Source of the DNA: Ignavibacteria bacterium
GTDB taxonomy: Bacteria; Bacteroidota; Ignavibacteria; Tepidaquicellales; OLB5
Direction of reading: 5' to 3'
DNA: 48,265 nucleotides
Assembly (NCBI GenBank): GCA_019912545.1
Contig: JAIOIK010000094.1
Coordinates: forward strand, 1 to 48,265
Below the pieces are notes generated by a model that made no database searches, was not told where the DNA came from, and saw only the letters and a list, made by a program, of their open reading frames with translations. Below, piece after piece: positions 1 through 48,265 of the stretch. A program made the position numbers and the translations under genes. Positions within the stretch are counted from its first letter, which is position 1. Every line of letters begins with the position of its first letter.

Positions 1-264
1 CAAAGACGCTAAGCCGCAAAGAAAAGCATGAACTTCTTCTATGCCAATTCTTAACATATCCCCCTTTGCTTTTGAAAAGGGGGGAAGGCAAGCTGCAATA
101 TTCGTACAGTGTAGTTTGACCAAATATCCTGTACGACGCAAATCACTAATGGGGGTTCAGTTTCTAAACTAAAGAAGATTGGGAGCAGCTAACATTTGAT
201 AGCATATTGCATGACTTAAACAATAGAATCTTTCTGCCTTCTCACTTTTTATTTTTTACTTCAA
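1..264. other. Intergenic, no gene seen
   Basis: This stretch lies downstream of lexA and I see no credible coding frame. It opens with a CGCTAAG-CGCAAAG-type phrase. It also holds a C-rich/G-rich inverted pair around 60-93 (CCCCCTTT facing AAAGGGGG) that could fold into a hairpin. No clear terminator for lexA is visible. Confidence 0.5.
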
Positions 265-885
265 TCAAAACAAAGTCAAATCCCTCGTCAACCCCACAAC
301 AATTCCCAGTATCTTAAATGGTTGCCGAATTGCATTATACTTATTATTTGCCGGCTGCAAAAACGGCGCGCCTCCGTTCTTCCGGAATATCTTCACGGTC
401 ACTTCTTCATCAAGCAGGGCAACCACTATTTCACCATCATCTGCGGTATTTTGTTTACGCACAATAAGTCTGTCTTTCTCGACAATCTTCTTATCTATCA
501 TACTATCTCCGCGCACGGTTACGGAAAATAATTCTCCCGATGCCCGCCTGGGCTTATCAATAGTAATGTAACCTTCGATGTTATTATCCGCAAAGATCGG
601 CTCACCGGCCGCAACATTGCCATATAATGGAATAACCAGAGTATCTCTTCCGGTTTTAATTATCTCTGCTGAATGTTCATCTTTAATTCGCAGCCCGCGG
701 GCAATACCTTCTGTCTTTTCAATTGAGCCCTTTTTTATCAGCGCCGAAACTGCCTGCTGTATGGCATTAACATTCACATTAAAATGCTTCGCTATTTCTT
801 TGTAGGTGGGGGAGTATGAATTTTCTGCAATGAACTTCTTTATGAATTCAACTATCTTCGACTGTTTTTTTGTGAGTTTTTTCAT
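265..885 (-). CDS. lexA: LexA repressor (SOS regulator, S24 autoprotease)
   Basis: Transcriptional repressor of the SOS regulon that cleaves itself when RecA filaments form on damaged DNA. At 206 aa it has normal LexA length. Residues 1-65 form the winged-helix DNA-binding domain and residues 85-206 the S24 peptidase domain. The scissile bond is Ala93-Gly94 (context NVAAGEP), with catalytic Ser128 in RGDSM and Lys165 in VTVKIF, so the protein should be active. It is transcribed away from the DUF5131 gene at 1011, and the 125-bp gap between them holds two LexA operators. One operator overlaps the predicted -7 box of lexA, so autoregulation is expected. The start is the ATG at 885, just downstream of the operators. 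Confidence 0.95.
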   Translation of the reverse strand: MKKLTKKQSKIVEFIKKFIAENSYSPTYKEIAKHFNVNVNAIQQAVSALIKKGSIEKTEGIARGLRIKDEHSAEIIKTGRDTLVIPLYGNVAAGEPIFADNNIEGYITIDKPRRASGELFSVTVRGDSMIDKKIVEKDRLIVRKQNTADDGEIVVALLDEEVTVKIFRKNGGAPFLQPANNKYNAIRQPFKILGIVVGLTRDLTLF

Positions 886-897
886 ATGACTTATTTA

Positions 898-928
898 CTG
901 TATTTATATACAGTGTATAAATATACAG
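898..928. promoter_or_regulatory. Tandem LexA operators (two SOS boxes)
   Basis: Two boxes are visible. At 898-913 the sequence is CTGT-ATTTATAT-ACAG, a perfect CTGT-N8-ACAG site of the E. coli type. At 913-928 it is GTGT-N8-ACAG, sharing one base with the first. The second box covers the predicted lexA -7 element. Known LexA operators have this spacing; occupancy is inferred. Confidence 0.85.
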
Positions 929-948
929 TATAATTATAGAAAAGTCAA
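918..948 (-). promoter_or_regulatory. Predicted lexA promoter
   Basis: Read on the minus strand: TTG (948-946), 20-nt spacer, TATATTTA (925-918). This matches the Bacteroidota-type pattern TTG-N19/20-TAnnTTTG except for the last base. The -7 box lies inside the second LexA operator, which would let LexA block its own promoter. Confidence 0.5.
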
Positions 949-964
949 CATTGAAATAATATTA

Positions 965-994
965 TTGCAAATGGAAGTTGTTATAGTAATTTTG
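965..994 (+). promoter_or_regulatory. Predicted promoter of the DUF5131 gene
   Basis: TTG at 965-967, 19-nt spacer, TAATTTTG at 987-994: an exact fit to TTG-N19-TAnnTTTG. It ends 16 bp before the ATG at 1011. The LexA boxes end about 36 bp upstream of the -33 element, so any repression of this promoter would be from upstream rather than by direct overlap. Confidence 0.6.
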
Positions 995-1010
995 CATATA
1001 ATAAATAACT

Positions 1011-1742
1011 ATGGCACAATCATCTATAGAGTGGACTGAATTAACGTGGAATCCAACCACCGGATGCACAAAAATATCGCAGGGTTGTAAGTTCTGCTAT
1101 GCAGAAGTTATGACAAGACGTTTGAAAGCAATGGGAATCGAAAAATATAAGGATGGATTCAAAGTCAGAATTCACCCTGAAACATTGCGTATTCCTTATA
1201 CATGGAAGTCATCGAAGATAGTGTTTGTTAATTCTATGAGCGATCTGTTCCATGAGGATATTCCGCTTAGTTTTATCAAACAGGTATTTAAGGTTATGAA
1301 TGAAAACTCTCAGCATGTTTTCCAGGTTTTAACCAAACGTGCTGAAAGGCTGCTTGAAGTTCATAAGGAGTTACATTGGTCGCATAATATCTGGATGGGA
1401 GTTTCTGTTGAGGATGAAAAAGTTGTAAGCAGAATTGATTTCTTGAGAAAGACAAAAGCCAAGGTCAAGTTCCTTTCATGTGAACCATTAATCGGACCGC
1501 TTGAGAATATGAATCTTAAAGGAATTGATTGGGTTATTGTTGGCGGCGAAAGTGGTCACAAACCCAGAAAGATGGAACCTGATTGGGTTCTGGATATTCA
1601 GGATCAATGCACTAAAGCCAATATTGCGTTTTTCTTTAAGCAATGGGGCGGGCGTAATAAAAAGGCTGCAGGCAGACTTCTTAATGAGAGAACCTATGAT
1701 GAAATGCCGCGACAATATGAAGCACTTGAAGAATCTTTTTAA
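1011..1742 (+). CDS. Phage Gp37/Gp68 family (DUF5131) three-cysteine protein
   Basis: A 243-aa protein of the Gp37/Gp68 (DUF5131) family, which occurs in phages and in bacterial chromosomes. The N-terminus carries the family signature: WNPTTGC (Cys19), then SQGCKFCYA (Cys26, Cys29), a C-x6-C-x2-C cluster likely to bind an Fe-S cluster or metal. The middle has [11 protein letters not shown] and WVIVGGESG, both typical of the family. Its biochemical role is not established. Some family members sit beside a TcmP-type partner; none is seen here. The neighbour is lexA with shared control DNA, which suggests a DNA-damage-linked role. It is followed after 108 bp by a small protein. Confidence 0.8.
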
Positions 1743-1845
1743 TCTGTTAATCTGTTGAAATCGGGCAGCGCCTGATTGGGGCACCCCCTGGGTCAATCCC
1801 GCTTTCGGGATAATCTGTTAATCTTCTAATCTTCTAATCTGTAAT
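1741..1845. repeat. Short tandem repeat and hairpin between the DUF5131 gene and the 90-aa gene
   Basis: Repeated TAATCT-containing octamers (TTAATCTG, CTAATCTT) occupy 1741-1757 and 1811-1845, on both sides of a hairpin at 1797-1811 (ATCCCG, CTT loop, CGGGAT). The hairpin resembles the TCCCGC-type elements at 28039 and 46913. It could be a terminator or an inserted repeat unit. Confidence 0.5.
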
Positions 1846-1850
1846 CCAAA

Positions 1851-2123
1851 ATGGCCTACACACAAAACCAGGTATATAAACCCATTGAAGTGATCTCGCA
1901 CTTCCATAATTCAACAGTGAATATCCTAAAATTCAAATGGGATAACCGGACTTATAAGGTCTCCAAGATCGCCAATATATGGCGGCTGCCGGATAATGAA
2001 GAAGGGTTCAAAACGCACTTTACCGTGATTTGCGATGAAGCGGGTATAATCTGCGAATTATCTTTCTACCACAAATGCCTTAAATGGGAAATCGTGCAGT
2101 ATGATTCGCTGGAATTGAGCTGA
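1851..2123 (+). CDS. Small protein of unknown function in the lexA cassette
   Basis: A 90-aa soluble protein with no signal peptide or membrane segment. It reads as a compact beta-rich domain: PIEVISH, then LKFKWDNRTYKVSKIANIW, a FTVICDEAGIICELSFY strand pair, and KWEIVQYD. The pattern 'specificity strand, W-x-x-R-T-Y-x-V, trailing W' reminds me of the DUF6504-type small domains found near Y-family polymerase genes, but I cannot confirm that without a search. It lies 108 bp downstream of the DUF5131 gene on the same strand and may be co-transcribed with it. The ATG at 1851 has no obvious ribosome binding site. Confidence 0.6.
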   Translation: MAYTQNQVYKPIEVISHFHNSTVNILKFKWDNRTYKVSKIANIWRLPDNEEGFKTHFTVICDEAGIICELSFYHKCLKWEIVQYDSLELS

Positions 2124-2173
2124 AAACCTGCTGATATTAAGATCACTAAAAATCCCTATACCCAATTTATAAA

Positions 2174-2204
2174 TTGAAAAAAACTCAAAAAATCCCTATT
2201 TTTA
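2174..2204 (+). promoter_or_regulatory. Possible pckG promoter
   Basis: TTG at 2174-2176, 20-nt spacer, TATTTTTA at 2197-2204. The last base departs from TAnnTTTG. It would give a leader of about 100 nt before the pckG ATG. Confidence 0.35.
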
Positions 2205-2315
2205 CATAATGATTTACAAAAATCTGTAGAATGGAACGGCTTTGATGAGGAAGTGGGCTGAATTCATTTTTACACTTTCAAGTTCAGTTTAAACTTAAAT
2301 TTAATCCCGAGGAAA

Positions 2316-4097
2316 ATGACAAACAATCAAAAGTTGAAAGACTGGGTTCAGCAAATGGCAGAACTCTGCCAGGCAGATTCAGTCCACTGGTGCGATGGTT
2401 CTGAAGAAGAAAACAAGAAATTAATAAATGACTGTGTTAAAAGCGGTCAGTTTGTTCCGCTGAAAAAAAGGGAAAACAGCTATTGGGTGGTGTCTGACCC
2501 AAGTGATGTTGCCCGTGTTGAAGATAAAACCTTTATCTGTTCCGAAAAGAAAGAAGATGCCGGACCTACCAATAACTGGATGGATCCCAAAGAAATGAAA
2601 GGCATCCTGAACGGGATTTTTAAAGGATGCATGAAAGGCCGCACGATGTATGTTATTCCTTTCAGCATGGGTCCGCTTGGCTCTAATATCGCGCATATTG
2701 GCGTTGAGCTTACCGACTCTCCCTACGTTGTAATTAATATGAGAATCATGACACGCATCGGGCAGAAAGTGCTTGATGTGCTTGGAGAAAAAGGTGAATT
2801 CGTTCCGGCGATGCACTCAGTCGGTTATCCTTTAACAGAAGGCAAAAAAGATGTTACATGGCCGTGCAGTACAACAAAGTACATTGTACACTTCCCCGAA
2901 GATAAAGCTATCTGGTCATATGGAAGTGGTTACGGTGGTAATGCGCTGCTTGGAAAGAAATGTTTTGCGCTTAGAATAGCTTCAGTTCTTGCAAGAGAGC
3001 AGGGCTGGCTTGCCGAGCATATGCTTATACTTGGTGTTACACCTCCCGGCGGCGAAAAGAAATATATTGCTGCTGCATTTCCTTCGGCTTGCGGTAAAAC
3101 AAACCTTGCAATGCTTACTCCTTCGATTCCCGGGTGGAAAGTTGAAACTGTAGGTGATGATATTGCATGGATGAAGTTCGGCGATGACGGAATGCTTCAT
3201 GCTATTAATCCTGAGTACGGATTCTTCGGTGTTGCACCGGGTACTTCTATGAAAACAAATGCCAATGCAATGCTATCTGCAACGAAAAATTCAATTTTTA
3301 CAAACGTTGCTTATACTGATGACGGCGATGTTTGGTGGGAAGGAATGACCGATGAAAAACCGGCTCACTTGATTGACTGGCATAAAAAAGACTGGACTCC
3401 AGAAAGCAAAGAACTCTCTTCACACCCCAATTCACGTTTCACTGCTCCGGCTTCTCAGTGTCCGGTAATTGATCCGGCATGGGAAGATCCCAAAGGCGTG
3501 CCGATCTCAGCATTCCTCTTTGGCGGCAGGCGCGCATCATTTGTTCCGCTGATAACTGAGGCTTATGACTGGAATCACGGAGTATATATGGGCTCATCCT
3601 GCTCTTCTGAAATGACAGCGGCAGCGGCTGGTACTGTTGGCAAATTAAGGCACGACCCCTTTGCTATGCTGCCTTTCTGCGGCTACCATATGGGGGATTA
3701 CTTTAATCACTGGATCAGCATGGGCAAGAACCACGATAACAGCAAGCTTCCTAAGATATTCTATGTAAACTGGTTCCGCAAAGATGAAAACGGCAAGTTC
3801 ATGTGGCCCGGTTATGGTGATAATATCCGCGCAATCAAGTGGGCTATCGAGAGAGTCATAGGTACAGGTAAAGCAGTTGATGCGCCAATAGGGAGATTGC
3901 CCGAAGTTGATTCGTTTGATGTATCGGGACTTGATATCACAAAAGAACAACTGAAGAAGTTATTTACTGTTGATAAAGAACATGGAATTGCAGAGCTTGA
4001 AGAAATGCGCGAGTATTACAAAATATTCGGCGACAAGCTTCCTGCAGAACTAACAGCAGAAATAGATAAAGCCGAAAAGCGATATAAAGATTCATAA
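2316..4097 (+). CDS. pckG: Phosphoenolpyruvate carboxykinase (GTP)
   Basis: Converts oxaloacetate and GTP to phosphoenolpyruvate, CO2 and GDP (EC 4.1.1.32), the entry step of gluconeogenesis; it can run anaplerotically. At 593 aa it fits the GTP class (about 600 aa) rather than the ATP class (about 530 aa). The P-loop FPSACGKTN at 255-263 contains the hyper-reactive Cys259 and Lys261 typical of GTP-PEPCK. Also visible are the substrate region [20 protein letters not shown] (about 201-220) and the guanine-binding stretch [11 protein letters not shown]. The ATG is preceded by CCCGAGGAAA, a plausible ribosome binding site. It stands alone, with a terminator just after the stop. Confidence 0.96.
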
Positions 4098-4117
4098 GAT
4101 TCATCAGATTTCGAAAT

Positions 4118-4150
4118 GAAAGGGAGGCTGCAGTGGGCGTCCCTTTTTAT
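4118..4150 (+). terminator. Rho-independent terminator after pckG
   Basis: AAAGGGA (4119-4125) faces TCCCTTT (4140-4146), followed by TTATTT. It lies about 20 bp past the pckG stop codon. Confidence 0.7.
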
Positions 4151-4381
4151 TTCAGGTATATATGTATATATAAAGACTGACTCAAAGACTCGAAGGCACA
4201 ATAGAGCCAAATTCACAAAGTTCTGCAAAAAAGCAAATTAATTGCATAATTGATTCTCCCCCTGCAAGGAGGAGTAAGAGGGGTTAACTTGCCAAATGGG
4301 TCTTAAAGAAGTAAATTAGTGTACCTTTTTTGCTCTCAATAATTGATATATTATGATATATTTGTTAAAATAGAAAATATA

Positions 4382-4573
4382 ATGAACAATCTTAATATTA
4401 AGAAATCTGTAAAAGATTTGATTGACAAACTGCCCGAAGATTCAAATTACGCAGATATTATTGCTGAGATCTATTTTAAACAGCAGGTTGAAGAAGGCAT
4501 TGTTGAATTAAATAATGGTAAAGGTATCTCGCACGAAGAAGTTAAGCGTAGGCTGGCAAAGTGGCTAAAATAG
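4382..4573 (+). CDS. Putative antitoxin of a ParE/RelE-type pair
   Basis: A 63-aa acidic protein (MNNLNIKKSVKDLIDKLPED...). I prefer the ATG at 4382 to an upstream in-frame ATG at 4343, because a TATATTTG -7-like box (4357-4364) lies between them and the upstream start would fall in the promoter. The C-terminal half, EEGIVELNNGKGISHEEVKRRLAKWL, is the 'E-x-G-x-G-I-S-H-E-E-V' tail common to small antitoxins that partner RelE/ParE toxins. The gene overlaps the toxin start by 13 bp, which suggests translational coupling. Its own DNA-binding ability is not evident. Confidence 0.75.
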   Translation: MNNLNIKKSVKDLIDKLPEDSNYADIIAEIYFKQQVEEGIVELNNGKGISHEEVKRRLAKWLK

Positions 4574-4848
4574 AAATTGTTTGGTCACCAAAATCATTGG
4601 GTAATCTGGAAGAAATTGCTGAATTTATATCTCTGAATTCTCCATTATACGCACCCATTTTTGTCCAAAAGAAAGTTAGTTCAGTTGAAAGGCTGATTGA
4701 TTTCCCCCTTTCAGGAAGAATAGTCCCGGAGTTTAATATTGAGTCAATCCGTGAAGTGATATTTCACAATTACAGAATTGTATATAGGATAAATATAGAA
4801 CAAATTGAAATTGTCCTTGTTACTCACGGATCACGAATAATAAATTAA
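4561..4848 (+). CDS. ParE/RelE-type toxin
   Basis: A 95-aa protein of the RelE/ParE fold: VWSPKSLGNLEEIAEFI near the N-terminus, FPLSGRIVPEF in the middle, and REVIFHNYRIVYRI followed by IEIVLVTHGSR at the C-terminus. The 'G-R-x-V-P-E' and 'R-x-x-x-x-x-x-Y-R-I-x-Y' blocks are typical of ParE-like toxins. It starts at GTG (4561) inside the end of the antitoxin gene. ParE members poison gyrase and RelE members cleave mRNA; the sequence alone does not say which applies here. Nothing indicates decay. Confidence 0.85.
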   Translation: MAKIEIVWSPKSLGNLEEIAEFISLNSPLYAPIFVQKKVSSVERLIDFPLSGRIVPEFNIESIREVIFHNYRIVYRINIEQIEIVLVTHGSRIIN

Positions 4849-4904
4849 TTTATTTGATTGTCTTCAAAATTAACAACGACACATGAATCGGCATTTATGT
4901 ATTT

Positions 4905-5420
4905 TTACTCACTCACACTCTTCTCAATCATTCCTTCAAGCCCCTCATCTTCCGGGTGACCAACAAACACTATGTTACCGGATTTATTTACAATAAAACA
5001 TATCGGCAGGCGGAAATTCGATCCGCTGGCACCGTCCCAATCGTTTTGCATAGAAAGGTCAGTATCAGAAGCCACGCGGTACTTCATCTCATCACCGCGT
5101 TTCAGCATAAATTTATCCAGCTTTTCCCGCCCATCAAACTCATGGCTGGCAACACCTATCACGATCAGGTCCTTTGATGAATATTTCTCCTGTATTGCAC
5201 TTAAGTGCGGAATATTTGCAATGCATGGGCCGCACCATGTACCCCAAAACTCAACAAGGTAAACTTTCCCGCTTTCAAAACTTGTTACAGGATCACCTTT
5301 AAGCCATTCTTCAACGGTCATATTTGGTGCTTTATCACCGACTTTTGTTCCGGATTGAGCGAATATGAATGGAAAACAATTTAAGAGGGCAAACAAAAGC
5401 AGTGCTGCTCTAATCATCAA
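4905..5420 (-). CDS. TlpA/ResA-like thioredoxin-fold protein, exported
   Basis: A 171-aa thioredoxin-fold protein. Residues 1-21 form a signal peptide (MMIRAALLLFALLNCFPFIFA, then QSG). The redox motif CGPC is at Cys63-Cys66 in the context EFWGTWCGPC. The region VGDKAPNMTVEEWLKGDPV and a late cis-Pro segment (FRLPICFIV) match AhpC/TSA-TlpA-type proteins. A periplasmic thiol:disulfide role, such as reducing cytochrome c maturation factors or cell-envelope proteins, is likely, but no partner gene is near. It is monocistronic. Confidence 0.85.
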   Translation of the reverse strand: MMIRAALLLFALLNCFPFIFAQSGTKVGDKAPNMTVEEWLKGDPVTSFESGKVYLVEFWGTWCGPCIANIPHLSAIQEKYSSKDLIVIGVASHEFDGREKLDKFMLKRGDEMKYRVASDTDLSMQNDWDGASGSNFRLPICFIVNKSGNIVFVGHPEDEGLEGMIEKSVSE

Positions 5421-5606
5421 ATATGATATATTAAGTTATTTAAAGAATACTTATTAGATGAACCAATTATGAAAAGGGTTGCATGAATTGTCGCTCAAAG
5501 AAGAATATCAGCCCCTTATCCTGAAGTGCTCAAATGTAGAAGTCAGGTCTGTGATGCTGAACAAATTGTGAACGTCAATCGTTTCACATTTCACGATTCA
5601 CAAAAA

Positions 5607-6020
5607 CTACTTTTTACTTAATAAATCCCTTATCTCAGCGAGTAATTTCTCTTCACCAGTCGGCCCGGGCGGAGCGGCCGGAACATCTTCTTTTCGTTTC
5701 ATGCTGTTAAACATCTTCACAAATAAGAAAATAGCAGCGGCAATTATGACAAAATCAATTCCTGTCTGAATGAAATTTCCATAGTTCAATGTGACTGCCT
5801 CAATTACTTTTCCGCTAGGGTCGGTTGAAGCTTCCTTCATCACTATCTTTAGCGCGGTAAAATTCACACCTCCAAGTATCAGGCCCAGGGGAGGCATAAT
5901 TATATCTTCTACAACCGATGATACGATCTTCCCAAACGCAGCGCCAATTATTACACCAACAGCAAGATCAACAACATTGCCCTTTGATATGAATTCTTTG
6001 AATTCTTTAAACAAGCCCAT
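5607..6020 (-). CDS. mscL: Large-conductance mechanosensitive channel MscL
   Basis: Inner-membrane channel that opens under extreme membrane tension and releases solutes during hypo-osmotic shock. It is 137 aa, the normal length. The N-terminus [33 protein letters not shown] contains the amphipathic helix and the glycine-rich pore-lining TM1, which are highly conserved. TM2 ([19 protein letters not shown]) follows a periplasmic loop. The C-terminal bundle ends in [15 protein letters not shown], as in most MscL proteins. Confidence 0.96.
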
Positions 6021-6183
6021 ATTATTCAGTTATTTATTTTTAGAATTAGCCAATTATAGCAAGTTTTCCAAAGTTTTGAAATGCAAAATATCAGAAATGT
6101 AAGTTCATTTACTTGAATTTTAAAGACTTGTTTATCGTCTATCTGATAAATCGCTATAGATAATTAGAAAAATATGTGTTAAT

Positions 6184-8079
6184 ATGCAACTGAACATGAA
6201 TAAAGCCAGCAGTAAATCCATACAAGAACTTCAATCAGAACTAGAAGCCCTGAAAAGGAAAAATGAAGATCTGCAGAAGCAGCTGGATACTTATGACTTC
6301 TCCTTATTCGGTTATCCCAAAGTAGTTGAAAATGCACCAATTGCATTTACCCGTGTACTTGAAAACACTCAGGGTTTTGCGCTCATCAACAAGGAATTCA
6401 CACGTCAATCAGGCTACTCCCGCGAAGAATTCAATGCCCGCACAGATGAAGATATTCTGGCAAGCATTCATCCCGAAGATAAAGACGGTTTCTTAAATGC
6501 GCATGGAGTTTGGTGTGATAATAAATTCAAAGATACTTTCCGGTATATTTACCGAATAATAAACCGCGAAAATAAGATTCTCTGGCTCGATGTCTATTAT
6601 TATGCCGAGTTGGATTCCGAAGGCAGGCCCTACGCAATCGATCAGATCTATGTTGATATAACCGATAGGGTTAATGCCCAGGAGAAGCTCCGTGAAAGTG
6701 AAGATAAATACAGAAGACTGACTGATTCTGTTCCGGCTGCGATCTTCATCTTTTCAGACAACAAATTCATTTATGGAAATGACTATTCATTTACTCTTAC
6801 AGGTTTTTCTTTGAACGAACTATATGAAATGAATTTCTGGGACCTTGTTCACCCGGATCATAAAGAAGTTGCAAGAGACAGGGGGTTTGCCAGGCTGAAA
6901 GGTGAGGATGTTCCCTCCAGGTATGAAATTAAAATTCTTGACAGAAACGGGAATGTGAAATGGCTCGATTATACCGGTACAAATATTGATTATATGGGTA
7001 AGCCGTCAGTTCTTGGAATTGCCTATGATATAACCGAACTGAAAAGTACTCAGCAGGCATTGATAGATAGCGAACTTAAATACAGAACGCTGATTGAAAG
7101 CATGAGTGAAGTTATTATTTATGTTGATAATCATGACAAAGTAATATTTGTAAATGATAATGCCATCAGGTTTTTCGGATATACAAAGCAGGAACTTATT
7201 GGCGCTAATGCAGCCGAACTGCTGGTAGTTGATGAGTATAAGAAATTTATCAAAGATAAGATAAAACTGCGTAAACAGGGATCAAAAGATAAGTACGAAG
7301 TGATGATGAAAAAAAAATCGGGTGAGTTGATGTGGGTAGAAATATCAGGGGCACCTCTTAAAGATGCAGAAGGAAACATAATCGGATCGATCGGGATTCA
7401 TAGCAATATCACAGATAGAAAACATTACGAAGATAATATCGAAAAATCCCTTAAGCAAAAAGAGCTTCTGCTCAAGGAAATTCACCACAGGGTAAAAAAT
7501 AACCTTCAGATAATTTCGAGCCTGATAAAGCTTCAATCAGCGCACATTAAAGATGTTGAAATCCATAACCTGTTTTCCGAAAGCCAGAACAGGATAAAAA
7601 CTATGGCTCTTATTCATGAAAAACTGTACCGCTCAACCGATCTTTCTGTGATTGAATTTTACGATTACATCAAGAACCTTGTTTACAGCCTTTACTCAAC
7701 TTATGGCACTAATATTAATAAAGTAAAGCCCGTAATTGAATTCACAAGCATTTACCTGGATATCGATACTTCGATTCCATGCGGTTTAATAGTTAATGAG
7801 CTGATCAGCAATTGCCTAAAGTATGCTTTCCCCGATGGAAGGGAAGGAAGCATATTTATCAATCTTACTGAAAGCGAAACCGGAAATTATGAAATGACAA
7901 TTCGTGATGACGGCGTCGGGATTCCGCCGCAGGTGAACTTCAACAATACTTCCAGCCTTGGGCTAAAACTTGTAAAGATACTTGCCGAGCAATTAGGCGG
8001 CAAAGTTGAGTTATTCAGGCAAAATGGCACGGAATTCAGAATCTCTTTCAAAAAACTGAACTATCTAAAAAGAACCTAA
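6184..8079 (+). CDS. Soluble PAS-PAS-PAS sensor histidine kinase, HisKA_2 type
   Basis: A 631-aa cytoplasmic signalling kinase with no membrane segment. A short coiled coil (about 8-37) precedes three PAS domains (about 45-165, 172-288, 296-415). Each PAS ends in a DITD/DITE/NITD-type PAC motif. The HisKA_2 dimerisation domain carries the phospho-acceptor in EIHHRVKNN (His434 or His435), followed by a HATPase_c domain with N-box NELISNCLKYAF, G1 box DDGVGIP and G2 box SSLGLKLV. This class usually signals to stand-alone response regulators; none is adjacent. The ATG at 6184 or the one at 6196 could be used. Confidence 0.9.
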   Translation: MQLNMNKASSKSIQELQSELEALKRKNEDLQKQLDTYDFSLFGYPKVVENAPIAFTRVLENTQGFALINKEFTRQSGYSREEFNARTDEDILASIHPEDKDGFLNAHGVWCDNKFKDTFRYIYRIINRENKILWLDVYYYAELDSEGRPYAIDQIYVDITDRVNAQEKLRESEDKYRRLTDSVPAAIFIFSDNKFIYGNDYSFTLTGFSLNELYEMNFWDLVHPDHKEVARDRGFARLKGEDVPSRYEIKILDRNGNVKWLDYTGTNIDYMGKPSVLGIAYDITELKSTQQALIDSELKYRTLIESMSEVIIYVDNHDKVIFVNDNAIRFFGYTKQELIGANAAELLVVDEYKKFIKDKIKLRKQGSKDKYEVMMKKKSGELMWVEISGAPLKDAEGNIIGSIGIHSNITDRKHYEDNIEKSLKQKELLLKEIHHRVKNNLQIISSLIKLQSAHIKDVEIHNLFSESQNRIKTMALIHEKLYRSTDLSVIEFYDYIKNLVYSLYSTYGTNINKVKPVIEFTSIYLDIDTSIPCGLIVNELISNCLKYAFPDGREGSIFINLTESETGNYEMTIRDDGVGIPPQVNFNNTSSLGLKLVKILAEQLGGKVELFRQNGTEFRISFKKLNYLKRT

Positions 8080-8230
8080 ATAACATAATTGTAGATAGTA
8101 TGTTCGTGCCACGAATATTTCGACTCAATATTTCAGGTTTTATCATTTCTATATCAAAACAGTCATTTTATTAAATACTTGTTTTCGTGGCATGAATCAG
8201 ATAGAAGGATAATCAGGATATTCAATAGAA
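8080..8230. repeat. Intergenic region with an inverted TTCGTG-C-CACGAA element
   Basis: A palindrome TTCGTG-C-CACGAA occurs around 8103-8115, and a related TTTTCGTGGCATGAA about 70 bp downstream. Variants of the same GCCACGAAT phrase appear near 37612 and 40869. No gene is visible. Confidence 0.4.
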
Positions 8231-8261
8231 TTGCAAATATTTCAATAAAAGCGTAATTTTA
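8231..8261 (+). promoter_or_regulatory. Predicted clpC promoter
   Basis: TTG at 8231-8233, 20-nt spacer, TAATTTTA at 8254-8261, one mismatch from TAnnTTTG. It ends 4 bp before the first in-frame ATG (8266), which argues that translation really starts at the ATG at 8326. Confidence 0.5.
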
Positions 8262-8325
8262 GCCAATGGGAATTATTTTTAACCATAAATGGTTGAAAAT
8301 AGTGAAACAATTAAAATACTATAAT

Positions 8326-10818
8326 ATGGACAGTAATTTCTCAAACAGGGTTCAGGATGTGATCAGGTTAAGCAGGGAAGAAGCAATTCGGCTGGGGCAC
8401 GATTATATTGGGACCGAGCATTTATTACTTGGTATTATCCGCGAAGGCGAAGGTATTGCAATCAAGATCTTCAAGAATCTCGGGAAAGATTCCGCTAAAA
8501 TTAAAAAAACAGTTGAAGATACAGTAAGGCAGTCCGGAGCAACGCTTACAGTTGGTAATATACCGCTCACAAAACAGGCAGAAAAAGTTCTGAAAATAAC
8601 ATATCTTGAAGCAAAGATATTTAAATCTGACGTAATAGGTACAGAGCATCTTTTGCTTTCTATCTTAAGAGAAGATGATAACCTTGCCTCTCAAATTCTT
8701 CAGCAATTCGGCATTACATACGAGATCGTAAAAGAAGAACTCTCTAATATATTAAGCGGCAAGACTTCGCCTCAGCAGCAAAAGCCGCCTTCCACAGAAA
8801 AAAAACCGGATAGAACCAAAACTCCGGTACTTGATAATTTCGGAAGAGACCTTACAAAACTTGCGCATGATGATAAGCTTGATCCTATCGTTGGGCGTGA
8901 AAAAGAAATTGAACGCGTTGCGCAGGTATTAAGCCGCAGGAAAAAGAACAACCCGGTACTTATTGGCGAGCCGGGTGTTGGTAAAACGGCAATTGCCGAG
9001 GGACTTGCAATACGTATTGTACAGAAAAAAGTGTCCCGTGTGCTGCATGATAAGCGTGTTGTTACGCTTGATCTAGCCTCGCTTGTAGCAGGCACAAAAT
9101 ACCGCGGCCAGTTTGAGGAGCGCATGAAAGCTGTTATGAATGAGCTTGAAAAGGCCAAAGATGTTATCCTTTTCATTGATGAGCTGCATACAATTGTCGG
9201 AGCTGGCGGCGCTTCGGGTTCACTTGATGCTTCTAATATCTTCAAGCCCGCGCTTGCGAGAGGTGACCTGCAGTGCATAGGAGCAACAACTCTTGATGAA
9301 TACCGCCAGTATATCGAAAAGGATGGCGCATTAGACCGCCGCTTCCAGAAGATAATTGTTGATCCTACTACGGAAGAAGAAACAATGCAGATACTCACAA
9401 ACATCAAGCATAAGTACGAAGAGCATCATAATGTAAAGTATTCTGATAAAGCTATAGAGGGAGCCGTTAAACTTAGCTCCAGATATATCACAGACCGTTA
9501 CCTGCCGGATAAGGCAATAGACGTAATGGATGAAGCGGGCTCAAGGGTGCATCTTGCAAATATTGTTGTACCTGAAAATATTGTTATACTTGAAAACGAG
9601 ATACAGAACATAAAGCTTAAAAAGAACCAGGTAGTTAAAAATCAGAATTTCGAGGAAGCTGCAAAACTTCGGGATGAAGAAAAAAGATTTATCAATGAGC
9701 TTGAACAGGCTAAACTTGACTGGGAAGTTAAATCCCAAAGCATTGTACACGAAGTAACCGAAGAAAACGTTGCTGATGTGGTTTCCATGATGACGGGCAT
9801 TCCCGTTAACCGCGTTGCGCAATCAGAAAGCGATAAGCTGGTTAAGATGGAAGATGAGCTTAAGAAGTTCATTATCGGGCAGGATGAGGCTATTGTAAAA
9901 CTCTCAAAAGCTATTCGCAGAACACGCGCAGGCTTAAAAGACCCGAACAGGCCTATTGGCTCGTTTATTTTTACCGGACCTACAGGTGTTGGTAAAACTG
10001 AAATGGCAAAGGTGCTTTCAAGATTCCTTTTTGATAGCGAAGAGAACCTGATAAGGATCGATATGAGCGAGTACATGGAGAAATTCAATGTGTCAAGACT
10101 CGTCGGTGCGCCTCCCGGATATGTAGGGTATGAAGAAGGCGGACAGCTTACCGAAAAAGTACGCCGTAAACCATATTCTGTAGTTTTGCTTGATGAAATT
10201 GAAAAAGCACACCCGGATATTTTCAATATCCTGCTGCAGGTGCTTGATGAAGGCCTGCTTACAGATAGCCTGGGCAGAAAAGTTGATTTCAAAAATACGA
10301 TACTGATAATGACCTCCAATATTGGCACAAAGGACATCAAGTCAATTGGCGGCATGGGATTCGGTGACCCGAACGAGACAAATAAGCATGATAAGATGAA
10401 AATGCAGATTGAGGAATCGGTTAGAAGGGTATTCAGTCCTGAATTTTTAAACAGGCTTGATGACACGATAACATTCAAACAGCTTTCAAAGGAAGATATA
10501 TTCAAGATAATTGATATTTCTACCAGGCAGCTGCTTAAGAGAATTCAGTCACTCGGCATTAATTTTGAATTCGATGTTGCGGCAAAAACATTCCTTTCTG
10601 AAAAAGGATATGACCCCAAGTACGGTGCAAGGCCGCTAAGAAGGGCAATACAGAAATATGTCGAAGACCCTGTTTCAGAGGAAGTGCTGAAAGGTTCATT
10701 CAAAGAAGGCTCGCATGTAATGGTATCTTATAAAGAAGGCGATGAGCTAATATTTGTTGATATCTCACAGGGCAAGCTTCCCGAAAAGATCGAGCCTGAA
10801 TCCGTACAGGAAAATTAA
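8326..10818 (+). CDS. clpC: ATP-dependent Clp protease ATPase subunit ClpC
   Basis: AAA+ unfoldase that feeds substrates to ClpP. With the start at 8326 it has 830 aa. The first in-frame ATG (8266) would add 20 unusual residues and lies on the predicted transcription start, whereas [20 protein letters not shown] begins exactly where ClpC proteins do. Two Clp_N repeats are followed by AAA-1 (Walker A GEPGVGKT), a middle UVR-like helix ([16 protein letters not shown]) that marks ClpC rather than ClpA or ClpB, AAA-2 (Walker [10 protein letters not shown]) and the C-terminal D2-small domain. No clpP or mcsAB lies nearby. Confidence 0.95.
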
Positions 10819-10837
10819 TATAATGATTTAATTGGTG

Positions 10838-10855
10838 TCAGGTATATACCTGGCA
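10838..10855. repeat. Degenerate copy of the TCAGGTA/TACCTGA hairpin
   Basis: GTCAGGTAT-ATACCTGGC is an almost perfect palindrome, related to the hairpins at 37688-37704 and 39795-39816. Confidence 0.5.
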
Positions 10856-10863
10856 TCACAAAA

Positions 10864-10892
10864 AAAAAGGGAAGCCAGAAGCTGCCCTTTTT
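10864..10892 (+). terminator. Terminator after clpC
   Basis: AAAAAGGGAAGC and GCTGCCCTTTTT form a 12-bp stem with one mismatch around a CAGAA loop. The 3' arm ends in a run of T. It sits 46 bp past the clpC stop. Confidence 0.75.
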
Positions 10893-10918
10893 CACAATAT
10901 TTCCTAACTGTATGTCAT

Positions 10919-11017
10919 GTAGGGAACGCATCTAAGAAATTATCACTGCAATTATATTTGTTTTTCAATTTTCATTAGATGTTAATTTTGAAATGAGTGA
11001 AGAGATGCGTTCCCTAC
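10919..11017. repeat. Perfect 15-bp inverted repeat between clpC and hemW
   Basis: GTAGGGAACGCATCT (10919-10933) and its exact reverse complement (11003-11017) are separated by 69 bp of AT-rich DNA. It sits between convergent genes. The small size and perfect ends suggest a mobile palindromic unit or a miniature element. Confidence 0.7.
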
Positions 11018-11035
11018 TTTTGAACTTTCGCACAT

Positions 11036-12157
11036 TCAAAATAAAGTTGCAACTATCTCATCGCATACAGCATACCCTTTGCGGGTTAATTTAAGTGTTG
11101 AATTATTCTTAACGGCGTAGCCGTCATTTAATAAGGATTGTATCGGAGCTGAATACGTTTTCTCAAAATCAATATTGTGCTTATTATAGAAATCATCAAA
11201 TACAATTCCGCGGCTTCTGAGTCCGAGCATAATATGTTCAGTAATTGAAGTACTTTCGTCAATCGTTTCAACAAAATCAGCGGCATGTTTACCGGATTCA
11301 ACCATATCAATATACCTGCCAATATTCTTAACATTCGTCCATCTTTTATTGCCAATGTATGATGATGCCGAAGGACCAAATGAAATATATTCTTCCAGTG
11401 TCCAGTATTTCAGATTATGACGGCACTCAAAACCCGGTTTTGCGTAATTTGATATCTCATATTGCCTGTAACCGGCTGATTCAAGAAACTCCATAGTGTA
11501 CTCATACATATCCTGTTCAAGCTCAATATCAGCGGAATTAACTTCACCTTTATCACGCATGCTGTATAGTACCGTACCTTTTTCAAATATCAGCGAGTAT
11601 GCCGAAATATGAGTTGTATTTAACTTCACGGCTTGTTCTAAATTGTATTTCCAGCTCTCCATCGATTGCTCCGGCAGGGCGAATATCAAGTCCAGATTTA
11701 TATTCTCAAATCCTGCCTCTTTAGCATTAGTTATTGATTCTATTGCCTCATTTGCAGAATGTATCCGCGTCAGGAATTTAAGCTCTTCATCAATAAATGA
11801 CTGCACTCCAAAGCTTATCCTGTTTAACGGCAGCTTTCGGAATTCATCGAGTTTATTCCTGTCAAGTGTTCCGGGGTTGGATTCTATTGTTATCTCTGAA
11901 TCAGTTGAAATATTGTAATGGGAATAAAGTGTATCAAAAATCGAAGTGAATTCCTCTCTGCTTAAAAGTGAGGGAGTCCCGCCCCCGAAAAATATTGAAT
12001 CGAATTTCCTGTCCTTAAGCTCAAATGACCTGGAAACTATTTCTTTTTTGATCGCAGCTAAAAATTCGTTCTTCTTTGAGTGATTTGTAATGGAATAAAA
12101 ATCGCAGTAAATGCATTTAGTATCGCAAAAGGGGATATGTAAGTAAATTCCGGGCAT
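11036..12157 (-). CDS. hemW: Radical SAM heme chaperone HemW
   Basis: HemW-type radical SAM protein of 373 aa that carries heme to target proteins. It is related to HemN but not itself the coproporphyrinogen dehydrogenase. The N-terminus has the cluster motif CDTKCIYCDF (Cys11, Cys15, Cys18). FFGGGTPSLL and the ESNPGTL segment follow, as in other members. HemN proper has an N-terminal extension before the cysteines, which is absent here. It is the last gene of the lepA operon. lepA next to hemW is a known arrangement, for example in Bacillus. Many database entries call it 'oxygen-independent coproporphyrinogen III oxidase'. Confidence 0.92.
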   Translation of the reverse strand: MPGIYLHIPFCDTKCIYCDFYSITNHSKKNEFLAAIKKEIVSRSFELKDRKFDSIFFGGGTPSLLSREEFTSIFDTLYSHYNISTDSEITIESNPGTLDRNKLDEFRKLPLNRISFGVQSFIDEELKFLTRIHSANEAIESITNAKEAGFENINLDLIFALPEQSMESWKYNLEQAVKLNTTHISAYSLIFEKGTVLYSMRDKGEVNSADIELEQDMYEYTMEFLESAGYRQYEISNYAKPGFECRHNLKYWTLEEYISFGPSASSYIGNKRWTNVKNIGRYIDMVESGKHAADFVETIDESTSITEHIMLGLRSRGIVFDDFYNKHNIDFEKTYSAPIQSLLNDGYAVKNNSTLKLTRKGYAVCDEIVATLF

Positions 12158-12172
12158 TCAATAATTTTTTTT

Positions 12173-12196
12173 AGTCCCAATCTGGGGTTTGGGACT
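12173..12196. repeat. Hairpin between the first lepB and hemW
   Basis: AGTCCCAA (12173-12180) faces TTGGGACT (12189-12196). On the minus-strand transcript the run of U comes before the stem rather than after, so it is not a standard terminator. It may be a processing or attenuation site within the operon. Confidence 0.5.
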
Positions 12197-12212
12197 GAGT
12201 CTCAAATCTTTC

Positions 12213-13133
12213 TTACTCAATCGGCTTGCCAAAACGACTAATATCTATCGAGTTAATAAGTCTGCCGAATTCGCTGAATGGTATCTGTGAATCCCATGAA
12301 AAATACACAAACCACGCCTTGCCAACAATATTTTCTACAGGTACAAATCCCCAGAATCTGCTATCAAGCGAGTTATCGCGATTATCTCCCATCATGAAAT
12401 AATAATTATCCTGAACCGTATATTTATCGGTTTCTTTGCCGTCAATTAAAACAGTTCCTTCACCCTTTAGCTCAATAGTATGGCCTTCCCGTTTAATAAA
12501 TGTATCCCACTGGTAGAAATTGCTTTTATTAACTTCCACAACATCGCCCTTTTTAGGTATCTTCAATGGACCGTAGTTATCTTTGTTCCACCCGCAGCCC
12601 TTTGGGAACATCTCCTTTTCCATATTCTTATCAGTATAACCCTTTGGCCAAACTTGCCTGTCGGTAAACTGGATATGTTTTGGTACAGGAAACTCATCGC
12701 CATTTACAAAAACTATTTTATTCTTTATCTCTACAACATCGCCCGGCTGCCCGATTATTCGTTTAAGGTACTGCACTTTTGATGATGTCTCAAGCTCGTC
12801 ACGGAATCCGGGAAAATCGAAATTCACAATGTCATTCCGTCTTGGTTCTCTAATTGCCGGCAGCCGCCAGTAGGGAAGCTTAATTTCTGTAAAAGGGATA
12901 AATCTTGGAGTTGAGCCGCCATATAAAAACTGATTGAAAAACATCTTGTCACCAATCAGAATCGTGTTGAGCATTGAGCCAGTTGGAGTGCTGTACCCCT
13001 GAATGAAAAAAGATTGTATGAATAATACCACAATCAGCGTTAAAAGCAGCGAGCCAAAGCTTTTTGCTTTTTCTTCAAGTTTACTTTGCTGTTTCTTTTT
13101 TGCGGATTTTCCGAGTGTTGTTGTTTTTGCCAT
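12213..13133 (-). CDS. lepB: Signal peptidase I, paralogue 1
   Basis: Membrane serine protease that removes signal peptides from exported proteins. At 306 aa it has one predicted TM segment (about 27-45) followed by the periplasmic catalytic domain. The nucleophile is Ser53 in YSTPTGSM and the general base Lys124 in QYLKRIIGQPGD. The family box E, GDNRDNSLDSRFWGF, is intact, so it should be active. It is the third lepB in a row, 5 bp after the previous one, and 55 bp before hemW. Confidence 0.93.
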   Translation of the reverse strand: MAKTTTLGKSAKKKQQSKLEEKAKSFGSLLLTLIVVLFIQSFFIQGYSTPTGSMLNTILIGDKMFFNQFLYGGSTPRFIPFTEIKLPYWRLPAIREPRRNDIVNFDFPGFRDELETSSKVQYLKRIIGQPGDVVEIKNKIVFVNGDEFPVPKHIQFTDRQVWPKGYTDKNMEKEMFPKGCGWNKDNYGPLKIPKKGDVVEVNKSNFYQWDTFIKREGHTIELKGEGTVLIDGKETDKYTVQDNYYFMMGDNRDNSLDSRFWGFVPVENIVGKAWFVYFSWDSQIPFSEFGRLINSIDISRFGKPIE

Positions 13134-13138
13134 AAAAA

Positions 13139-14287
13139 TTATTTAATTATTGTTCCAATTCTTTCCCAAAGGATAGAATTAAGTAATTTATCTGTTCGAA
13201 TTAAAGGAATTTTTGTATCTCTAGACCAAATTATCATAGTAATTTTTGCCATTATATCTTCTTCTGCCACAAATCCCCAAAAACGGCTATCAAGTGAATT
13301 ATACCAATTATCGCCAATCATAAAATAATAGTTTTTTTTGATTACGTACTTGTATTGCTCCTGGTCATTTATCACTATTTTCGACCATGTAACTTCAATT
13401 TTATTGCCTTCATTCTCTATCAACTTTCTCCATAAATGGATATTTCCTGTATCAAGTTCCACTATTTGCCCCTCTTTCGGTATGATCAAAGGTCCGTAAT
13501 GGTCAAGATTCCACCCTGAGCCTTTTGGGAAAATTTCGGGATCATGTTGTGATGCATCCGGTTTGAAATTTGAATTCAAGTTTGCTGTTGTCGGATGATC
13601 AACAAATTCGCCATTAATATAAACCAACGCGTATTTTATCATTAAAGTATCTCCTGGCAATGCGAGAATCCTTTTTAAGTAATGGATAACTTCTCTGGAT
13701 TTCTCATCCCTGCTTACATTCCTGTTTTTGAATTCAACTACATCTCCTCTTTCGGGCTTGTTGAAAAAGTGTGCATATTTCCCGGTAAACGGATTCCTTA
13801 TCCCGTATGCAAGATCATTTTCTAAAAACACCTCACCAGGCAAAATTGTATTCATCATGGATCCCGTAGGAGTTGAATAGCTAAAAGGTATAAAAATGTC
13901 TTCGATTGGTCCAAAGTAATATGCGTTGACAAGGAAAATAAATAAATAGTAAGTACCTTTGTTAAAATTTCTCAGAACATAACTGGTTTTTCTTCTGGCC
14001 AGCAAAATTGCATCAACCGGAGTGTAAATCATAACAATCAGGGCAAAAAATAATAACAGGTAAAAAAGTACTATATGCGGCGTAAATTTTAAAAGAATGA
14101 TAATTGTAAAAATTGGTAAAGTAGAAAACAAGTAAATGAAAAAACCTCTTCTAATTTCTCCGCAATAAAAATGTCCAAGACCCGGGCACAAAAGCGTCAA
14201 AAAGAACGCTGCCCACGCAGACCTTTTCTTTATCTTAGGCTCTTCATTTTTTGAAGCAAGGCTTTGTATATTATTCCCAGATTCCAA
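13139..14287 (-). CDS. lepB: Signal peptidase I, paralogue 2, with extra N-terminal membrane domain
   Basis: A 382-aa signal peptidase I with an unusual N-terminal part. Residues 22-130 carry AFFLTLLCPGLGHFYCGEIRRGF, a 'PGLG-x-x-Y-x-G-x-x-x-R-G' pattern like TM2-type domains, and three or four TM segments. The peptidase domain then follows. Catalytic Ser143 (STPTGSM) and Lys205 (HYLKRILALPGD) are present. Box E reads GDNWYNSLDSRFWGF, with Trp in place of the usual Arg in GDNR. It probably cleaves signal peptides but may have different specificity. It lies between the other two lepB genes, 15 bp and 5 bp from them. Confidence 0.9.
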   Translation of the reverse strand: MESGNNIQSLASKNEEPKIKKRSAWAAFFLTLLCPGLGHFYCGEIRRGFFIYLFSTLPIFTIIILLKFTPHIVLFYLLLFFALIVMIYTPVDAILLARRKTSYVLRNFNKGTYYLFIFLVNAYYFGPIEDIFIPFSYSTPTGSMMNTILPGEVFLENDLAYGIRNPFTGKYAHFFNKPERGDVVEFKNRNVSRDEKSREVIHYLKRILALPGDTLMIKYALVYINGEFVDHPTTANLNSNFKPDASQHDPEIFPKGSGWNLDHYGPLIIPKEGQIVELDTGNIHLWRKLIENEGNKIEVTWSKIVINDQEQYKYVIKKNYYFMIGDNWYNSLDSRFWGFVAEEDIMAKITMIIWSRDTKIPLIRTDKLLNSILWERIGTIIK

Positions 14288-14302
14288 TATTAAGGTTTGT
14301 TA

Positions 14303-15325
14303 TTAATGAATTATTTGTGCTATCCTATCCCACCTGATTGATTCAAACAACCTTCCAAACTCTTTAAAGGGTATATCGGGATTCCATGACCAGTAAATGA
14401 TCATAGCCTCTCCTATTATATTATCTGCCGGTAAGAATCCCCAATAACGGCTATCGGAGCTGTTATTTCTGTTATCTCCCATCATAAAATAGTAATTTTT
14501 TTCTACTTTATAATTGGAGTTTTCCGTCTCATCAATAAATACTTTATTATCAGCGGTTAATCTAACGCTGTGGCCTTCACGCTGTATGAAAACCTTCCAA
14601 TCATCAATATTATCGGGATTCAGTTTGATCACATCGCCAATTTTCGGTACCGTAACCGGCCCGTAATTATCATCATTCCACTTCATGCCTTTTGGGAAAA
14701 TTTCCGTGTATGAGCTTTGTGATATCTCCTTATTGAATTTCGCATCCGGGGGAACCGGAGATTCAACGGAATTAACGTACAGTACTTTATCAACTATCTT
14801 TATTGTATCTCCCGGAATCCCAACAAGCCTTTTTATGTAATTGGTAATTTCCCTTGGCTTTACTTCATTTGCGCCGCCCGGGTAATCGAATACAACTACA
14901 TCACCTCGCTTTGGGTCCTTTAATGCAGGAAGTCGGAAAAACGGAGTTCTTATTTCTGTAAATGGTATGCTCCGTGGAGTAGTCGCGCCGTATGTGATCT
15001 TGTTAACAAGTAAAAAATCACCAACCAGCAAAGTATTCTCCATTGAGCCTGTTGGTATGCGGTAAGCTTCTACAAAAAACACTTTCAGTATAAGCGCCAC
15101 AACTAAAGCAAATAGAACAGCGTCAAAGTACTCTTTAATTTTTGCGGGTTTTGATTCCTTCTCGGTTATGTGAACTACCAAGTCTTCAAATGGCGGGGGG
15201 GCTGTATCAGGACTTTTGGTATCTACAGATTCAACGAGAGGCTTTGCTGTACTATTCTCTTTTATATTATTATCCTTTGATGATTCTTCAGGAGAGGATC
15301 CGATTTCTTTTTTTAACTCTGTCAT
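14303..15325 (-). CDS. lepB: Signal peptidase I, paralogue 3
   Basis: A 341-aa signal peptidase I. I place the start at the ATG at 15325 (MTELKKEIGS); a longer frame up to 15406 would run back over the end of lepA. Residues 1-65 are a low-complexity acidic cytoplasmic extension, rich in Ser, Lys, Glu and Pro, followed by one TM segment (about 67-84). Ser94 (RIPTGSMENT) and Lys165 (NYIKRLVGIPGD) form the dyad, and box E reads GDNRNNSSDSRYWGF. Its RIPTGSM is closer to the general bacterial consensus than the STPTGSM of its two neighbours. It lies 22 bp after lepA, the classical lepA-lepB arrangement. Confidence 0.92.
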   Translation of the reverse strand: MTELKKEIGSSPEESSKDNNIKENSTAKPLVESVDTKSPDTAPPPFEDLVVHITEKESKPAKIKEYFDAVLFALVVALILKVFFVEAYRIPTGSMENTLLVGDFLLVNKITYGATTPRSIPFTEIRTPFFRLPALKDPKRGDVVVFDYPGGANEVKPREITNYIKRLVGIPGDTIKIVDKVLYVNSVESPVPPDAKFNKEISQSSYTEIFPKGMKWNDDNYGPVTVPKIGDVIKLNPDNIDDWKVFIQREGHSVRLTADNKVFIDETENSNYKVEKNYYFMMGDNRNNSSDSRYWGFLPADNIIGEAMIIYWSWNPDIPFKEFGRLFESIRWDRIAQIIH

Positions 15326-15347
15326 TAAGTGTTTATTCTGCTCTATT

Positions 15348-17147
15348 CTACTCGTCAATTGATAACACGGCAAGGAATGCCTCCTGCGGAAGCTGAACGG
15401 ACCCAACCTGTTTCATCCGTTTTTTGCCTTCTTTTTGTTTTTCAAGCAGCTTGCGTTTACGCGATATATCGCCGCCATAGCATTTTGCAATAACATTTTT
15501 CCGCATTGCTTTAACAGTCTCTCTTGAAATGATCTTTGCGCCAATTGCACCCTGTATAACGATCTCAAACATCTGCCTGGGGATAAGCTCTTTAAGCTTT
15601 GAGCATAACTTCCGGCCAAGCTCAAACGATTTTGTGCGGTGAACAATTGAAGAAAGCGCATCAACCGGCTCGTTATTAAGCAGAATATCCAGCTTTACTA
15701 GGTCGCTCTTCCTGTAATCAACAAATTCGTAATCAAGCGAAGCGTATCCCTTAGAAATTGACTTCATTTTATCGTGGAAATCAAAAATTATTTCCGAGAG
15801 GGGGAATTCAAATATCAAATCAACTTTCACCGGGGTCAGGTAATTTGTAGAAACAAATATTCCGCGCCTCTCATTTGCAAGCTTCATTATGTTGCCCATG
15901 TAATCAGTTGGAGTAATTATCTGTGCTTTGATATACGGCTCTTTGATGTGATCTATATTACCAAGCGGCGGCATTTGCGAAGGATTATCAACAAGGCTCA
16001 TTGTCTCATCGGTTTTAAAAACCTGGTACTCAACATTAGGTACTGTTGTGATAATTGTCTGATTATACTCTCTATCAAGCCTCTCCTGTGTGATCTCCAT
16101 ATGCAGGAGTCCAAGGAAGCCGCATCTGAATCCAAATCCCAGCGCTGATGATGATTCAGGCTCGAATATGAGTGAAGCATCATTTGTCTTTAGCTTTATT
16201 AAGGATTCCCTCAGGTCTTCAAAGTCATCACTGTTTGAAGGATATATACCCGAAAAAACCATCGGCTTTATTTTCTTGTAGCCTCCAAGCGGCTCCTTTG
16301 CCGGAAGGGTAAGGCTTGTAATAGTATCTCCAACCAGCAATTCACTGGCTTCCTTTATCCCCGTAACCATATAGCCAACATCACCGGATTTCAAAATTCC
16401 TGTTTTGAGCCTGCTCATTTTAAGAATGCCCACTTCTTCGGATTCCGTGTGAATATCAGTTGCAAAAAAGCGGACTTTGTCCTTTTCTTTCAGCTGGCCG
16501 TCAACAACACGCAGGTAAACAATTATTCCGCGGTATGCGTCAAAAGTCGAATCAAACACCAGCGCTCTAAGGGGGGCATCGTCGTTTATAACCGGCGGGG
16601 GAATACGGTTTACTATAGCTTCAAGTATATCGCTAGTCCCTATGTTCGCCTTCGCGCTTGCAAGAATAATTTCACCATCATCACAGCCAAGTAGTTCAAT
16701 TATCTGAGCCTTGACCCCTTCAATGTTTGCACTTGGAAGATCAACTTTATTAATTACAGGTATTATTGTGAGGTTTGCATCAATTGCAAGGTATAGATTG
16801 CTTACAGTTTGAGCTTCAATGCCTTGTGAGGCATCTACAACAAGCAGCGCTCCTTCACAGGCAGCGAGCGAGCGTGATACTTCGTATGAAAAATCAACAT
16901 GGCCGGGAGTATCAATTAAATTAAGCGTATATTCTTCACTATCTTTTGCGAGGTATTTTAGCTGAATTGCATGCAGTTTGATCGTTATGCCGCGCTCCTG
17001 CTCAAGATCCATGTCATCAAGCACCTGTTTTATCATGTCGCGGCTTGCAATAGTATGGGTTTCTTCAAGCAAACGGTCAGCAAGTGTGCTTTTGCCGTGA
17101 TCAATATGCGCAATAATACAAAAATTTCTTACTTTTGATTTCATCAA
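15348..17147 (-). CDS. lepA: Elongation factor 4 (LepA)
   Basis: Ribosome-associated translational GTPase (EF4), 599 aa, the normal length. The G1 motif AHIDHGKST lies near residue 14, followed by the G2 region GITIK, G3 DTPGHVDF and G4 NKVDLP. The domain order resembles EF-G without domain IV, and the C-terminal LepA-specific domain contains [25 protein letters not shown]. It heads a minus-strand operon: lepA, three lepB genes, hemW. The ATG at 17147 gives the standard N-terminus. Confidence 0.97.
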
Positions 17148-17377
17148 TTATGCTCTATCAGCCAAATTTCCTCTTGTTTCCAAATAGTTTTAAACGGGCA
17201 GGCATAGCAGCTTCACATACCTTTAACAACAGATTGTATTAATTAAGTTCAGCCTGATGCTGAATCCATAAACAAAATAAGTAGCAATTCAATTCGAAGA
17301 TATACATACCTCCGTCTTAAACCGCTACTTAAAAATGGTACAAAAAATCGTTTTATCCAGCCGGTGTACTTTTCAGG
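17148..17377. other. Intergenic between lepA and the histone-like gene
   Basis: No gene is seen. A short hairpin TTCAGC-ctgat-GCTGAA lies near 17247-17263, and an AAGTAGC/GCTACTT pair spans roughly 17278-17331. The region must hold the lepA promoter, but I could not place it with confidence. Confidence 0.4.
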
Positions 17378-17575
17378 CTATGAAGATGGAGCCGAAGTTT
17401 TTCTTTCCTGCCGTATGGACTGGATCTCGTTTCTCATTTCCTGGCATTTTTTCCTTACTTCGTTCAATGCTTTCCTTAACCTTGTACCTGCCGAGTTCTG
17501 CCCTTTCGAGTAGAACTTTTCAAGGTCCTTGCCCATCTCATCAAGCATGGCTTTGATTTCATTGATTTTATCCAT
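17378..17575 (-). CDS. Histone H1-like (Hc1-type) DNA-binding protein
   Basis: A 65-aa basic helical protein: MDKINEIKAMLDEMGKDLEKFY, then SKGQNSAGTRLRKALNEVRK and KCQEMRNEIQSIRQERK. The 'K-G-x-x-x-A-G-T-R-L-R-K-A-L' segment is the signature of the histone H1-like proteins common in Bacteroidota and relatives. These are thought to bind and compact DNA. A good ribosome binding site (AAAGGAGAA) precedes the ATG. It lies 52 bp downstream of sdhD on the same strand and may be partly co-transcribed with it. Confidence 0.82.
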   Translation of the reverse strand: MDKINEIKAMLDEMGKDLEKFYSKGQNSAGTRLRKALNEVRKKCQEMRNEIQSIRQERKTSAPSS

Positions 17576-17627
17576 TTGTTTTCTCCTTTTTGTTTGAAAA
17601 AGTTATTTAATGGTAAAGCTGAAAAAT

Positions 17628-18005
17628 TTACAATCCGCTTGTTGTTTGTACATAGGGAATATCCAGTATCGTTTTCATTCCCCATAATGTAAATGCCAGG
17701 CCGAATACTATCAAAAAACCTATAATTGTAATTGTCTGCCATGATTTCAGTTTATAATCCCTGAATATCCCCCAAACACCGTTCAGCCCGTGGTACATTG
17801 CAAGCACCACAAACGTTAAGTCAAGAATCCTGTACCAGTTGCTCTGCATCCTTGCCAGAACCGCATCATATGTATGACCGGATTCAGGTGTGTAATGCAT
17901 TAATATATAGTGACCTATTATCACCACAACCAGTATAAGCCCTGTTATACGCTGAAAAACCCAGCTAAATGAACCTGAACCTCTTGAATTTTGATGTTTG
18001 TACAA
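17628..18005 (-). CDS. sdhD: Succinate dehydrogenase membrane anchor subunit SdhD
   Basis: A 125-aa membrane protein with three TM helices. It anchors succinate dehydrogenase and helps bind heme b and quinone. The segment GSFSWVFQRITGLILVVVIIGHYILMHY carries the R-I-T-G signature and candidate heme-ligand histidines. MYHGLNGVWGIFRDY in the second half is the other conserved SdhC/D feature. It is 8 bp after sdhC. The flavoprotein and iron-sulfur subunits (sdhA, sdhB) are not downstream, so they must be encoded elsewhere. Confidence 0.85.
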   Translation of the reverse strand: MYKHQNSRGSGSFSWVFQRITGLILVVVIIGHYILMHYTPESGHTYDAVLARMQSNWYRILDLTFVVLAMYHGLNGVWGIFRDYKLKSWQTITIIGFLIVFGLAFTLWGMKTILDIPYVQTTSGL

Positions 18006-18013
18006 TTAACTGA

Positions 18014-18424
18014 TTATTTGAGTAGATTATGAATTTCGTGTGAAAACATTACATATCCCATTGCAAAAAACATAACTACACCTATTACAATAGAATACCT
18101 GTAAAGCGATTTATGGTACCTTGCGCCATCCGCCCAATCAACAAGCACTATTCTAATACCATTTAAAGAGTGAAACAAAACAAATGCAAACAAAAACCAC
18201 TCCATAGCCATAAAAAACGGAGTTGTATAATGAGACATAAACTCGTTAAATGCTTCTCTTCCCTGTGACAACGGTGAAAGGGAATAAATATGCATGAAAA
18301 GGTAACCTATTAATGCAATTCCGGTTATGCGGTGTAAAATCCACGCCCAACTGCCGGAATCTTTCCGGTAATTAAGGTTTGTTTTTACCCAGCTTTTCTG
18401 GTCAAATTTTTTGAATTCTGACAT
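18014..18424 (-). CDS. sdhC: Succinate dehydrogenase cytochrome b subunit SdhC
   Basis: A 136-aa membrane anchor of complex II with three TM segments. I place the start at the ATG at 18424 (MSEFKKFDQKSW); a longer frame to 18463 would overlap the promoter. GSWAWILHRITGIALIGYLFMHIYSLS is the SdhC signature, with candidate heme ligands. LFHSLNGIRIVLVDWADGARYHKSL is the second. The same blocks occur in order in SdhD, so the two subunits look like ancient duplicates. The predicted promoter ends only 8 bp before the ATG. Confidence 0.87.
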   Translation of the reverse strand: MSEFKKFDQKSWVKTNLNYRKDSGSWAWILHRITGIALIGYLFMHIYSLSPLSQGREAFNEFMSHYTTPFFMAMEWFLFAFVLFHSLNGIRIVLVDWADGARYHKSLYRYSIVIGVVMFFAMGYVMFSHEIHNLLK

Positions 18425-18432
18425 TTCAATTA

Positions 18433-18463
18433 CAAAAGTAGTTAAAAATGTAAGAAAATGCAA
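18433..18463 (-). promoter_or_regulatory. Predicted sdhC promoter, probably leaderless
   Basis: Read on the minus strand: TTG (18463-18461), 20-nt spacer, TACTTTTG (18440-18433), an exact match to TTG-N20-TAnnTTTG. The ATG starts 8 bp further on, leaving a leader of only a few nucleotides and no room for a ribosome binding site. Confidence 0.6.
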
Positions 18464-18523
18464 TATCTATAAAAAAATATTTGTTTTTGATAATTTTTTA
18501 AGGTTTAGGGAAATTCACTGAAT

Positions 18524-19393
18524 TTATGAGTATTTTAAGAACCTTCTTATTGAAATTACGCTGCCAAGTGTCCCAAGCATTGTACCAAATATAACTAGTA
18601 ATATCAGGAACTTAGTATCCATTATTGAAAAATTGAAATCATTATTTGTATATGTTGCATAAAAATAACCTAAAAATATCTGCAGAATTATCACTGCCAA
18701 AATGCTCCCCAAAAATCCCTGGAAAAATCCTTCCATAACAAATGGCGTGCGAATTGTCTCTTTTGTAGCCCCGATCAGCTTCAATATCTCGATAGTATCT
18801 TTCTTTGCAACTATCATCAAACGGATACTATTGCCAATTAAAAATATCTAAGAAAATGTAATTATCACAAGTAGGCTCAAATTAAGAAAAACCAGTGATT
18901 GCGAATTTCTTTCTATTATTTCAAGGTTCTTTTGAGCATAAACAATATCGTCAATTTCCCTGTTCTTTTGCAGTTCTGCTTTGATCTTCTCAATCCTGTC
19001 TATAGTCTTATACTCATCCCAAAGGCTTATTTTTAGTGATGCCGGAAGGGGATTGTAATCAAATACTTCAAGTATATCCTGCCCGAAATCTTCGGCAAAT
19101 ATCTTTGCTGCTTCTTCTTTTGAGACAAATGTGACGCTTTTTACGCCGCCTACAGTTTTAATATCAGCAATAAGTTTATTAATATCAGCGCCCGGAATGC
19201 TATCAGCTAAATAAGCGTCAATTTCAACTTTATCCCTTATAAGTTTAAGCAGCATAACAGAATTTATAGATATGGCCAAATAAATGCCAAGCAGCAGCAC
19301 AGCAAGCGCAATAACTACCGTTGAGCTGGCAACTGCGCTTTTGGCAGTCATCAGGTAACGCACAAACTCTTTAAAGTAGTATGATGGATTCAA
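18524..19393 (-). pseudogene. ftsX: ftsX copy interrupted by one amber codon
   Basis: This 870-bp copy of ftsX is colinear with the intact copy at 20987-21856. One in-frame TAG at 18850-18848 replaces a TCA serine codon (TFSSIF becomes TFS-stop-IF). It splits the protein into a 181-aa N-terminal part (TM1 plus the extracellular domain and TM2) and a C-terminal part that could restart at Met in RLMIVAKKD. Apart from the stop I see only six amino-acid differences from the intact copy, against about 90 nucleotide differences by hand count. It could be a very recent pseudogene, two separately translated fragments, or a sequencing or assembly artefact. Confidence 0.8.
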
Positions 19394-20220
19394 TTAACGA
19401 AATTTGCATATAAGCATGCATAGTATGCAATTAAAATTTTAATGGAGGAAAAATATTAATCAAAATCAAACTAATTTTACTTTTTTGATGTATATATTCC
19501 AAAAGATATTTTCCAGATAGCAAAATGAAATAACTACAATTGTTTACATACTATGAAATATAAGTATCAAACGCTTTCGAAGGAGAAAATCATAATGAGT
19601 TTTTTAAGAAAAGTCAATAACTTATTCAGTGGATGCAATTATGCAAATGATTGATTATATTGTGCTTTATCGTTATTAAGAATTTCAAATTTCTTGATTC
19701 TATTTATCACAGATTAATATGTATAAGAAAATAGAATGGTATTAGATGGATAGGTAATAGTAGTGAATTTTGTTGAAGTTTTAAGAAACAAAAATACTAA
19801 GCAAGTAAATTCAAACTATTGAAAGCAATTTAAATCCTGACCGTGAATGCAAGGAACAAAAAATGAAGATAGTGAAATTTAAGATCGTGATTTATCGTAT
19901 AAAGAATTTGTTATCACTTCATTAACTAACTGCTGGAGATTTGAGAGAACGATTTTAATGGAAGGTTTGAAGAAAATATATAAATGGCGGTTTAATTATA
20001 GTATGAATTAAAGAATTGATATAGTAAAACAATTCTTAGGAAACTTCTGTTTAATTTATCTGCAATTGCTGTTTGGATTTCAGAACAATTTTGTAAAGTG
20101 AGTTTTTAGTTTTTATTTAACAGTTATGGTTGAATTATATTCTTTTAGCTATAGGTAACTCATAGAATGTAAAAATCAAAACTTTAAATTTTTATTATAT
20201 ATATATTAGGAGGAGTAAAA
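19394..20220. other. AT-rich 827-bp stretch without a recognisable gene
   Basis: No long frame is open on either strand and I could not recognise decayed coding sequence. The one notable item is a 19-codon frame at 19595-19654 with a strong ribosome binding site (AAGGAG). The stretch ends in AGGAGGAG, the ribosome binding site of the DUF6790 gene. It lies between the two ftsX copies. Confidence 0.5.
19595..19654 (+). CDS. Possible 19-aa peptide or truncated gene start
   Basis: MSFLRKVNNLFSGCNYAND follows GAAGGAGAAAATCATA, a well-placed ribosome binding site. Such a site before so short a frame suggests either a small peptide or the surviving start of a gene lost to deletion. No similarity is recognised. 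Confidence 0.25.
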   Translation: MSFLRKVNNLFSGCNYAND

Positions 20221-20700
20221 ATGTTTGGCGCTATAAGCATTATTCTTGGTTTCATTGCAGGGGGTATTCATTTATTAGTAAGCAAAAAAGAACGCTCAAA
20301 GGGCAGAGTTATAAATATTTTTCTGCTATATGCACTGGTTTTCCAGGTGGGTTTTATAGGATTTTTTTTCGGTTTCGTCCCGCATGTGTTTTTTGCCGAT
20401 AGAACTGCCGAAAGTATTGGCTGGGTTACAGGAAGTCCTTTTCAGTTTGAAGTAGGTATTCATGACGGTGCATGGGGTATGCTAGGTTTTTTATGTATTT
20501 GGTTCAAAGGGGGGTTTCGCGTAGCTGCAGGACTTGGCTGGGCACTGTTTATGCTTGGTGCTGCCAGCGGACACATCTATCAAACAATTGCACACAGTAA
20601 TTTTGCTGAGTATAATTATTTTATGATATTCGTTGATGGATTCGTAGCAATAGAGCTTCCGCTTCTATTGTATCTTGATTATAAATGGAATGAAGCTTAG
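20221..20700 (+). CDS. DUF6790-like integral membrane protein
   Basis: A 159-aa protein with about five hydrophobic segments: FGAISIILGFIAGGIHLLV, IFLLYALVFQVGFIGFFFGF, GMLGFLCIWF, GLGWALFMLGAASGHIYQ and FVDGFVAIELPLLLYL. Between them lie conserved-looking polar motifs (SPFQFEVGIHDGAWG, GHIYQTIAHSNFAEYNY). This pattern fits the DUF6790 family as I remember it; function unknown. The ribosome binding site AGGAGGAG is strong. It is the only clear gene between two direct ftsX copies and is on the opposite strand to them. Confidence 0.65.
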   Translation: MFGAISIILGFIAGGIHLLVSKKERSKGRVINIFLLYALVFQVGFIGFFFGFVPHVFFADRTAESIGWVTGSPFQFEVGIHDGAWGMLGFLCIWFKGGFRVAAGLGWALFMLGAASGHIYQTIAHSNFAEYNYFMIFVDGFVAIELPLLLYLDYKWNEA

Positions 20701-20986
20701 GATGTCTTTTGCTCATTATCTTCGATTCTTTGCAACAACCCAAGTATGATAAGTTAGATTTTGAGGTAAATATTTAATATTGAATATAACCGTAGAGCAG
20801 GGGCATAATTTAGGCAGTAATACTGTTAAAGAAACAAATGAAAGGAAGAGAGTTTACGAGAAATATTCTTATGCTGTTCTTTATTTTTTGTTAGATATAT
20901 ATTATAGCAGCCCGCGAAGTCAGGGTCAAAATAATTTATGAGAGATACTCCTCAACAATAAAAGAAAATAGAATATTAACTATTTC

Positions 20987-21856
20987 TTATGAGTACTTTA
21001 AGAACCTTCTTATTGAAATTGCGCTTCCAAGTGTCCCAAGCATTGTACCGAATATAACCAGCAATATCAGGAACTTTGTATCCATTATCGAGAAATTAAA
21101 ATCATTATTGGTATAGGTAGCATAAAAATATCCAAGGAAAAGCTGCAAAATTATCACCGCAAGGATACTTCCCAAAAATCCCTGAAAAAAACCTTCCATT
21201 ACAAAAGGTGTGCGAATTGTTTCTTTTGTAGCCCCGATCAGCTTCAATATCTCGATAGTATCCTTCTTCGCAACTATCATCAAACGGATTGTATTGCCAA
21301 TTAAAAAAATTGAAGAAAACGTAATAATCACAAGCAGACTTAAATTCAGGAAAACCAGTGATTGTGAATTTCTTTCTATTATTTCAAGGTTTTTTTGGGC
21401 ATAAACAATATCATCAATTTCTCTGTTCTTTTGCAATTCTGCTTTGATCTTCTCAATTCTATCTATAGTCTTATATTCATCATAAAGACTTATTTTCAAA
21501 GAAGCGGGGAGAGGATTATAATCAAATACTTCAAGTATATCCTGCCCGAAATCTTCAGCAAATATTTTTGCTGCTTCTTCTTTAGAGACAAATGTAACAC
21601 TTTTTACGCCGCCAACAGTTTTAATATCAGCAATAAGTTTATTAATATCAGCTCCCGGAATGCTATCAGCTAAATATGCGTCAATTTCAACCTTATCTCT
21701 GATAAGCTTAAGCAGTTTAACAGAATTGATGGATATGGCCAAATAAATGCCAAGCAGCAGCACTGCAAGCGCAATAACGACAGTTGAGCTGGCAACTGCG
21801 CTTTTGGCAGTCATCAGGTAACGCATGAATTCCTTAAAGTAATATGATGGATTCAA
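20987..21856 (-). CDS. ftsX: Cell division protein FtsX (intact copy)
   Basis: A 289-aa integral membrane protein of the FtsX family, the permease-like partner of the ATPase FtsE. It couples divisome activity to peptidoglycan hydrolases. TM1 (about 18-40) is followed by the extracellular domain (about 50-165, with DAYLADSIPGADINKLI), then a C-terminal FtsX permease domain with three TM helices. IEILKLIGATKETIRTPFVMEGFFQGF is the family's conserved cytoplasmic loop. No ftsE is adjacent. It is a direct duplicate of the amber-interrupted copy 1.6 kb away. Confidence 0.92.
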   Translation of the reverse strand: MNPSYYFKEFMRYLMTAKSAVASSTVVIALAVLLLGIYLAISINSVKLLKLIRDKVEIDAYLADSIPGADINKLIADIKTVGGVKSVTFVSKEEAAKIFAEDFGQDILEVFDYNPLPASLKISLYDEYKTIDRIEKIKAELQKNREIDDIVYAQKNLEIIERNSQSLVFLNLSLLVIITFSSIFLIGNTIRLMIVAKKDTIEILKLIGATKETIRTPFVMEGFFQGFLGSILAVIILQLFLGYFYATYTNNDFNFSIMDTKFLILLVIFGTMLGTLGSAISIRRFLKYS

Positions 21857-22032
21857 TTAATCAATTAACAATTATCAGTAAGCAATTAACAATATTAATC
21901 GAAATACTCGTTTATTGTAAGTCATTTTCATCTTGGCCATTATTTTACAATTTTTATGAATTCTAACATTCAAACTTTATTGCTTTAAAACTATATTGCT
22001 TTATTACTTTTTTACTTTTGCCTTTTTACTTC

Positions 22033-23805
22033 TCACTTCCTGACTTCATCCCAACCCAAATAATTAACATGCTTCAATATTATCGAGCCCGCGGCAATTC
22101 CAAGAATGATATAAATAACTCCTGCAACGAAATCTCCAAGTATAATTTTACCTATACCGAATAAGAACATATAAACAAGTATTACTCCAAGCACCCAGTC
22201 AATAAATAAAACTAAGTAGCCTCTATCGGCGCGGACTTCCGGATGCTTTGCAAGGAATACTTTCCAGCCAACACCGCCCGGATGCACGCGCTTGTAAAAG
22301 AGTGATAGCTTGTTCTCTTCTACAGGCTTAGTTATGAATACCGTTACAAGCCAGGCAAGTGTCGTAATTGGAACAATGATAAAAAGCGTATCGGGAAACT
22401 TAACTCCAAAATTGCCAAAGTGTAGAATTCCATAAACAACAAACGGAGTTACTGTCGCAACAATCTCAGAAATTGCATTGATACGCCACCAGTACCACCT
22501 TAGAATCAAAATTAGTCCCAGACCCGCGCCGCACTCAATAACAAAAGCCCATACACCGGAAATACTCGTCATGTATGAAGTAACAAGCACAGAGATAGCC
22601 ATAAAAACGATTGTTACAAATCTTCCGGCTTTAACATAACTTTTCTCAGGCCTGCCTGGGGCAATAAATCTTTTGTAGAAATCATTAATGAAGTATGATG
22701 TGCCCCAGTTGAGGTGAGTAGCAATTGTTGACATATATGCAGCAAAAAAAGCGGCAAGAAGTAATCCTTTAAGTCCGGTTGGGAGGAATTCATTCATAGC
22801 CTTAACATATCCAAGGCCTTTATCTGCCATAGAAAGCTCGGGGTAAAGCACGATTGCCGAGAGACCAACAAGTATCCACGGCCATGGCCTAATACAATAG
22901 TGGGCTACTTGAAAGAACAACGTTGCAAGTAGTGAGTTTTTCTCATCTTTGGCGGACATCATTCTTTGCGCAATATAACCGCCGCCACCTGGTTCAGCGC
23001 CTGGATACCAGCTAGCCCACCATTGAATTCCTATAAATGCCAAAAATGTAGATATCGTCATCATTAAAATGCCCGCAGTACCGGTTGAAGTTCCCGTATC
23101 TCCGCCTATTTGTGGAGTAAATCTTAGCGCCCAATCAGGCAATTTTTCCTGCAAGCCCGTTATGCCGCCAATTTGGGGGGAGTTAACCACGATCACAGCC
23201 AGAATAATACATCCGGTCATTGCAAGCACAAACTGGAAAGCATCTGTAACGGCAACACCCCACAGCCCCGATATTGCAGAATAAATTGCAGTAACAAACA
23301 TTGCAAGTGCAAGGAAATAAATCACATTGCTGTTGTTCACATATTCAGGGAACATACCCAGCAGTATCTTTCCCATTGCTAGATTCACCCAGCCCATGAT
23401 GATGCAGTTCATAAATAAGCCAAGATAAATAGCCTTAAACCCGCGAAGGAATGAAGCAGATTTTCCTGAATACCGGAGTTCAATGAATTCAACATCAGTC
23501 AATATTCCTGCTCTTCGCCAAAGCTTGGCAAAGAAGAAAACTGTAAGCATACCACCAATCATCATGTTCCACCACAGCCAGTTGCCTGCAATACCGTTTT
23601 GACCCACAAGCTCGGTAACCGCTAGGGGAGTATCGGCAGCAAACGTTGTTGCAACCATAGATAGTCCCGCAAGCCACCACGGTAATTTTCTGCCGGAGAG
23701 GAAAAAATCTTCAGTATTCCCGCCGGCTCTGCGGTAAAAATATAAACCTATGGCAAGGCTGATAACGAAGTATAAAGCAATTATGATCCAGTCAATTAAA
23801 TGCAT
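22033..23805 (-). CDS. Sodium:solute symporter family transporter
   Basis: A large SSF (SLC5-like) secondary transporter, 590 aa from the ATG at 23805. The start MHLIDWIIIALYFVISLAIG is preceded by AAGGGGG. The open frame extends further upstream but runs over the predicted promoter. I count at least 13 hydrophobic segments. The N-terminal RRAGGNTEDFFLSGRKLPWW-x-x-GLSMVATTFAADTPL is the family signature; the serine and threonine residues there usually contribute to the sodium site. The substrate cannot be read from sequence: sugars, amino acids and carboxylates are all possible. It is monocistronic, with its own promoter. Confidence 0.88.
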   Translation of the reverse strand: MHLIDWIIIALYFVISLAIGLYFYRRAGGNTEDFFLSGRKLPWWLAGLSMVATTFAADTPLAVTELVGQNGIAGNWLWWNMMIGGMLTVFFFAKLWRRAGILTDVEFIELRYSGKSASFLRGFKAIYLGLFMNCIIMGWVNLAMGKILLGMFPEYVNNSNVIYFLALAMFVTAIYSAISGLWGVAVTDAFQFVLAMTGCIILAVIVVNSPQIGGITGLQEKLPDWALRFTPQIGGDTGTSTGTAGILMMTISTFLAFIGIQWWASWYPGAEPGGGGYIAQRMMSAKDEKNSLLATLFFQVAHYCIRPWPWILVGLSAIVLYPELSMADKGLGYVKAMNEFLPTGLKGLLLAAFFAAYMSTIATHLNWGTSYFINDFYKRFIAPGRPEKSYVKAGRFVTIVFMAISVLVTSYMTSISGVWAFVIECGAGLGLILILRWYWWRINAISEIVATVTPFVVYGILHFGNFGVKFPDTLFIIVPITTLAWLVTVFITKPVEENKLSLFYKRVHPGGVGWKVFLAKHPEVRADRGYLVLFIDWVLGVILVYMFLFGIGKIILGDFVAGVIYIILGIAAGSIILKHVNYLGWDEVRK

Positions 23806-23829
23806 ATGCCCCCTTAATGTGTGTTGTTC

Positions 23830-23843
23830 CCTGTACATACAGG
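23830..23843. promoter_or_regulatory. Palindrome in the symporter 5' leader
   Basis: CCTGTA-CA-TACAGG, extended imperfectly on both sides (GTTCC...GGAATAC), lies between the predicted transcription start and the ribosome binding site of the symporter gene. It may be a repressor operator. The CTGT-N4-ACAG spacing is wrong for LexA. Confidence 0.4.
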
Positions 23844-23867
23844 AATACTCTTTTATGCAATATTTAA

Positions 23868-23898
23868 CAAAAATAACGTAAATGATTAATAATAGCAA
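23868..23898 (-). promoter_or_regulatory. Predicted symporter promoter
   Basis: On the minus strand: TTG (23898-23896), 20-nt spacer, TATTTTTG (23875-23868), an exact match to the pattern found elsewhere in this window. It predicts a leader of about 57 nt. Confidence 0.6.
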
Positions 23899-23990
23899 TT
23901 TTCAAATGGATGTTAATCAATAATTAGAGAATAATTTCTAAGATTTGTCATTATATTTGTGTAGCCTTAAATCACAAATTTGGAGGAAAT

Positions 23991-24086
23991 ATGAATGCCC
24001 GTGCAGTTTTATTTTTGCTGTTTCTGTTCTTGCCATTACTTTTGAAATTAAATTTGCAACGAAAGTTAGAAATGGAGGCTTTATGA
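23991..24086 (+). CDS. Small 31-aa hydrophobic upstream frame
   Basis: MNARAVLFLLFLFLPLLLKL followed by NLQRKLEMEAL. A strong ribosome binding site (GGAGG) lies 5 bp before the ATG, and the stop overlaps the next gene's start as ATGA. It may be a leader peptide that couples translation of the sorted protein to membrane insertion, or a chance frame. The strong ribosome binding site plus exact overlap is better than I would expect by chance. Confidence 0.45.
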   Translation: MNARAVLFLLFLFLPLLLKLNLQRKLEMEAL

Positions 24087-25393
24087 AAGCCGCTTTGTTA
24101 ATACTTTCATTCATCATAACCATGACAGCTTACACCCAAGGCTGGGTATGGGTAGAGCAGGTATCAAACGTAAATACACGGCTTAATTCTGTTGAAATTT
24201 CAAATTGGATTGGGGCTGCATGGATTTGCGGCAATAATGGAGTTGTTCTCAGAACATCAAATAATGGCAGTAACTGGTTAAATATTGGTGTAAACGGAAT
24301 ACCGGCTGATGTAAACCTTCATTGCATATCCCAGGGTTATGATTATGGTGACGCAATTACAGCAGGAGTTAGGTCAGATACTGCAATTGTTTACAGAACA
24401 ACGAACTCCGGGACAAGTTGGCATGCAGTTTTGAAACAGTTTGGCGGGAGATTCAACGGTATAAATATAAAATCTCAGAATGGATTCATTTGCGGTAATC
24501 CAGTCGGAGGAAGATGGTCCATTTGGAAAACAACAAATCGTGGATTGAACTGGGATTCAACTGGGCTTTATGTGTCTCAGAACAACTCCGAAACCGGTTG
24601 GGCTAACTCATTCAAGTATTTTTACGGTAGTATTGCATTCGGTACGAATAATTCAAGAATGTATTATTCAATTAATGATGGATTGAACTGGTCTTATATG
24701 ACTACCTCAGCTTTGGGAGAGAATAACATTACGTCTCTGTCTTTTGTATCATATACGTATCAAATGTATGCTTATTTAGGTACTACTTCAAAAGTCTTGT
24801 TTACAACTAATTTTGGTGCAAACTGGAGCCAAACAACTCCGCTAAATTCAGGTAATGTAGTTGGACTTGCAAACAGGCCATTGCCTGTAGATCTGATAGG
24901 TCAGGAAGAGCTTTTCATTGTAAGGCCCGATAACAAGATCCAGTTTCAAAGTCCGGGGTCAACAGATTGGAGTGTAATTTACACAGCACCGTCCGGTAAT
25001 TATACTCACATAACTAACAATATGCCCTTTGAACACTACGCTGTTAGAGATAATGGAGGAATTTCATATTGTAATTGTATTATTATCGGTATTAGTCCGA
25101 TATCAAATTATATACCTGATGTTTTTTCGCTTTCACAGAATTATCCAAATCCATTCAATCCTACTACAGATATTAGGTTCGATATTCCTGTAGGGAACGG
25201 TCGTGACCGTTTGGTGAAATTAATAATTTATGATGCGCTAGGCAGAGAAGTGTCACAACTTGTGAATCAGCAACTTCAGCCCGGTACTTATAGTGTTGAT
25301 TGGGATGCATCAAATTTTCCGAGCGGAGTTTATTTTTACACTTTGACTACAGAAAATTATTCAGAATCAAAAAAAATGTTGATGGTAAAGTAA
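24083..25393 (+). CDS. Secreted YCF48-like repeat protein with type IX sorting domain
   Basis: A 436-aa exported protein. The ATG at 24083 follows GGAGG and opens a signal peptide (MKAALLILSFIITMTAYTQ). Residues about 25-345 contain repeated 'T-T-x-x-G-x-x-W' blades (for example TSNNGSNWLNIG, TTNSGTSWHAV, TTNRGLNWDSTG, TTNFGANWSQT), as in YCF48/BNR beta-propellers. The C-terminus SLSQNYPNPFNPTTDIRFDI and LPGTYSVDWDAS-like, SGVYFYTL-x-x-x-x-x-x-x-KKMLMVK is the Por secretion C-terminal sorting domain. It should cross the outer membrane by the type IX system. Its biological role is unknown. Confidence 0.9.
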   Translation: MKAALLILSFIITMTAYTQGWVWVEQVSNVNTRLNSVEISNWIGAAWICGNNGVVLRTSNNGSNWLNIGVNGIPADVNLHCISQGYDYGDAITAGVRSDTAIVYRTTNSGTSWHAVLKQFGGRFNGINIKSQNGFICGNPVGGRWSIWKTTNRGLNWDSTGLYVSQNNSETGWANSFKYFYGSIAFGTNNSRMYYSINDGLNWSYMTTSALGENNITSLSFVSYTYQMYAYLGTTSKVLFTTNFGANWSQTTPLNSGNVVGLANRPLPVDLIGQEELFIVRPDNKIQFQSPGSTDWSVIYTAPSGNYTHITNNMPFEHYAVRDNGGISYCNCIIIGISPISNYIPDVFSLSQNYPNPFNPTTDIRFDIPVGNGRDRLVKLIIYDALGREVSQLVNQQLQPGTYSVDWDASNFPSGVYFYTLTTENYSESKKMLMVK

Positions 25394-25411
25394 GATGTAT
25401 CTTTGCTGAGT

Positions 25412-25464
25412 CCCCGCCAGTTGGTCGACGATTCGACTCGTTGGGCGGGCGACCCTTTTATTTT
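25412..25464 (+). terminator. Terminator after the T9SS-sorted gene
   Basis: CCCGCCAGTTGGTCGA (from 25413) pairs imperfectly with TCGACTCGTTGGGCGGG (ending 25449), followed by CCCTTTTATTTT. The long GC-rich stem stands out from the surrounding AT-rich DNA. Confidence 0.65.
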
Positions 25465-25738
25465 AGAATTCAATTATAAACTTACTGCACAATAGATAAA
25501 TTAAAATAGTAGATCGGTCTTTTATCAGTAGTGAGCTCTACAAGTACTACATTACATTTTTTATAATTTAATTCAGGCACGCAGTCTGCGAATGCAGATA
25601 ACTCAAATAGTACTGCAAGAGTCTTGTAATGTTTGCCTGTTTAATTCTTTCAGATTTAGAGTCTTTCAATACTTTTTTTGTTATTGGGTTATTCCCTCAT
25701 ATATTTTTGCTTGTTTATGAGTACATTTCTTATTCTGT
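25465..25738. other. Intergenic, no gene seen
   Basis: AT-rich, no recognisable frame. It may contain the lost C-terminal coding part of the decayed transposase that follows on the minus strand, but I cannot align it. Confidence 0.4.
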
Positions 25739-26067
25739 TCAATAATCTTCTTGCTTTAAATGCTTATCTTTATCTTTGATAGCTATATCTTCCGGATTTG
25801 CAATTATACAATCTATTCCTGCTTTACTAAAACTCTGTTGATTCCAGTAACCGCTAAATCCGGGTTCATTAACACATTAATAAGACCCTCCCGGAATGTT
25901 CTTGATAAGATATTTAATTATAACCTCCGGCTTTGAGGTGTTATAAAAGTTTTATGCAAAACTTCTTCTGTATATACACTCACCATCCATGACTTCTTGT
26001 GAACATCTTTACCTGCAAATATTGATTGACCGCTTAATTCTATTTGCTCATTTTTATGCATTTGCAT
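25739..26067 (-). pseudogene. Decayed IS110-family transposase, N-terminal remnant
   Basis: On the minus strand, from the ATG at 26067, one frame reads MQMHKNEQIELSGQ, then IFAGKDVHKKSWMVSVYTEE and HKTFITPQ, ending at a TAA at 25918. The similarity then continues in another frame: PEVIIKYLIKNIPGGSY, a stop, CVNEPGFSGYWNQQSFSKAG, IDCIIANPEDIAIKDKDK. The 'D-V-H-K-K-S-W', 'Y-E-x-G-F-x-G-Y-W' and 'V-N-P-x-D-I' blocks are those of IS110-type (DEDD) transposases. At least one frameshift, one nonsense codon and loss of the C-terminal half are evident. The first catalytic Asp is preserved in KDVHKK. Confidence 0.8.
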
Positions 26068-26282
26068 TTTAGCCTCATTTTATTATTGCTGTCCGTTGTT
26101 TGGACCTATTTCATATTGTAAATATGCAAAATGATTGTAAGGATTTCTTTTTAACATAATGTCTATAGGAACAGAGTTTCTTGTTCAAGGAGACCTATGG
26201 TAGTTTCATTAGACTTTCTTTTATTTGTATGTTTGATTTGAATAATAATCACTAATTTGCCACAAAATAATATCATGTAAAC

Positions 26283-26624
26283 ATGCAGGAGATTTTCTAT
26301 TATATTGCGGGTGGTGTGGAAACGATCAGCTTTGCTATTATGATCTATGGCGCACTGATCGCAATATTGCTGTTCATAAAGAATGAGTTTGGAAGATTCA
26401 GCGGAAATTATAAACTTGATGCGTTGAACAAGATACGTATTGATTTCGGGTATTATATACTGCTTGGGCTAGAGTTCTTAATCGCTGCGGATATTATTGA
26501 AACGATTCTAAAGCCTACAAGTCAAGAACTGATCGAGCTTGGAGGCATAGTTGCCATTAGAATAGTATTGAGTTATTTCCTCACAAAAGAGATCAACGAA
26601 ATGAAGAGCCATGTTAATCAATAA
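26283..26624 (+). CDS. DUF1622 membrane protein
   Basis: A 113-aa protein of the DUF1622 family with three TM helices: ETISFAIMIYGALIAILLFI, FGYYILLGLEFLIAADIIETIL and LGGIVAIRIVLSYFLTKEI. The segment 'G-L-E-F-L-I-A-A-D-I-I-x-T' is the family hallmark. Function unknown. It is monocistronic and convergent with the fatty acid hydroxylase gene. Confidence 0.88.
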   Translation: MQEIFYYIAGGVETISFAIMIYGALIAILLFIKNEFGRFSGNYKLDALNKIRIDFGYYILLGLEFLIAADIIETILKPTSQELIELGGIVAIRIVLSYFLTKEINEMKSHVNQ

Positions 26625-26651
26625 GAAAGGAGGATACAACTTCCTCCTTTC
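26625..26651. terminator. Bidirectional hairpin between convergent genes
   Basis: GAAAGGAGGA (26625-26634) and TCCTCCTTTC (26642-26651) form a perfect 10-bp stem with a 7-nt loop, starting 1 bp past the DUF1622 stop. There is no long T run, so strength is uncertain. Confidence 0.6.
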
Positions 26652-26676
26652 TCAATAATGCTATTTACTGCAAAAC

Positions 26677-27387
26677 TTAACTCTTAACCGTCCGTTCCAG
26701 GTTCTTTTCTTCAACTTCTATACTGGGATTAGGCTTAGGTTCAACTTCAATATCAGGAACCTTATTCAGGTCCATCATGTAACTTGGGATTGACCTGAAG
26801 ATATAATCCCACAAAGGATTTGAAACTCCATACGCGGTATGATCATCTTCGTAATGATGGCGCAGGTGGTATGACCTTAAGAATCCGCCAACTTTGCCTT
26901 TTAGATTTATATGGTGAGTTGCGTAGTGAATAGAATCATAACTTACATATCCTAGAACAAACCCTGAAAAAATAAGAAGGTAATAATTTCCAAATACCAG
27001 CATGAACAGATAAAAGAAAAATGTAGCAAGCGGTACGCTCACCAGCAGCGGCATTACAAGCCTTGTTGCATCGCGGGGATAGTCGTGGTGAATGCCGTGA
27101 ACAAGGAAATGAATCCTTCTACCGGTCTCAGTCTTGGGGTCATAATGGAAAACCCAGCGGTGAATAACGTACTCAACCAGAGTCCATAACAATATACCGC
27201 CAAGGTAAGCCAGCACTCCGTTTATAACAGGTACTCTTTGAAAACCAAAATACGCACAGACTAATAGTATCGGAACAAAAACAACAACCGGTGTAACAGG
27301 ATGGATGTGAGAAAAATACTCAAGAAACGGATTCTTGAACAATGGTATTGTTTCGTTCTTGTTTGATACGTACTTAGTCTTTGCCAT
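26677..27387 (-). CDS. Fatty acid hydroxylase superfamily membrane enzyme
   Basis: A 236-aa di-iron membrane hydroxylase, similar in layout to fatty acid 2-hydroxylases. I place the start at the ATG at 27387 (MAKTKYVSNK): the longer frame begins inside the -7 box of the predicted promoter. Histidine boxes HRWVFH, HGIHHD, HYATHH and HLRHHYEDDH supply the iron ligands, between four or so TM helices. The likely reaction is O2-dependent hydroxylation of a fatty acyl chain, such as the N-acyl chain of a sphingolipid or of another lipid; the substrate is inferred. It is divergent from a Nudix gene. Confidence 0.87.
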   Translation of the reverse strand: MAKTKYVSNKNETIPLFKNPFLEYFSHIHPVTPVVVFVPILLVCAYFGFQRVPVINGVLAYLGGILLWTLVEYVIHRWVFHYDPKTETGRRIHFLVHGIHHDYPRDATRLVMPLLVSVPLATFFFYLFMLVFGNYYLLIFSGFVLGYVSYDSIHYATHHINLKGKVGGFLRSYHLRHHYEDDHTAYGVSNPLWDYIFRSIPSYMMDLNKVPDIEVEPKPNPSIEVEEKNLERTVKS

Positions 27388-27408
27388 TTTATTTATAAAG
27401 TTAATTTG

Positions 27409-27440
27409 CAAATTTAAAGAAATTTAACAATATTTTCAAA
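27409..27440 (-). promoter_or_regulatory. Predicted fatty acid hydroxylase promoter
   Basis: On the minus strand: TTTG (27440-27437), 20-nt spacer, TAAATTTG (27416-27409), an exact match to the Bacteroidota-type pattern. It lies in the 79-bp divergent gap before the Nudix gene and implies a leader of about 17 nt. Confidence 0.6.
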
Positions 27441-27466
27441 CTAAAGAAAATAACCTATTATTTCAC

Positions 27467-28012
27467 ATGAAATTAGATCGATGGAAAAAATTAACAACTG
27501 AACTTAAATTTAAGAACAACTGGTGGAGCTATAAAGTTGACGAGTACCTCTATTCTAACGGCAAAAAAGGAGAATATCACTATGTTCATACAAATGGGTC
27601 GGCATTTATTGTTCCGGTATTGCCTAACGGGAGCATCATAATGGTAAAGCAATACCGCTACTTAAATGACCGGTTCAGCATTGAGTTTCCCGGCGGAGGA
27701 GTGAAACATGAGGATAACCACGATAATGAAGCGCATAAAGAATTGATAGAAGAAACCGGATATGACGGTGAGCTGGGTTATGCCGGGGAATTTAATCCGT
27801 ATAACGGAGTGACAAATGAGATATGTAAAGTGTATATTGCGCGGAACTTAAGGCCTTCTTCTGAGTATAAAAAAGACGATTCTGAGGAATTTGAAATGTT
27901 GGATTTTTCTCCCGCAGAAATAGAGGAAATGATAGATAAAAATGAAATTTATGACGGTATGACCCTTGCGGCATGGGCGCTGGCTAAGAAACAATTAACA
28001 ATTAACAATTAA
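27467..28012 (+). CDS. Nudix hydrolase, ADP-ribose pyrophosphatase-like
   Basis: A 181-aa Nudix hydrolase. The Nudix box GGGVKHEDNHDNEAHKELIEETGY (start about residue 77) has the Glu residues needed for metal binding, with KELIEE in place of REUXEE (Lys replaces Arg). The preceding VKQYRY and following PYNGVTNEICKVYIAR match ADP-sugar pyrophosphatases of the NudF group. Likely substrates are ADP-ribose or other nucleotide sugars; the substrate is inferred from family position only. Confidence 0.85.
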   Translation: MKLDRWKKLTTELKFKNNWWSYKVDEYLYSNGKKGEYHYVHTNGSAFIVPVLPNGSIIMVKQYRYLNDRFSIEFPGGGVKHEDNHDNEAHKELIEETGYDGELGYAGEFNPYNGVTNEICKVYIARNLRPSSEYKKDDSEEFEMLDFSPAEIEEMIDKNEIYDGMTLAAWALAKKQLTINN

Positions 28013-28038
28013 GAATTAACAATTAGCAAATAATAATT

Positions 28039-28076
28039 AGTCCCGCAAGCAGGATTTCGTTCCTCGGGGCGGGACT
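28039..28076. repeat. AGTCCCGC/GCGGGACT hairpin element
   Basis: Outer arms AGTCCCGC (28039-28046) and GCGGGACT (28069-28076) enclose a second stem AGGA-TTTCG-TTCCT. The core TCCCGCAAGC-x-GGATTTCGTT recurs at 46913. The element is flanked by AACAATTAA and AATAAATAA tandem motifs. It could act as a terminator for the Nudix gene. Confidence 0.6.
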
Positions 28077-28113
28077 CAATAAATAATAAATAATAAATAA
28101 GAAGATAAATAAT

Positions 28114-28857
28114 ATGAAGAAAGTTTTTATTTTGGCTTTAGTACTTAATTCTTCTGTGCTGCTTACAGGGTTAAGAGATACAACACTTTATTTTGACCTG
28201 AACTTTGATGGCAATGATGAAAAGATCAGCTTAAGGTATGATGAGGAAGGCAAGCCTTTCATGCTTTCTATAAATAATGCGAAAGCTGAAGGCAGTTTTG
28301 TTGAAGGTTATGGCGCAGACCTGCAAATAATAGATATGGATAGAAATGATAACCTGCGCGAGGTGATAGTAAAAGGCTACGGCTCAAGCGATCAGGCTGA
28401 TATGCATTTCTATCAATTCATAAACGGAAAAATTGTTGAATGCGGAAGACTGCCCGGCAATTACGGAGTTGAATCAACCGGAAACAAAATATTGACCGAG
28501 CACGGCTGGATGGGATTCTGGGGAATTAAATTCAAATATAGGTTTGATACGAAGAATAAATCGCTTACCTTTGAGAAAGAAGATTTCTATGGTGTAAACA
28601 TTGAGGCTACTGTTAAAGAAAGCTTCAAACTGTTGAAATACAGATATGACGATTCAGAAGTTTCTGCAGTATTAAAACCAGGAACAAAGATAACAATTGT
28701 GAAGTCAGATATTACTCCATCGTGCAATGAACAGGAGAATTACATGTATGATATGATGTGCGATTGGTATTATATAAAAACAGACGAAGGAAAAGCCGGG
28801 TGGTACAGGCTGGATAAATTCTATGAATTTGTTGACGGACTCATCTGGGCGGGATGA
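28114..28857 (+). CDS. Exported protein of unknown function with C-terminal SH3-like domain
   Basis: A 247-aa protein with an N-terminal signal peptide (MKKVFILALVLNSSVLLTG). The first half contains DLNFDGNDEKISLRYDEEG and LQIIDMDRNDNLREVIVKGYG, aspartate-rich turns like those of FG-GAP/VCBS calcium-binding loops. The C-terminal 75 residues (VLKPGTKITIVKSDI to GKAGWYRLDKF) resemble a bacterial SH3-like domain, which often binds cell-wall material. The two C-terminal Cys pairs sit in SCNEQENY and MMCDWYY. No specific function can be assigned. Confidence 0.7.
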   Translation: MKKVFILALVLNSSVLLTGLRDTTLYFDLNFDGNDEKISLRYDEEGKPFMLSINNAKAEGSFVEGYGADLQIIDMDRNDNLREVIVKGYGSSDQADMHFYQFINGKIVECGRLPGNYGVESTGNKILTEHGWMGFWGIKFKYRFDTKNKSLTFEKEDFYGVNIEATVKESFKLLKYRYDDSEVSAVLKPGTKITIVKSDITPSCNEQENYMYDMMCDWYYIKTDEGKAGWYRLDKFYEFVDGLIWAG

Positions 28858-28993
28858 GCAAGTTGAATCGTGTAATGTGAAATGCGAATAACAATTTTGG
28901 CGAGTCTAAAGGAGGAGAGCACATCTTCTCTTTTTTTTGCGGCAGATTTAAAAGTACATTCAAAAAGCCCAAATTTATTGATATTATTGCAAA

Positions 28994-29683
28994 ATGTTTT
29001 CATCGATGAAGCAAATGTTAAGGGAAGACCTGAAGCATATCGGCAGTGCATTTGTCAAAGTGTACCCGATGGCATTCAGGCGGTTATTCAGCCATTGGGA
29101 AATATCACTGGCCTGCCTGTTTGCAATTTTGTCATCGTTCTACCTTGATCCGGCAGTAAGGACCATTGTTGCAACTTACAAGAATTCAATAGTTAATTCG
29201 ATTTATGATTTTGGCAGGTGGTACGGCAACGGCCAGCCTACTCTGTATGTTTTTTTGGGCGCGTATATAGGCGGATTAATACTCAAAAAATACCGGCTGC
29301 GTGAAACGGGACTTTTGGTTGGTGAGGCTTTTGTTTTTTCAGGACTGCTGACGCTCATTGCCAAGTCACTTTTTGGCAGGTGGCGGCCGTATACAAACCA
29401 CGGTGATTTGGCGTTCTATGGGTGGAATTTTTCGAACAATGATATGTTCTCTTATTATTCAGGCCATGCCGCGGTTTCATTTGCGCTATCAACAGTACTT
29501 GCATCAACCACAAAGAATATCTACCTAAAATCATTTTATTACCTGCTTGCAGCTGTAACCTGTGTAAGCCGTATCTATCATAACCAGCACTGGCTAAGCG
29601 ATGTTGTTACGGGAGCGATCATTGCTTACTTCATAAGCCGGGTACTTATTTCAATACACAATGAGCCGGAAACCGATTATTAA
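28994..29683 (+). CDS. PAP2-family membrane phosphatase
   Basis: A 229-aa type 2 phosphatidic acid phosphatase-like enzyme. The three catalytic motifs are visible: KSLFGRWRPYTN (K-x6-R-P), YSGHAAVSFALS (the SGH block with the attacking His partner) and SRIYHNQHWLSDVVTG (S-R-x5-H-x3-D). TM helices separate them. Substrates in this family include phosphatidic acid, undecaprenyl pyrophosphate and lipid A phosphates; which applies here is unknown. It lies 18 bp before the DUF2071 gene and is probably co-transcribed with it. Confidence 0.88.
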   Translation: MFSSMKQMLREDLKHIGSAFVKVYPMAFRRLFSHWEISLACLFAILSSFYLDPAVRTIVATYKNSIVNSIYDFGRWYGNGQPTLYVFLGAYIGGLILKKYRLRETGLLVGEAFVFSGLLTLIAKSLFGRWRPYTNHGDLAFYGWNFSNNDMFSYYSGHAAVSFALSTVLASTTKNIYLKSFYYLLAAVTCVSRIYHNQHWLSDVVTGAIIAYFISRVLISIHNEPETDY

Positions 29684-29701
29684 ATCAGATTTCAAGAATA
29701 G

Positions 29702-30409
29702 ATGACGGGTGAAAAAGTATTTCTGAGTGCAAGATGGGAGAATCTTGTACTTGTTACATACAGCGTCAAGCCAGAAGCGCTTGAAGCACATATGCCTAAA
29801 GGACTGACTGCCGATACTATTGACGGTAATGCATTTGTAAGCCTTGTCGCATTCGATTTTCTTGAGACAAGGATCAAAGGTATCAAAGTACCGTATCATG
29901 TTAATTTCCCTGAGATCAATCTGAGGTTTTATGTTAAGAATAAAGAAAAAAGGGGAGTTGTATTCATAAGAGAGTTTGTGCCAAGGGCGGCAATCCCGCT
30001 GGTTGCGAATCTAATTTATAATGAGAAATATAAAGCCATTAAGATGACCAGCAGTATAGCTAAAAAAGGCACGATTTTTCTGAATCATGCAATCAATTAT
30101 AATAAGAAGAATTATAGTATAGACCTGGAGGCAGAAAATAATCCGCAATTACCGGCTATTAACTCTACCGAACATTTTTTTAAAGAGCATGAATGGGGTT
30201 TCGGAACTTCACGGGATGGCAAACCATTAGTATATAGAGTTGAGCATCCGTTCTGGGATATTTATCCCATTATAAAATTTAAGCATGACTTTGATTTTGG
30301 AGCAATTTATGGAGCCAAATGGGATTTTTTAAATCTGCTTGACCCATACAATATTACTTTTGCAAAAGGCTCTGAAGTGAAGGTTTTTTCCGGGAAGGAA
30401 CTGAAATAA
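29702..30409 (+). CDS. DUF2071 (YqjF-like) family protein
   Basis: A 235-aa soluble protein of the DUF2071 family: FLSARWENLVLVTYSVKPEALEAHMPKGL at the N-terminus, then FVSLVAFDFLETRIKGIKVPYHVNFPEINLRFYV and FIREFVPRAAIPLVANLIYNEKY. The family is widespread but has no established function; B. subtilis YqjF is a member. It immediately follows the PAP2 gene. Confidence 0.85.
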   Translation: MTGEKVFLSARWENLVLVTYSVKPEALEAHMPKGLTADTIDGNAFVSLVAFDFLETRIKGIKVPYHVNFPEINLRFYVKNKEKRGVVFIREFVPRAAIPLVANLIYNEKYKAIKMTSSIAKKGTIFLNHAINYNKKNYSIDLEAENNPQLPAINSTEHFFKEHEWGFGTSRDGKPLVYRVEHPFWDIYPIIKFKHDFDFGAIYGAKWDFLNLLDPYNITFAKGSEVKVFSGKELK

Positions 30410-30493
30410 GCAATTTTTCAAGCGGTAAAGTTGTGTTTATTGAATAAATTTATTGCTAATTTATGGAAGCCTCTCAAGAACAACAGCTAAATT

Positions 30494-31510
30494 TTGCAGG
30501 AATCACTCAAAATATTACCTGATTTTACTGATCAAGCTATTAATGACCGCCTTAAGTTCATCAGGGCTGTGAACGCTCATCATAAGAACTCATTTGCCGA
30601 AGATGTCCTGACCGGGCTCACTTCTTATCCCAAAACGCTTCAGCCAAAATATTTTTATGATAGTCACGGCTCAAAATTATTTGAACAAATTTGCAGCACG
30701 CCGGAATATTACATCACCCGTACAGAATCATCAATCCTCAAAAAGTGTTCGTATCAAATGGCTGAACTTAATGTTGATAAGCAGGTTATTGTTGAGCTTG
30801 GAAGCGGAAGCTCGGTAAAGACGAAGTATATTCTTGACGCATTTATTAAGAACGGCCCGGTTACATATATCCCAATAGATGTATCGGAAATACTGCTTGA
30901 TGGAGGAAAAAAACTTATTGAAGATTTTGAAGGCCTTAAAGTACAGGGGATAATCGGGGAATACGAAGAATCAATAGAATTAGTAAACGATCTGATCTCT
31001 GAACCAAAACTCATAATTTTCCTCGGTTCAAGTATCGGGAATTTTGATCTGACGCATGCAGGAAGTTTCTTAAATCACTTAAGTTGTAATATGCATGAAG
31101 ATGATACGCTGCTTATAGGCTTTGATCTGGTGAAAGATGTTAATGTTCTCAATGCTGCATATGATGATGCCGGTGGTGTCACAGCCGGGTTTAATCTAAA
31201 CCTGCTAAGCAGGATAAACCGGGAATTGATGGCAGATTTTGACCTAAGTGTATTTTCTCATAAAGCATTTTTTAATAAGGAAGAAAGCAGGGTAGAAATG
31301 CATCTGGTTTCAAACTGCCGGCAGGATGTAAATGTAAGCAGTTTAGGCAAGGTTATCCATTTTGAAGAAAATGAGACTATTCATACAGAGAATTCATACA
31401 AATTTACAGACAATATAATAAATGAACTTGCTGCAAACGCAGGGCTGAAAAAGATTGAAAAGTGGAAAGATGAAGATAATTATTTTGAATTATGTATGAT
31501 GAAGAAGTGA
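30494..31510 (+). CDS. egtD: L-histidine N-alpha-methyltransferase EgtD
   Basis: SAM-dependent enzyme that trimethylates histidine to hercynine, the first step of ergothioneine synthesis. At 338 aa it fits EgtD. Conserved blocks are PKTLQPKYFYDSHGSKLFEQI (45-65), the SAM loop VELGSGSSVKT (100-110), IIFLGSSIGNF and the late RVEMHLVS. The frame opens at a TTG at 30494 right after an in-frame stop at 30488-30490. No strong ribosome binding site precedes it. A better-looking ATG at 30463 is in another frame, so a one-base indel near the start is possible. Its partner egtB is convergent, 100 bp away. Confidence 0.92.
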   Translation: MQESLKILPDFTDQAINDRLKFIRAVNAHHKNSFAEDVLTGLTSYPKTLQPKYFYDSHGSKLFEQICSTPEYYITRTESSILKKCSYQMAELNVDKQVIVELGSGSSVKTKYILDAFIKNGPVTYIPIDVSEILLDGGKKLIEDFEGLKVQGIIGEYEESIELVNDLISEPKLIIFLGSSIGNFDLTHAGSFLNHLSCNMHEDDTLLIGFDLVKDVNVLNAAYDDAGGVTAGFNLNLLSRINRELMADFDLSVFSHKAFFNKEESRVEMHLVSNCRQDVNVSSLGKVIHFEENETIHTENSYKFTDNIINELAANAGLKKIEKWKDEDNYFELCMMKK

Positions 31511-31529
31511 ACTGATAGACTATAAGTAG

Positions 31530-31588
31530 GTCAAACGCATGCGTTTGACAATAAGATGCTGCTGAGTAGTCAAAGGCTTGCCTTTGAC
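31530..31588. terminator. Pair of related palindromes between egtD and egtB
   Basis: A perfect 20-bp palindrome GTCAAACGCA-TGCGTTTGAC lies at 31530-31549. A hairpin GTCAAAGGC-TT-GCCTTTGAC lies at 31569-31588. The two share the layout GTCAAA-x-GC and sit in a 100-bp convergent gap, so they may terminate both genes. They also look like members of one repeat family. Neither has a T run. Confidence 0.65.
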
Positions 31589-31610
31589 CTGCATTTCTAG
31601 TTTTATTTAT

Positions 31611-32978
31611 TCACTTAGCGCATCTGAATCCGCTAAGCAGCCACCTTTCGTGCGCTCTGAAGAAATTGCGGTATGTATTGCGAGTTGAATCTTTTGGAGT
31701 GCCGAATGACCCGCCTCTTAGTACTTTCTGATTTGAAAACCATTTATCGTTGTACTCTGCAAATCCCGTCTTAAATCCCGGGTAAGCTATGAATTCACTG
31801 CCTGTCCACTCCCATGTATCACCTATCATACCGTAACAGCCGTAAAAGCTCTTGCCTTTTTCATATGTGAATACATCAGCCGGTGACCAAATTCTCGATT
31901 CAAGCAAATTAGCATGGAAGTCTGTTGGTTCTTCATTACCCCACGGATAGAGCCGTTTGGTAGATTTATCTTCATCCCATGAGGCGGCTTTTTCCCACTC
32001 TGCTTCAGTAGGGAGCCTTTTGCCTGCCCACCTTGCATATGCATCGGCTTCAAAAAAGCTTACGTTGGTTACAGGTTCGTTCGGGAAATTTTCAATAAAG
32101 CGTTTACCTTTAAAATCACACCTGAACCAGCTTCCGTTTTCATCTTTTTCCCAGTACATGGGGGCATCAATTCCGTTTTGCTTAACCCACTGCCAGCCCT
32201 CATCAAGCCAGAATTTGTAACTTTTATATCCGCCGTCATTAATGAAATCAAGAAAATCGGAATTGGTAACGGGAGTGTTATCAATGTAATAATCATTCAG
32301 GTAAACTTTATGCTGCGGCATTTCCACATCATAGGCAAACTGGTCTTTCCATCTTAAAATATCAAATCCAAGTTCGTAAATACCACCGGGTATCTTTATC
32401 ATTTCTTCCCTGGCGCTGTGACCGTTTGTGCCGGGAATTTTCTTTATCTCCTTTGGCTGATATTTATCCTGAAGCAGATGCTGCAGATCATATACCATCA
32501 GTTCCTGGTGCTGCCACTCGTGGTTAAAGGCAAGCATAAAATCCTTAAGTATATTAAGCTTGATGCCGGTTATATTAAAGAATTTTGCAGTTTCACGGTT
32601 TATGTAATTCCAGTATTCGATCGTTTCCTTAACCGTTGGCCTTGAGATCGTCCCGCGTTTACTTTTGTTGAAAGGAGTTCCGAAAGCCTGGTAATATGAA
32701 TTGAGGTAAAAAGAATAATCTACTTTATACGGTTTGTAGTCCTTAAAATATTTTTTCAGAAGCTGGTCATAAAACCAGGTTACATGTCCCAAATGCCAGC
32801 GGGGGGGACTCATAAAGCTTTCACTTTGCACAACAAAATCTTCAATCTCTAGAGGTTCGCAAAGCTCAATTGTCATTCTGCGCACCTTGCGGAACATTGA
32901 GAAAATTTTATCTGACCCAACTCCCGAAAGAGAGTTTTCAATATCGCCAATATTCAGAACGCTCTTTTGATTATCCAT
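31611..32978 (-). CDS. egtB: Ergothioneine biosynthesis protein EgtB (non-heme iron sulfoxide synthase)
   Basis: Iron- and O2-dependent enzyme that joins hercynine to a thiol donor (gamma-glutamylcysteine or cysteine). At 455 aa it has the expected two domains. The N-terminal DinB-like four-helix part has RWHLGHVTWFY (likely iron ligand His65) and FNHEWQHQE (His153, His157). The C-terminal formylglycine-generating-enzyme-like domain has MIKIPGGIYELG, NVSFFEADAYARWAGKRLPTEAEWEKAA and LRGGSFGTP. EgtB presence means at least partly aerobic chemistry. No EgtE-type lyase lies nearby. It is divergent from the ABC transporter and convergent with egtD. Confidence 0.93.
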   Translation of the reverse strand: MDNQKSVLNIGDIENSLSGVGSDKIFSMFRKVRRMTIELCEPLEIEDFVVQSESFMSPPRWHLGHVTWFYDQLLKKYFKDYKPYKVDYSFYLNSYYQAFGTPFNKSKRGTISRPTVKETIEYWNYINRETAKFFNITGIKLNILKDFMLAFNHEWQHQELMVYDLQHLLQDKYQPKEIKKIPGTNGHSAREEMIKIPGGIYELGFDILRWKDQFAYDVEMPQHKVYLNDYYIDNTPVTNSDFLDFINDGGYKSYKFWLDEGWQWVKQNGIDAPMYWEKDENGSWFRCDFKGKRFIENFPNEPVTNVSFFEADAYARWAGKRLPTEAEWEKAASWDEDKSTKRLYPWGNEEPTDFHANLLESRIWSPADVFTYEKGKSFYGCYGMIGDTWEWTGSEFIAYPGFKTGFAEYNDKWFSNQKVLRGGSFGTPKDSTRNTYRNFFRAHERWLLSGFRCAK

Positions 32979-33125
32979 TTTGATAAATTATTTGTAGTTT
33001 TACAGAAATGTTTTCTAATATACCAGTTAATACAGGAATTTAAAATTCAAATTTATTCTGAAATAAATGTTCAGTAGTTGATGATTGAACTCATAATTTC
33101 GAACAGGAGTATACTCAAGTTTTTT

Positions 33126-33188
33126 AACCTCACCCCGTCCTAACGGACACCCCTCTCCTATTAAGGAGATGGGGCAGGAGGTGAGGTT
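33126..33188. repeat. Inverted repeat element between egtB and the ABC transporter
   Basis: Outer arms AACCTCAC (33126-33133) and GTGAGGTT (33181-33188). Inside are the stems GTCC-TAAC-GGAC (33137-33148) and CTCCT-ATTA-AGGAG (33155-33168). The whole 63-nt unit can fold as a branched hairpin. A related left half is found at 47967-48027, where an IS3-type element begins. Confidence 0.65.
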
Positions 33189-33224
33189 GCACGTAAGATA
33201 TCAGCCAAATTTTCATATTACTAT

Positions 33225-33953
33225 ATGAACATCATCAGATTTGAAAATGTTTCGCACCGTTATGATGGAAAAGCCGCACTTAGCCGGCTTAGTTTTGGTA
33301 TAGAAGATAATAAAATTACGGTCATTATTGGCAGAAGCGGCAGCGGTAAATCAACACTTTTACAAATTATTAACGGACTCATCAAACCAAGTGAAGGAAA
33401 GGTTGAAGTGTTTGATGCTCCTTTAAATTACAGTTCAATCAATAAAACCCGCCTGAAGATAGGTTATTCAGTACAGGGTACGGGACTCTTTCCACATATG
33501 AATGTTTATGATAATATTGCACTCCTTGGTAAAATAACAAAGCAATTGAGGCATGTTACGGAAACACGCTTAGATATGCTTATGAGCCTGGTAAATCTTG
33601 AGCCCGGGTTTAAGACGAAATACCCGTACCAGCTCTCAGGCGGCGAACAGCAGCGCGTTGGTATTTGCCGCGCTATGATAATGAATCCGCCGGTATTTTT
33701 ACTTGATGAAGCTTTTGGAGCGCTTGATAATGCAACAAGAAACGAGATACACGCAGAGCTGCTTAACATGCAGAAGATCGAGCCGAGGGCAATAGTTCTT
33801 GTAACACACGACCTGGATGAAGCGCTTAAACTTGCCGATAATATTATGGTTCTTGAAAAGGGTGTCATACAGCAGTATGGATTGAAGGAAGAGGTTTTAA
33901 ATAATCCCTCAAATGAGTTTGTAAAGAATTTTCTGAGGCAAAGGATCAATTGA
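33225..33953 (+). CDS. ABC transporter ATPase, OpuC/EgtV-like
   Basis: A 242-aa ABC ATPase of the osmoprotectant (OpuC/ProV-like) branch, without the C-terminal CBS domains of OpuAA/ProV. Walker A GRSGSGKST lies at 36-44, the signature LSGGEQQRVG near 140, and Walker B VFLLDEAFGALD just after; switch His in LVTHDLDEAL. It overlaps the permease gene by 4 bp (TTGA), so the pair is translationally coupled. In annotated genomes such proteins are often called glycine betaine/choline ATPases, but its position beside egtB and egtD makes an ergothioneine importer ATPase (EgtV-like) a serious alternative. Confidence 0.88.
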   Translation: MNIIRFENVSHRYDGKAALSRLSFGIEDNKITVIIGRSGSGKSTLLQIINGLIKPSEGKVEVFDAPLNYSSINKTRLKIGYSVQGTGLFPHMNVYDNIALLGKITKQLRHVTETRLDMLMSLVNLEPGFKTKYPYQLSGGEQQRVGICRAMIMNPPVFLLDEAFGALDNATRNEIHAELLNMQKIEPRAIVLVTHDLDEALKLADNIMVLEKGVIQQYGLKEEVLNNPSNEFVKNFLRQRIN

Positions 33954-35452
33954 AAAAAATATTCAAGATATTACTTCTTCTATTGATCATGCTTGGCAGT
34001 GTACTAAGCCCTGAACTCAATTCCCAGACTATCAGAGTTGGTGCAAAGCATTTCAATGAATCGTACATACTGGGAGAAATCATGTCACAGCTTCTTGAAG
34101 CAAACGGATACAGGGTTGAGCGAAATTTTAATCTTGGCGGAACTCTTGTTTGCTTTGAATCACTTAAGAATGATCAGATTGATGTTTACCCGGAATATAC
34201 AGGCACAATTTCTGAAGCCATACTGAAATTAAGCGGTAAGTTACCGGATGCTGAACTCAGAGAGAAACTCAGATCAGAATATGACCTTGAAACCGGGGCC
34301 GGCTTTGGATTCAACAATACTTATGCTTTTGCAGTCAAGAAAAAAACTGCAGATAAGTATGGATTGAAAACCATTTCAGATCTTGCCTCTCATCCGGATA
34401 TCAAAACTGCAGTCAGCTATGAATTCTTAAAGCGGAAAGATGGCTGGGAAAATCTTGCAGGCGTTTATGGATTGAAAATTGAGCCTAGCGGAATTGACCA
34501 CGGCTTGGCTTACCAGGCGCTTGACGAAGGGAAAATTGAACTGACTGATGTTTATTCCACTGACGGAGAGATCCCTAAATACGATCTTGTAATCTTGAAG
34601 GACGACAAAAGTTATTTTCCGCAGTATATGGGAGTCCCTTTTTACCGCGTGCAGCTTGATGAGAAAGCAAAAAAACTTATCAACTCTCTTGGCGGATCGT
34701 TCAATGACAGCATAATGCAGTCACTAAATGCAAAAGTGCTTTATGAAAAGAAAACTTTTGCGGAGGTTGCAAATGAATTCCTCAGGTCTAAAGGACTTAT
34801 CAGAAATGAATCAAAATTCGAAAATAGATCAGCAGCATCAGAAATACTGCAAAAGACACTCAGGCATCTTGAAATCACGGCTATTTCATTACTCATTGCA
34901 ATAGCCATTGCAGTTCCGCTTGGCATAATGCTTTCTGTGTTTTCAAAACTTTCGAAACCGGTACTGTATATGACGGGATTGCTGCAGACAATTCCCTCAA
35001 TTGCTCTGCTCGCACTCATGATACCGCTGTTTGGAATCGGACTGGTTCCCGCAGTTGCGGCACTTTTCCTGTATTCATTACTTCCCATTTTAAGGAATAC
35101 TGCAATCGGGCTATTTTCTGTTGACCCGGTTATACGTAAAGTTGCAACCGGCATGGGTCTTACCATGCGGCAAAGGCTAAGGTATGTTGATATTCCAATA
35201 GCCATGCCGACAATTTTTGCAGGGATCAAGACTGCCGCTGTAATAAATATCGGTACTGCAACTCTTGCTGCATTTATCGGGGCTGGCGGGCTAGGTGAAT
35301 TTATAGTGACCGGACTTGCCTTAAATGATACTTCGCTAATTCTCAAAGGTGCGATACCTGCAGCGCTGCTTGCAATAATTACAGAATTCCTTTTTGAGCT
35401 TCTTGAAAAGCTATTGATACCAGAGCATTTGAAACAAAAACTAAGCACTTAA
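33950..35452 (+). CDS. Fused substrate-binding protein and permease, OpuC/EgtU-like
   Basis: A 500-aa fusion: signal peptide (1-26), OpuAC-type substrate-binding domain (about 28-285), then a five- or six-TM permease domain (about 297-495) with an EAA-like loop (GMGLTMRQRLRYVDIPIAMPT). The binding domain opens RVGAKHFNESYILGEIMSQLLE and has DVYPEYTGT, both typical of quaternary-amine binders. The start is a TTG overlapping the ATPase stop. Known ligands for this family are choline, betaine, carnitine and, for EgtU, ergothioneine. Neighbouring ergothioneine genes favour the last. Here the binding domain precedes the permease; I recall the opposite order in EgtU of streptococci. Confidence 0.88.
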   Translation: MKKIFKILLLLLIMLGSVLSPELNSQTIRVGAKHFNESYILGEIMSQLLEANGYRVERNFNLGGTLVCFESLKNDQIDVYPEYTGTISEAILKLSGKLPDAELREKLRSEYDLETGAGFGFNNTYAFAVKKKTADKYGLKTISDLASHPDIKTAVSYEFLKRKDGWENLAGVYGLKIEPSGIDHGLAYQALDEGKIELTDVYSTDGEIPKYDLVILKDDKSYFPQYMGVPFYRVQLDEKAKKLINSLGGSFNDSIMQSLNAKVLYEKKTFAEVANEFLRSKGLIRNESKFENRSAASEILQKTLRHLEITAISLLIAIAIAVPLGIMLSVFSKLSKPVLYMTGLLQTIPSIALLALMIPLFGIGLVPAVAALFLYSLLPILRNTAIGLFSVDPVIRKVATGMGLTMRQRLRYVDIPIAMPTIFAGIKTAAVINIGTATLAAFIGAGGLGEFIVTGLALNDTSLILKGAIPAALLAIITEFLFELLEKLLIPEHLKQKLST

Positions 35453-35459
35453 ACTTTTT

Positions 35460-35777
35460 ATGATAGAACACAATTACGCGCTTTATATAGTCATCTGGTT
35501 AGCAGCAACTGTTTTTGCTATTTGGTTTGTCAGGTTCATTTCGAGGAAGATGAAGGATACCGAAGACAGACAGACTAAAAACTCGCTATTTACTATTTTA
35601 ATAATTATAGCTTTCCCGCTATGGCTGGTTACTGTAATATGGCCTGTGATATTTATTATTGGAGATAAGAACATGGAGCCGCTCTACAGGTACACATGGC
35701 TTGGATTAATTGGAGTGTTCTTAATTTATTTTGTTTTAAAACAAAGAAGCGGGAAACCCTCAAATGCACAACACTGA
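35460..35777 (+). CDS. Small membrane protein of unknown function
   Basis: A 105-aa protein with three hydrophobic helices: YIVIWLAATVFAIWFVRFI, LFTILIIIAFPLWLVTVIWPVIFII and YTWLGLIGVFLIYFVL. I do not recognise a family. It starts 7 bp after the fused permease and overlaps the next Nudix gene by 14 bp, so it belongs to the same transcription unit as the ABC transporter. Confidence 0.7.
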   Translation: MIEHNYALYIVIWLAATVFAIWFVRFISRKMKDTEDRQTKNSLFTILIIIAFPLWLVTVIWPVIFIIGDKNMEPLYRYTWLGLIGVFLIYFVLKQRSGKPSNAQH

Positions 35778-36237
35778 TAACCATGCAAGAATATCCGCAA
35801 AAGCTGTAATAATTCAGGATGGAAGATCACTGGTTCTAAAAAAAAAGGACAGTGATGGCTTCTTCCTTAATTTACCGGGCGGCGGACAGGAACATGGTGA
35901 GACTATTGAAGAAGCGCTGGTAAGGGAGTGCAAAGAGGAAATATCCGCAAAAGTTAAGATGAAAAAATTATTGTTCATCAGAGACTATATTGCAGTCAAT
36001 CACGAAGTAAAGGAACATGCTGAAAAGAATATTCATCATGTAGAACTGATGTTTCAGGCTGATATTATTGAAGGAACTCCGGAATCAGGTATCTCACCGG
36101 ATGTGGGACAACTTTCGGTAGAATGGCTGGATTTGAAAAATATTTTGAGTGAGAGATTGTACCCAAGAGCTATTCGCTATTATCTAAATAAAATTGATTC
36201 CATCAAAAGCGCGATTTATTTAGGCGATGTGAATTGA
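35764..36237 (+). CDS. Nudix hydrolase in the transporter operon
   Basis: A 157-aa Nudix hydrolase. The Nudix box GGGQEHGETIEEALVRECKEEI (about 38-59) has the RE-x-x-EE core. The usual Gly after EE-x is Ser here (EEISAKV), a mild departure. The rest (LPGGG, DVGQLSVEWLDLKNI) matches MutT/Nudix proteins of broad substrate range. It is the last gene of the run ATPase, fused permease, membrane protein, Nudix. Its substrate and link to transport are unknown. Confidence 0.82.
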   Translation: MHNTDNHARISAKAVIIQDGRSLVLKKKDSDGFFLNLPGGGQEHGETIEEALVRECKEEISAKVKMKKLLFIRDYIAVNHEVKEHAEKNIHHVELMFQADIIEGTPESGISPDVGQLSVEWLDLKNILSERLYPRAIRYYLNKIDSIKSAIYLGDVN

Positions 36238-36535
36238 TATTTTGATTTGCAGGCAAATGGCTGCAAACTTTTGTTCAAAGCCGGATTTTAGATTCATCGG
36301 TTGTTTTTAGCAGAAGCTAGTGAACTTCGTTCACTTGTCAGATCTGTCCGCGGGAATCCGCTCCTTCGGAGAGGACCTGACACGACGATATGAAGTTTGA
36401 GAATCAATTTAACACACCCTGGCTCTTCGATCCACCCCTCTCGAGAGGGGAATATTAATCAGTGCAATCCTTTAATCAGTTGAATCAGCGATCTTCATGC
36501 AACAATCATAAAGAGCCAGGTAAGTTATGGCACAT
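36238..36535. repeat. Intergenic region with several palindromes
   Basis: No gene seen. GTGAAC-TTC-GTTCAC lies at 36320-36334 and a perfect 16-bp palindrome CCCCTCTC-GAGAGGGG at 36435-36450. Between them (about 36355-36385) is a GGAGAGGACCTGACAC phrase that reappears, inverted and degenerate, near 37763-37798. Confidence 0.5.
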
Positions 36536-36562
36536 AAAAAAAGCGGGTTAAGAAACCCGCTC
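36536..36562 (-). terminator. Terminator of the nuoAB unit
   Basis: On the minus strand GAGCGGGT-TTCTTA-ACCCGC is followed by a run of seven T. It lies 18-44 bp past the nuoB stop, so the operon ends with nuoB. Confidence 0.85.
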
Positions 36563-36579
36563 AATAATTTGAACTGAAA

Positions 36580-37089
36580 TTATGCCATCATTTCTTTGAC
36601 GGTCTGGTCAAAAATATTATGTCTTTCTTTGCCGATCTTTTCCTGTATCTGCATTAAACCCTGTATTAGTGCATCCGGTCTTGGCGGACAGCCGGCAACG
36701 TAAACATCAACCGGCAGGAACTGGTCAATACCCTGAACAACTGAATAACTCCGGTACATTCCCCCGGATGAAGTGCAGGCACCCATTGCTATACAGTATT
36801 TTGGCTCGGGCATCTGGTCCCATATTTTCCTTACAACCCACGCCATTTTGTATGTAACTGTCCCGGCTACAATCATTAGGTCTGATTGCCTTGGCGAAAA
36901 ACGGAATACTTCAGAGCCGAATCGTGATGCGTCAAATCTTGAGGCTGCAAATGCCATCATCTCTATTGCACAGCATGAAATTCCCATTGGCATCGGCCAA
37001 ACGGAATTCTTTTTTGCCCAGCCAAGTATATCACTAATCTTTGTTGTGAAAAATCCTTCGCTTTGCAAACTTGAGTTTAGATCTGACAT
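36580..37089 (-). CDS. nuoB: NADH-quinone oxidoreductase subunit B
   Basis: Carries the terminal [4Fe-4S] cluster N2 of complex I, next to the quinone site. It is 169 aa. All four cluster cysteines are visible: Cys39-Cys40 in [10 protein letters not shown], Cys105 in GACTSSGG and Cys134 in GCPPRPDA. It follows nuoA by 58 bp and ends in a strong terminator. The next complex I subunits (nuoC onward) are not here, so they must be encoded elsewhere. Confidence 0.95.
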
Positions 37090-37147
37090 TTAATTTTTGA
37101 TTTCTTTTTCTGCTCTAATTTTAATATACAACCTTTATTAAGAGATA

Positions 37148-37516
37148 CTAATTCCATTTTAATGCGCCTTTGCGCAGCATATAAAAATACCCAATAAGCA
37201 GTAATCCAATAAAAACAAGCATTTCTATAAGTGCATAGGTGAGCAACACCCCGTCAAAAGATTTGAATGCAACTGCCCACGGATACATAAATACTATTTC
37301 AATATCGAACAAAATGAAAAGCATTGCCACCATATAGTATTTGACAGAAAATTTTGAGTGAGCAGATCCATATGGCTCAACACCGCTTTCGTAGGTCGAG
37401 AGCTTTTCGGGATTTGGCATTCTGGGACCCAGTATCCTTGAAACAATAACATTTATGACGGCAAATGCAACAGCACCGCTCATTAAGATCAATATTGGTA
37501 CGTAAGTTTCTAGCAT
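37148..37516 (-). CDS. nuoA: NADH-quinone oxidoreductase subunit A
   Basis: Small membrane subunit of complex I with three TM helices: VPILILMSGAVAFAVINVIVS, KYYMVAMLFILFDIEIVFMYPWAV and LLTYALIEMLVFIGLLLIGYFYML. The family signature PNPEKLSTYESGVEP is present. It is 122 aa from the ATG at 37516; the upstream alternative at 37522 is a TTG that lies inside the promoter -7 box. The promoter is so close that the mRNA should have almost no leader. Confidence 0.93.
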   Translation of the reverse strand: MLETYVPILILMSGAVAFAVINVIVSRILGPRMPNPEKLSTYESGVEPYGSAHSKFSVKYYMVAMLFILFDIEIVFMYPWAVAFKSFDGVLLTYALIEMLVFIGLLLIGYFYMLRKGALKWN

Positions 37517-37519
37517 ATA

Positions 37520-37551
37520 CAAAAATAACTAAATTAAAAATTTATTCAAAA
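37520..37551 (-). promoter_or_regulatory. Predicted nuoAB promoter, probably leaderless
   Basis: On the minus strand: TTTTG (37551-37547), 19-nt spacer, TATTTTTG (37527-37520), an exact match. The nuoA ATG begins 3 bp later, so the transcript probably starts at or just before the initiation codon. Confidence 0.65.
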
Positions 37552-37660
37552 CCATTTAAAATACAGTGATTCATTGATCAAACTCCTGTTCAATAGAAGA
37601 AAAAAATCAGCCACGAATTTCACTAATTTCACTTATTGCTGATCAGTGTACTAATAATTT

Positions 37661-37710
37661 GTGGCGTCAGATATTCATCTGACGAACGTCAGGTAAACAC
37701 CTGAGGTCAC
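37661..37710. repeat. Two-hairpin element, copy A
   Basis: CGTCAGAT-ATTC-ATCTGACG (37665-37684) followed by TCAGGT-AAAC-ACCTGA (37689-37704). An inverted copy lies at 39793-39840, on the other side of the acyl-CoA synthetase gene. Confidence 0.7.
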
Positions 37711-37814
37711 CTTTCAATAAACAATTATGGGATGATCTCAAACGTTCGATAGTTGTGTAAGGTCCTCTCCAAAGGAGTCTTACCAACAGACCTGACACAC
37801 AATGATTTTGGATT

Positions 37815-39641
37815 TTAACTAATATAAAATCCTTCAATAATATCCTTATACTTTTCTTCTATCACTTTTCTTTTCAATTTAAGAGTTGGCGTCAATTCTC
37901 CTCCTTCAATGGTAAAAGGTCTTTCAAGCAGCGCAAACTTTCTTACCCGTTCATGTTTTGCCAAGGGCTTTTGGAATTGCTTTATTTCAAGGTCGAAAGT
38001 TCTGATAATTTCTTCATTTGATATAAGTTCATTAAGACTCAAATCATTTAATTTCAACTTATCCGCAGTTTCGCGGAGCTTGTCCAAATCAGGCACAACA
38101 AGCGCGCTTACAAAATCTTTATCATCTGAGGCAAATGTTATGACCCGGTCAATAAGATCTGATCTTTGCAGTGTATCTTCAATATGAGTCAATGAAATGT
38201 ATTTGCCAATTGAGGTTTTGATCAAAGTTTTTTTTCTGTCAGTAATGGCAAGGAACCCATCTTTATCAATAACTCCTATATCACCCGTATGCAGCCAGCC
38301 GTCTGCTATCATTTCATGGGTTTCTTTATCGTTGTGATAATAACCCTTCATTACATTATCTCCCTGCACAAGGATTTCTCCGTCAGCCGCAATTTTTACA
38401 TTGACGCCTTCAAGCGGGGGACCCACGGAGCCGAATTTATTCCGATCAACCCTGCTGACTGAAATAACCGGAGATGCCTCTGTCATGCCGTAACCCTGCA
38501 GTATCAATATACCTACTGAATCAAAGAACTCGGCAATATCTTTATTTAGCGCAGAGCCCCCTGAAATGAAGAACTTAATGCTTCCGCCGGTTTTTTCTCT
38601 TATGGCTCTAAATACTTTTTTATCTGCAACACGCCATAAAATATTCTCTTTGTTAGTGCGGTACTTCATCCCTGTTTTAAGGGCGCGCTTTGTAATGAAC
38701 CTCTTCAATCCGGAAAGCGATTCAATATTTTTCATCACGCGAGAATAAATTCTTGTGAAGAGCATTGGTACTGCAAGAACGATTGTCGGCCTGGCTTCAG
38801 TCATATTAACCGCAAGGCGGTCAATATTTTCAGCATAATATATCTGTGCTCCTTTGGATAGCGGTACATAATAACCGCCGGTTCTTTCATAAGTATGAGC
38901 AAGCGGCAGAAATGAGAGGAAGCGGTCAGTTGAATCAACCGGGAAAGAATCAGTGCACTGCTTTATGTTTGCAAGAACATTCCTGTGGCTCAGGCAAACT
39001 CCTTTTGGATTACCTGTAGTGCCTGAGGTATAAATAATAGTAAAGAGTTCTTCCGGGTCTGTTTTTTTTGAACACTCCTCAAAATATTCATCTGCTTTTT
39101 TCTCATCATAAGGAACTTTGCCATGAATGATCTCGACATAAATCAGGTCTTCAAAGTTTACAGTATGTTCCGCTTCGTTTAAAAGTTTATTGTAAATTAT
39201 AATTTTCTTTAAGTGTGGGAGCTCACTAAAGACTGCGTTTACTTTTTCATACATCAGTTTTGTTGAAACAAAACATATTTTGCTTTCAGAATGCTCCAGT
39301 ATGTATTTGATCTGCTGGGAAGTCATTGTTGGGTACACCGGGACACTTACCAGCCGGTTAGAAACACAGGCAAAATCTGAGATTACCCATTCAAATCTTG
39401 ATTCGGAAATTATTGCGGCTTTATCTCCGGGCTTCAATCCAAACCCCGAAAGTGAATGTGAAAGATGGTAAACCAGTTCTTTGAGCTTCTTTCCCGATAA
39501 TGAGGTGTAACTGCCGGTTTGGGCGGAATTACTTCCGGTGCCGTTGGTTCCTTTTTCTTTCCAGAATATTGCAGGATTGTTTCCGAAGAGGCCGGTAATA
39601 TATTCAAAAAACTCGGAAAAATTTGAATAGTTTTCGTTCAT
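37815..39641 (-). CDS. Long-chain fatty acid-CoA ligase (AMP-forming)
   Basis: A 608-aa ANL-superfamily adenylating enzyme that activates fatty acids to acyl-CoA through an acyl-AMP. The AMP-binding motif IIYTSGTTGNPKGVCLSHRN is near residue 204, followed by the gate region GYGMTEASPVIS and the hinge GDIGVIDKDGFLAITDRKK. The long insert and the C-terminal AHERVRKFALLERPFTIEGGELTPTLKLKRK match the FadD15/ACSL-like branch rather than short-chain enzymes. It is monocistronic and lies between inverted copies of a two-hairpin element. Confidence 0.9.
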   Translation of the reverse strand: MNENYSNFSEFFEYITGLFGNNPAIFWKEKGTNGTGSNSAQTGSYTSLSGKKLKELVYHLSHSLSGFGLKPGDKAAIISESRFEWVISDFACVSNRLVSVPVYPTMTSQQIKYILEHSESKICFVSTKLMYEKVNAVFSELPHLKKIIIYNKLLNEAEHTVNFEDLIYVEIIHGKVPYDEKKADEYFEECSKKTDPEELFTIIYTSGTTGNPKGVCLSHRNVLANIKQCTDSFPVDSTDRFLSFLPLAHTYERTGGYYVPLSKGAQIYYAENIDRLAVNMTEARPTIVLAVPMLFTRIYSRVMKNIESLSGLKRFITKRALKTGMKYRTNKENILWRVADKKVFRAIREKTGGSIKFFISGGSALNKDIAEFFDSVGILILQGYGMTEASPVISVSRVDRNKFGSVGPPLEGVNVKIAADGEILVQGDNVMKGYYHNDKETHEMIADGWLHTGDIGVIDKDGFLAITDRKKTLIKTSIGKYISLTHIEDTLQRSDLIDRVITFASDDKDFVSALVVPDLDKLRETADKLKLNDLSLNELISNEEIIRTFDLEIKQFQKPLAKHERVRKFALLERPFTIEGGELTPTLKLKRKVIEEKYKDIIEGFYIS

Positions 39642-39652
39642 ATCTATGAATG

Positions 39653-39660
39653 CAAAATTA
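39653..39660 (-). promoter_or_regulatory. Possible -7 box of the acyl-CoA synthetase
   Basis: TAATTTTG on the minus strand, 12 bp before the ATG. No good TTG is seen 19-20 bp upstream, so support is partial. Confidence 0.35.
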
Positions 39661-39730
39661 CAAAAAAAATGCTTATTAAAATATGGCAGGAGAAATGTTG
39701 GTTATGGAGTGCTGTAAATAAGTATTAGTC

Positions 39731-39974
39731 CCTTAATTTTCAGAAACCCTTTATTCCCACGGATGAATCCGTGGTATTAAAAGTTTTTGTTGTTACGTCA
39801 GGTATTTACCTGACGTGCGTCAGATGAATATCTGACGCCACTAAATGGATATGTCCCGCAAGTTTATATTGATACACTTACAATAAGGGCTTTAGCCTCC
39901 TAATTTCAGAAACCGTTGAAACGGTTTTGAAGAAAATGTTTTTTTAATTTTCCCACGGATGAATCCGTGGGCTA
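39731..39974. repeat. Cluster of palindromic repeats, including duplicated CCACGGAT/ATCCGTGG hairpins
   Basis: Two identical hairpins CCACGGAT-GA-ATCCGTGG lie at 39757-39774 and 39953-39970. Between them lie copy B of the two-hairpin element (39793-39840: ACGTCAGGTA-TT-TACCTGACGT, then GCGTCAGAT-GAAT-ATCTGACGC) and AACCGTT-GA-AACGGTT (39911-39926). A phrase TAATTTTCAGAAACC precedes two of the units. The region 39642-40062 has no gene. Confidence 0.75.
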
Positions 39975-40010
39975 GGTTGACTTATCATAAAACAATCGGG
40001 AAAAATTTTC

Positions 40011-40042
40011 TTTTGAGAATTGAGACTAAATCTGTAATTTCG
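40011..40042 (+). promoter_or_regulatory. Predicted promoter of the DUF481 gene
   Basis: TTTTG at 40011-40015, 19-nt spacer, TAATTTCG at 40035-40042; one mismatch from TAnnTTTG. It lies 20 bp before the ATG. Confidence 0.5.
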
Positions 40043-40062
40043 TAGAATTAATTCTTGAATAT

Positions 40063-40803
40063 ATGAAATACTTAGTATTGATTTTCGTTTTGTGTTATAG
40101 CATAAACGCGCAGGTTGTGAATATTGAATCCAAGAGGATGAGGACAGATACAACGGGCTGGAGTGGCTCTGCTGAGGCTGACTTTCAGCTTTCCAAATCC
40201 ACAGAAGAAATATTTGATCTAGGCGGTATGCTGCATTTTCAATACAAAGGTAAAGATGATCTCTGGCTATTTTTGAATGAATTTCGTTTCATAAGAGGCG
40301 CAGGCACAGATTTTGTTAATTCAGGTTTTGCACATGTGAGATATAACCGCAAAGTCACAAAAGAACTGTTAAGGTGGGAAGCGTTCGTGCAGTACCAGTA
40401 TAATAAATCTCTTGATGTTGGTTTAAGGGGACTCGCCGGCACGGGACCGAGATTTAAAATATATGACTCAGATAAATTCCGGGCATATGCCGCAGTATTA
40501 TATATGTTTGAGTACCAGGAATCAGTAGATAAAAGTATAATAGAGCACAATCACCGCTCAAGCAGTTACTTAAGCATAACTGTTAATGTAGGGAAAATTG
40601 AATTCAGCAATACAACTTATTTTCAGCCAAATTTAAAAAACCTTAAGGATTACAGAATTGCTTCGCAAAGTGATGTTAAATTCGAGATATTTGAAGATTT
40701 CAATTTCAAGACCGGGTTTTCTTTCAGGTATGATACAGCTCCTTTTCCCGGAGTACCCAAAACAACTTACTATTTAACCAACGGTTTGGAGTTTGAGTTT
40801 TGA
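40063..40803 (+). CDS. DUF481-family outer-membrane-like protein
   Basis: A 246-aa exported protein. The signal peptide is MKYLVLIFVLCYSINA. The rest is a run of alternating hydrophobic/polar strands ending in an aromatic residue (TNGLEFEF), as in an outer-membrane beta-barrel. The order 'TGWSGSAEADFQLSKSTEE', 'ELLRWEAFVQYQYNKSLDV' and 'GLRGLAGTGPRFKIYDSDKF' matches the DUF481 (putative salt-induced outer membrane protein) family. Function unknown. It stands alone. Confidence 0.75.
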   Translation: MKYLVLIFVLCYSINAQVVNIESKRMRTDTTGWSGSAEADFQLSKSTEEIFDLGGMLHFQYKGKDDLWLFLNEFRFIRGAGTDFVNSGFAHVRYNRKVTKELLRWEAFVQYQYNKSLDVGLRGLAGTGPRFKIYDSDKFRAYAAVLYMFEYQESVDKSIIEHNHRSSSYLSITVNVGKIEFSNTTYFQPNLKNLKDYRIASQSDVKFEIFEDFNFKTGFSFRYDTAPFPGVPKTTYYLTNGLEFEF

Positions 40804-41049
40804 TATCATTTGGATCTAGCCTGTATTTATTATAATTTTTCATAACTTTCCAACAAAAGCAAAGCTTTAGCCACGAATTGCACGAATTAAGCGAATTTTG
40901 ATAGATTTCGTGAGTGAAAATTTAGAATGAGACCTGCAAAATTTAGAGCTTAATAAGTTGGTTCAGGAATTGCCGAAATGTAGATGGTTTTTCCAAATGC
41001 CATTATTAAATGTGCAAAAATGATTATGTATTTATTCAATAAAATTAAT
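40804..41049. other. Intergenic, no gene seen
   Basis: AT-rich. It holds a copy of the 'GCCACGAATTGCACGAATTAAGCGAAT' type phrase in two pieces near 40869-40895, seen also near 37612. A short AAAGC-AAA-GCTTT palindrome lies just before it. Confidence 0.4.
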
Positions 41050-41080
41050 CTTGTTTTTTTCCAAATATGTCCTATATTTG
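41050..41080 (+). promoter_or_regulatory. Predicted promoter of the lipoprotein gene
   Basis: TTG at 41051-41053, 19-nt spacer, TATATTTG at 41073-41080: an exact match to the Bacteroidota-type pattern. It predicts a leader of about 95 nt before the TTG start at 41180. Confidence 0.6.
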
Positions 41081-41179
41081 TTGTAAAGTAATTTGATAAT
41101 CATCAAAAATCACTCAATAACAACTTAATAAGGCCTATCGAAATCTCTACATTTCTTAGTTAAACTAAAATTCCACAGC

Positions 41180-41968
41180 TTGCGTAAACTAAAATATTTT
41201 TTACTACCCCTTTTTCTCGGGATACTCATGTACTCATGCGAAAAAGAGAACTCAAATGTTATAGATCCTATACTGAATATTCCACGTTTGGATTCGGTTA
41301 GTTATAGCCCCAACAGTTTTGATACTTCACATATTGTAATTAACCTGAGGGCATATGTGACTTCAATTGATCCGGTTGCATATGTTACAGCAAATATATT
41401 CAATCCGTTTGGGTTGCAGGATAGCACAGTTCAGCTAACGTTCAACGGCAGCTTTTATGAAGGTATTTATAACAGGATTCTGCCCTGCTGGCTGATAGGT
41501 AATTACAGGATCGAATTCACTGCTTCAACAACATCGGGACTTTCGAGCAATACTATTACTGAAAACTTTGGAGTCACAAATACTAACAGCGCAAAACCGC
41601 TTATCAGCATTATTTATTTTCCGGATTCCCTGAGGAGGCCCTCCGGTAATCCCGGAGATACACTGACTCTGGCATTTCTGAAAGTGCAGACTTCTGATCC
41701 AAACGGGCCGTGTGATATGCTAAGTGCGTTCTTTAATTCTGTCAGGCCAGATGGCACATCCAGCACAAACAATCCTTTTTCGATGTTTGACGATGGAGAT
41801 GTATTTCCTTTTCATTGCGATACGGTTGCAAATGATGGAAAGTATTCCCTGCTAATTGGTATAGACTCGGGTGCACAGTTAGGCAATTACACTTTTAAGT
41901 TCAATTCAAAAGACAGGTCTAATGTACTAAGTGATACCTTGATAAAATTCATACATGTCTATCCATAA
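41180..41968 (+). CDS. Lipoprotein of unknown function
   Basis: A 262-aa lipoprotein: MRKLKYFLLPLFLGILMYSCEKE has a lipobox (LMYS-C) with acylated Cys at about residue 20. The start is TTG. The body is a pair of Ig-like or cadherin-like beta domains (AYVTSIDPVAYVTANIFNPFG; FDDGDVFPFHCDTVANDGKYSLLIGID). The DDGD-x-x-x-x-D-x-x-A-x-D-G-x-Y motif is common in choice-of-anchor proteins. It precedes the T9SS-like gene and is probably co-transcribed with it. Confidence 0.75.
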   Translation: MRKLKYFLLPLFLGILMYSCEKENSNVIDPILNIPRLDSVSYSPNSFDTSHIVINLRAYVTSIDPVAYVTANIFNPFGLQDSTVQLTFNGSFYEGIYNRILPCWLIGNYRIEFTASTTSGLSSNTITENFGVTNTNSAKPLISIIYFPDSLRRPSGNPGDTLTLAFLKVQTSDPNGPCDMLSAFFNSVRPDGTSSTNNPFSMFDDGDVFPFHCDTVANDGKYSLLIGIDSGAQLGNYTFKFNSKDRSNVLSDTLIKFIHVYP

Positions 41969-41975
41969 TTCCAAT

Positions 41976-43637
41976 ATGAAAAAACTACTAGTAATATTAC
42001 TGATAATATCCTCTAAGATTGTTGTGTCCCAGATCAGTCCGCTTGAATACCGGATTGTGAAAGAGGAATATAATAAATTCAAGCCCTCTAAGATCACTCA
42101 AAAAGGCTACAGGACGGGTGAAGTTGTATCTGTAACACCAATTACAAATCAGACCATTATCTCTAATTTTATTTCTGATGTGATCACCGTCAGCAATCCA
42201 AACGGCGATACTGTTTGGTTCGGCACGGGAAAAGGAATTGCGCGTACAACAAACCTTGGTATTTCATTCCAGAACTTCTACGGCACAGAACCATTTGGTG
42301 ATGATGATGTTTCTGGTCTGGCAGTTTATAAAAACTGGGTTGTTGTTGGTACGGCCTATTCGCAGAAAATTGGGGATGATTACGTAGCAACCGGAAGCGG
42401 TATAAAAGTTTCATCAGATTACGGCGCTACATGGGCAGCATATCCCCAGCCGGTTGAACCAATGGATAGCGCTTCGGGCACTTTCATCAGTTATGGCGCA
42501 AATCTTATTTCCGCACTTGCAGTTGTGGTTGATGAGCAGAATCTTTCATATGATATACTCATAACAAAGAAGAACACAACCTCAGATACAATTGTAATTT
42601 GGCTTGCCTCATGGGCAGGGGGAGTGAGGAAGTCAACAGATTTCGGAAGAACTTTCACACGTGTACTGATGCCGCCTGATAATCTGGATAGCATTTACCC
42701 GGGCGGAACATATACTTTCCAGTATAACCCAAGAGATAATGGAAATCACAAAGGCTTTTCACTCACAGCAGCGAATGATTCCACAATTTATGCCGGAACT
42801 TCGGCAGGGATAAATAAATCAACCGATTGGGGAGTAAGCTGGAAGAAATACAGGTATGGAAATACCGGTTCAGGCAATGGTATATCAGGTAATTTCGTTG
42901 TAGGATTGAAAGTTCAAAGATACGGAAATAAGGAAATTTTATGGGGAGCTACTAATCCGGGTGAAGGTGAAACTAATAATGCAGGGCAATTCAGCGGATT
43001 AAGTTACACAACAAACCAGGGTGCGACTTGGGGCAATACGCTTGAGCAGGGACTTTTTTCGCATAATATGGGGTTTAAGGATTCAATAGTGTATGCAGCA
43101 ACAGATTTTGGCGTATGGCGTGCTTACTTTACACCGCCAAATTTTAGCTGGAGCAAGCCTTCAATAATTTATGATGAAACAATACGCGACCAGATAAGAA
43201 CTGACCTGTTTTATGCTGTTGATTCGCAGGGTGATTCTGTTTGGGTGGGAAGCGGAGACGGGCTTGCAAGAACTACTGATACACTGACAAGTCCGTGGGT
43301 TGGCAAATGGAAAATATTCCGCGCATACAGGAATATTACTTCAACCAATGAAACTTATGCTGCTCCAAATCCATTTTCACCGGATGATGAAGTATGCAGG
43401 ATATATTTCAAGACAGGGAAAACATCGGCATCGGTAACAATAAAGATATTTGATTTTGCAATGTTCCCTGTAAGGACTGTTTTACAGAACGCTCAAAGGA
43501 GTACAACTGATGTTCTATGGACTTCATGGGATGGCAAACGCGATGACGGAATCCAGGTAAGCAATGGCGTTTATTTTTACAGGCTGGAAATCGATAAAGA
43601 TGAAACCGTTTGGGGTAAAATACTTGTGCTGCAGTAA
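41976..43637 (+). CDS. Secreted beta-propeller protein with C-terminal sorting-like domain
   Basis: A 553-aa exported protein. The ATG at 41976 begins a signal peptide (MKKLLVILLIISSKIVVSQ); an in-frame ATG at 41955 adds seven residues and overlaps the previous gene. The centre contains BNR/propeller blades (KGIARTTNLGISF, IKVSSDYGATWAAY, VRKSTDFGRTFTRV, INKSTDWGVSWKKY). The C-terminal 90 residues (AAPNPFSPDDEVCRIYF and VSNGVYFYRLEI) are a FlgD-Ig/type IX sorting-like domain. It was probably exported to the cell surface; ligand unknown. Confidence 0.82.
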   Translation: MKKLLVILLIISSKIVVSQISPLEYRIVKEEYNKFKPSKITQKGYRTGEVVSVTPITNQTIISNFISDVITVSNPNGDTVWFGTGKGIARTTNLGISFQNFYGTEPFGDDDVSGLAVYKNWVVVGTAYSQKIGDDYVATGSGIKVSSDYGATWAAYPQPVEPMDSASGTFISYGANLISALAVVVDEQNLSYDILITKKNTTSDTIVIWLASWAGGVRKSTDFGRTFTRVLMPPDNLDSIYPGGTYTFQYNPRDNGNHKGFSLTAANDSTIYAGTSAGINKSTDWGVSWKKYRYGNTGSGNGISGNFVVGLKVQRYGNKEILWGATNPGEGETNNAGQFSGLSYTTNQGATWGNTLEQGLFSHNMGFKDSIVYAATDFGVWRAYFTPPNFSWSKPSIIYDETIRDQIRTDLFYAVDSQGDSVWVGSGDGLARTTDTLTSPWVGKWKIFRAYRNITSTNETYAAPNPFSPDDEVCRIYFKTGKTSASVTIKIFDFAMFPVRTVLQNAQRSTTDVLWTSWDGKRDDGIQVSNGVYFYRLEIDKDETVWGKILVLQ

Positions 43638-43651
43638 AATGTTAATCCGGA

Positions 43652-43912
43652 ATGAAAATTAATTATCTGAAAAGTGTTTTTTGGGACTATCCTGATCTAA
43701 ATTCAGAAGAGAGTGTACATAATATAATTAATTCGGGTAATAGTGATAAGCTTAAATGGGTATTGAGCAGGTTCCTAGAGCATGGCAGAGTTATTGATAC
43801 ACTGACTTTCTTTAATATCAAAGATATCAGCAAATCTATAAATGAATTAAAGCTTAAAAAGGGTACAAGAGAAAAGTGGAACAGACTAATTGAAGTTTAT
43901 GGAAAAGATTAG
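43652..43912 (+). CDS. DUF6922-like small protein, probable antitoxin
   Basis: An 86-aa acidic/basic mixed protein with KSVFWDYPDLNSEESVHNII at the N-terminus and a helical C-terminus. The 'F-W-D-Y' opening fits DUF6922 proteins, which often precede AbiEii-type nucleotidyltransferases. It overlaps the toxin-like gene by 23 bp. A role as antitoxin is inferred from position. Confidence 0.75.
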   Translation: MKINYLKSVFWDYPDLNSEESVHNIINSGNSDKLKWVLSRFLEHGRVIDTLTFFNIKDISKSINELKLKKGTREKWNRLIEVYGKD

Positions 43913-44579
43913 CGAGGATATTAGCTGTTATGCAAGACCGGAACAAAGAAATCTTTTGATTGAGCTTTCTTCAAATGATAACATCAGAAACAATTTTTTT
44001 TTAACAGGCGGCACTGCACTATCAGTTTTTTATCTTCATCATAGAATTTCAGATGATATTGATCTTTTTACAAATGAAAATATTGATCTGAATGAACTGG
44101 ATTTTTGGATACTCAGAAAATGGAAAGATGCAGTTAAAACCAACGTCTCGGAATTTATGCTTTCATATTTGATAAATAATGTAAAGGTTGATCTGGTCAT
44201 GGATCATTTGGCAAACAGAGAATCAAGAGTGAAATATCTTTTTGATAATACGTTTATGCATATTGATAATTTAACTAATATCTCATCTAATAAGCTTTGT
44301 ACTCTTGTTAGCAGATCTGAAATAAAGGATTACATTGATTTCTATTTCATTTGCAGAAATAAATCAAATGATGAATTGCGAAGAGTGTACGAAAATGCTA
44401 AGCTTAAGGATAGAGTGTTTGAGGATTTTCCTACCGCCGCATATCAAATAGAAAAAGGAACTGAGTATATTACAGGAAACTACGACATGATGCCTGCATT
44501 AAAATTAGAAATTAACAAACCCGAAATTGAAAAATTTTACAGGGATTTGACTCAAAAAATATACAGTAATTTTAATTGA
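43890..44579 (+). CDS. AbiEii-type nucleotidyltransferase, probable toxin
   Basis: A 229-aa nucleotidyltransferase of the AbiEii/AbiGii family. The active-site blocks are FFLTGGTALS (37-46) and HRISDDIDLF (51-60), with the two aspartates that bind metal. Further on, DLVMDHLA and DYIDFYFI fit the family. Family members can act in type IV-like toxin-antitoxin or abortive infection systems. It may start at 43890 or the ATG at 43899. It ends in a TTGA overlap with the next gene. Confidence 0.85.
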   Translation: MKFMEKISEDISCYARPEQRNLLIELSSNDNIRNNFFLTGGTALSVFYLHHRISDDIDLFTNENIDLNELDFWILRKWKDAVKTNVSEFMLSYLINNVKVDLVMDHLANRESRVKYLFDNTFMHIDNLTNISSNKLCTLVSRSEIKDYIDFYFICRNKSNDELRRVYENAKLKDRVFEDFPTAAYQIEKGTEYITGNYDMMPALKLEINKPEIEKFYRDLTQKIYSNFN

Positions 44580-44947
44580 AATTTCTATCATTAATATTTA
44601 TAATCTCTTTGTTCGGCTGTTCTGCCAAAGGCAATCATGAATATAATTCAATTGTCTCATATTCAAAAAATGAAGTCATTAAGTTTCCGGATTTCACACT
44701 TGAGTTCACTGGCACCAGAGATGAAAAGAAAATGTTCCCGAACGGGAACAGCATCAATTTCAGATTTTATGATTTTAAGATCACTTTCGGAAGTGAGACA
44801 AAAATTGTAAGCTGGTCATCGGGAACAGGTGATATTGCTCCGCTGCCTTTCGAAGCCGGCGGAAAGAAATTCGAGCTTGAGCTTTCAAATTCAGAAAGCC
44901 TGAACAAAAAGCTCAGCGAAAACGAACTTGTAATTGTTAAAAAGTAA
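44576..44947 (+). CDS. Small lipoprotein of unknown function
   Basis: A 123-aa protein with a lipoprotein signal (MKFLSLIFIISLFGCSAKG, lipobox FG-C). TTG start overlapping the AbiEii stop by 3 bp. The rest is beta-rich (FPDFTLEFTGTRDEKKMF, NFRFYDFKITFG). No family recognised. It is 6 bp before the first PorV/PorQ gene. Confidence 0.7.
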   Translation: MKFLSLIFIISLFGCSAKGNHEYNSIVSYSKNEVIKFPDFTLEFTGTRDEKKMFPNGNSINFRFYDFKITFGSETKIVSWSSGTGDIAPLPFEAGGKKFELELSNSESLNKKLSENELVIVKK

Positions 44948-44953
44948 TTCATA

Positions 44954-45928
44954 ATGAAAATACTAAAAATAGCCGTTATATTAATTGCCCTTTTATCTGT
45001 GGATTCATTCGCACAGCTTTCCGGATTGCCCGGAGCTTTTACACGTATGGGATTTAATGCGAGGGGTATCTCCATGGGAAATGCAATGACATCGGTAAGT
45101 ACAGGTGATTTAAGCGGTTTATATAACCCCGCCAGCTCATCTCTGCAAAACGAACATTTGATAAATTTAAGCTATTCTTTCCTTTCGCTGGATAGAAGAC
45201 TGAACTTTGTTAGTTATACAAAGAATTTCAAATTGCCTAACCAGAATGAAGGCGGCGCCGGAATTACTTTTGCTTGGATAAATGCCGGAGTTGGCAAAAT
45301 TGACGGACGCGATCTTGATGGATTTTCCATTGGCGAGCTTTCAACCAGCGAAAATATGTTTCTTTTTGCGCCATCTATCAGGGTATCACCGCAGTTTTCG
45401 GCGGGCGTTGGCTTCAAGCTTTACCTTTCGAAATTGTATGAAGGGATAAAATCCACATCTTTCGGATTTGATCTTGGAGTTATGTACAAGGCAAGCAATA
45501 AATTGAATTTCGGGCTTACCATAAAGGACATAAATTCAAAGTATGAATGGAACACAACCGAAGTTTATGGCCAAAACGGCAACCAGACAAAGGAAAAATT
45601 CCCGCTCCTTTACACTCTCGGAGTATCTTATAACCTTCCGAAAGAATTCGGAATCGTTTCGGTTGATTACGAGACCAGCAATAAGAAATCGAATATTGTA
45701 CGAATTGGAGCGGAGATTAGCCCGTTAAAGGATATTAAATTCCGCGCAGGAGTTGACAGGTTTAATTTCAGCGCTGAAGATAAGATCGGCGGCTCACGTC
45801 CTACAATAGGACTTGGTTACCAGAAATCATTTAAAAGCTACATTGTAGGCTTGGATTATTCGTTTGTAATGGAGCCATATACTCATAATCCGTTTCAGAC
45901 ATTAACGGCTGTTATTAGGTTCAAATAA
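44954..45928 (+). CDS. PorV/PorQ-family outer membrane protein, paralogue 1
   Basis: A 324-aa beta-barrel of the PorV/PorQ (UPF0164) family, which serve the type IX secretion system or resemble its shuttle. The signal peptide is MKILKIAVILIALLSVDSFA. The N-terminal block GAFTRMGFNARGISMGNAMTS and NPASSSL is the family signature. The protein ends in aromatic-rich strands (FQTLTAVIRF). Whether it is a true T9SS component or one of many paralogues is unknown. A second member follows 59 bp away. Confidence 0.82.
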   Translation: MKILKIAVILIALLSVDSFAQLSGLPGAFTRMGFNARGISMGNAMTSVSTGDLSGLYNPASSSLQNEHLINLSYSFLSLDRRLNFVSYTKNFKLPNQNEGGAGITFAWINAGVGKIDGRDLDGFSIGELSTSENMFLFAPSIRVSPQFSAGVGFKLYLSKLYEGIKSTSFGFDLGVMYKASNKLNFGLTIKDINSKYEWNTTEVYGQNGNQTKEKFPLLYTLGVSYNLPKEFGIVSVDYETSNKKSNIVRIGAEISPLKDIKFRAGVDRFNFSAEDKIGGSRPTIGLGYQKSFKSYIVGLDYSFVMEPYTHNPFQTLTAVIRFK

Positions 45929-45987
45929 TCATTATTTTAGCAGCAGCTTAAAAGCGCAGCATAATTTAGAAAAGAAAATCAAAATAT

Positions 45988-46893
45988 TTGAAAAGTATAG
46001 GTAAAGTAATAGCCTTTTTAGCAATAAGCATATCGCTTGTTAACGCGCAAAATGACGGCTCAGGAAATACGGGTCTTGCATTCTTGAAGCTTGGAGTAAC
46101 GTCGCGCTCGATCTCGCTAGGTGAGGCAGTTGTATCATCAGTGAACGATGCTTCTGCAACTCATTATAATCCTGCGGCATTATTTAACGGCTCAAGGGTT
46201 AATATGACCTTCATGCATAATAAGCAGGTGCTGGGAGTAAGGACTGAATTTCTTGGCGCAAAAGTTTCATTCAAAAAAGTCGCATTTGGATTCAGCATAA
46301 ATAATACTGCCGTTGATGATATTGATATTCGCGAAATACCGGGCGAACCGCTCGGGCAATTCAATGCGCAGAATCTTTCTATAGGCCTTTCTGTGGGTTA
46401 CAGAGTGAATGAAATGATTACGGTTGGATTGACCGGAAAATTCCTGTATGAGAAGATCTATGTTGATAATGCAAGCGGTCTTGCATTGGATATCGGCGGT
46501 CTGTACAAAAAGGATATGCTTTCGGTTGGGGCCTCAATTTCCAGTCTTGGCTCGATGAGTGATCTGAGGAATGCCCCGACTAAACTTCCGGCTTCGATCA
46601 GGTTCGGCGCATCTTATGTAATACCCGTACTTGGACTTAATTCATTGCTTACTGTTGGCGCAGATGGATATAAAGTTTTAAGCGGTGGGAAGTTTCATGT
46701 AAATGGAGGCGCAGAATTTCTGTATAAGGAGTTTCTGGCTCTCAGAGTTGGATATCAATCCGGTTATGAAAACAAATCAATTACAACAGGTATTGGGCTG
46801 AAATATAAAGCATTCAATCTTGATTATGCTTTTGTGCCTTACAAATATTCGCTTGGATCAAGTCATACAATAACACTTGGTACAAATTTTTAA
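45988..46893 (+). CDS. PorV/PorQ-family outer membrane protein, paralogue 2
   Basis: A 301-aa relative of the preceding protein. TTG start at 45988, then the signal peptide MKSIGKVIAFLAISISLVNA. The block GLAFLKLGVTSRSISLGEAV and NPAALF is the family signature, here with the typical 'A-F-L-x-L-G-x-x-x-R' form. The C-terminus SHTITLGTNF is a barrel-like end. Its closeness to paralogue 1 suggests co-expression. Confidence 0.83.
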   Translation: MKSIGKVIAFLAISISLVNAQNDGSGNTGLAFLKLGVTSRSISLGEAVVSSVNDASATHYNPAALFNGSRVNMTFMHNKQVLGVRTEFLGAKVSFKKVAFGFSINNTAVDDIDIREIPGEPLGQFNAQNLSIGLSVGYRVNEMITVGLTGKFLYEKIYVDNASGLALDIGGLYKKDMLSVGASISSLGSMSDLRNAPTKLPASIRFGASYVIPVLGLNSLLTVGADGYKVLSGGKFHVNGGAEFLYKEFLALRVGYQSGYENKSITTGIGLKYKAFNLDYAFVPYKYSLGSSHTITLGTNF

Positions 46894-46912
46894 GTGACCC
46901 GTAGGTCAAAGG

Positions 46913-46926
46913 TCCCGCAAGCGGGA
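46913..46926. repeat. TCCCGC-AA-GCGGGA hairpin
   Basis: It sits in the core phrase TCCCGCAAGCGGGATTTCGTT, shared with 28041. A further GTAGGTCAAAGG phrase precedes it, like the elements at 31530-31588. Confidence 0.6.
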
Positions 46927-46994
46927 TTTCGTTTACCCCGGCAAGCCGGCAAACTCAACGCGCTATTTAATTTTGCTTTAATTATCCGGAATGA

Positions 46995-47963
46995 ATGGTA
47001 GTAATACAGTACGAAAAAAAACATCTGGAGGAATGGGAAGATTTCACAGCTTCCTCAAGTAACGGGACAATTTTCCATACCCGCAAGTTTCTTTCTTATC
47101 ACCCTGCTGATAAATTCAAAGACAATTCATTAATTTTCAGAGAAGAAAAAAAGATCACAGCTATATTTCCTGCAATAGAAATTGAGCGGGATGGACTACG
47201 CACATTATGGTCGCATATGGGCGCATCATACGGCGGATTTGTTCACAAAGAGAATTTGGGAATTAAGCAGGCATTTGATCTTACTCAGAATCTGATTGAC
47301 TACGCTTTGAAAGAAAAGTTCGAGAAGATAGTTGTAACAAGTGTTCCGGTTGTTTACCAGAAAAGATACAACCAATATCTTGATTTTGCCTTCATCAAAA
47401 ACGGTTTCAACTATCTTAAAAGGGAAGTTACAAGTGTTATTACTTTAGATACTGATGAGGATAATGTGATGAAGCTCATTAAGCCGGAAGCAAGAACCTC
47501 TATTCGAAAGGCTGAGAAACTTGGAGTGGTGATAAAGAAGTCGAATGATTTTGAAGAGTATTATGATATACTCAAAAGCAATCTAGCAATGCGGCATAAT
47601 GTACAGCCTGCACATACGCTTGAAGAGATCTTAAGGCTAAAAGAGTTATTCCCGCAGAAAATTCAGCTCTACGGCGCATACCTTAAAGGCAAAATGATAG
47701 CAGGAGTGATTAATTTCTACTGCAATGACAAAGTTGTGCTTGTATTTTATATTAGCCATAACCAGGAATATCAGCAGTACAGGGCTGTGAATCTATTGTT
47801 TTATACCATAATGAAAGATGCAATCAGCCGAGGACTTGGGTTTTTGGATTTTGGACTGTTTACTGTAAATATGGATCCGAACTGGGGACTTGGTAAGTTC
47901 AAAGAGAGTTTTGGAGCAAGAGGAATATTAAGAGATTCGTTCCAGTGGCAGTTTACATCGTGA
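46995..47963 (+). CDS. FemAB-like GNAT-fold acyltransferase
   Basis: A 322-aa protein of the FemAB/BioF2-like acyltransferase family. The N-terminal GTIFHTRKFLSYHPADKF and the C-terminal IKPEARTSIRKAEKLGVVIKKS, MIAGVINFY and LFTVNMDPNWGLGKFKESFGA are the usual blocks. Members add amino acids to cell-wall precursors or acetylate sugars or lipids; the donor and acceptor here are unknown. It follows a 101-bp gap with a hairpin. Confidence 0.8.
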   Translation: MVVIQYEKKHLEEWEDFTASSSNGTIFHTRKFLSYHPADKFKDNSLIFREEKKITAIFPAIEIERDGLRTLWSHMGASYGGFVHKENLGIKQAFDLTQNLIDYALKEKFEKIVVTSVPVVYQKRYNQYLDFAFIKNGFNYLKREVTSVITLDTDEDNVMKLIKPEARTSIRKAEKLGVVIKKSNDFEEYYDILKSNLAMRHNVQPAHTLEEILRLKELFPQKIQLYGAYLKGKMIAGVINFYCNDKVVLVFYISHNQEYQQYRAVNLLFYTIMKDAISRGLGFLDFGLFTVNMDPNWGLGKFKESFGARGILRDSFQWQFTS

Positions 47964-47966
47964 AGT

Positions 47967-48027
47967 TTACCTCACCCCTCTACGAGTCCTCAGACTCGAA
48001 GAGTCGTGGACCAGCCCCTCTCCTGGA
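47967..48027. repeat. Left half of an intergenic repeat, cut by an IS element
   Basis: It runs from ACCTCACCCC to AGCCCCTCTCCT, with an internal GAGTCCTCAGACTC hairpin. It matches the left part of the unit at 33126-33188. The right arm is missing; an IS3-type end begins right after. Confidence 0.55.
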
Positions 48028-48265
48028 TGCACTGCCCCCCAAAAAGAGGACAGAAAAATAATAGGAGATAGGTTATATTAAAGGGGGTAAGAAATGAAAA
48101 GAAGTAACACCAAGAGATATAATACAGCATTTAGGCTGAAAGCAGTAAAACTTAAACTGGAGTCAGGTTATTCGCTTAAGGCAGTAGCGGAAGAGCTTTG
48201 TTTAACGGATACAAAGCAAATACGTGAGTGGTTACGTAGATATAACGAGCAAGGTGAAAACGGCC
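48028..48265 (+). mobile_element. Left end of an IS3-family element (partial)
   Basis: The terminus TGCACTGCCCCCCAAAAAGA starts at 48028 and has the TG...-type end and C-run/A-run core common to IS3-family elements. It is followed by the orfA start. The right end lies outside the window. Confidence 0.7.
48094..48265 (+). CDS. IS3-family transposase OrfA, N-terminal part
   Basis: The first 57 residues: MKRSNTKRYNTAFRLKAVKL followed by a helix-turn-helix (SGYSLKAVAEELCLTDTKQ, IREWLRRYNEQG). This is the DNA-binding part of IS3-type OrfA. A ribosome binding site AAAGGGGG precedes the ATG. The frame runs off the window end. Confidence 0.85.
   Translation, partial: MKRSNTKRYNTAFRLKAVKLKLESGYSLKAVAEELCLTDTKQIREWLRRYNEQGENG

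Follow-up and report, generated by a model that had tools for sequence, protein, structure and literature searches.

This study of a 48,265-nt stretch of Ignavibacteria DNA (the window, which is contig C27; the assembly has 3.66 Mb, with a completeness of 99.68% and a contamination of 0.51%) revealed two neighbouring ftsX copies whose divergence is almost entirely silent. Copy B is very probably the working ftsX, and copy A a redundant one that remained functional until very recently and was inactivated by an amber codon in its second membrane segment. A is best read as an ordinary young pseudogene, whose inactivation would date from roughly the final 3-4% of its branch. With regard to its origin, we favour arrival from a sister lineage, with an in-situ tandem duplication as the next candidate. 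The coordinates of the features are given in Table 1.

Table 1 The ftsX copies, their flanks and the DNA between them
Feature	Position	Strand	Evidence or remark
Native downstream ftsX flank (ftsX-sdhC interval), belongs to A	18464..18523		G009 flank alignment 94 vs shuffle maximum 36.5
ftsX copy A	18524..19393	-	Full-length frame with one amber inside, start codon TTG; 97% protein identity to B, no indel
Amber TAG, residue 182, in second hydrophobic segment	18848..18850	-	TCN serine in all 13 relatives compared
Spacer part 1	19394..20220		24% GC, no recognisable gene
Accessory DUF6790 gene in spacer	20221..20700	+	PF20589 E=3.9e-39
Spacer part 2, downstream of B	20701..20986		Unlike native ftsX 3' flank; alignment score equal to shuffle median
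ftsX copy B	20987..21856	-	Intact; FtsX_ECD and FtsX domains; zero family-foreign residues
Native upstream ftsX flank (symporter-ftsX interval), belongs to B	21857..22032		G009 flank alignment 162.5 vs shuffle maximum 57.5

The frames of A and B are of equal length (870 bp each, 0 indels) and differ at 90 nucleotides, distributed over codon positions 1, 2 and 3 as 7, 5 and 78, which leaves six amino-acid differences and one TAG between the proteins. An earlier note on this DNA, based on a hand count, had arrived at about 90 differences, six residues and one TAG; all of its counts and coordinates hold exactly. By the NG86 method, dS is 0.545 and dN 0.0152 (ratio 0.028). B matches the FtsX extracellular domain (PF18075, E=1.9e-18) and the FtsX-like permease C-terminal domain (PF02687, E=1.4e-16). 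In A, the TAG at residue 182, a serine in B and in all 13 relatives, cuts within the region matched by PF02687, and the first product of 181 aa would stop short of the cytoplasmic loop and of the two final membrane segments. A has presumably lost its function.

When the differences were polarised with other species as outgroups, B was found to keep the family residue at every polarisable position. A has changed at positions 11, 47, 125, 182 (the TAG), 189 and 279, while position 239 varies everywhere in the compared species. At otherwise invariant positions, B shows no unique departure and A shows five, namely four residues and the TAG. A Fisher test comparing A-B with B-G009 changes at invariant sites (p = 0.02) was dropped as circular because G009, the genome of the nearest species, belonged to the set defining invariance; with a leave-one-out procedure, G009 itself departs uniquely at six sites, its branch being about twice as long.

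A dN/dS comparison had been suggested in the earlier note. Under a codon model, omega is 0.045 for A and 0.0016 for B, with a background of 0.030; the value for A exceeds that for B (p = 0.008) without being significantly above the background (p = 0.44). Relaxed selection on A is shown only relative to B. If the 6-8 extra nonsynonymous changes of A were all acquired at the neutral rate after its release from constraint, they would correspond to 3-4% of the A branch. That about six unconstrained changes should include one stop is no surprise, since there are roughly 17 nonsynonymous one-step changes for each stop. The silent-dominated divergence and the changes on A support the proposal that purifying selection acted for long on both lineages before a nonsense mutation arose recently in one.

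The amber codon had been described as replacing TCA, at a cost of two base changes. This is correct relative to B, which has TCA at residue 182; relative to the nearest species (G009, locus L023) it is not, as the codon there is TCG (also present at locus L033), a single base from TAG. The amber can have been reached from TCG in a single step. One wrong base at 18849 would suffice to create it if the true codon were TCG, and both copies would then be intact. Such a consensus or assembly error is very unlikely, given the four further A-specific residues at otherwise invariant sites, the contamination of 0.51%, the absence from the assembly of a second copy of the neighbouring genes, and a longest exact tract common to A and B of just 43 nt. 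The suggestion of a sequencing or assembly error made in the earlier note gained no positive support.

Strain mixing was also considered and rejected: the window holds no other doubled DNA, the A/B pair being its sole long direct repeat, and the neighbouring 8 kb hold none except dispersed repeats. As separate observations on repeats in the window, a 53-nt inverted repeat (37658-37710 and 39792-39844), which is 91% complementary and contains many CGTCAG/CTGACG hairpin motifs, flanks the gene for a 608-aa AMP-binding enzyme, and at positions 25085-25400, where a gene encoding a C-terminal sorting (Por_Secre_tail) domain ends, the DNA is related to dozens of stretches elsewhere in the genome.

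The frame of A is intact on either side of the TAG, which would be compatible with a copy that still functions, either by amber readthrough or through the assembly of two fragments of 181 aa and about 98 aa, the second restarting at a TTG or ATG near RLMIVAKK. This is highly improbable. UAG terminates three of the 38 presumed genes in the window, among them lepA, whose product of 599 residues compares with 598 or 599 in homologues, and RF1 is present in the genome. No tRNA with a CUA anticodon was found among 38 tRNA genes, an incomplete set that also lacks the expected Asn-GTT, Ala-TGC, Ile-GAT, Val-TAC and Arg-ACG. The RNA structure around the TAG is nothing unusual (z -0.33), the break falls inside the second hydrophobic segment, and no ribosome-binding site was seen by eye ahead of the restart. 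Amber suppression and a functional split protein, both raised in the earlier note, have no positive support. More improbable still is that A is maintained beside B as a split FtsX, with a separate N-terminal receptor half and a C-terminal half, or as a regulated readthrough form. The tRNA search also returned a second tRNA-Trp (CCA) with a low score of 42.9 bits (L089, G000:C118:1741-1812); the normal one lies on C167.

The relatives, which carry public titles of Ignavibacteria or Chlorobi metagenome assemblies, show the usual state of the locus. Among 14 other genomes of the family, 13 carry a single full-length ftsX; the remaining one, 64% complete, has no match. The duplication, which the earlier note had proposed to look for in relatives, occurs in none of the 14, so that two copies are present only in the genome of the window. 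The gene order in relatives is symporter, ftsX, sdhC, sdhD, lepA, as against symporter, B, spacer, A, sdhC in the window. In 11 of the 13 fetched relatives sdhC follows ftsX; no sdhC match was found in the other two, L032 (a short locus) and L035 (a distant one). The symporter-ftsX interval is variable in relatives, from 84 to 1,843 bp; L027 and L030 hold confirmed IS200-type transposases there, and L024 has a frame that resembles them.

The outer flanks of the pair are native, whereas the inner ones, downstream of B and upstream of A, are not; immediately upstream of A there is a faint similarity to native flanks, at a score reached in 3 of 500 shuffles. The spacer (19394-20986) is 1.6 kb of low-GC accessory DNA, found nowhere else in this genome and hardly at all in the genus. 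The DUF6790 gene that it holds is missing from the corresponding place in relatives and is most similar to homologues from other families of the class (60-61%, compared with 36-41% within the genus). A stretch beside A (19447-19495, about 55-105 bp upstream) is similar to DNA that lies upstream of a DUF1761 gene in G005, the sole match among 13 genomes. A degraded gene in the first part of the spacer was sought in four of the six translated frames, and no Pfam match was obtained.

The silent distance between A and B (0.545) is roughly 60% of that to G009 (0.83-1.02), from which the two copies are about equidistant. In trees, A, B and G009 may branch in more than one order: A joins G009 at 87/61 on a branch of 0.017, and A and B may also be sisters. 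The two copies need not have been under selection inside one genome: separate lineages that were recently joined fit at least as well, because of the foreign spacer and the lack of homogenisation between neighbouring copies. It is somewhat probable that A arrived from a sister lineage together with the DUF6790 gene and low-GC DNA, at a variable site beside ftsX. Most of the silent divergence would have built up in separate genomes; the sister-lineage copy and its accessory DNA would then have landed beside the resident B, where A, being redundant, would have gained the amber and lost its function. Arrival with accessory DNA would jointly explain why the divergence is silent only, why the spacer is foreign and why A was lost rapidly. 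No donor genome for A was found.

An in-situ tandem duplication after the split from G009, with later insertion of the accessory DNA and loss of one copy only now, is somewhat less probable. The lower dS between A and B than to G009, the weak trace of a native flank upstream of A and a tree that permits A and B as sisters are consistent with it. On this reading, selection would have maintained the two copies side by side over about 60% of the way back to the G009 split, and A would still be a young pseudogene. Against it is the lack of homogenisation between neighbours 1.6 kb apart. Furthermore, the 3' flank of B lacks any trace of the native one, and such a pair is confined to this genome.

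Single-crossover (Campbell-type) integration of a molecule bearing ftsX and accessory DNA, which would make both present copies hybrids, could by a single event leave the outer flanks native and the inner ones foreign. Near position 545 the pattern of A/B differences with respect to G009 shifts (permutation p 0.02-0.03), which hints at mosaic ancestry. This change-point is, however, post hoc and weak, the ftsX element would be only about 2.5 kb long and without a replication or integration gene, and no plasmid or viral relative was found, so we regard such an integration as unlikely. A viral or plasmid source of ftsX was likewise discarded: there was no viral relative, and plasmid homologues have less than 60% identity, about 31% or less among the matches listed. 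Introgression of sdhC from the G009 lineage (dS of 0.25, against 0.82 for lepA) was rejected too, as a comparable sdhC:lepA ratio, about 0.4, is found in other species pairs. Low silent divergence of sdhC (18014-18463 in the window), about 0.3-0.5 of that of lepA, is seen across several close species pairs.

It is recognised that prokaryotic pseudogenes can stem from acquired genes that failed (Liu et al. 2004, PMC522871). Like the young pseudogenes described there, A is homologous over its full length, is disabled by one stop, has an intact counterpart in the same genome and is associated with acquired DNA. In contrast to them, it is a core cell-division gene with a close within-genus twin, which results in a large silent and a tiny protein divergence. 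B resembles the membrane subunit of the FtsEX cell-division complex in having FtsX_ECD and FtsX-like permease domains, and it lies in the conserved symporter-ftsX-sdhCD-lepA order. It differs from that system in that no ftsE adjoins ftsX; the best FtsE-like gene sits on C36, just below the curated cut-off. To judge by their titles and abstracts, the few papers retrieved in a literature search report no similar ftsX case.

The ftsX pair yields no new mechanism, and a redundant copy that is starting to decay is an ordinary case. It nevertheless captures cleanly the moment at which a redundant core gene has just ceased to be needed, and it illustrates that neighbouring copies whose proteins hardly differ while their silent sites diverge widely can result from the meeting of two lineages, and not only from long coexistence.
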